The notes under the pieces were generated by a model. That model was not told where the DNA came from and made no database searches. It saw nothing but the letters and a program-made list of their open reading frames with translations. Positions 1 through 32,868 of a DNA stretch of 32,868 nt are shown piece by piece (the first letter of the stretch is position 1; the number at the start of each line of letters is the position of its first letter). The position numbers and the translations under genes were made by a program. Source of the stretch: a virus; IMG/VR virus record IMGVR_UViG_3300012096_000015, positions 1-32,868 of that record; one strand, given 5' to 3'.

Positions 1-1
1 G

Positions 2-1423
2 AAAAATATGGCCGGAGCCGATTTGGATGAAACACTACTCTATAACGGTGCGGACACCAAATACACGTTGCGTCTTTTCCATAATCAAGTTGACCGGCTC
101 AAAGCCGTGGGATTATATGCTGCGTATCGAGAGGCGCAAGCGCGTCAACCCACTGTTGCCTTGATGCAATCCATTGGCATTTATATCGATCAAGATCAAA
201 ACAAATTAATGCGTGATAAACTAGGAGGCGAAATTGTCGAAATTGAAAAAAGAATTAGCTCTTATAGGGAAGTTAAGGAATTCATTATCAAAAATAGATC
301 TTTTAACCCAGCGTCTTCACCTGAGGTTATCAAAGTTTTCAAAGAATATATCAAAGTCGGAAAACAAATCCTCAACAAAGAAGGAAAAGAAGGAGTTGAC
401 AAAGGGGTCCTCTCAAAAATCAAACACCCCCTTGCCAAAGACATCGAAGCGTTCAGGAACCGGAGCAAACTGAAATCAACCTACGTTGATGAATTTTCAC
501 TTGGTAAGGGCAAGCTAATATGGCCTGATGGCAAAATCCATCCATCCTTCAATACCACCTTTGCTGAAACTGGTCGCACCTCGTCAGATGAACCCAATCA
601 GCAAAATTGGCCCAAACGTCATGATGAATGGGTGCGCAAGCAAATAGTGGCAGCCAAAGGTCATGTTCTTGTAGCTTTTGATTATGGACAATTGGAGGGT
701 TGCACCGGAGCCATGTGCTCGAAGGATAAGACCTTTGTCAAGGCACTATGGGAAGATTATGACATGCACATGGAATGGGCGCAACGCGCTGCCTTCCTGC
801 ATCCCGCCTATATCGGTGGCAAACACATGCTCACTGATAAAGCTACCATGAAGAAATTCAGAAGCATTGTCAAAAACAAGCTGGTGTTCCCAGCCTTCTT
901 TGGTGCAGGTGAAGATTCAATAGCAGGCTATCTGACAAACGAGACTGGAGTAGAATCACCCAAACCAATCATCAAACAACTGTTCACAGAATTCTGGAAA
1001 TACTTCAACGGTGTTCACACTTGGCAAAAAAGGCTCGTCAATGACTATTATGAAAACGGTTATGTCGAAAGTCCAACAGGCAGAAGACATCATTACCCGC
1101 TTAGCAGACCACAGGCTATCAATTACCCTATTCAGTCTGTTGCTTGTGATATTGTTTGTCGCGCTATGTGTAAGTTATCTATTCTTGCTGCTGACATAAA
1201 TACTTGGCATCTCCATCCCATCATGAACATTCATGATGACCTGACATTCGCTATCCCCGATGATCCTGAAATATTGGAAGAAGCAATTGAGATCATATAC
1301 CGGGTGATGTTAGACCCGGGATATGACTTCATCAATGTACCCTTGTCTGTCAGTTGCTCTATAGGTAATAACTGGCTTGAAATGGATGAAATTGGGAAGT
1401 TCTACTCAAACAAAGATCTATGA
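2..1423 (+). CDS. DNA polymerase I family (family A), C-terminal part
   Basis: Replicative DNA polymerase of the phage; the 5' end is cut by the window edge, because the frame is open up to base 2 and the first residues already look like the last 3'-5' exonuclease motif (YNGADTKYTLRLF, about residues 12-24 counted from the ATG at 8). Polymerase motifs follow in order: motif A VAFDYGQLEG with Asp225, motif B with Arg285 (RSIVK, then FPAFFGAG), and motif C with HDD at 409-411 (usually HDE). Motif B carries the KN..FP..FG form that I recall from phage polymerases rather than the RxxxKxxxFGxxYG of E. coli Pol I. The gene heads an overlapping replication operon; its stop overlaps the next start (ATGA at 1420-1423). 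The ATG at 8 is probably internal. The family assignment is firm; the true length is unknown. Confidence 0.93.
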   Translation, partial: KNMAGADLDETLLYNGADTKYTLRLFHNQVDRLKAVGLYAAYREAQARQPTVALMQSIGIYIDQDQNKLMRDKLGGEIVEIEKRISSYREVKEFIIKNRSFNPASSPEVIKVFKEYIKVGKQILNKEGKEGVDKGVLSKIKHPLAKDIEAFRNRSKLKSTYVDEFSLGKGKLIWPDGKIHPSFNTTFAETGRTSSDEPNQQNWPKRHDEWVRKQIVAAKGHVLVAFDYGQLEGCTGAMCSKDKTFVKALWEDYDMHMEWAQRAAFLHPAYIGGKHMLTDKATMKKFRSIVKNKLVFPAFFGAGEDSIAGYLTNETGVESPKPIIKQLFTEFWKYFNGVHTWQKRLVNDYYENGYVESPTGRRHHYPLSRPQAINYPIQSVACDIVCRAMCKLSILAADINTWHLHPIMNIHDDLTFAIPDDPEILEEAIEIIYRVMLDPGYDFINVPLSVSCSIGNNWLEMDEIGKFYSNKDL

Positions 1424-1644
1424 ACATGTGTGAGAAGTGTGACAAATACCTAAAATTCAGCCGTGAACAAGTTTGGTTCCATTGCGGCTTCTGTGGCAAG
1501 AGGTTGATGACCGAATGGGTACCGAAATATTGGGGCGGAGGTTTGCTGCATGGCGATTACGTATTATTGGGAGACATAGTCTTTCATGATCGCCATCGTG
1601 GCGATTGTGCAGACTTTTACCTGAGCCCCTTGAATGATCGATGA
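1420..1644 (+). CDS. Small zinc-ribbon protein
   Basis: A 74-residue protein with two CxxC knuckles near the N-terminus (CEKC at 4-7 and CGFC at 22-25), the pattern of a small zinc ribbon. Its start overlaps the polymerase stop (ATGA) and its end overlaps the J-domain gene, so it is translated as part of the replication operon. No catalytic motif is visible and I do not recognise the family. It could be a nucleic-acid or protein-binding accessory factor, but that rests only on the fold guess and the neighbours. Confidence 0.75.
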   Translation: MNMCEKCDKYLKFSREQVWFHCGFCGKRLMTEWVPKYWGGGLLHGDYVLLGDIVFHDRHRGDCADFYLSPLNDR

Positions 1645-2257
1645 TCCCTATAAAGTTCTTGGTCTTAAAAAAGACGCAACCGAAGCAGAAATCAATGCTG
1701 CCTACAGGGCAGTGGCACGCACTGCCCATCCTGATGGTGGCGGTACGGTTGAGGAATTCGATGATATCAAACAAGCTCACTTGATCCTGCTTGATCCTGA
1801 AAAGCGCCGCAAATTTGACAAAGATGGTATTGTTGATGACAATAACCCCAACAATATCACATCTGTTGCCATGCAACGTATCACTATGTTTCTTATACAA
1901 ACTATTCAAGCCACGATGCTGCAACCAGCATTAAATCTTAATCAATTTGACCTTATCAAAGGAGCCAATACTTTTTTTGATCAAGAAATCCAAAAATGTC
2001 ATAAACAAATCAATGAAACAGATAATCAAATCAGTCAATTTGAAAAAGTCCTTAAAAGGCTGAAAACCAAACGTGATAAAGATGTGATCAAGATCATGCT
2101 TGATCATCATATGTCAAAATTAAAAAATCATATTTTGAGTCAACGAAAAGAAATCTCAATTTATGATAAAGCCAAGCTGATCATCAAGGATTACACCTTT
2201 GAACAAGAAAATGAAGGTGTTTCTATTCAAACCCTGTTAAGGGGATTTTACAGGTGA
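1634..2257 (+). CDS. J-domain (DnaJ-like) co-chaperone
   Basis: Residues 1-65 form a J domain: DPYKVLGL at the start, helix II, the diagnostic HPD tripeptide in TAHPDGGG at about 32-34, and a closing helix containing DPEKRRKFD. The remaining 140 residues lack the Gly/Phe, zinc and substrate-binding regions of full DnaJ; they are charged, rich in Lys, Asp, Gln and Ile, and probably helical or coiled coil. J domains stimulate the ATPase of Hsp70/DnaK, so this protein probably directs host DnaK to a phage target. It sits between a zinc-ribbon gene and the clamp loader and overlaps both, which suggests a replisome assembly or remodelling role, by analogy with DnaJ/DnaK in lambda replication. The target is unknown. 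Confidence 0.85.
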   Translation: MIDDPYKVLGLKKDATEAEINAAYRAVARTAHPDGGGTVEEFDDIKQAHLILLDPEKRRKFDKDGIVDDNNPNNITSVAMQRITMFLIQTIQATMLQPALNLNQFDLIKGANTFFDQEIQKCHKQINETDNQISQFEKVLKRLKTKRDKDVIKIMLDHHMSKLKNHILSQRKEISIYDKAKLIIKDYTFEQENEGVSIQTLLRGFYR

Positions 2258-3192
2258 GCTTGCATACCCTTTACCGCCCTGAAACGTTTGATGACGTCTT
2301 GGGGCAAGCTACGGCTATCCGATCACTTAAAAAAGTGATCAAGGATGGACGAGCCCATACATTTTTGTTCGTGGGGCCAGCTGGTACTGGCAAAACCACC
2401 CTAGCTCGTATCTTAGCCAATGCCGTGGCCGGTAAAGGCATTGCCAATCTCATTGAGTATGACGGTGCTTCGAAATCTGGAGCTGATGATATCAGGGCAT
2501 TAGTCACATCGCTGATGTATAAAGCGATAGGTGAAAGCTCGGTTAAATTTGTGATTTTGGATGAATGCCAAAAACTTTCATCGGCTGCATGGACCGTGTT
2601 GTTAAAACCAACCGAGGAACCTCCTGCGCACGTCTATTATGCTTTCTGCACCACCGAGATAGCCAAGATACCCAAAGCTATCCAAACCCGTTTTTTGCGC
2701 TATGATTTAAAACCACTCAAAGAAGAACTTATTCTTGAATTACTTATCAAGGTGGTAGATGCAGAAAAGTTTGATACAAGTGATGACATATTGGAAGCAA
2801 TTGCTGAGAATTGCAGCGGTAGCCCCCGACAAGCGCTTATATATCTTGAAGAATGTCTCTCATGCAAAACACTTGCTGAGGCACGCGCGATTATGCGGGA
2901 TGCTGGGCAGAGCAAGGAGATCATCGATCTTGCGCGTTGGCTTGTTGCAGGAAAAGCCCTTTCATGGGCTGAAGTCACCAGATACGTGAAAGCCCTTGAA
3001 GGACAAGAAGCGGAAAGCTGCCGCATCATGCTATCCAACTACTTTGCCACCGCACTGCTAGGAACAAAAAATGACAAAGTAGCGGTACGGCTTTTAAGTT
3101 TGATCGAAGCATTTAAAACCCCATACTACAGCTCTGACAAACTCGCCCCCCTTCTTTATTCAATAGGTCTAGCCTTAAACTTGGATAGTTAA
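2254..3192 (+). CDS. AAA+ clamp-loader subunit (RFC/DnaX/gp44-like)
   Basis: A 312-residue AAA+ ATPase starting with GTG in a GTGA overlap with the J-domain gene. Clamp-loader features run in order: RPETFDDVLGQ at 9-18, Walker A GPAGTGKTT at 41-49, Walker B FVILDE at 99-104, a TEEPP segment and sensor 1 (FCTT) at about 120-134, the arginine-finger region PKAIQTRF at 140-147 in place of the usual SRC, and sensor 2 (SGSPRQAL). The length matches a T4 gp44 or RFC small subunit. Such proteins open a sliding clamp and load it at primer ends. No clamp or gp62-like partner is visible here, so the phage either encodes these elsewhere or uses the host clamp. Confidence 0.9.
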   Translation: MSLHTLYRPETFDDVLGQATAIRSLKKVIKDGRAHTFLFVGPAGTGKTTLARILANAVAGKGIANLIEYDGASKSGADDIRALVTSLMYKAIGESSVKFVILDECQKLSSAAWTVLLKPTEEPPAHVYYAFCTTEIAKIPKAIQTRFLRYDLKPLKEELILELLIKVVDAEKFDTSDDILEAIAENCSGSPRQALIYLEECLSCKTLAEARAIMRDAGQSKEIIDLARWLVAGKALSWAEVTRYVKALEGQEAESCRIMLSNYFATALLGTKNDKVAVRLLSLIEAFKTPYYSSDKLAPLLYSIGLALNLDS

Positions 3193-3193
3193 A

Positions 3194-3349
3194 ATGGACC
3201 TCTACAAATATCTACTCACCGACCGTCAATGGAAACGTGATCATCGCATTGCTCATGCAAAAGCAATGCTCAAACAAGCTGAAACTCGCAGTGAACGTGA
3301 GTTTTGGCGTGATGTCATCGAAGCCAATGTGGAGAACTTAAATGGCTGA
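3194..3349 (+). CDS. Small basic hypothetical protein (51 aa)
   Basis: An ATG two bases after the clamp-loader stop opens a 51-residue frame that ends inside the next gene (TGA at 3347-3349, next ATG at 3342). The peptide is highly charged, with many Arg, Lys, Glu and His (for example KAMLKQAETRSEREFW), and is probably a single long helix. The tight packing between two real genes is the main evidence that it is translated. I do not recognise a family and infer no function. Confidence 0.6.
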   Translation: MDLYKYLLTDRQWKRDHRIAHAKAMLKQAETRSEREFWRDVIEANVENLNG

Positions 3350-3515
3350 ACCATACAGAAAGCCCTTTATGAGCACTTGTGAAAAATGCGGGTACATAGA
3401 TGATTTGCGGCCTTACGGCCCCAATAGTGAAAACATCTGTTTTAGCTGTGCCATGAAAAATGCACACGTATCTTATCAACGTATGCAGGAACTGCTTAAA
3501 GGAGGTCAATCTTGA
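3342..3515 (+). CDS. Small zinc-finger protein (57 aa)
   Basis: A 57-residue frame with two CxxC pairs, CEKC at 13-16 and CFSC at 33-36, spaced as in a small zinc ribbon. It overlaps the previous gene by 8 bases and the next by 4, and its last codons contain the strong Shine-Dalgarno of the next gene, typical of translational coupling. It is the second of four short CxxC proteins in this operon. The zinc-binding inference is from the cysteines only; the role is unknown. Confidence 0.65.
   Translation: MAEPYRKPFMSTCEKCGYIDDLRPYGPNSENICFSCAMKNAHVSYQRMQELLKGGQS
3498..3506 (+). promoter_or_regulatory. Strong Shine-Dalgarno for a TTG start
   Basis: AAAGGAGGT lies five bases before a TTG at 3512-3514. 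This near-perfect anti-16S match decides the start of the following gene, which otherwise has no ATG near its 5' end. Confidence 0.8.
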
Positions 3516-3772
3516 AAATCGTCAAAATCAAAGGGGTGCTTATCCTCGATAAACTGACCGATTCGTATGTCCTACATGGTGACAATGAAAAAACACCAGC
3601 ACAAATGTTCAAGCTTCTCACAGACGGTCAAACCCCACTATGGAATTTTGATCCTTCTGGAGATGCCACTCATATGGTTGAGTTTGAAGTAACAGTCCCC
3701 GAACTGGAGTCAGAAACTACAACAACTAAACCATACTACTCTAACGATCCTGAGTGCATTCCAGGAAATTAA
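3512..3772 (+). CDS. Hypothetical protein (86 aa), TTG start
   Basis: An 86-residue protein beginning with TTG, chosen because AAAGGAGGT stands five bases upstream and the frame overlaps the preceding stop (TTGA). The N-terminus alternates hydrophobic and charged residues (KIVKIKGVLIL), suggesting a beta strand. The C-terminus is acidic and Thr-rich. No motif is recognised. It is part of the replication operon and shares TAATG with the next gene. Confidence 0.7.
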   Translation: MKIVKIKGVLILDKLTDSYVLHGDNEKTPAQMFKLLTDGQTPLWNFDPSGDATHMVEFEVTVPELESETTTTKPYYSNDPECIPGN

Positions 3773-4260
3773 TGATCCCATTAGCTGACCTTAAACTGCA
3801 TCTCGCTATTGATAAATCTATGCTTGATGATGAAGTTGTCAGGCAACCTGTCCTGTTCTATAACATCAGTGAAATATTAACCGATGCCATTGCCATGCGT
3901 GATGGAGCCAAGGAAGAGCTTGCAACTGTAGATGCTGAAATGGATAATGTTTGGCGCAACAAACTGACCAAGACCCATGATAAAGTCACCGAAAAAATGG
4001 TTCAAAACTGGGTGCAAAGCAGTTCTGAACATAAAAGAGCTTTTCAAGCGTATTTAAAAGCCAAGACTTACGCCGATAAACTTCTTGCCCTCAAAGAAGC
4101 ATTTCAACAGCGCAGCTATATGCTGCGTGATCTTGTTTCTTTGTATTCAGCCAATTATTATGAAACTTCGTCCATTAAACCCACCCAAACCATGGAAGCT
4201 TCTCACTACAACGCAAACCGCGCTCGTATGTCTAATGCAAGAGAAGCTAGAGGTAAATAA
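3772..4260 (+). CDS. Hypothetical helical protein (162 aa)
   Basis: The start is placed at the ATG of the TAATG overlap at 3770-3774, with AGGAA upstream, rather than at an in-frame ATG 18 bases earlier that would overlap the previous gene. The 162-residue protein is rich in Lys, Glu and Ala and is probably mostly helical, with a long central region (about 45-125) that could be coiled coil. No catalytic signature is visible. It precedes a small membrane protein and the single-strand DNA-binding protein, so a DNA-replication accessory role is possible but unproven. Confidence 0.7.
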   Translation: MIPLADLKLHLAIDKSMLDDEVVRQPVLFYNISEILTDAIAMRDGAKEELATVDAEMDNVWRNKLTKTHDKVTEKMVQNWVQSSSEHKRAFQAYLKAKTYADKLLALKEAFQQRSYMLRDLVSLYSANYYETSSIKPTQTMEASHYNANRARMSNAREARGK

Positions 4261-4403
4261 TGGATGGCGTGACATTTCTATATTTGATTGCCTTCGCCGG
4301 ATTCATCATTTACCTGCTAGGTCACTCATTTATAGCTTCCTTCTTCAAGCATAAGGAGGAACTGATCAAACGTACAACCCGCTATGTGAAAGGTGAGTGG
4401 TAA
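4260..4403 (+). CDS. Small single-span membrane protein (47 aa)
   Basis: A 47-residue frame joined to both neighbours by TAATG overlaps. Residues 5-29 (FLYLIAFAGFIIYLLG and onwards) form one hydrophobic span, followed by a basic tail (KHKEELIKRTTRYVKGEW), so the C-terminus is predicted to be cytoplasmic. Such small proteins in phage early operons often act on the host membrane, but nothing here shows a specific role. Confidence 0.65.
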   Translation: MDGVTFLYLIAFAGFIIYLLGHSFIASFFKHKEELIKRTTRYVKGEW

Positions 4404-5479
4404 TGGCTAAGAAGGAAGAGCGTGGCTTCAGGTACCAGAAGCGTGACAAAGAAACACTAAAAGAACGGGCTAATATGAAAGGTGGCAACTATGACACCTT
4501 CGTCAAGCCAAAGTTCAAACAGTGGAAACCAAAAGAGGGAAAAAACCTTATCCGGATACTTCCACCAACATGGAAAGGTGCCCGTCACTACGGGTACGAC
4601 ATCTATGTCAATTTCAATATTGGAGCTGATAACCAATCCTACCTCTCACTGAGCAAACACGAGCAAGGGTCTGATCCATTGGCTGAAGCCCGACGTGAGG
4701 CTCAAAGTGAAGGCGATAAAGTACTTGCCAAGGCACTCAACCCATCCCGGCGTATCCTGTATTGGATGATTGATCGAAATGATGAAGAGGAAGGCCCGTT
4801 GCTTTGGGCTGCACCATTCACCTTTGACAAATCATTGGCCAATCTTTGTATTGATGAAGATACCAGAGATGTAATCTTCATTGATGGCATGGCTGATGGT
4901 CATGACGTGCGTTTCTACCGCGAAGGTACCGGACTTAACACCACCTATGACCCAAGCAAGATGAAAGTGCTTAAGGCCTCAAACATTCATGAGGATGAAG
5001 GGTTAGAACAGGAATGGCTTGATTTCATCAATGCCAATCCTATCCCTGATACATTAAATTTCTACGACTATGATCATATCAAAGCTACCTTTGATGGTCA
5101 GGCTGGGCGTCAAGATGGTGATGAAGATGAAAAGCCGGTATCACCTCGTAAACGTGGCTCTATTGAAGAAACAACTAAAGGACGAACTCGTTCCCGCCCT
5201 GAGCCTGAGCCTGAGCCTGAGGTTGAAGATGAACCTGAAGTAACACCACGACCACGTGGCCCGCGTCGTGACCCTGATGATGATGAATTAGAAGATTCAA
5301 AGCCACGCAGTCGTTCTAGGGCTCGGTCTGAACCTGAACCTGAACCTGAACCTGATGAAGATGAAGACCCCCCTTCGACCCGCCGTACCACAAGGTCAAA
5401 CGCTGATGACGAGGAGGAAGGTAACGGCAGCCTCCGTGATCGCATAGCGAGGCGTCGCAGTCGCAGCACAGAGGACTGA
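4403..5479 (+). CDS. gp32-like single-stranded DNA-binding protein
   Basis: A 358-residue protein that starts at the ATG of a TAATG overlap, with AAGGTGAG seven bases upstream. The layout is that of T4 gp32-type proteins: a basic N-terminus, an OB-like core (KEGKNLIRILPP, then YDIYVNFN and RRILYWMIDR) and an acidic C-terminal tail. The Cys/His zinc site of T4 gp32 is not evident; the matching segment reads SLSKHEQGSDP. Residues from about 245 are low complexity, alternating PEPEPEPE blocks, Asp/Glu runs and Arg-Ser clusters. These proteins coat single-stranded DNA during replication and recombination and recruit partners through the tail, which fits its place just before the recombinase. Good confidence in the family, moderate in details. 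Confidence 0.8.
   Translation: MAKKEERGFRYQKRDKETLKERANMKGGNYDTFVKPKFKQWKPKEGKNLIRILPPTWKGARHYGYDIYVNFNIGADNQSYLSLSKHEQGSDPLAEARREAQSEGDKVLAKALNPSRRILYWMIDRNDEEEGPLLWAAPFTFDKSLANLCIDEDTRDVIFIDGMADGHDVRFYREGTGLNTTYDPSKMKVLKASNIHEDEGLEQEWLDFINANPIPDTLNFYDYDHIKATFDGQAGRQDGDEDEKPVSPRKRGSIEETTKGRTRSRPEPEPEPEVEDEPEVTPRPRGPRRDPDDDELEDSKPRSRSRARSEPEPEPEPDEDEDPPSTRRTTRSNADDEEEGNGSLRDRIARRRSRSTED
5198..5221 (+). repeat. Hexamer tandem repeat (CCTGAG x4)
   Basis: Four perfect tandem copies of CCTGAG encode a Pro-Glu run in the tail of the single-strand DNA-binding protein. An in-frame hexamer can gain or lose copies by slippage without breaking the frame. Confidence 0.85.
5328..5351 (+). repeat. Hexamer tandem repeat (CTGAAC x4)
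   Basis: Four perfect tandem copies of CTGAAC encode a second Pro-Glu run, using different codons from the CCTGAG block upstream. The different codons suggest two separate expansions that converged on the same dipeptide rather than one duplication. Confidence 0.8.
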
Positions 5480-5483
5480 TGAA

Positions 5484-5633
5484 ATGCTGAGGCGGGCGGG
5501 TAAAGACATTTGCCCGCCCATGAATGATTCGATACCATATACCCGCTGGGAACATGAACGACAGATTATCAACCGGGCAGGTTATCGAACTTGGTTCGTG
5601 CTATTGAAGGATAGGCATGCCAAAAGCCATTAA
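5484..5633 (+). CDS. Small hypothetical protein (49 aa)
   Basis: An ATG five bases after the preceding stop, with AGAGGA at 5470-5475 as a possible ribosome site, opens a 49-residue basic frame (YTRWEHERQIINRAGYR) that overlaps the next gene by 17 bases. A strong hairpin lies across codons 4-12, and a second in-frame ATG (5520) stands right at its foot and would give 37 residues. Either start is possible. No family is recognised. Support is positional only. Confidence 0.45.
   Translation: MLRRAGKDICPPMNDSIPYTRWEHERQIINRAGYRTWFVLLKDRHAKSH
5494..5519 (+). other. 11-bp RNA hairpin after the ssb gene
   Basis: In the plus-strand RNA, 5494-5504 pairs with 5509-5519 (ten Watson-Crick pairs, one G-U) around a GACA loop. 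The base of the stem is all G-C. No T tract follows, so it does not look like a normal intrinsic terminator. It could stabilise or delimit the ssb message, or control the downstream ATG at 5520. Confidence 0.7.
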
Positions 5634-5898
5634 TGGACACTCTCAAAAACCTACCACTGAGCAAGAAGTTGATTATGCTTTAAGTGTAAAAATGCTAGGT
5701 GATATCCGTGACTTTTGGATGGAACAAGCTACTAGCTCCACAATCGATCAAGCAAAATTATACCGTCTTGGTGTAATAGCCTTTTCCCAATGGGCATCTA
5801 TCTTAGGGGTGGATATTGGGATGAATGTTGAACAATTCACCAATGTATGTCGTGCTAACTTTCAGGCAGCCTATGACAAATCCCCCAAATTCGGTTAA
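5617..5898 (+). CDS. Hypothetical protein (93 aa)
   Basis: A 93-residue protein with AAGGAT five bases before its ATG. It is predicted mostly helical, with amphipathic stretches (KMLGDIRDFWMEQA, YRLGVIAFSQWASILG). No catalytic or metal-binding motif is visible and I do not recognise a family. It lies between the single-strand DNA-binding protein and recombinase genes in the same operon. Confidence 0.75.
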   Translation: MPKAINGHSQKPTTEQEVDYALSVKMLGDIRDFWMEQATSSTIDQAKLYRLGVIAFSQWASILGVDIGMNVEQFTNVCRANFQAAYDKSPKFG

Positions 5899-5899
5899 A

Positions 5900-6058
5900 A
5901 TGACAATAACTAAATGGAGTTGTGTAAACCCTGAGAAATTTCCTTGTGATGCCCCTCAAGGATGTGGTGGAGCCTTCTGTTGGAAAGCATTTGGATTTGA
6001 TAAAGAACCAGAAACCCCAACGGAATTTGTATGGCCAAGAGAACACGAACCCAAATAG
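5900..6058 (+). CDS. Small cysteine-rich protein (52 aa)
   Basis: The start is placed at the ATG one base after the previous stop; a longer in-frame version would overlap the upstream gene by 74 bases. The 52-residue product has four cysteines at 8, 16, 22 and 27 (SCVNPEKFPCDAPQGCGGAFC region), a possible zinc knuckle or disulfide-like cluster. No clear Shine-Dalgarno precedes it, so translation is probably coupled. Its end overlaps the recombinase start by 28 bases. Function unknown. Confidence 0.55.
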   Translation: MTITKWSCVNPEKFPCDAPQGCGGAFCWKAFGFDKEPETPTEFVWPREHEPK

Positions 6059-7047
6059 CAAAGTCTAAAAATTCGTACTTCACGGATGAAAAAGCCAACA
6101 TTAAATTTGTCAGTACCGGCTGCACGCTATTGGATTGTGCACTTGGAGGCGGGATTGCAGTAGGCCGTACCGCTAATGTCGTAGGTGACAAAAGTACCGC
6201 CAAGACCGGTACTGCTACTGAAGTCATGATCAATTTTGCACAAGAATACCCTTCAGGTAAAATAGCCTATCGGGAGACTGAAGCAGCGTGGGATGACAAT
6301 TACGCTGAAGCCATGGGGCTTCCTCTTTACAGGATTGACTTTGGCAACCGTGAAAGCCCAATCATCACGGTAGAAGACTTTTACATTGATTTTGAAAAGT
6401 TTTGTGATGCTCAAAAAGGGGAGCCGGGGCTTTACATACTTGATTCCTTTGATGGCCTATCAGATGATGCTGAAATGGCGCGTGATATAGATAAAGGTTC
6501 ATTTGGGGCTGCCAAAGCCAAGAAAATGAGTGAGATGTTTCGTAAACTTACACGCAAACAGGAACAATCAAATGTACTACTGTTTATGGTATCCCAAATA
6601 CGAGACAATATTGGTGCCCTTTTTGGTGAAAAGCATAAGCGCAGCGGTGGGAAAGCCTTGGACTTTTACGCCAGTCAGGTGTTCTGGCTTGCTCATATCA
6701 AGATACTAAAACGCACCATCAACAAGGTTGAACGTCCTTATGGCATTGAAATTCTAGCCAAGGTCAAGAAAAACAAGGTAGGCATGCCGTTCCGAGAAGC
6801 ACAATTCACCTTTGAGTTCGGCTTTGGCATCAATGATCTTCTAGCCAGTGTAACTTGGCTCAATGAGGTAGATAGGTTAGATGCTCTTGATCTGAAAAAG
6901 GGTGAATTTAAAGAATACGTGAAAGAAATCGCAAGTATGCCGACTGATGAATACAAGCTGGAACGTGCACGTGCTACGGTAGCTGTCAAACAGGTGTGGG
7001 CTGAGATAGAAACCACTTTCCTTCCCAAAAGGCAGAAGTACACATGA
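6031..7047 (+). CDS. RecA/UvsX-type recombinase
   Basis: A 338-residue recombinase core. Matching RecA order are an N-terminal strand leading to the P-loop (GDKSTAKTG, 52-60), the catalytic-glutamate region RETEAAWDDNYAEAMG (81-96), Walker B LYILDSFDGL (134-143), the very RecA-like stretch MSEMFRKLTRKQEQSNVLLF, then SQIRDNIG, and loop L2 (SGGKALDFYAS). The RecA C-terminal domain is short or absent. It forms filaments on single-stranded DNA and drives strand exchange, with the gp32-like protein and gp46/47 exonuclease as natural partners. The P-loop has Ala where GKT normally has Gly; T4 UvsX, as I recall, is also irregular there. The stop overlaps the next ATG (ATGA). Confidence 0.92.
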   Translation: MAKRTRTQIAKSKNSYFTDEKANIKFVSTGCTLLDCALGGGIAVGRTANVVGDKSTAKTGTATEVMINFAQEYPSGKIAYRETEAAWDDNYAEAMGLPLYRIDFGNRESPIITVEDFYIDFEKFCDAQKGEPGLYILDSFDGLSDDAEMARDIDKGSFGAAKAKKMSEMFRKLTRKQEQSNVLLFMVSQIRDNIGALFGEKHKRSGGKALDFYASQVFWLAHIKILKRTINKVERPYGIEILAKVKKNKVGMPFREAQFTFEFGFGINDLLASVTWLNEVDRLDALDLKKGEFKEYVKEIASMPTDEYKLERARATVAVKQVWAEIETTFLPKRQKYT

Positions 7048-7799
7048 CACCTTTTATCCTAGCTTCAACCACCTATGGCCCCATGATCATCAACAGGATG
7101 GATACAGGAGTTAGTTGGCAGCTGTTTACGATTGGCTCTCATGAGCATGAGGTCGTATCTTTTGTTACGGGCTTGAGCACTGAATGCCTCGAACAATATA
7201 GCGCAGGTGTCCACATTGTTGATATCGGAGCTAATGTAGGTACCTGCACCATTCCATGGGCAAAACACTGCAAAGGATGGGGACATGTAACAGCCTTTGA
7301 ACCACAAGAGCGCATTTACTATGCCTTGGCAGGAAACATCGCATTGAACAATTGCATGAATGCTAAAGCCGTTCATGGAGCCGTTTCCAACCTGTCAGGA
7401 ACCATGCGTGTCCCTAGAATAAATTATGAAGTCCTTTCCAATTTTGGTGGAATTGCCATGCGTGACGGCTTGTTAATTCATGGCCCCGGTCAAGAACTAT
7501 CCTATGACAGGCATGAAATGGATGTTGTAAATTGTTTTGCTTTAGATGATTCCAAGTTATCACGACTTGATATTTTGAAAATAGACGTCGAAGGCATGGA
7601 AATGGATGTGCTGAAAGGTGCAACAGGTACCATCAAGAAGCTAAAACCCGTAGTAATCAGTGAATGGCTTCATTGCGGTAAAGAAGTAATTACTTCTTTT
7701 TTGGAAGATTTTGATCATTTTGAATTAGGTGGAAACATAGTCAGTGTGCCTATGTCAGAAACACGGATGAGAGACTATGTTTTTTCTAAGCTTAGATAA
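7044..7799 (+). CDS. FkbM-family SAM-dependent methyltransferase
   Basis: A 251-residue protein with the FkbM signature: SAM-binding motif VDIGANVGTCTIPWA at about 61-75, the acidic end of the second strand in TAFEPQERIYYAL, the motif LKIDVEGMEMDVLKGA, and a VVISEW strand after it. FkbM enzymes usually methylate hydroxyl groups of sugars, lipids or small molecules. The gene overlaps the recombinase stop by four bases and sits inside a recombination operon, so it is a cargo gene in an unusual place. Possible targets are host surface glycans or modified phage DNA bases; nothing in the sequence decides. Family assignment is strong. Confidence 0.9.
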   Translation: MTPFILASTTYGPMIINRMDTGVSWQLFTIGSHEHEVVSFVTGLSTECLEQYSAGVHIVDIGANVGTCTIPWAKHCKGWGHVTAFEPQERIYYALAGNIALNNCMNAKAVHGAVSNLSGTMRVPRINYEVLSNFGGIAMRDGLLIHGPGQELSYDRHEMDVVNCFALDDSKLSRLDILKIDVEGMEMDVLKGATGTIKKLKPVVISEWLHCGKEVITSFLEDFDHFELGGNIVSVPMSETRMRDYVFSKLR

Positions 7800-7804
7800 A
7801 CCTC

Positions 7805-8344
7805 ATGCGTAAAGGTGGAAGCAAGCAAAAGGGTGCTTCCTTCGAGCGTGAAGTCTGTGTCATGCTTTCAACATGGATAACCAGTGGAACTAGAGAAGAT
7901 GTATTTTGGCGGAGCGCCATGTCCGGGGGCCGTGCAACGGCAGCATTTGCTAAAGGACGAAGCTTGGGCGCTCAGGTCGGAGATCTATCTTGCATCTATC
8001 CAAAGGGTAACCGCTTCATCAGCACTTTTGCCGTTGAATGTAAATTCTACGCTAAGCTTGATTATGAAGGTCTACTTACTGGGAAGGGCAAGCTCCTTGC
8101 CTTTTGGGCTGAGATAAACGAACAAGCTAAACGCTATAATAAACTTCCATTTTTAGTGTGTCGTCAAAATCGCATGCATCCTCATATCTGTCTTGATAAT
8201 GCAGGTATGCAAGAGCTTGACTTGTATGACCATCAAACTCTTTTAATAAGCAGACCTGAAGATATATTCATCTTTAACACTAAACACTTCTTTAAGGTGT
8301 GCAAACCCTATGTGGACGATGATAGGCGACCTCCATCTGACTGA
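7805..8344 (+). CDS. PD-(D/E)XK nuclease, Holliday-junction-resolvase-like
   Basis: A 179-residue protein with the layout of the phage resolvase/endonuclease family related to archaeal Hjc: an N-terminal KGASFEREV helix supplying a conserved Glu, a central GDLSCIYP strand with the catalytic Asp, then FAVECKFY carrying the ExK pair, and a C-terminal FLVCRQNR strand. These enzymes need a divalent metal and cut branched DNA, which suits a phage using recombination-dependent replication. It lies between the recombinase block and gp47 and overlaps gp47 by 35 bases. The substrate is inferred from the family, and a general repair nuclease remains possible. Confidence 0.78.
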   Translation: MRKGGSKQKGASFEREVCVMLSTWITSGTREDVFWRSAMSGGRATAAFAKGRSLGAQVGDLSCIYPKGNRFISTFAVECKFYAKLDYEGLLTGKGKLLAFWAEINEQAKRYNKLPFLVCRQNRMHPHICLDNAGMQELDLYDHQTLLISRPEDIFIFNTKHFFKVCKPYVDDDRRPPSD

Positions 8345-9326
8345 CCGGGCGCAGGACGCCCACAGGTTTGGTATTTTTGACTGGATACGACGGCAACAGG
8401 AAAAACACCCTGTTGCCGCTACCTTTTTGGCTGGAGATATCACTGATCAAAAGGATCGGCACTCAGCCACCTTAGTCAATAAAATAGTCGGGGGATTGTT
8501 AAAGCTTCAACCACCTGTCTACATTGTCATGGGCAATCACGATTACCGTGATCCTAAAAACCCGTTCTTTAAGTTCCTTAGTCACATTGAAGGTATTCAG
8601 TTTGTCGTCAAACCAATGATGGTGGATATACCAAGTATGCAACGTCCTATTGTCCTCATACCACATTACCGAACTCAGGATGAATTTGATGCAGCAATCA
8701 AACTTAGTGCTTGGGCACAGCCAGCCGCTTTTCTGGTCCACCAAACCTTTGACGGCGCTATAGCCGAATCAGGAGTGCGTTTGTCGGGCTTGTCGGCCTC
8801 ACTGGTTGAGTCTTTTAAACCCCCGCTAGGGGTGTATGCCGGGGACGTCCACCGCCCCCAAACCCAAGGACAGGTAATTTACCTTGGCTGCCCTTACCAT
8901 ATCCGCTTTGGAGATGATTTTACCCCACGGGTGCTTTGGATAGCCAAAAATGGGCAAAGGGTGAACAGATGCTTCAGCGCTCCCTACAAATGGTCCTTGA
9001 CCGTCCGTGATGCGGACGATGTCCTAAATGACAATCAACTAAGGGAGGGAGATCAGATAAAATTGACCATTCAAATAACACGTGAAGAAGCCACTGAATG
9101 GAAGCGTATTAAGCAGGGAGTGCTTGATGCCTGCAAAGAACTGAAACTTGAGGTCTTTGGAGCCAAGGTAGAAGTTCAAACCATACAGAGTATACGACTT
9201 CACTTGAATGAAAAACATATGGGGCATGTTCAAATCCTTGAACAGTTCTGTAAAGTTGAAAAGGTATCCAACACCATCAAAAAAGTCGGAATGGAGATCC
9301 TCGATGGTAACAAAAGTGTACTGTGA
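8310..9326 (+). CDS. SbcD/gp47-like exonuclease subunit (Mre11 type)
   Basis: A 338-residue calcineurin-type phosphoesterase. Metal-binding motifs run in order: GDLHL at 6-10, AGDITD at 41-46, MGNHD at 74-78, His144 in LVHQTF, and GDVH at 178-181, where the family normally has GHxH. It forms the nuclease half of an Mre11-Rad50/SbcCD/gp46-gp47 complex, with the ATPase encoded two genes downstream. The complex resects double-strand ends to give single strands for the recombinase. The start at 8310 is favoured by AAGGTG upstream; a second in-frame ATG follows at 8319. The C-terminal third is less conserved and probably binds gp46. Confidence 0.9.
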   Translation: MWTMIGDLHLTDRAQDAHRFGIFDWIRRQQEKHPVAATFLAGDITDQKDRHSATLVNKIVGGLLKLQPPVYIVMGNHDYRDPKNPFFKFLSHIEGIQFVVKPMMVDIPSMQRPIVLIPHYRTQDEFDAAIKLSAWAQPAAFLVHQTFDGAIAESGVRLSGLSASLVESFKPPLGVYAGDVHRPQTQGQVIYLGCPYHIRFGDDFTPRVLWIAKNGQRVNRCFSAPYKWSLTVRDADDVLNDNQLREGDQIKLTIQITREEATEWKRIKQGVLDACKELKLEVFGAKVEVQTIQSIRLHLNEKHMGHVQILEQFCKVEKVSNTIKKVGMEILDGNKSVL

Positions 9327-9615
9327 TCACTGTGGGCACACTGCCCCTAATGCACAACAATATATCTTTGGAGCACACAATTACTTCTTTGGGGTAAAAG
9401 ATCCGGGACATCAATCTACTACTGGTTGGGTTAATAGCCAAGCACAAGCACAACAAATAGCTCAAATCCAAAACCAGCAAAATTCACATGGTCATTTACC
9501 TCCTTACCAACCTTCTCCAGTCATTGTTAGATCAGGAAGCGTGGACCTATGTGAGCACTGTCAAATTATTTGGATGAACAGGGTCAAAGCACTCACTCAA
9601 GCTTCTGAGCCATAA
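9304..9615 (+). CDS. Small zinc-ribbon protein (103 aa)
   Basis: The start is set at the ATG at 9304, with GGAG seven bases upstream; an earlier in-frame ATG would run nearly 120 bases into gp47. The 103-residue product begins with CDHCGH (residues 6-11) and has CEHC near the end (about 84-87), so the two halves of a zinc site are separated by a Gln- and Pro-rich linker (QAQAQQIAQIQNQQ). It overlaps the gp47 end and shares TAATG with gp46, so it is made together with the nuclease complex and may be an accessory to it. Family not recognised. Confidence 0.65.
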   Translation: MVTKVYCDHCGHTAPNAQQYIFGAHNYFFGVKDPGHQSTTGWVNSQAQAQQIAQIQNQQNSHGHLPPYQPSPVIVRSGSVDLCEHCQIIWMNRVKALTQASEP

Positions 9616-11405
9616 TGTTTGACTTACATTCTATTGTTTTTACTAATTTCAGATCATATGTGGGGACTCATGAATTTGAATTCCCAAAAGCTGTAGGACT
9701 GTACTACTTCACAGGTAAAAATCTAAGTGAACCTTCCCTTGGTGCGAATGGCAGTGGGAAAAGCACCTTTTTGGATGCTATTACATGGTGCCTCTACGGG
9801 CTTACCACACGTAAGCTGAAAGCCAATGAAGTATTGCCATGGGATAGCGACACTGGCTGCTCAGTTACCTTAGAATTGACTGTTGGTCAGCAAGAGCTAC
9901 AAATCAAACGAACTCAAAAGCCCAACAGTCTGTTGCTGAATGATAAACCTGTAGACCAAACCGAACTAGAAACACACCTTCGGCTTAATTTTGATTCGTT
10001 CCTTTATTCCGTAATCAATACCCAATTCGGCCAATCCTTTTTTTCATTGACACCATCAGCCAAACTAACTCTTTTTTCTGACATCATGGGATTGGACTTT
10101 TGGCTGGAAAAGAGTGAAGCCGCTGGCTATCGAGCAGTTGGATTAAGTTATCAAGAAACTAAAATCAAAGACTCAATTATGAGAGCGACTAATTACAAGC
10201 AAGTTTATGAAAAAGATCTAGCCCAAGCTCACCTTCGTTCCGATGAATTTAAAAACAATCAAAAAGCAATCATCGAACTCAAAACAAAGGAATTAACTCG
10301 TGCAGTTGATAAAGCTATATCCTTGGATGAAAAACTAGCTGATATCAAATTTGAAAATCATTCTAAACTTAAAAAACTGGAAAAATCACGTGATTCCTTT
10401 GTCTCAAACATTCAAAAAATAGCGCATGAACGCTCCGAATGTTCAGGTAAAATCAAGGTTTACAAAGAAGGTTACACTAAATTTAAAGATCTACAAAATG
10501 GTTGCCCACTTTGTCTTCAGAAAGTGGATAAGCCCCACCTAGACCTACTCAAACATGATCTGGACAAACAAATTCAATTTCTTGAAAGTGAACTTCGTGG
10601 AATTGATGAAGATCATACCGTATTTATGAAATATCTTATCCAAACTAATGGAAAGATCAATGCCTTAATCGATGAAATGAATGAAATCAGAAATAAAGAA
10701 GCTGAAGTCAAGTTGCTAGATGCAAAAATAGATCATCTTGAAAACAAAATTGATGATCTTATCAATGAAGATAATCCATGGACTGATTACATATTTGAAA
10801 AGAACTATGGCTTAGATCAAATCAAAAATGTCTTGAGCATAGATACCAAAATACTTGAAACTTGTCAAACCCATCTAGCCACTGTTGAATTTTGGGTTAA
10901 GGGGTTTAAACGTGTCCGGCTATTCATCATTGAACAGGCTTTCAAGACCTTGGAAATTGAAATCAACAACAGCTTGGCACAATTGGGGATGATTGATTGG
11001 CAAATCTCATTTGATGTCGAGCGTGAAAACAAATCTGGTGGCATCACCAAAGGTTTTGTGGTTTTTGTCAAAAGCCCTGCCAACACAGAGCCCGTAAGGT
11101 GGGAAAATTGGTCAGGCGGTGAAACTCAACGACTGCAATTGGCCGGTGATCTTGGATTAGCCAATCTAATCATGCATCAACATGGCTTAGATAATACCAT
11201 TGAGATATACGATGAACCATCCACTCATCTATCCCCTGAAGGTATGCTTGATTTGGCCAACATGCTTTATGAGCGTGCTATAGGCGAAGGTAAGCGTATT
11301 TGGATAGTAGACCACGCAGCAATCACCAACTTTGGTGAATTCGAAGGAACCATAACCGCAATGAAAGATCGAAATGGCTCAACAATTACCATTGACAATA
11401 GGTAA
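9615..11405 (+). CDS. SbcC/gp46-like ATPase (Rad50 type)
   Basis: A 596-residue SMC-like ATPase. Walker A GANGSGKST is at 43-51. Two charged coiled-coil arms flank a zinc hook CPLC at about 297-300. Then come the ABC signature WSGGETQRLQLAGDLG at about 499, a Walker B variant IEIYDEPSTHLS near 530 (Tyr in place of the usual Leu), and an H-loop WIVDH. Length and order match T4 gp46. It partners with the gp47-like nuclease just upstream; the pair resects DNA ends for recombination-dependent replication. Translation starts at the TAATG overlap with the preceding small gene. Confidence 0.93.
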   Translation: MFDLHSIVFTNFRSYVGTHEFEFPKAVGLYYFTGKNLSEPSLGANGSGKSTFLDAITWCLYGLTTRKLKANEVLPWDSDTGCSVTLELTVGQQELQIKRTQKPNSLLLNDKPVDQTELETHLRLNFDSFLYSVINTQFGQSFFSLTPSAKLTLFSDIMGLDFWLEKSEAAGYRAVGLSYQETKIKDSIMRATNYKQVYEKDLAQAHLRSDEFKNNQKAIIELKTKELTRAVDKAISLDEKLADIKFENHSKLKKLEKSRDSFVSNIQKIAHERSECSGKIKVYKEGYTKFKDLQNGCPLCLQKVDKPHLDLLKHDLDKQIQFLESELRGIDEDHTVFMKYLIQTNGKINALIDEMNEIRNKEAEVKLLDAKIDHLENKIDDLINEDNPWTDYIFEKNYGLDQIKNVLSIDTKILETCQTHLATVEFWVKGFKRVRLFIIEQAFKTLEIEINNSLAQLGMIDWQISFDVERENKSGGITKGFVVFVKSPANTEPVRWENWSGGETQRLQLAGDLGLANLIMHQHGLDNTIEIYDEPSTHLSPEGMLDLANMLYERAIGEGKRIWIVDHAAITNFGEFEGTITAMKDRNGSTITIDNR

Positions 11406-11409
11406 ACAG

Positions 11410-11943
11410 ATGATATCTCCGTTTACATCTGAAGATGATCAACAAATAATTGAACTCTTCAAGGAAGGTCACTCCATGGGTGCTATAGGAAACCAACTTA
11501 AACGATCAAGGTCTGCCATTGCAGGTCGAATACATCGTTTACGCACTGTCTTAAAAGATAAGTTAAGTGAAGATGATTTGAAGCCTAGACGGGGTGAACC
11601 ACCTAAAGGTAGAGTTAAGGTCGTTGAAACCCCCAGTAAGCCAAGATTAAGTCCTCGTCATCAAGAATTGACCACTCTAGATGAAGATACCTCACCCTTA
11701 GTTCCTAAAATGAGAGTTAGATTACGCATGATTGATAAAAATACGTCTGAAGTAACCCATAATGAACTCAAATGGTATCACTGCCGATGGCCGAAAGGCG
11801 ATCCATGTCATTCAGACTTTAGATTTTGCGGAGCACCCCGCATCAGTGGAAGTGTGCGTACCCCTTACTGCAAGGAACACACTTTGCTGGCTGGCAAACA
11901 ATATTCAGATGTGCGGGTTAACAATCCTATAACCTGCAATTGA
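11410..11943 (+). CDS. gcrA: GcrA-like cell-cycle/transcription regulator
   Basis: A 177-residue protein with both halves of the GcrA family. Residues 5-46 are a helix-turn-helix (EDDQQIIELFKEG, then GNQLKRSRSAIAGRIHRL). Residues 125-157 carry the C-terminal signature CRWPKGDP, FRFCG and PYCKEH, which host GcrA proteins share almost word for word. A basic Pro-rich linker joins the two. In Caulobacter, GcrA works with sigma70 and prefers promoters with m6A-methylated GANTC; binding to sigma70 or methylated sites by this protein is inference. The start at 11410 is chosen for TAGGT upstream; an ATG at 11374 lies inside gp46. It is the last gene of the early operon, placed to switch expression to late or host genes. 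Its 3' end overlaps the convergent gene by 39 bases. Confidence 0.85.
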   Translation: MISPFTSEDDQQIIELFKEGHSMGAIGNQLKRSRSAIAGRIHRLRTVLKDKLSEDDLKPRRGEPPKGRVKVVETPSKPRLSPRHQELTTLDEDTSPLVPKMRVRLRMIDKNTSEVTHNELKWYHCRWPKGDPCHSDFRFCGAPRISGSVRTPYCKEHTLLAGKQYSDVRVNNPITCN

Positions 11944-12459
11944 TTTTGCATGAATGCGAGTTGCATGATGCCCTGAATTGGCATCATACACTTCCCACAC
12001 ATTGCCCTGTATATGACGTTCAAGAATCATCACATGGTGGCGACGTACAGCTGCCATCTGTGGTGCTGGTATGACCTCAGGAAACTTAAACCAATTGGCT
12101 GCTAACCATAAAGACCGTATGGGCTGCCCGAAAAGGCGCATAGCAGCCCCACAGCCACAAAATGCCCTATGGGGGCACCCTCTAGGGTGGTCAATGACTT
12201 CAGAGCGGGAGGTAGGCCCGTACTGAATAAACCCATGGACGGGCGCGCTAAACGGGACAAACGGGGTTGAGATAGAAGGGTTTAGCCATACCTTGGGTTT
12301 GGTGAAATCAAAAGGCTTCCTGACGTTTTCACATGCCATGAAGAAATTGCAGCTAGGCTTGACCACTGTAGAAACATTATGCCTGCGTCCATAAGCGTGG
12401 GCTGGATTAATCATCAAAATGAAGAGTACTGTCGCTATAATGAATCGAATCAATTTCAT
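11905..12459 (-). CDS. Secreted Cys/His protein, CHAP-like in outline
   Basis: A 184-residue protein with a clear Sec signal peptide (MKLIRFIIATVLFILMI, then NPAHA). The mature part holds HPRGCPHRAFCGCGAAM, then SLWLAANWFKF, APQMAAVRRHHVMILE and YDANSGHH, an order I recall from small secreted proteins common in Hyphomicrobiales, with a Cys followed by a His as in CHAP-type cysteine hydrolases. Activity is not proven. The start is taken at 12459, where AAAGGTGG stands five bases upstream, instead of a GTG nine bases earlier. It is the last gene of the minus-strand late block and ends inside the gcrA-like gene. It may act in the envelope as a lysis helper or exclusion factor. Confidence 0.7.
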   Translation of the reverse strand: MKLIRFIIATVLFILMINPAHAYGRRHNVSTVVKPSCNFFMACENVRKPFDFTKPKVWLNPSISTPFVPFSAPVHGFIQYGPTSRSEVIDHPRGCPHRAFCGCGAAMRLFGQPIRSLWLAANWFKFPEVIPAPQMAAVRRHHVMILERHIQGNVWEVYDANSGHHATRIHAKSIAGYRIVNPHI

Positions 12460-12496
12460 CAGAACCACCTTTTATTTCGGGATGGCCTGCTTAGCA

Positions 12497-12898
12497 TTAA
12501 CCTCCTGTTCCGGCAATGAAGCAATACACAGTAAAATCACCACTTGGAAATGATCTAGCACCGCAAAGATGACTGCGACCATCAGGGTTATCTCGTTCCA
12601 TTTCTACTTTTGCTTCTGGAATAGGTACAAATCTCTTATCTAGATCATCAACTTTATGAGCCATCCAATGACCATTTAGCCAATAAGTTTCTGCTGGGGA
12701 ACAATCCCTTTTGTTACAACAAGACACTGTCCTGTTATCTGGCATCATCCATGTACTGTAAAACTTCTCATGAATGGCTTGATCTTGTGGTGGATGTTGA
12801 TGTGCATATTCATTTGCATTGGCATATGAAATGAATATGCACATAAGTATATTACCGATTAAAAACCAACGCCAATACTCAAGCATACTAAACCTCAT
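12497..12898 (-). CDS. Secreted conserved protein, alphaproteobacterial type
   Basis: A 133-residue protein with an N-terminal hydrophobic segment (WFLIGNILMCIFISY, then ANA), read as a signal peptide or anchor. The mature N-terminus contains HQHPPQDQAIHEKFYSTW followed by MMPDNR and a Cys-rich CCNKRDCSPAE, then RDNPDGRSHLCG. I recall this pattern from small uncharacterised exported proteins frequent in Bradyrhizobium and relatives. The even number of cysteines suits periplasmic disulfides. Its ATG overlaps the stop of the upstream lectin-like gene (TAATG). The function is unknown, and its presence supports a Hyphomicrobiales-like host. Confidence 0.75.
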   Translation of the reverse strand: MRFSMLEYWRWFLIGNILMCIFISYANANEYAHQHPPQDQAIHEKFYSTWMMPDNRTVSCCNKRDCSPAETYWLNGHWMAHKVDDLDKRFVPIPEAKVEMERDNPDGRSHLCGARSFPSGDFTVYCFIAGTGG

Positions 12899-14730
12899 TA
12901 TCTATGAGATGCAGAGCAATTGGCAGCGGCCCCACCACCAGAACCGTTACAAGTCCATGACCATGGGCCTGCTACAGCACCACCAATAGGTCCACCACCG
13001 TTCCATGCCCATGGGCCTAACACAGTGCCAGCCGAACAAAGATTGGTTGATGGTGTAGATAATGCTGTTGTACCATTCGCTGACCCACACACACCATTAA
13101 TTACTACCGGACCAGCAAGCAACGCGGAACAATTGGCAGTACTGCCTCCATTTGAACCTGCACAAGTCCATGTCCACGGCCCAGTGCCTGTCACAGATGA
13201 TGATGTACCAGTTGAGCAAAGATTAGTTAAAGGTGCCGAAGCAAGAGTAGTACCATTAGCTGAACCGCATAGTCCATTGACAGGAGGTGGCAATACAATA
13301 CCAACAGGATAGGCATTATTTGATCCGGGTAACACAGGCACGCCACCGGGGACATTTACTAATGCAATGTTAACATTGGAAGACACCATCGGCTGATCCG
13401 ATCCAAGCTGAACAACATTGGTGCCGGGCACAAGATCGGTAGTGGGGATGGTCACAGCAAAAGTACGCCACGTATTGATTATAGCATCTGGATAAGGCCA
13501 TGGTGTTGGATGTGCATGACCATTAACCGTAACATTGAGTACCGTAGGAACAGGACTGCCTTCATTATGAAAGTTGAATAATACGCGCACAACTGCTGCC
13601 TGTGGATTAGCTGGCACATTAAGCACATTCCAGATTGCAACTTGGTTGGGTAAAGAAAATTTACCCAAGTTCACCATATACGAATAGCCCGGAGTTGGTT
13701 GAAGGGCGTCCAAGGCATCGTAGCTGAAATCCCGATACGTAAACGGTCCATCAAAAGCTACGTTATCCCAGACGAACGTATGGTTTCTTTGCGATGGCAA
13801 TCCGCCCTTGTCCGCATTGTAGTGAACGTCTTCAAGCCAGATTAAACCACGTGTGAAGGTTAGATTCGCGTTGGTAATAACAGCAATATGCTTTAAATTT
13901 GTAATAGTTGGAACGACGCCAGCATCAGTAGCATAAACATCAATTTGATTCTGAGAAATTTTTAATTCAACATGATTTGTAATTCCTGAATTATTCGGCG
14001 ATGAAATAACACAATCAAGTTTTTGAACCGTTAAATTAACTAGACCAACTCCATCAGTATCTTCCAAAACATAGTTACGAACAACTGCCGCCGTATCAAC
14101 AGTCCATCGCGGTAAAGATAGATTGTTGCTGTTTGGGCACGAGCCACCTTGACCTGCCTCAGCTGCAGCCGAAAAACGAATTCCAAAACCGTGTTGTGGA
14201 AGTGCTTGCCACGAATCAAAATGATTGAATGGCATCGGAACAGGAAGATTACTCATCCAGAATTCAGGCCATGCTGCATGAGTTGAATGGCTATCATTAC
14301 TGATATCAAAAGACACCGTACCGGTTCTTCCAGCAAAATCGAAAGGTTGTTTTGGATACATTGCTATTGTTTGTACGTCACCATCTTCAAACACACCACT
14401 TGGATTGTCATTACTTGCTTCATGCAACTGACCGTTACAGATCATTATATCATTAGGCACTGCAACAGTAATAGTACCACTACAAGTCTGAAGCGGGATA
14501 GCTGCCGCCCATCCATTGTATTGATTTTGACCAAAATTAACGAAACCAGTACCTCGTGATACTCCCCAAACATTTGGATCAAGATCACCAGTACGGCCTG
14601 GAATACCAAGATTTTTATTATCAAAGCTATCACAGAAGATAGCTGTACCGCCTAACTGCATGCCGCAGTTTTGCGCTTCAGCCATAGTTCCACAACACAA
14701 TGTTAGTAACAAACCAAGAATAAAACGCAT
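12898..14730 (-). CDS. Secreted lectin-like protein with C-terminal repeats
   Basis: A 610-residue protein with a signal peptide (MRFILGLLLTLCCGTMAEAQ) and a strong GAGGAGAGG ribosome site. Residues 25-330 look like a concanavalin A/LamG-type beta sandwich (PFDFAGRTGTVSFDI, AAWPEFWMSN, then TFVWDNVAFDGP), and no GH16-type ExDxxE catalytic motif is visible. Residues 330-475 form a second beta-rich region. Two Cys-rich repeats close the protein. Similar repeats occur in bacterial surface proteins. A signal peptide is unusual for a virion protein, so it is probably exported by the infected cell to bind or modify envelope glycans, although a fibre role cannot be excluded. It heads a three-gene group of exported proteins. 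Confidence 0.7.
   Translation of the reverse strand: MRFILGLLLTLCCGTMAEAQNCGMQLGGTAIFCDSFDNKNLGIPGRTGDLDPNVWGVSRGTGFVNFGQNQYNGWAAAIPLQTCSGTITVAVPNDIMICNGQLHEASNDNPSGVFEDGDVQTIAMYPKQPFDFAGRTGTVSFDISNDSHSTHAAWPEFWMSNLPVPMPFNHFDSWQALPQHGFGIRFSAAAEAGQGGSCPNSNNLSLPRWTVDTAAVVRNYVLEDTDGVGLVNLTVQKLDCVISSPNNSGITNHVELKISQNQIDVYATDAGVVPTITNLKHIAVITNANLTFTRGLIWLEDVHYNADKGGLPSQRNHTFVWDNVAFDGPFTYRDFSYDALDALQPTPGYSYMVNLGKFSLPNQVAIWNVLNVPANPQAAVVRVLFNFHNEGSPVPTVLNVTVNGHAHPTPWPYPDAIINTWRTFAVTIPTTDLVPGTNVVQLGSDQPMVSSNVNIALVNVPGGVPVLPGSNNAYPVGIVLPPPVNGLCGSANGTTLASAPLTNLCSTGTSSSVTGTGPWTWTCAGSNGGSTANCSALLAGPVVINGVCGSANGTTALSTPSTNLCSAGTVLGPWAWNGGGPIGGAVAGPWSWTCNGSGGGAAANCSASHR
12901..13287 (-). repeat. Two tandem Cys-rich protein repeats
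   Basis: Two units of about 60 residues, each NGxCGSANGTT...TNLCS...GPWxWTC...ANCSA, end the lectin-like protein. Each has four cysteines. The second unit also carries an internal mini-duplication of GPWAW/GPWSW with Gly-rich filler. Confidence 0.8.
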
Positions 14731-14754
14731 TATCCTCTCCTCTTATTAAACTAC

Positions 14755-14780
14755 TTGGGTCGTGATTCCTCACGACCCAA
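14755..14780 (-). other. Perfect 11-bp hairpin between late genes
   Basis: 14755-14765 pairs perfectly with 14770-14780 around four bases. In the minus-strand RNA the loop is GGAA, a GNRA tetraloop. It lies between the coiled-coil gene (stop at 14796) and the lectin-like gene (start at 14730). The downstream RNA has only a short U-containing stretch, so this is at best a weak terminator; it could instead be a processing or stability element that sets expression of the last three genes. Confidence 0.75.
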
Positions 14781-14795
14781 TCTTGTTCAATGCTT

Positions 14796-15203
14796 TTATA
14801 CTGTTGGAATAGGCGTAGGCGTAGGTGTAGGAACCGGCACCGGTCCGGGGGTAACAATAGCTGCTGCAAGAGCAGTATCATTAGTCTGGATGCCAGCAGC
14901 CAATGCATCAAGTTGGGCCTGTGCAGCGGCAATTGCAACAGGATCATTTGCTGCGATTGCCGCAGCAAGCTGGGCTGAAAGATCCGTTACTTTGGCACCA
15001 AGATCTTTCAAAGTTTGAAGTACACTATTCGTTACAGTAGATTGTGCAGCAGCTGCCGCAATCATATTGGTAAAATCTAATACCATTCCACTCTCCATTC
15101 GTCGTTCTACTTTGAGTACGAGATCCAATTGTCTTTGGATAGAATCCAATCGGTTTAGGACCTCAGGCACCGATAGGAAATAGTGATAAAGATTTATGTT
15201 CAT
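14796..15203 (-). CDS. Hypothetical coiled-coil protein with Pro-Thr tail
   Basis: A 135-residue protein with AAGGA eight bases before its ATG. The N-terminus has heptad-like positions (VLNRLDSIQRQLDLVL). The middle is an Ala-rich helix (QLAAAIAANDPVAIAAAQA) and the end is a Pro-Thr-Val repeat (VPTPTPTPIP). Similar Ala-rich coiled-coil proteins occur near lysis genes of phages of Rhizobiales, as far as I recall, with no known function. No signal peptide is seen. Confidence 0.7.
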   Translation of the reverse strand: MNINLYHYFLSVPEVLNRLDSIQRQLDLVLKVERRMESGMVLDFTNMIAAAAAQSTVTNSVLQTLKDLGAKVTDLSAQLAAAIAANDPVAIAAAQAQLDALAAGIQTNDTALAAAIVTPGPVPVPTPTPTPIPTV

Positions 15204-15206
15204 TTA

Positions 15207-15452
15207 TTAATCCTTACCTAATTCTTTTCCATGCTTTAAGCCCTCTGCATACTTAGCTTCAGTAACAACAGATACAACTTTAGCAGTCAAACCATTGGTT
15301 TGTTCTTGAACTACTTTTAATCTTTCTTCATTTGCTTCAAGTTTCCGTTCCGCTCGTCGAACACTTCGTCCATTCCTCCAAGATTGCCAAGCATTAAAAG
15401 TCAACACACAAGCAGCGATAGTTTGTGCAACATCACCTAAAGATACCATCAT
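15207..15452 (-). CDS. Membrane-anchored coiled-coil protein (81 aa)
   Basis: An 81-residue protein with one hydrophobic N-terminal segment (about 5-21, GDVAQTIAACVLTFNAW) followed by a charged helix rich in Arg, Glu and Lys (RRAERKLEANEERLKVV). This is the general shape of an inner-membrane spanin, and the next upstream gene encodes a lipoprotein. That lipoprotein is not a typical outer spanin, so spanin function is only a possibility. The start is a double ATG with GAGA upstream. Confidence 0.65.
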   Translation of the reverse strand: MMVSLGDVAQTIAACVLTFNAWQSWRNGRSVRRAERKLEANEERLKVVQEQTNGLTAKVVSVVTEAKYAEGLKHGKELGKD

Positions 15453-15471
15453 TTTTCTCTATCAAGTTTGA

Positions 15472-15855
15472 TTACTTGATGAAGTAACCTTCAATAGGGA
15501 CGCCATTAACTGCAGGAGGTGCTGCACCCCTTCGCATCACCATTCGATTTCCCGATCTACGCACCATCATTGCTTTCGCAGGGGTAACAGCACTACAAAT
15601 CGCATTTGCAGCTTGTGTAGCAAGAGTTGCTATTCCACCCCCACCAACAAGTGATGCAATGATGGAAGTTACAGTTCCAATTGTAGGAACAAACCCACAA
15701 ATAATAGCAGCATTTTTCTGAACATCAGCTTCGATAGTTGTAACTTTAGCAACATCAATTGTAGTTGCTCCCGTAACTGGGTTCGTAGCACACCCTCCGA
15801 GGCTCACACTAACAAGCGCTGCAGCAAGCGCAAGTACGATATAATTCCTAGTCAT
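15472..15855 (-). CDS. Phage lipoprotein
   Basis: A 127-residue protein with a lipoprotein signal: basic MTRNY, a hydrophobic stretch, and lipobox LGGC, so Cys would be lipidated. The start at 15855 is chosen because AGGAG lies six bases upstream; an ATG at 15861 would touch the ribosome site. The mature part has a Gly/Ala-rich hydrophobic region (GTVTSIIASLVGGGG) and a basic Arg-Met-rich segment (RRSGNRMVMRRG). It sits in the lysis block next to a membrane-coiled-coil protein. It may help outer-membrane disruption or exclude superinfecting phage; neither is shown. Confidence 0.75.
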   Translation of the reverse strand: MTRNYIVLALAAALVSVSLGGCATNPVTGATTIDVAKVTTIEADVQKNAAIICGFVPTIGTVTSIIASLVGGGGIATLATQAANAICSAVTPAKAMMVRRSGNRMVMRRGAAPPAVNGVPIEGYFIK

Positions 15856-15868
15856 GTACATCTCCTAT

Positions 15869-16669
15869 TTACAAACGAGCTGACCACGCATCTCCTCCAG
15901 TCTGTGCATTTGAAGCATAATCTATTGGAAGCCAAAAGTGACCGTGGATACCCCAATCAGTTCCCCATGAATTTCTAATCAACAGAGCCGTATTATTCAC
16001 CAAAGCAGGATCAAAACCAGACTTTTTTAAATCATCAGATTGTAAAAAATTGGTATCATAACCAACAACCAACACGTCATGGCCCCCAACATCCTTTTCT
16101 TTAAGGACATTGGGGCGAGGCATGACACCAGTTTTAGCCAAATGGTTATCATCAATGGATTCGTAGCATTCAAACCCAAGGATGAATGGAAAACCTTCGG
16201 CTAAACAATCCAGAAAGTCTTCCTCAGAAGTAAGCTGACTGTAAGATTTTATCTTGTAACCATCTGCCGCTGCCAAAACCCCTTCCGGAGGTGCTGTCTT
16301 GAAATTAGATGGTGTATACTCCCAAAGGCTTTCAGGGGCCGCACCGACATCCTTTAACACAGCAAACAAATCCTTAGTCTCAACACCTGCATCTTCAGCT
16401 ACATCGTCCTCAAACTGCCGAACACTGTAATAAATCTGTTGACGGCTGAAACCACCAAGCTGGGCCACTTCAGGATAGAAAAAGCCCATTAAAGCCGCAG
16501 CGCTATTAGGACCACACGAACCCTCTTCACCTTGATCAAACGCAGGTGGAAACATAAGCCGCAAATCAACCATAGGAGGGCGTAAACCAGAAAAGCCCAA
16601 AGCTTGAGGTAAAAAACGAGGCCCTACCAACGCTGAGTTTCGTCGTAAATTATGTTTATAGATTTTCAT
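15869..16669 (-). CDS. Papain-like (C1 family) cysteine peptidase
   Basis: A 266-residue protein with all papain active-site positions: oxyanion Gln46 and catalytic Cys52 in DQGEEGSCGPNSAA, His197 in VGGHDVLVVGYD, and Asn233 in IRNSWGTDWG. There is no signal peptide or prodomain, so it would act in the cytoplasm or as a virion component. It lies between a holin-like gene and a lipoprotein gene in the lysis block. Candidate roles are processing of a phage protein, cutting a host protein late in infection, or a virion-associated function. A peptidase of this type is not a standard lysis gene. Family assignment is strong and the role is open. Confidence 0.85.
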   Translation of the reverse strand: MKIYKHNLRRNSALVGPRFLPQALGFSGLRPPMVDLRLMFPPAFDQGEEGSCGPNSAAALMGFFYPEVAQLGGFSRQQIYYSVRQFEDDVAEDAGVETKDLFAVLKDVGAAPESLWEYTPSNFKTAPPEGVLAAADGYKIKSYSQLTSEEDFLDCLAEGFPFILGFECYESIDDNHLAKTGVMPRPNVLKEKDVGGHDVLVVGYDTNFLQSDDLKKSGFDPALVNNTALLIRNSWGTDWGIHGHFWLPIDYASNAQTGGDAWSARL

Positions 16670-16945
16670 TTACTTGATGATGTCCTTGGTTGGGACATCA
16701 GACGAAGCAGCAACCGTTGGAGTGATCGTCTTATTAAACCATGTTTTGATGATCCATGTGACAACAGCCTGTACACCTTGAATACCAGCCACGAGAGAAA
16801 GCTGTGTTTCAACAGGAATTTCATATTTATGACTAGAAACAACTGCCAATATAGAAGCAAGAATGCCTATTGCTTGTGTCCAGTTGATTTTACTCGCCCA
16901 TGCGGATTGAACCTCAACCTGTGCAACAGTCGTTACTTGTGTCAT
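16670..16945 (-). CDS. Holin-like membrane protein
   Basis: A 91-residue protein from the ATG at 16945; a TTG 12 bases earlier is an alternative. Two hydrophobic segments (NWTQAIGILASILAVV and VAGIQGVQAVVTWII) are followed by a soluble tail. The segment KINWTQAIG resembles holins annotated in phages of Rhizobiales, as I recall. Position just downstream of another small membrane protein and the amidase supports a holin or holin-partner role: a pore that lets the endolysin reach the cell wall. Confidence 0.65.
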   Translation of the reverse strand: MTQVTTVAQVEVQSAWASKINWTQAIGILASILAVVSSHKYEIPVETQLSLVAGIQGVQAVVTWIIKTWFNKTITPTVAASSDVPTKDIIK

Positions 16946-16949
16946 AATA

Positions 16950-17159
16950 TCATCCAATCAACCATCTTGTAGCACCAAGAATAATTGCAGTTGCGATATT
17001 AGACCCAATTAAAACTCCAACTGCAGGGCCAGCTCGCTCTAGTAAGTCATCAGTGCTTATTTTGAAAATAAACATAATTGCGACTACCAGACCACCAAAC
17101 ATCACAACACCAGCGTCCATCAAACCCATGTAGAAAATAAGCGTAGGATACCATGTCAT
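16950..17159 (-). CDS. Small two-span membrane protein, possible holin
   Basis: A 69-residue protein with two hydrophobic segments (about 14-33, DAGVVMFGGLVVAIMFIF, and 43-66, PAVGVLIGSNIATAIILGA) joined by a charged loop (KISTDDLLERAG). Its ATG overlaps the upstream stop (ATGA). Size and topology fit a class II-like holin or an antiholin for the neighbouring membrane protein. Which of the two makes the lethal hole cannot be told from sequence. Confidence 0.65.
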   Translation of the reverse strand: MTWYPTLIFYMGLMDAGVVMFGGLVVAIMFIFKISTDDLLERAGPAVGVLIGSNIATAIILGATRWLIG

Positions 17160-17581
17160 TTGCTTTCTCCTAACTTACTATGAATGTTGAATTTACTTCC
17201 AAAGCCACCTGAGGCTGGTCTCCAACCATGATACCATAGAATTTTTTTGCCACTATAGGAAACAAATGGTGCCCAACCATTTATGATAGACCATTTCCAC
17301 CCGTATTGTGGTGGTATGGCATCATACCAAGTCGTAAGCGTTACTGGCGCAGGTCCTTTAACCACGTAACCCATGCCTTCAAAACCGATAACAAAACCCA
17401 TAAAGTTCCCAACAGGATTACGGCAGAACCACAATACATCACGCAATAACTGAATACGGATGCCGGGAAGGTAAGGTTGTCCATTGTTGATCACCGGAGC
17501 ATGCCATGAGCTACCATTACGAAACCACCACAGAAAACCTGTAGGATACGGTGTGGCAGGTACTGTAACAGTCTCAATCAT
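17156..17581 (-). CDS. Conserved phage protein of unknown function
   Basis: A 141-residue protein rich in Trp and Gly, with no signal peptide. It contains VLWFCRNPVGNFMGFVIG, TTWYDAIPPQYGWKWSI, PFVSYSGKKILWYHGWRP and SGGFGSKFNIHS, a combination I recall from an uncharacterised family found in phage lysis regions (possibly DUF7338; not verified). It overlaps both neighbours by four bases and lies between the amidase and holin genes. The function is unknown. Confidence 0.72.
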   Translation of the reverse strand: MIETVTVPATPYPTGFLWWFRNGSSWHAPVINNGQPYLPGIRIQLLRDVLWFCRNPVGNFMGFVIGFEGMGYVVKGPAPVTLTTWYDAIPPQYGWKWSIINGWAPFVSYSGKKILWYHGWRPASGGFGSKFNIHSKLGESK

Positions 17582-18159
17582 GATACTAACGGGCTTGAAG
17601 GAAGTGGCCTGATCATCAACGCTCTGACATCTTCACGAAATTTAAGCATATCGAAATCTGGGTCATCTTTACGTCCGTGAGGCAAAGCATATTCCTTATG
17701 CCCTGCACACATGATAGCTGAAGCACCAATATGCTTCAAGATGGCTGCACAACCCCGTTTATAAGCATCCATCTGAACAGCAGGCCAAGTATCAGCCCGA
17801 AACCCTTTTGTCTCCCCAGTGTTTTCAGCCTCAATACCGACAAAATGAGCATTGCCATCACGCACACCTTGCCAGACACCTGCACCAGCATGCCAACCTT
17901 TGCCAGCAGCTATCATCCAATATTGACCGGAACGACCCAAACCCAAATTGCAAAGCGGGCCACCAAGATCAGGGCGGCCATCTATTAATACATGAAGGTC
18001 TGGAAGATCACCGTGAAGAGGCCCACATGTGTGATGACAAAGAACACCTAAAACTTGTCCTTCGTCCCCATGGCCCCGGTTTTGCCAACCGGGTACTTCA
18101 TTAACTGTCAGGCCCCAAGCTCTAAGAACACTGGGCAACCAAAGTAAGCTAAAGGACAT
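17578..18159 (-). CDS. Endolysin, N-acetylmuramoyl-L-alanine amidase
   Basis: A 193-residue amidase of the PGRP/Amidase_2 fold: zinc-ligand region LCHHT at 40-44, KGWHAGAG with His90, GIEAEN with Glu110, and AGHKEYA with His154 followed by K..DP near 164-167. The N-terminus (EVPGWQNRGHGD) is the type seen in phage amidase endolysins. It cleaves the bond between muramic acid and L-alanine. There is no signal peptide, so release needs the holin-like proteins encoded just downstream. AGGAG precedes the ATG, with a GANTC between them. One catalytic domain and no cell-wall-binding domain suit a Gram-negative host. Confidence 0.92.
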   Translation of the reverse strand: MSFSLLWLPSVLRAWGLTVNEVPGWQNRGHGDEGQVLGVLCHHTCGPLHGDLPDLHVLIDGRPDLGGPLCNLGLGRSGQYWMIAAGKGWHAGAGVWQGVRDGNAHFVGIEAENTGETKGFRADTWPAVQMDAYKRGCAAILKHIGASAIMCAGHKEYALPHGRKDDPDFDMLKFREDVRALMIRPLPSSPLVS

Positions 18160-18181
18160 GAGTCTCTCCTATTTGTTTTCA

Positions 18182-18817
18182 TTACAATAGCCCATAAACT
18201 TTAATAGTACCACTTGTGATATTTCCAGCTGAAAAAAGGATCTGAAAACCATCAATGGCATTGCCACTATTCCACGCACCACCAACTACCGTAGCTATCG
18301 TGTTTGCATTTGCAGTTGTTGTATTTCCTATTACCCACTTTTGTACAGCAGCCACATTTACAGGCCCATATATCTTTATTGTTCCTGACAAACCGGGATT
18401 ACCACTACTCATAGTAGTAGCTGATAAAGGAATAAATGTTGTTGTAGCACCATTACTAAGAATTGTAGTGGTACTATTAGTCCCAAAACCACTGTTGATA
18501 TAACTGGTAGCTTGAAACGTTCCTCCAGAATGAACTTGAAATTCAAGTGTGACAGTAGTGGTTGCTGAGACTATGTTTTCAAAGACAATTTCATAATCTT
18601 TGAAAGTAGAAGTTAAGCTGGTTGTATCACCTAGTGTGACAGAATTAGCTCCTATCAATGTATTCAGCAAAAATCTTGACTGTGCGACTTGCGTAAACGC
18701 AGCCGTCATATCAGTAAAGATAGCATTCCACACTGAAGATTTGATGATGCCTCCCGGTGCCGCTGTAAGAGCACCAGCAGCGGGGGTATAAACGCCTGTT
18801 GCATTAAACCCCATCAT
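18182..18817 (-). CDS. Tail fibre protein (short, receptor-binding candidate)
   Basis: A 211-residue protein whose N-terminus (GVYTPAAGALTAAPG, then VWNAIFTDMTAAF) has the same pattern as the N-terminal attachment region of the two longer fibre proteins nearby. The rest is Thr/Ser/Gly-rich beta sequence with FKDYEIVFENI and an ending GTIKVYGLL, a form I associate with tail-tip head domains. Two ATGs lie side by side (18817 and 18814); the second has better spacing from GGAGG. It is probably a receptor-binding or decoration fibre. Confidence 0.7.
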   Translation of the reverse strand: MMGFNATGVYTPAAGALTAAPGGIIKSSVWNAIFTDMTAAFTQVAQSRFLLNTLIGANSVTLGDTTSLTSTFKDYEIVFENIVSATTTVTLEFQVHSGGTFQATSYINSGFGTNSTTTILSNGATTTFIPLSATTMSSGNPGLSGTIKIYGPVNVAAVQKWVIGNTTTANANTIATVVGGAWNSGNAIDGFQILFSAGNITSGTIKVYGLL

Positions 18818-19695
18818 TATCCTCCAGTATAAATAATTTTATTAACGATGATTGAAGGCTGCACAAGACCAAATGCTGTGGCTGCACCTCCTTGTGCTGT
18901 ACCAGTAAATGAAGCAGTTATGCCAGTGACAGCAGAAGAAGTATTAGCACTTAGTACTGAACCTGCGGGAAATGCTCCTCCTCCCGTTGTTGTACCATTA
19001 GAACAAGCATTTGGATTTCCATGAAGATGACCGGGATCAGTGACTGGAACAGTACCTGTTGGAGTATAAGCCGGAAGATTTCCGGTAATCAGGGCCTTGC
19101 TTTGCACACCACCTGCATTTCCAAGCACTATTGGACTTGTGCCATAAAATGCTGTCGTCAAACGCCCCGCATCTGACCCACCCATATCACCTTTACCAAC
19201 GAGAGCATAATCTCGAAAATCAGGAAGATTAAATGTAGTGGAACCATCTCCAGAACCCCACGTTGTGCTTATGGCTGTAAATAATGCAGCATTGGCAGCT
19301 CGACTTATGGCTTGACCAAAACAAAGCAACCATCCAGTTGGTGCTGTAGCACCAGCAAAAGAAACAACAACCCCAGCAGGTACACTTCCTGTTATTCCTG
19401 CTGAAGAAAATAATTCAACTTGAACACCATTAATGACAACGCCTATCTGATTAGCACTAGGTCTTATAAACCCGGTGTTCGTTTCATTACTGAACGTCAA
19501 TGCAGGGGCAATAGAACTACCATCTGGTATCTTAAGCTGCCCGGTCATGCCCGCCTGACCGTCCCTTGGAAGGGAGCCAGTCAAGGCTGTAGCTATATCA
19601 CTAAGATCACTATTCATTGATGCGGACGAAATAGTAGTTCCAGCCACAAATGCTGCCTGTGGTAAACTATAAGATCCGCTACCATTACGGGGCAT
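18817..19695 (-). CDS. Tail fibre with phage tail-collar domain
   Basis: A 292-residue fibre. Residues 1-100 are an attachment module (MPRNGSGSYSLP, SDIATALTGSLPRDGQ, GFIRPSANQIGVVI). A tail-collar domain follows: GWLLCFGQAISRAANAALF, then WGSGDGSTTFNLPDFR at about 130-170. The C-terminal part has a PGHLHG segment and Thr/Gly-rich beta repeats. It shares its N-terminal module with the fibre gene at 20590, so both probably dock on the same virion protein. It binds host surface structures in the standard model. Confidence 0.88.
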   Translation of the reverse strand: MPRNGSGSYSLPQAAFVAGTTISSASMNSDLSDIATALTGSLPRDGQAGMTGQLKIPDGSSIAPALTFSNETNTGFIRPSANQIGVVINGVQVELFSSAGITGSVPAGVVVSFAGATAPTGWLLCFGQAISRAANAALFTAISTTWGSGDGSTTFNLPDFRDYALVGKGDMGGSDAGRLTTAFYGTSPIVLGNAGGVQSKALITGNLPAYTPTGTVPVTDPGHLHGNPNACSNGTTTGGGAFPAGSVLSANTSSAVTGITASFTGTAQGGAATAFGLVQPSIIVNKIIYTGG

Positions 19696-20011
19696 AAGGA
19701 TTTCTTCCTTTATTTACCAACAATCTTTCAGCATTTTTAGCAGCATGACTGACTGCTTCTATAACACCAGTAATTAATCCATTACGCAATGTTTCGACAG
19801 CAGCCCCAGTTTGACGGGATTGTTGTGCATTCTCAATCAAAAGCATTGGAAGCAACGCAACTGCACAACGCCAATCATCAATCATTTCTTCAGATTGAGG
19901 ATTCTTTCCAATCACACGGGTCCACCAAGGGCATGTGTGACAAACTTCGGAAGTATCCTTTTGATACAAAGGACAAATAGAACCTTTGTCTGCATGTGGA
20001 ATTTTTACCAT
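19685..20011 (-). CDS. Conserved hypothetical protein with Cys cluster
   Basis: A 108-residue protein starting MVKIPHADKGSICPLY with cysteines spaced CPLYQKDTSEVCHTCPWW, a likely metal site, then WRCAVALLPMLLIENAQQ and a helical C-terminus. I recall similar short proteins within fibre regions of phages of Rhizobiales and other Proteobacteria, always uncharacterised. It overlaps the collar fibre gene by 11 bases. It could be a fibre assembly factor, but this rests on location only. Confidence 0.72.
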   Translation of the reverse strand: MVKIPHADKGSICPLYQKDTSEVCHTCPWWTRVIGKNPQSEEMIDDWRCAVALLPMLLIENAQQSRQTGAAVETLRNGLITGVIEAVSHAAKNAERLLVNKGRNPYAP

Positions 20012-20012
20012 A

Positions 20013-20285
20013 TTAGCTCTTTATAATGTTAACGACACGAGCATTGTCAGTCAGGGCAATAAATTCATGGTCAACATCAGGTGACCAATCGATCACAGCA
20101 CCTTCAGTATATTCCTTATCTCCGATAACAGGTCCATGGATACGAAAACGCCCACGTGCAACAACAGTAATATGGACATCAACTTCAGTGTGCCGATGCA
20201 TTGGAAGAGTATCACCAACTTTTTCAAAGGTATAGATAACACCTCTTAAAATCCCTGTATAAATTTGGGTACTAAGCAATGACAT
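20013..20285 (-). CDS. Small cupin-domain protein
   Basis: A 90-residue single-domain cupin: PMHRHTEVDVHITVVARG matches cupin motif 1 (metal-ligand histidines and Glu), and GAVIDWSPDVDHEFIAL matches motif 2. The length covers just one beta barrel. It lies between fibre genes and overlaps a conserved small protein gene upstream. Cupins range from enzymes to plain binding domains. Here it may cap or bind a sugar on a fibre, or act in the host; no substrate is evident. Confidence 0.78.
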   Translation of the reverse strand: MSLLSTQIYTGILRGVIYTFEKVGDTLPMHRHTEVDVHITVVARGRFRIHGPVIGDKEYTEGAVIDWSPDVDHEFIALTDNARVVNIIKS

Positions 20286-20574
20286 GCATCGGCCCTGCTG
20301 GAATTATTGTCACAGGTGACGTTGCAAGTACTGGATCAGGTTTTTGCGCTTCAACCATCCATCGGTCGACAAAAATCTGAAATGATACAAAATCTGTAAA
20401 CCGTTCGTTCGGCCTGCGCGTATTTTCAATAGCATTATATTTGTACTCGATCTCCCCAACAACACCATACCATTGCACAGCATGGATGTCTTCATCGAGC
20501 CCGGTCAACTCAACCTTGAGTGCCTGTTCTTCAACATAAACATGGCTATCGTCAGCAATAATGGTGACACGCAT
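20272..20574 (-). CDS. Conserved phage tail-region protein (100 aa)
   Basis: A 100-residue protein beginning MRVTIIADDSHVYVE with LDEDIHAVQWYGVVGEIEY in the middle. This pattern occurs in small proteins next to tail fibre genes in diverse phages, as far as I recall, without assigned function. It follows the fibre gene at 20590-21399 and its end overlaps the cupin start. A fibre chaperone or assembly role is plausible but unproven. Confidence 0.72.
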   Translation of the reverse strand: MRVTIIADDSHVYVEEQALKVELTGLDEDIHAVQWYGVVGEIEYKYNAIENTRRPNERFTDFVSFQIFVDRWMVEAQKPDPVLATSPVTIIPAGPMHVIA

Positions 20575-20589
20575 TTGATTTTCCTTTCA

Positions 20590-21399
20590 TCAGTTCTTGC
20601 TGCACAAAATGATATCAATAAACTGAATCGACATCGTGATGGTATGGTTATGAGATGTGCCAGAACCAGCCGAACCTGTAGTTGAACCTACAGTACCATC
20701 AGAAACTCCAATACAACCGATTGTAATACTCGTTCCTGCTGCCGGTGCGGTGTAACTATGTGCATGTGACGCTAATTGTGCGGTTGAAAGCGTTGAACTT
20801 CCAACCACTGACTGTGCCATCACAGTCGAAAAAGAATTAGTACCACCAGAAACACCACCAGAACCTGAAACAACACGAAGTGCTTTATCGTTTTGTGTCG
20901 TAATCTTTGTCCAACCAGTTGGCGCAGCAGTTTGCCAGAACAACATCACAGTTCCAGCAGAAACAATCGGAGGATTGGCTGCAACCGCCGCATCCACATA
21001 AGCTGTAGATGCTACCTGTGTATTATTCGTTAAAGGTGCAGCTGTAGGAGTTGTAGGCACGCCAGTAAGTACAGGAGATACAAGGGTGGTGTTTATAATT
21101 CCCGTTGAAGCAAATGTAGCAACTTGGACACCTTGAATGACAACGCCTATTTGCCCAGCAGCAGGTCTTGTCAGACCAGTATTAACTTCATTGGCAAATG
21201 AATAACCGGGAGCAAGCAAGCTTCCATCAAGAGCCTTGAACTGCCCCAACATGGTACTTTGCCCATCCCGAGCAAAAGAACCTGTTAAAGCTGTGGCTAT
21301 ATCACTGAAATTATCATTGACAGCAGCCGAAGAAATAACAGTTCCGGGCACAAACGGTGCTTCCGGAAGAAAATAAGTTCCTAAACCGTTCCTCGGCAC
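20590..21399 (-). CDS. Tail fibre protein, second paralogue
   Basis: A 269-residue fibre taken from a GTG at 21399, because its first residues (PRNGLGTYFLP) then align exactly with the MPRNG start of the fibre at 18817; a longer ATG version would begin in the leader of the opposite-strand gene. The first ~100 residues are clearly paralogous to that fibre (SDIATALTGS.. RDGQ, IGVVI.GVQV). The C-terminus differs: APTGWTKITTQNDKALRVV, then HAHSY and HNHTITM repeats and a final FIDIILCSKN, the common tip of phage fibre proteins. It probably contacts the receptor. Confidence 0.85.
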   Translation of the reverse strand: MPRNGLGTYFLPEAPFVPGTVISSAAVNDNFSDIATALTGSFARDGQSTMLGQFKALDGSLLAPGYSFANEVNTGLTRPAAGQIGVVIQGVQVATFASTGIINTTLVSPVLTGVPTTPTAAPLTNNTQVASTAYVDAAVAANPPIVSAGTVMLFWQTAAPTGWTKITTQNDKALRVVSGSGGVSGGTNSFSTVMAQSVVGSSTLSTAQLASHAHSYTAPAAGTSITIGCIGVSDGTVGSTTGSAGSGTSHNHTITMSIQFIDIILCSKN

Positions 21400-21415
21400 A
21401 ACAAAGGAGTCCCTA

Positions 21416-21664
21416 ATGTGGTACATTGTACAAGCAGGAATAGCTGTCGGTGTCGCTTATTTTTGGTGCACCATGTCTAAGCATTCACCTAGTGAATTTG
21501 GACATGGTCTCTTTCTTGGCGGCATCCTAGCTTGGTACGCCACTGCACTTATCAACGCTTTTCGTGACTTACGAAGACCTACTGCTGAGGACCAACCAAA
21601 GTTGGGTTCGTCGGTGGTGCCATCAAAAGACGTGCCAAAGTTGCCTTATCAACGGGGGCAGTAG
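21416..21664 (+). CDS. Small membrane protein on the opposite strand
   Basis: An 82-residue protein, the only plausible plus-strand gene among the late genes. AAAGGAGT at 21403-21410 stands five bases before the ATG. Residues 3-20 (YIVQAGIAVGVAYFW) and about 29-48 (GHGLFLGGILAWYATALI) are hydrophobic spans, followed by a basic RDLRRP and a polar tail. It fills the roughly 180 bp left free by the minus-strand genes, and its last 86 bases overlap the end of the gene at 21579. I see no convincing promoter for it. It may be an exclusion or regulatory gene expressed apart from the late operon. Confidence 0.6.
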   Translation: MWYIVQAGIAVGVAYFWCTMSKHSPSEFGHGLFLGGILAWYATALINAFRDLRRPTAEDQPKLGSSVVPSKDVPKLPYQRGQ

Positions 21665-23387
21665 CTCGACCGGGCATCCACTCTTGATTCTTCAAATAAG
21701 CTTGCCCCCATGGATGAGCTACAGCACGACCACCAGCATTCTTTAATGCTTGAACTACATCGTTAGCATGGCTCGCACCAGCAAAAGCACCAAGTAACCC
21801 TTCACCGACTGCCCCAGTTGCTCCAGCTGTAGCTCCACCAGCAGCAGCACCTCCAAGGAGACCAGCTAAACCCCCCAATACTTTAGTTCCCGGACCGCCT
21901 TCCATATTTGGCTTTGGTAATGGTGTCATAACACTGGCAGCATTTTCAGCATGTGTTTCTAAAGGTGAACCACTAGCAGCCCTGCTAGTCACCTGATCTG
22001 GAGTAATTGTTTCTTGACCAGCTTTTCTAGGTATGTCTTTTATGGTCTTATAATTCGAATATTGCTGATCAAGATTTTGAAGACGTTGTGCTTCCGCAGG
22101 AGGCATTGAATTATGAAATGCATCCATCATACGCTGACGAGCATTTATAAGTGCCGTCTGCACATCTGAAGGAGATGCAGCATCAGCAGCGCTCTGAATA
22201 TTTTGTTTCATCGCACCATAACGCTGACCCGTCATAGTTAATGGGGCTGGATTACCTCCTCCGGGACCATTACGAATAGCATTTTCAATGTCAGTAAAAG
22301 GCTGGTTAGGCCCAACAGCTCTATATAGTTCAGAACCGGGTGCACCCATCCGATGAACATCCCGATTTAAAGCAGCAAACTCAGTAGGATTTATCTCATG
22401 CTGGTTACGTAATGCCCTAAGTTGTCTGCCTGTATCCTTGGCTGTAGCAATACCTGCTGGATTAAACATTGCACCGGGAGCACCAGCTTGCCCCATCACT
22501 TCCTGTGTATAAGCCGCGCCTTGACGCTGTGGCAAATCAGCCATACGTGGAGAACGAGCTTCCGCTGCCATGAAAAAGGGGCTCTGTGCTATTTGACCAG
22601 CACTTGATTCTCTTGCAACTTCAGGTACAGATGCCACAGTAGCCGCACGTTGAGGACTCAATGGGAGTGGCGTTACTCCCTTTCGGAGAAGAGAGGGTAT
22701 CGTAGTGCCACCCATAACACCAGCCGCACGAGCAACAGGCTCTGCCCAAGGCTGAGCAGCATCAGGCAGATAGCCTTTTAGAGCATTGGCACCTTCAGCA
22801 GCCCCTTCACCGACGATACCAGCACCTGCCGCTTTAGCCAATGCACCTGGAATATTTCCACCCATCGCCACAGATGGAAGAACACGCAAACCAGTTTGCA
22901 AAGCTTTACCGGGTCCAGTCTTAGACTCGTAAAATGGACCAGTGACTTCTTCAGCCTTTTTCTGAATACCAGCAGAAGTTGGCAAGGGAACGGTACCGGG
23001 CATGTCTCCAGAACTTACTTGACCAACAGGCAATTTCGCTGCCTTGGCACCTTCTTCTTTAAATGATTTACCAAACCAAGAATTACCAATGGCTTTACCA
23101 ATTGCTGAATTACCAACTGCATCACTCAAGGCAGAAAAAGGATTGACACCCTTTTCAGTAGCCTTCTCAGCACCAGCCTTGGCTAATGCTTGAAGATCAC
23201 CACCCATACCAAGAGGTATCATGAGTCCTTGTGCAAGAGCAGGTACGGCACCTTTGGCCATATCTTCACCATAACCAACTTGCGGCTCTTTCTTAGCCGC
23301 AGCTTGCACCCACGGCGGAGGGACCGGCGCTGTACCTTTCTTTATTTTGGCTGCCTGTTCCCATGGGGGCAGTTGTGCATCAGCCAT
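21579..23387 (-). CDS. Large internal/ejection virion protein candidate (602 aa)
   Basis: A 602-residue protein that begins with two copies of a PPWxQAAxKK motif (LPPWEQAAKIKKG and PPPWVQAAAKKEP). Several Gly/Ala-rich hydrophobic stretches follow (for example GGLAGLLGGAAAGGATAG near the C-terminus), with helical Gln-rich regions between (PSDVQTALINARQRMMD). Such alternation is typical of podovirus ejection proteins that insert into or cross the cell envelope. Its ATG directly follows the stop of the 781-residue gene. No enzyme motif is visible. Position between other virion genes and the fibres matches P22 gp16/gp20-type proteins; the assignment is by context. Confidence 0.65.
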   Translation of the reverse strand: MADAQLPPWEQAAKIKKGTAPVPPPWVQAAAKKEPQVGYGEDMAKGAVPALAQGLMIPLGMGGDLQALAKAGAEKATEKGVNPFSALSDAVGNSAIGKAIGNSWFGKSFKEEGAKAAKLPVGQVSSGDMPGTVPLPTSAGIQKKAEEVTGPFYESKTGPGKALQTGLRVLPSVAMGGNIPGALAKAAGAGIVGEGAAEGANALKGYLPDAAQPWAEPVARAAGVMGGTTIPSLLRKGVTPLPLSPQRAATVASVPEVARESSAGQIAQSPFFMAAEARSPRMADLPQRQGAAYTQEVMGQAGAPGAMFNPAGIATAKDTGRQLRALRNQHEINPTEFAALNRDVHRMGAPGSELYRAVGPNQPFTDIENAIRNGPGGGNPAPLTMTGQRYGAMKQNIQSAADAASPSDVQTALINARQRMMDAFHNSMPPAEAQRLQNLDQQYSNYKTIKDIPRKAGQETITPDQVTSRAASGSPLETHAENAASVMTPLPKPNMEGGPGTKVLGGLAGLLGGAAAGGATAGATGAVGEGLLGAFAGASHANDVVQALKNAGGRAVAHPWGQAYLKNQEWMPGRATAPVDKATLARLLMAPPTNPTLVGPQQ

Positions 23388-25733
23388 TTATTTTGCCTTA
23401 GCCTTAGGTGCTACTTCTTCCCAACTATTAGGATTATCCTGCGGACCGCCCTTATAAAGATGACCTTGGAAAGTCATTCCCGGTTTAGTTGCCTCAAGTG
23501 TTTTGGCCTCACCCGATGCAGGCTCAATTACATCTTTCTCACCCTTACGACCTTTTAGATCTTCACTAAATTTATCCATCTCCTCCCTACTGAAAGTAGG
23601 ATGATCTTTGTAATAACTAAGCAAAAACTCATCCCAGTGCGAATCAAGGCCTACACGTTCACCCCCCGGATTGGCAGGGAGTAACACTTTAGATGGATCA
23701 GCAGGATCAACTACCGCTTTACCTGATTTGTAAGCAGCAGACATTTTCCCAATTTCTTCTATCTTAGCGGCATTCCTATCTGTAATCTCAAGAAGGGCCT
23801 TGATAGCCGAAGGCGTATTGCTGGTGCTGGCATTAGCTTCTTTTTGCAGCAAGATTTCCATCACACGGATCTGCCCCAAACCACCAAAAGCAGTCTTCAA
23901 ATTAGACATGATGGTCTGTGCCGTGGTCTTTCTAAAAATCTCCATTGGTGCAGCTGCATTAGGATCTATGCCCATAGCTACCTTAAATTTCTTCCAATTT
24001 TCAACAAGACCACTACCAAGACCTGCATAGAAATTAGGATCTTCCGTCATTTTACGTGCCATAGCAACGTTGTTTCGTTGTTCAGCAGCAGCAATTGCAT
24101 TGCTCTGCATGGTGTCATATTTCTTGGTATAGGCATCGTTTGATTTCTTCTGAGCTTCAGCTTTGACGCCAATATCAGATTCACCTTGCTTCAATTCTAA
24201 AGCTTTTTGCTGCTCATAAGCTTTTTTGGCTGTGTAATCCTGCACATCTTGTGGCGCAAAATTATTCAACCTCAATTGCTCTTCAGTAGCACCCGGAGGT
24301 TTTGTTTGAGCAAATTGAGCTAAAGGTCCAGCTCCCGGTGCCGCTGCAAGCGCGGGGGCACCAACATCAAAAGGACTTGGAGCTTTAGCTGCGGCTGCCG
24401 CGCCAGCAGCCGGGTCATTTGAGGCCACCTGAACTCCACCCGTATTTGGAACCGCCGCAGGGGCCGCTGTCGGGGCCGCTGGTGCGTTTTGAGCTACCAC
24501 GGGCACAGGAGGCGGGGCCGGTGTTGGACCGCCTGCTGGGGCTGCTGGGGGCGTTCCCTCACTTCGAGGCCCAACCGCTGCCGGAGCTTGCTGAGCGGGG
24601 GTAAATTGCATGCCTCCACCACCTGCACCACCGGGACCAACGGTACCAAAACCCTCAATCTCCATATCACCAAGTTTTTTCTTGGTCTTTTGAAGATCAG
24701 GGATGAATTGCTGCCTACGTAGATCACGAGGATCAATAATAACATTGCCACCGGGATACGGCATCGTAATAGGCTGATCTTGATTTTGATACTGTAATTG
24801 CAAATCCTTTTTGTATGCTTCTGAAATAGTTGGGTCAGCCAATATGCCACGCATCTGACCTTCACTATATTGAGGCCTACGCTGGACAAGTGCTGGATTA
24901 ATCAACGGCTGATTCTGTGCCTCAGGATAAACATTGCCACCACCATTTCCAGCTGGTGGTTTAGCACCTCCACGCAAAGCAGTTGCTGCTTCTTGAGCAA
25001 CCGGAGGCACACCATTTTGTGCCATTTGAATTGGTCGACCATTCTCATGCTGCCCCATAGCAGCAATAAGTTGAGGACGAAGCTCCCTTGGAACTGGTGC
25101 ATTTGGATCAAGACCCAATTTGCCTGCAACAGCCCTGACATAAGCACCACTGTCATTCTCACCGGGAGGTGCCCAACGATTCACAATACCAGCCACAGTA
25201 TTGATGCCACGATGCTCATAACTATCAAGAAGAGCATTAGCGGCAGCAACACCCTGTTCTGGCTTCTCAAACTTGGCAAAGCGGCCATCTGAGCCCGCAA
25301 AACCCGGCTGCGATTGCGTAAAGCCACCTGCTTCAATATTAAGCGGATTATTATTGCGAATACCACGCGGAGCGTTCCCCGGTGCTGAACCAGAGAGTCC
25401 AACGTCTGCATCACCGCCTGTATCTTTTAAACCCGCAAGCGGCGGGTTACCACTAAAAGAAGGTGGAGGCTGTGTAGAAGGACTACCCGGCATAGTAGGA
25501 AGCATCCGGCCTGCCCTGACTGCATCAGATTCATTTTGCTTTTTATTGGCATTGAAATCCATATTACCGCCCACAAGAGCACTGACCATATTGCTGACAC
25601 CCTGTGTCCAGTGATGGACAGGCTGTTGCAAATTGCCCTGAAGAAGTGCTTTGGCATACTCTCGCGTCGACTGAAGCTGTGCGGGGGTCGCATAACCTTC
25701 AGGCGTGGAAAGTAAATTGGATTCGTTAGCCAC
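23388..25733 (-). CDS. Large virion protein with cell-wall hydrolase-like domain
   Basis: A 781-residue protein starting with GTG, supported by AAGGAGG six bases upstream. Residues 122-240 form a lysozyme-like domain known from phage virion proteins: RGIRNNNPLNIE, GRFAKFEKPEQGVAAA, then INTVAGIVNRWAP and AYVRAVAGKLGLDP. It would loosen peptidoglycan at the injection site. A Pro/Ala-rich linker (about 375-480) follows, then a helical C-terminal half. The order matches podoviral ejection proteins that carry a transglycosylase. Its N-terminal motif NMVSALVGGNMDF resembles one in the next gene upstream. The catalytic residues are not certain from sequence alone. Confidence 0.75.
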   Translation of the reverse strand: MANESNLLSTPEGYATPAQLQSTREYAKALLQGNLQQPVHHWTQGVSNMVSALVGGNMDFNANKKQNESDAVRAGRMLPTMPGSPSTQPPPSFSGNPPLAGLKDTGGDADVGLSGSAPGNAPRGIRNNNPLNIEAGGFTQSQPGFAGSDGRFAKFEKPEQGVAAANALLDSYEHRGINTVAGIVNRWAPPGENDSGAYVRAVAGKLGLDPNAPVPRELRPQLIAAMGQHENGRPIQMAQNGVPPVAQEAATALRGGAKPPAGNGGGNVYPEAQNQPLINPALVQRRPQYSEGQMRGILADPTISEAYKKDLQLQYQNQDQPITMPYPGGNVIIDPRDLRRQQFIPDLQKTKKKLGDMEIEGFGTVGPGGAGGGGMQFTPAQQAPAAVGPRSEGTPPAAPAGGPTPAPPPVPVVAQNAPAAPTAAPAAVPNTGGVQVASNDPAAGAAAAAKAPSPFDVGAPALAAAPGAGPLAQFAQTKPPGATEEQLRLNNFAPQDVQDYTAKKAYEQQKALELKQGESDIGVKAEAQKKSNDAYTKKYDTMQSNAIAAAEQRNNVAMARKMTEDPNFYAGLGSGLVENWKKFKVAMGIDPNAAAPMEIFRKTTAQTIMSNLKTAFGGLGQIRVMEILLQKEANASTSNTPSAIKALLEITDRNAAKIEEIGKMSAAYKSGKAVVDPADPSKVLLPANPGGERVGLDSHWDEFLLSYYKDHPTFSREEMDKFSEDLKGRKGEKDVIEPASGEAKTLEATKPGMTFQGHLYKGGPQDNPNSWEEVAPKAKAK

Positions 25734-26190
25734 CTTGGCCTCCTTGACCCGGAATTTGCGAAAACAATGCTGCCATAGTTGGGTCTATGCCATTTGGCAT
25801 ACCGGGCATCACGCCTCCACCCGCACCCGGAGGCAACATGGCACCGCCCATTGGGCTGCCACCTACCCCATCAGAAGGAGACGTAACAGGGGGAGCCGCA
25901 CTGCCCGCACCACCAGTCATTCCTGCTGGGCTTGTTGGAGGTGCCAAGGACATGGGAGCACCTACAGATGGCCCACCTGTGGACGTGTTGTTAATAGGGG
26001 ATTGACCTAACAACGAACCCTGCTTCTGTTGCAGGGCTTGGTGTTCAGCGTTTCCAGCCATGATGGCTTTGACCATGTTGCTGATATTTCCAGCTACACC
26101 GCCTCCTTGTTGAGGCTGAAGATAGCCCGGTGTCTGCGGTTGTGCTGCCCCAGCACTCAAAGGGTTAGCAGCGAAGGGACTCATATCCAT
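25726..26190 (-). CDS. Low-complexity virion-region protein (154 aa)
   Basis: A 154-residue protein rich in Gly, Pro, Ala, Ser and Met. Residues 30-60 (NISNMVKAIMAGN, then QALQQKQG) are a short helix resembling residues 44-70 of the downstream 781-residue protein. The remainder is disordered Gly-Pro sequence. It overlaps the next gene by eight bases. Location suggests a small ejected or scaffolding-type component; no function can be read from the sequence. Confidence 0.68.
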   Translation of the reverse strand: MDMSPFAANPLSAGAAQPQTPGYLQPQQGGGVAGNISNMVKAIMAGNAEHQALQQKQGSLLGQSPINNTSTGGPSVGAPMSLAPPTSPAGMTGGAGSAAPPVTSPSDGVGGSPMGGAMLPPGAGGGVMPGMPNGIDPTMAALFSQIPGQGGQGG

Positions 26191-26202
26191 TTGTTTTTTC
26201 CT

Positions 26203-27045
26203 TTATGCCATTGCAAGCATGGGAAGGGATCCCATCAAATCCTGCATACCGCCGCTCTTCGCCCAACCACCCAACAATGCAGTTGGAATACCAAAAAGGC
26301 CAGACATCATGGCTTGGCTTTGTTTCAATTGATCCTGATATGACGCTTCTGCTGCTTGTTGTGCATTGGCTGTAGCACCAATCAAATTCGCAGGTTGAAT
26401 ATTTAAACCCGGTGTATTCTGAAATGTCGGATTACTTGGTGCTCCAAGACCTGCAAGGGTGCCTGCCATTTGCATAGGAAGCCCATAAGTATTAACCGCT
26501 TGCGAATACATTTGCGGTTCTATCTGAGCCTCAAAACCAGTAACCGTATTCCCCTGATTGTTTTGAACCGCACGCATGGCATTATCATAGCCCGGTTGAC
26601 CGGGTGCAAATCCTTGATTCCTTAACTGTGTATCAAGTTGATCAGTCTGTTGCTTGAAATAAGGATTAAGATATGCTATTTCTTTATCCATGGCACCGCC
26701 GACCAACCCACTGGTCGCATTGCCTATGGCAGTGCCCGGATCAACTGAACCATAATTAGCCCCACTCAAGATTTTACCAGCCTGAGTACCGGCAGTCTGT
26801 TGTGTTCCCTGCAATGTGTTCAGCAATTGCTGTTGCGGAGCGCTCAGTGCAGTTGTCGCCGTATACAACGGCGTACCATTAGAAGATGTCCCAGTTTGGT
26901 TATAGGTCAAGCTACCCGTAGGGGTGACCTGATTCGTCATCGAACCAACTTGAGACTGGGTACCAGCAGTCGTATTCAATGCCTGCTGATTAGCCGCAGT
27001 TGTGTTCGGATCTGTAACTTTTGGGGCGTCGGGCGTAGAGGACAT
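26203..27045 (-). CDS. Putative internal virion/DNA-transfer protein (280 aa)
   Basis: A 280-residue protein rich in Gln, Asn, Thr and Gly. It contains MDKEIAYLNPYFKQQTDQLD, then LRNQGFAPGQPGYDNAM and TGFEAQIEPQMYSQAVN, helical repeats I recall from uncharacterised virion proteins of podoviruses, encoded between tail and ejection-protein genes. The C-terminus is hydrophobic and Gly-rich (GLFGIPTALLGGWAK). There are no enzyme motifs. It corresponds by position to a P22 gp7-like ejection protein; sequence homology to gp7 is not claimed. Confidence 0.68.
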   Translation of the reverse strand: MSSTPDAPKVTDPNTTAANQQALNTTAGTQSQVGSMTNQVTPTGSLTYNQTGTSSNGTPLYTATTALSAPQQQLLNTLQGTQQTAGTQAGKILSGANYGSVDPGTAIGNATSGLVGGAMDKEIAYLNPYFKQQTDQLDTQLRNQGFAPGQPGYDNAMRAVQNNQGNTVTGFEAQIEPQMYSQAVNTYGLPMQMAGTLAGLGAPSNPTFQNTPGLNIQPANLIGATANAQQAAEASYQDQLKQSQAMMSGLFGIPTALLGGWAKSGGMQDLMGSLPMLAMA

Positions 27046-27486
27046 CTATGCAACTTTCTTCAAATGCTCAGCTGCCAACTTCTCAAGGTCTTCTCTGAAC
27101 ATGACGAAACGGCATCCAGTGTTACGTGGACAATCCGCATGCCCATAATTCCTACGCTGAACACCTTCGTACTTAAAACCAAACTTTGAAAGCTTTTTTA
27201 AAAGAAAAGAAGGACGCTTCGGTACAATAACGGTCAATCTCGACAAGCGCAACTCATAAAGGGCAATCCTAGCCAAAGCGCGGATGATCCCTACTGTAAC
27301 TGTGTCCTTGCCATAGTAAGATAATTCCGCATTAAGACTGTTATAGTTAGTGAACAACACAGCCCCAACTAACATATAATGATCTACTATCCCCACAGCT
27401 CTATCCACATGCATTGGTGCCCGATGATAAGTTTGAAAAGCCCATGCAGCAACCAATGCATCACAATCAAGAAGCAGCCCCTTCAC
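27046..27486 (-). CDS. GNAT-fold acetyltransferase-like protein
   Basis: A 146-residue protein starting with GTG; GGGAGG lies six bases upstream and the start overlaps the previous stop (GTGA). It shows the GNAT pattern: a beta strand VGAVLFTNYN, a helix after it (VGIIRALARIALYE), strand RLTVIVP, then LLKKLSKFGFKYEGVQRRNYG, the usual ending of GNAT domains. The acetyl-CoA loop (Q/RxxGxG/A) is not clear, so catalysis is uncertain. T7 gp13 and related small virion proteins are GNAT-like as I recall, and this gene sits in the matching place between tail and ejection genes. It could be a structural protein or a modifying enzyme. Confidence 0.75.
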   Translation of the reverse strand: MKGLLLDCDALVAAWAFQTYHRAPMHVDRAVGIVDHYMLVGAVLFTNYNSLNAELSYYGKDTVTVGIIRALARIALYELRLSRLTVIVPKRPSFLLKKLSKFGFKYEGVQRRNYGHADCPRNTGCRFVMFREDLEKLAAEHLKKVA

Positions 27487-29153
27487 ACGAAGCCTCCCAT
27501 TTCTAGAAGAGAATTAAAAGCATTGACTTGAAGAGAAATAGAAGTTGTATCTAAGCTCGCATCAAACAAAGCCTGATCAAAGAACGAAAAATCAAACTGA
27601 GCAAGGGTGCCATTACCTCCTGATATGGTCGCAATATTGATGGTCAAATGCATTGCCAATGCATGCCCTATGGCATCTGTGCTTATCCATGAAGTGGTTT
27701 GAATGACCGTACCAAACCATTTATCCACATCCCACACAGCCACATCCCACAATGCACCACCATTAAAAATTTGAAGTGGAGCATTTTGTGTCTGAACCTG
27801 AAAATCAGCATCTACAGAAATAAAAGGCGTAATAGTTTGACCAGCCGTAATAAACGGCTGCGCCATTGTCATTCTTTTCAACCTGCCGGGTGCATCAAAA
27901 TAATTATAGGCACACTGCATATCAGCAAGAATGGACTTGGTAAAATCAGTACTTCCAACAAAAGCTTTGTTGATGTCTCCTACATTTCCACCAAAATACA
28001 AAACATTATTATATACTTCAAAGCAATTAGCATTCCATCCCGTAAATTGACACCATGCTCCTGTCAGTGCATTCATGACAAACTGGACTTGCACACTGTT
28101 CTCAGTTTGAGGAACATTCAAGATCGCCAACTGTTGTGGTGCGTAGCTTATCAACTGCCAGCCAAACATATTCAGACCGACTTGTGCCGCCTGCGCCATA
28201 GCATTCTGAATGCGGGCTGTAATCGCAACACTACGCTCAGCACTTGGATCAAAAGGTAATGATTGTGAAAGCGGAACCACACCTTGTTGTGTGATAAGAC
28301 CTACGTCAGAACCAATTTTAGTAGCGCAACGTAAACTGATAGGTGGAGATATATCAAATGTACCTGTCAGTGAGAAAGTGGCTGCGTTTGTAGGGTCTGT
28401 TCCGCTAAAAATACTAACTTGACCACGGTTTGAAATGAATACCATAAAATCTTGCGGGCCATTACCACCATCTACTGTCCAATCAGTGATGGAAATAAGA
28501 TAACCACCCTTAGTCCAATTAGCACCCAGATCAAGAGTACCGGCAATAGCGCCGGTAATGGCATCCGTCGGCATAAATGCACAAACAGTAGAACCACCAC
28601 CAGAACCATTACCAAGGACATACCAAAGCCTGCGTTTTTGAGCATGAATATTCGTGATGGCAGCGGTAGTCAAACCACTGGGCAAACCTGTGATCGCTGG
28701 GATTGACCACGTTGTTCCATTATACTGACGTAAGGTATCCACCCCATTCACAAGCTGGATAACCGTAGTGCCAAGCGCTGGGGTAAAATTGACATATTGC
28801 CATCTAGCCGAATTCAATCCTGTCACAACAGCCGTATTCACACCATTGATAGAAACGTCATAGATACTACTACCAGCAGCAGCGAACATCTGTTCACCGC
28901 CCGTAGCCCGACGCACCAGCAATGTTTCAACAGGTGTCGTCATAACATCTAGAAGCACCCATGGAAAATAACCCTGTCTCAATTCTACCCAGCCGGGGCG
29001 CGGTATCCAGTTATTGAGAATAGGCGCACGTTTTGGATCCATGGATGCCAAAGGTGAAATAGCATCCCAACCATCCGTAGGCACAGGAATAACCTTAGAC
29101 ACCACATCGGGTGCAGGTGTAGGTACTTTCTGGGCTGATTGAGCCTTCCTCAT
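27483..29153 (-). CDS. P22 gp10-like tail/DNA-stabilisation protein
   Basis: A 556-residue beta-rich protein whose start has the form of podoviral tail nozzle proteins: PVPTDGWDAISPLASMDP, ILNNWIPRPGWVELRQGY, then VETLLVRRATGGEQMFAA, GSSIYDVS and WQYVNF. Repeated strands that look like propeller blades follow to the C-terminus. In P22 the gp10 hub closes the portal with gp4 and gp26 and holds packaged DNA. The gp4/gp11-like gene upstream and ejection genes downstream give P22-type synteny. The protein is longer than P22 gp10 (about 470 residues). ATGA overlap with the upstream gene. Confidence 0.8.
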   Translation of the reverse strand: MRKAQSAQKVPTPAPDVVSKVIPVPTDGWDAISPLASMDPKRAPILNNWIPRPGWVELRQGYFPWVLLDVMTTPVETLLVRRATGGEQMFAAAGSSIYDVSINGVNTAVVTGLNSARWQYVNFTPALGTTVIQLVNGVDTLRQYNGTTWSIPAITGLPSGLTTAAITNIHAQKRRLWYVLGNGSGGGSTVCAFMPTDAITGAIAGTLDLGANWTKGGYLISITDWTVDGGNGPQDFMVFISNRGQVSIFSGTDPTNAATFSLTGTFDISPPISLRCATKIGSDVGLITQQGVVPLSQSLPFDPSAERSVAITARIQNAMAQAAQVGLNMFGWQLISYAPQQLAILNVPQTENSVQVQFVMNALTGAWCQFTGWNANCFEVYNNVLYFGGNVGDINKAFVGSTDFTKSILADMQCAYNYFDAPGRLKRMTMAQPFITAGQTITPFISVDADFQVQTQNAPLQIFNGGALWDVAVWDVDKWFGTVIQTTSWISTDAIGHALAMHLTINIATISGGNGTLAQFDFSFFDQALFDASLDTTSISLQVNAFNSLLEMGGFV

Positions 29154-30685
29154 TTTTTCTCTTTTTTATCCCTTAATGCATCTATCATGCCTGCGGCTGG
29201 TGCAACACCCAATCCTGCTCCATGCAACATATTAGGATCAAGTGGATCAAATTTGGAAGCAAATTTCGATTTAGCAGTAGCAGCGCCCTGAGGAAAAGTT
29301 GCATAAGTTGTTGTTGGTCCAGGTCCAAATTTTTCAAACAACGGAGTATCATGAACATTTTTGATAATAACCCCCGGTACTTTTCCTTCATATTGTAATT
29401 CTTTCATTTTATAATAAGGTGCACCACCCCAATTTCTACCACCAGCATCTATTGTGTGATATTTGCTTGTATCAAGATACAAAGGTTGAACGGCAGATCC
29501 AGTAGCGTGAGTAATCCCCGGTTCTGGTATTTCCCACTTAGGAGAAAATTTACCAGCATACATATCAGCTAATTCAGGGCTGGCCGTACTGTACATATTA
29601 GAACCCCCACTATGCTGTTGATAAGAAGGATTAAATTCCTTCCCAAAATAACCAGCATTAACCCCACGATAAGCTGGGGTAGTGTAATTATTGGCTATTC
29701 TGATATCTTCAGGGGTCATATTCTTTTGAATACTACGCCAATAATCACCTTGTGCTTTTAGCACATCATTATGGTAGTAATCATTTCTAGCTTGAAGAGC
29801 ATTTTGCCTAAAAGCCTCACCAGAAGATAAAGGCCCAGAAGGTTGAGGAATTGCTGGGGATGTTCCTTCCTTCTTCAAAATATTGATTAAATTAGGATCA
29901 TACATGACATAATTACTAGTGCCTGCACCTTTCATACGTGATCCAGCATCTAAATATTTAGAACCAGGAATACCAACACTCTTTAAATATTCAGATGCAG
30001 GACCATGCCCCATTCCTTGCGCAAGTGCGTTATAGACGTGCTGCCCGGTAAAATCCGAACCAGTAATTCCAGTTTTATGAGAATAATTTATTAGATGAGA
30101 AAGAGCTTCATCCTCTGGATGACCACCCATAATTTTTTTAAGATGCTCTTGTCCTATAGGTCTATCCAAATCTAAAAGCTGATGAGGCTCAGCATTGATA
30201 TCAAGATGATAAGTTTGAGCATTAGGTCCAAATTGGTCATGATAATACTTGTTTACTGCTGGATTTTCGGAAGCATAAATACCCTGCCCAAAATCAGCCT
30301 TTCCTTCTCCCGCACCTTTATTAGCTAAACTAAATGTATCAAAATCATGTGGACTAGCATGATATGCTTTTATCCCCATCCGCAGTTCATTACCTACAGT
30401 GGGCGCAAGTCCTGAACCTCGCAACAAAGCAAGAGTCGTATCTGCTGCCACAGGCACTGTTCTTGCAGTACTTCCATGAATATCATTTGGATCAAATTGT
30501 GCTGCCTGATTGATTAAATTTTTAGGTACATCTGTGGCAGCTTTAGCAAGATGACCAACTATGGGATTTAGTACATTGGTTGGTTCCGCCATAGGCTCAG
30601 CAGGGCCGCCCACGCCGAATGGCATAGCATCGGGCTGTGGCTTGCCTCCTTTTAATGCCGCAATGATGTCCTCAAAACTTGCCAA
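29150..30685 (-). CDS. Double ADP-ribosyltransferase-like (PolyVal-type) protein
   Basis: A 511-residue protein that starts with TTG; AGAGGTG stands four bases upstream and no ATG lies near. Residues 105-272 are a domain of the ART-PolyVal type: KAYHASPHDFDTF, DFGQGIYASENPAVNKYY, and IPGSKYLDAGSRMKG followed by NYVMYDP. Residues 338-475 look like a second, diverged ART-like domain: PAYRGVNAGYFG, then MYSTASPELADMYAG, TSKYHTIDAGGR and GVIIKNVHDTP. Domain one would bind NAD through the His and Tyr positions. Members of this group are thought to be delivered with phage DNA, like T4 Alt. The gene is in the tail block, so injection is a fair inference. The target is unknown. Confidence 0.75.
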   Translation of the reverse strand: MASFEDIIAALKGGKPQPDAMPFGVGGPAEPMAEPTNVLNPIVGHLAKAATDVPKNLINQAAQFDPNDIHGSTARTVPVAADTTLALLRGSGLAPTVGNELRMGIKAYHASPHDFDTFSLANKGAGEGKADFGQGIYASENPAVNKYYHDQFGPNAQTYHLDINAEPHQLLDLDRPIGQEHLKKIMGGHPEDEALSHLINYSHKTGITGSDFTGQHVYNALAQGMGHGPASEYLKSVGIPGSKYLDAGSRMKGAGTSNYVMYDPNLINILKKEGTSPAIPQPSGPLSSGEAFRQNALQARNDYYHNDVLKAQGDYWRSIQKNMTPEDIRIANNYTTPAYRGVNAGYFGKEFNPSYQQHSGGSNMYSTASPELADMYAGKFSPKWEIPEPGITHATGSAVQPLYLDTSKYHTIDAGGRNWGGAPYYKMKELQYEGKVPGVIIKNVHDTPLFEKFGPGPTTTYATFPQGAATAKSKFASKFDPLDPNMLHGAGLGVAPAAGMIDALRDKKEKK

Positions 30686-30688
30686 AAT

Positions 30689-30838
30689 TCACCTCTGTAA
30701 ATTAGGTGGAGGAGCATGCGTTGGCATAGTTGGAAAAGTAGGGGCTGGCACCTGTACTGGCTGTGCTGGAAGCACGGGGTGTCCCTGCTTCAAATAAGCA
30801 AGAACCTGCTGAAGATGTGTTGCATTTGGAGATAGCAT
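30689..30838 (-). CDS. Short hypothetical protein (49 aa)
   Basis: Start set at the ATG at 30838, with AAGGGGG about five bases upstream and a TAATG overlap with the previous gene. The N-terminal helix HLQQVLAYLKQGHPV matches in pattern the starts of the two flanking genes; the rest is Pro-rich (PAQPVQVPAPTFPTMP). The function is unknown. Confidence 0.6.
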   Translation of the reverse strand: MLSPNATHLQQVLAYLKQGHPVLPAQPVQVPAPTFPTMPTHAPPPNLQR

Positions 30839-31023
30839 TATTGCCCCCTTGGATTTGAAGAAGGCATCCGGCCACCGGCCCATGTATATTTAGGGGGTTC
30901 ATAACCACCCGGATCAGGCGGCCACGCCATGTCATCACCAGTGTCGCCGGGCTTGATGACTTCGCCTTGCGGTCTTTGGCCCTTTAAGGCATCGACAACT
31001 GCTTTGAGATGATCAGGGACCAC
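30838..31023 (-). CDS. Short hypothetical protein (61 aa), GTG start
   Basis: A 61-residue protein starting with GTG, with AGGAG six bases upstream. After a short amphipathic helix (DHLKAVVDALKGQRPQ) it is Gly/Pro/Asp-rich and probably disordered (GDTGDDMAWPPDPGGYEPP). The N-terminal helix resembles those of the next two genes downstream. It follows the HNH gene by 27 bases. The function is unknown. Confidence 0.62.
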   Translation of the reverse strand: MVPDHLKAVVDALKGQRPQGEVIKPGDTGDDMAWPPDPGGYEPPKYTWAGGRMPSSNPRGQ

Positions 31024-31050
31024 ATGACGCTCCTGTTAAACGCCACGCTA

Positions 31051-31767
31051 TCAGATTTTTGGCACTATAAATTTAATTCGATTATATACTGAACCTATAT
31101 TCAAGCCGATTTTATCGGCTATTGCTTGAATGGTCATACCTTCTTCACGCATTTTACGCATCTTTTCAGTAAGAGCATCTATTTTTTGAGTATCCTTACG
31201 GGGTCTCCTTTCAACACTTGGTGGAATATAATCAACTCCTTTAATTTTTATTTCATCAATATAAAACTCAACACGCTTCTCAGCTTTTACAAGAGAACTT
31301 TCACGCCCTAATGCTATTTTAATACCTTTAAGATCACCATTTCCAAATCCACGGGAAATATTTCTACTTATATAAAAATAACCATCTCTTTTATCTTCAT
31401 GAATATACATGCCGTACCCATATTTACCTCTACCATAGCTTCTATAAACTTTCTTTCCCCTACGTTTAAATTGATTCTCAGCTTCAGTTAATTCTTGCAA
31501 ATTATCAGGACGATTATTCATAGGATTATCGTCTATATGATCAATATGATATCCTGATTTTTGCCATCTTCCATGCGTTAAAAACCAAACTGCACCAGCA
31601 TAAGACGTAGAAATTAATTGACCATTCCAATTTATATTAAAACCCAGATGAGCATAACAATCTCGCACTGTTATTTTACCTGTTTCGTCTAACGTAGCAT
31701 GTTCTTTGAAAAACTTTTCAAACTCTGGATTCTCACGCTTCTTAAGCAACTTTAAACGCTTACGCAT
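31051..31767 (-). CDS. HNH homing-type endonuclease with C-terminal HTH
   Basis: A 238-residue protein. An HNH core lies at 74-100 (HIDHIDDNPMNNRPDNL then EAENQF), the form of group I or free-standing phage HNH nucleases. The C-terminus, about 205-238 (MREEGMTIQAIADKIG then NIGSVYNRIKFI), is a helix-turn-helix that could read a DNA site. The gene is clearly more AT-rich than its neighbours, is inserted directly after the stop of the connector gene and has its own promoter and leader. All these point to a mobile homing gene acquired from elsewhere. It cuts phages lacking the insertion and spreads by repair, in the standard model. Confidence 0.88.
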   Translation of the reverse strand: MRKRLKLLKKRENPEFEKFFKEHATLDETGKITVRDCYAHLGFNINWNGQLISTSYAGAVWFLTHGRWQKSGYHIDHIDDNPMNNRPDNLQELTEAENQFKRRGKKVYRSYGRGKYGYGMYIHEDKRDGYFYISRNISRGFGNGDLKGIKIALGRESSLVKAEKRVEFYIDEIKIKGVDYIPPSVERRPRKDTQKIDALTEKMRKMREEGMTIQAIADKIGLNIGSVYNRIKFIVPKI

Positions 31768-31771
31768 TTTT

Positions 31772-31789
31772 ACCTCCTAATGTGGAGGT
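31772..31789 (-). promoter_or_regulatory. Hairpin covering the HNH ribosome site
   Basis: On the minus strand ACCTCC (31789-31784) is fully complementary to GGAGGT (31777-31772), with a six-base loop ACATTA. GGAGGT is the Shine-Dalgarno of the HNH gene, four bases before its ATG. In RNA reading through from upstream the hairpin would hide the ribosome site. Confidence 0.7.
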
Positions 31790-31791
31790 TT

Positions 31792-31821
31792 CTTATACTA
31801 ACTTTTTAATTAACTTGTCAA
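31792..31821 (-). promoter_or_regulatory. Sigma70-type promoter of the HNH gene
   Basis: On the minus strand TTGACA (31821-31816, perfect -35) is followed after 18 bases by TATAAG (31797-31792, five of six to the -10). The -35 begins immediately after the stop codon of the connector gene. The expected start site at about 31787-31783 falls inside the left arm of the leader hairpin. Confidence 0.7.
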
Positions 31822-32799
31822 CTATATACCAGACTGACCTGAAGGGCCCGGAAAAAACCCATCTTGAACGGAACTAGGCGACAGGAATACTGGACTTTGA
31901 CGCTTAGCCAATTGCAAAGTAGGTGCAGCACCATCTTGACCAATCAATTGATTGACATAATCAACCCATCTGGTTTGCAAGGTAATGTAACTTCCCATCC
32001 CCTTGATTTCCCAAAACATCCACTTAATACCAGTAACTATGGATTGATCATTCAAAAGGCTAGTATCAAGATCATTGGCAAAATACTGAGCGAAATTTAT
32101 ACCCGTGCCCAATACATTGACAGCATTATTGGATCGATATTCAAAGACAAGTTGAAGTGGAGCTACAAGCTCAAAAGGTGGGGGCCAAATACGCCAATTA
32201 TTCGTAAAAGGCCCAACCTGTCGGAAATGCCTTCGTGGGCCAGTAGTCACAATACCTGACAAATGCCATTGATCCATTTGAGGCGATGTAGGCCCTATCA
32301 GTTCCCAATGATTGGTTCTATCCCACATAGTCCTATTTTGAAAAGTATCAAAACCGGGAGGTTCAGGAAATGTATCCTGAGCAAAAGTAAGATTTGCTCC
32401 AGTAGCAACTGCAGGATTAGTAGACTGCATATTCATAGTAACCGTAGTTGCATCATTTACAGTAACAACACGGGCACCCTGTGGAATATTGGCTCCTGAT
32501 ATGGCCGTAGAATTAGCTATGATTGCAGCCGTACTTGGAATATTACTTATCGTTTTAGTAAATGCCGTCAAGAAATTGCCAGTCGTCAACAACGGCACTG
32601 GTACTGCCAAATCATATTCAAATTGCAGAGCAGTCCAGCCTGACGTAGCATTCATGGATCTTAATTCGTCCAAAACGCGATTTGCCAATGCAAACATCTG
32701 TGTCGTAGTAGCATCCGTGTTTCCTACGACACTTGCTGCTACCGGCAACCCAAGTTCGGCTTGGGCCTTCTGGACCATTTGAAGCAAAGTAAGAGCCAT
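31822..32799 (-). CDS. Podovirus head-tail connector protein (gp4/gp11-like)
   Basis: A 325-residue protein with a helical N-terminus (LLQMVQKAQAELGLP, then QMFALANRVLDELRSM) and an inserted beta domain of about 60-130 (TKTISNIPSTAAII, NDATTVTMN). Then come FDTFQNRTMWDRTNHWELIGP and a C-terminal half with FEYRSNNAV and GIKWMFWEIKGM. I recall this family from many podoviruses of Proteobacteria, where it acts as the tail accessory or tubular protein A, binding the portal and leading to the gp10-like nozzle. P22 gp4 and T7 gp11 are shorter. The position upstream of the gp10-like gene agrees. The HNH gene separates the two. Confidence 0.78.
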   Translation of the reverse strand: MALTLLQMVQKAQAELGLPVAASVVGNTDATTTQMFALANRVLDELRSMNATSGWTALQFEYDLAVPVPLLTTGNFLTAFTKTISNIPSTAAIIANSTAISGANIPQGARVVTVNDATTVTMNMQSTNPAVATGANLTFAQDTFPEPPGFDTFQNRTMWDRTNHWELIGPTSPQMDQWHLSGIVTTGPRRHFRQVGPFTNNWRIWPPPFELVAPLQLVFEYRSNNAVNVLGTGINFAQYFANDLDTSLLNDQSIVTGIKWMFWEIKGMGSYITLQTRWVDYVNQLIGQDGAAPTLQLAKRQSPVFLSPSSVQDGFFPGPSGQSGI

Positions 32800-32802
32800 G
32801 GC

Positions 32803-32868
32803 TTATAACGATTTAGCAACTGGACCCCAATTATTTCCAGTTCCTGTGGTTAATTTTCTTAGAATGCA
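32803..32868 (-). CDS. C-terminal end of an unidentified upstream gene
   Basis: An open minus-strand frame enters from the window edge and ends with TAA three bases before the connector ATG, leaving 21 residues (ending NNWGPVAKSL). The tight spacing makes it a likely member of the same operon, where a coat or other head protein would be expected in P22-type order. The piece is too short to identify. Confidence 0.5.
   Translation of the reverse strand, partial: CILRKLTTGTGNNWGPVAKSL

Follow-up and report, generated by a model that had tools for sequence, protein, structure and literature searches.

Hairpin leaders that keep a homing endonuclease gene from being translated on the wrong transcript are described for I-TevI, I-TevII, I-TevIII, segB and the mobE gene of phage Aeh1, in which RNA started upstream hides the ribosome-binding site (RBS), while a late promoter yields RNA without the left arm of the hairpin (PMC2988022). 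The mobE gene of Aeromonas phage Aeh1, which encodes an HNH enzyme, and segB of phage T4 are free-standing homing genes with a hairpin over the Shine–Dalgarno sequence (SD) and a similar promoter arrangement (PMC2988022; PMC3014915). The SD is also hidden on the long RNA of the T4 genes e and soc (PMC3014915), which differ in being the phage's own genes, not mobile endonucleases, and in using T4 promoters. A sequence-only reading of the DNA studied here had invoked I-TevI and mobE as precedents for two-state control of an HNH gene, and the literature bears this out (PMC2988022).

The analysed stretch, referred to below as the window, comprises all 32,868 nucleotides of the IMG/VR virus record IMGVR_UViG_3300012096_000015. 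The features of the locus are as follows:

31822–32799, minus strand: upstream late structural gene, the presumed source of the read-through RNA (ORF; PHROG 6013 'tail protein', E 6.7e-15)
31824–31822, minus strand: stop codon TAG of the upstream gene (sequence)
31816–31821, minus strand: −35 box TTGACA, directly 3' of the upstream stop (sequence)
31792–31797, minus strand: −10 box TATAAG, separated from the −35 box by an 18-nt spacer (sequence)
31784–31789, minus strand: left arm of the hairpin, ACCTCC (sequence, folding)
31778–31783, minus strand: hairpin loop, ACATTA (folding)
31772–31777, minus strand: right arm of the hairpin, GGAGGT, which is the SD (sequence, folding)
31767–31765, minus strand: start codon ATG of the HNH gene (sequence)
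31051–31767, minus strand: free-standing HNH endonuclease gene, 238 aa (Pfam PF13392, E 2.6e-12; PHROG 99, E 3.1e-13)
31050–31837, minus strand: inserted cassette of about 0.79 kb, consisting of promoter, hairpin leader and HNH gene (blastn against the empty site of contig L002)
31023–31050, minus strand: original intergenic leader of the next gene, TAGCGTGGCGTTTAACAGGAGCGTCATG, intact 3' of the insert (comparison with contigs L002, L004 and L005)

The upstream gene had been taken for a connector gene; it is instead a homologue of PHROG 6013, and its protein has 36 relatives among viral contigs. The HNH protein carries the HNH_3 domain at residues 60–99, with an intact catalytic motif (DHIDDNPMNNRPDNL), and a weak helix-turn-helix similarity in its C-terminal part (residues ~200–232). 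No relatives of this protein were found in viral contigs or isolated phages (50,697 phage records), and the insertion site was therefore traced via the upstream gene; a DNA search of known phages gave no match. The site is empty in L002, whose upstream gene is 93% identical to that of the window in protein and 89% in DNA. The blastn homology to L002 ends at position 31838, shortly ahead of the upstream gene's stop, and restarts at 31049, two bases past the HNH stop. L004 and L005 are empty at this site as well, and all three contigs share the downstream leader of the window, with GCGTGGCGTTTAACAGGAGCGTCATG directly 3' of the upstream gene. The empty site of L002 shows that the promoter, the hairpin and the HNH gene arrived together as one insert, and that the promoter–hairpin unit is not native to the insertion site.

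The leader of the HNH gene runs from TATAAG through AA, ACCTCC-ACATTA-GGAGGT and four A's to the HNH ATG. All elements of the TTGACA/18/TATAAG promoter that had been proposed between the upstream stop and the ATG are present at 31821–31792, and GGAGGT can pair over its whole length with ACCTCC, as had also been claimed, in six perfect pairs with the arms six bases apart. With the usual 6-nt discriminator, the modelled start site (+1) is C31785, which places it within ACCTCC, toward its end, where the same reading had put it; a start at the nearest purine, A31783, which opens the loop, would drop the whole left arm. The folding of the leader has a z-score of −2.8, with 2 of 200 shuffles equally good. 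When both strands of the whole window were scored for sigma70-like sites with our own matrix, this promoter shared second place; a simple consensus scanner does not detect it, owing to the G at the last position of the −10 box. Shuffling of the upstream sequence gave P = 0.002 for an equally good promoter with +1 in the arm and P = 0.01 for equal SD pairing. Opening of the hairpin by translational coupling was considered and rejected: the upstream stop lies 32 nt before the left arm, beyond the footprint of a terminating ribosome, so that coupling should leave the hairpin closed.

Altogether, 15 distinct HNH inserts occupy this site, representing three HNH subfamilies and one apparent fusion. 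Nine of them were found first (the window, L015, L019, L020, L023, L024, L028, L031 and L034; the L020 insert is identical in L026, L033 and L036 and was counted once). The full layout, with the SD in the right arm and the predicted +1 in the left arm, is present in 11 of the 15, and the modelled +1 lies 16–23 nt before the start codon across these 11 inserts. L020, L023, L024, L172 and L181 likewise have a −35 box of the TTGAC type located at the stop codon or next to it. The sequences of the stems differ, being ACCTCC/GGAGGT in the window and CCCTCC/GGAGGG in L020, and they differ even between L028 and L034, whose proteins are 83% identical. As the similarity of leaders between subfamilies is near background, it is the geometry that is conserved, not the sequence. 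Conservation of the pairing in related phages had been named beforehand as the test of the hairpin, and it was found as a hairpin with a left-arm +1 in those 11 inserts, across three subfamilies and with differing stems; the MAFFT alignment of the leaders, in which the arms fall out of register and the stems and loops vary in length, yielded no covariation count.

Different HNH subfamilies precede the same downstream gene in L020 and L034. In both, the HNH stop overlaps the start of the next gene (ATGA), which suggests translational coupling of the downstream gene. Contig L016 (1108–1195) has no HNH gene; compared with L018, the interval between the same pair of genes is longer by 74 nt, and the extra stretch, which includes TTGACAGGG just past the stop, may be what remains of a lost cassette.

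In all of the first nine inserts, a compact hairpin has the SD as its right arm. Eight of them score by a strict energy measure, and 232 leaders of other genes from the same loci are far less stable (p = 2e-6); approximately one in 176 ATG genes is as stable as the median of the first-found hairpins. The exception, L019, has AGGGAG as its SD and for that reason does not pass the strict measure; in this leader ACAGGG pairs with CCCTGT. In a read-through RNA of 190 nt, the cost of opening the SD is 8.1 kcal/mol or more for each of the nine inserts, against a control median of 3.2 (p = 8e-7). The mean cost in the nine falls from 10.6 kcal/mol in the read-through RNA to 2.5 in the modelled purine-start RNA, compared with a fall from 11.7 in the long RNA to 4.2 in the RNA cut at −20 when the same calculation was applied to T4 I-TevI as a control. 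Only 3.4% of the control genes, cut at −20, matched the smallest drop seen in the inserts. For L015, L172 and L181, SD pairing alone is not significant against shuffles that keep the CT-rich composition; when each family is represented by its poorest SD-pairing value, the combined p is still 0.0065. Leaders within a subfamily share ancestry, so that the eleven inserts do not represent eleven independent events, and the first nine had been noticed before they were tested.

When the 60 nt preceding the arm are searched, the best sigma70-like promoter places +1 in the left arm in each of the first nine inserts, toward the 3' end of the arm and 18–23 nt before the start codon (combined p = 9e-10 for the nine against shuffled upstream sequence). 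The promoter scores of the nine exceed those of 175 control genes (p = 3e-6). The distance from the upstream stop to the start codon ranges from 51 to 97 nt, and that from +1 to the start codon is nearly constant, which indicates a unit built around the start codon.

The prediction was written down before a second scan, carried out with a profile of the upstream protein, which gave five distinct new HNH inserts at the site, two of which (L172 and L181) fit. L172 fits fully, with TTGACA-18-TATAGC and CCTCCTT-AACC-AAGGAGG, and L181 mostly, its stem being weaker (−7.7) and its −10 box poor. The layout is absent from L193/L195, L217 and L223 of the second scan and from the earlier L037, all of which belong to more distant phages. 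Three of these four exceptions are explained by the lack of room, since the HNH start follows the upstream stop by 0 nt in L193/L195, 13 nt in L037 and 19 nt in L223; in L217, 75 nt are available and the SD pairing is only partial.

The layout as a general trait of HNH genes was rejected, as it was not found at the off-site HNH genes of the same genomes and only 10 of 73 other HNH loci have a hairpin of −8 kcal/mol or lower. L070 and L075 come nearest to the full layout: in these distant HNH genes on other phage contigs (L070, 2128–2230; L075, 935–1037), the SD is covered by a strong hairpin, and the predicted +1 of a weak promoter would lie within the left arm. A further HNH gene, L151:1242–1898, lies between tRNA genes, with its ATG adjoining the 3' end of tRNA-Leu(TAA) and tRNA-Gln(TTG) after it.

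We consider it probable that the HNH gene of the window is a free-standing insert of the homing-endonuclease type between two late structural genes, its protein presumably acting in homing, and that it carries a two-RNA switch. Read-through RNA from the structural gene would contain both arms, the SD would be folded into the hairpin and blocked to ribosomes, and little HNH protein would be made. RNA from the cassette's own sigma70-type promoter would start in the final part of the left arm or within the loop, could not form the hairpin and would be translated from a leader of 16–23 nt. In this way, translation of the endonuclease would depend on its own promoter and be insulated from the strong transcription of the structural genes. 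The two-state mechanism put forward by the sequence-only reading is, at the level of sequence comparison and modelling, well supported by the recurrence of the layout in 11 of 15 inserts and by the I-TevI-like energy gap.

The same hairpin might weaken translation on every transcript without any switch, if the promoter-like sequence were a product of chance in an AT-rich spacer or fired upstream of the arm. The window contains other, generic sites with comparable scores (34 at 9.5 or more), and the promoters are weak in L028 and in L034 (4.9) and L181 (6.6), both of which favour such a reading; the position of +1 within the arm in 11 out of 11 fitting inserts, at a near-fixed distance from the start codon, and the promoter scores above those of control genes make it unlikely. 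The inverted repeat could also be a DNA operator at +1, bound by the HNH protein or another repressor that shuts the promoter, with the RNA hairpin incidental. The overlap of the repeat with the predicted +1, the C-terminal helix-turn-helix similarity of the HNH protein, weak as it is, and the known autorepression of the I-TevI late promoter by its product (PMC2988022) are consistent with this; however, the arms vary in length (6–13 bp) and sequence within one HNH subfamily, their common trait is a right arm formed by the SD, and an operator has no need to include the SD every time, for which reasons we regard it as improbable. An opposite-strand transcription terminator (ACCTCCTAATGTGGAGGT-TTCTTATACT on the plus strand), although flagged by a terminator scan, is very hard to credit, as all genes around it have minus-strand orientation, its T-run is weak and the relative L020 has no T-run on the plus strand.

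The alphaproteobacterial setting assumed for the phage is supported by three observations. The window encodes a homologue of GcrA, an alphaproteobacterial cell-cycle transcription regulator (11374–11943, plus strand; PF07750, E 4.9e-22). The CcrM methylation site GANTC is depleted over the whole window, with 47 occurrences against 102 expected, a count not exceeding that of any of 100 shuffles. Moreover, a prophage on a contig of Rhizobium sp. BK251 (L239) encodes a protein related to the upstream structural protein (43%), and its copy of the site carries no HNH insert. The phage GcrA might act on the promoter of the cassette; there is no GANTC within this promoter. Elsewhere in the window, a papain-family cysteine protease gene (15869–16669, minus strand; PF00112, E 4.8e-10) lies among the late genes, and an FkbM-type methyltransferase gene (7044–7799, plus strand; PF05050, E 3.2e-16) directly follows a UvsX-like recombinase gene.

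No T7-like RNA polymerase was found in 11 relatives, in a search in which the T7 and N4 positive controls matched, and therefore the host RNA polymerase probably transcribes these genomes; a search for sigma factors gave only matches below the cut-off. Together with the sigma70-type promoter, this suggests that it may be the local RNA of the proposed switch that is made early. Activity of a host sigma70 promoter could fall early in infection, and structural read-through would come late; in that case the cassette would be switched on at first and off later, in the opposite order to I-TevI. We put forward only tentatively the broader view that one intergenic site in a clade of non-T4 phages has been visited by several HNH homing-gene families, each acquiring or exchanging the same promoter-in-hairpin leader, tuned to the host sigma70, with the endonuclease made early and silenced on the late read-through RNA.

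The leader of the window resembles those of I-TevI, I-TevII and I-TevIII in that a hairpin hides the SD on upstream-started RNA and the RNA of a local promoter would be without the left arm. I-TevI is a GIY-YIG enzyme encoded in a group I intron and expressed from a T4 late promoter, whereas the window cassette is a free-standing HNH gene in a structural-gene operon with a −35/−10 promoter of the sigma70 type, and the stems of the inserts are mostly shorter. The mobE and segB genes differ in belonging to T4-like phages, in their T4 late promoters and in their insertion sites, and no sequence relation of the window HNH gene to either was found among the 50,697 phage records. T4-type late promoters consist of TATAAATA and have no −35 box; the promoter of the window, TTGACA-18-TATAAG, is not of this class. 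The leader would thus work like the T4 systems with a promoter of another class, and the logic of I-TevI and mobE appears to operate outside the T4 group, in phages that seem to use a host sigma70-type promoter for it. The arrangement offers a searchable signature for other mobile genes, namely a hairpin that has the SD in its right arm and +1 in its left arm, 16–23 nt before the start codon. The T4 switches could have been a peculiarity of T4 late promoters and introns; recurrence without T4 promoters, in several HNH subfamilies at one site, would make hiding the RBS from the transcription of neighbours a general requirement for homing genes that settle among strongly expressed genes.
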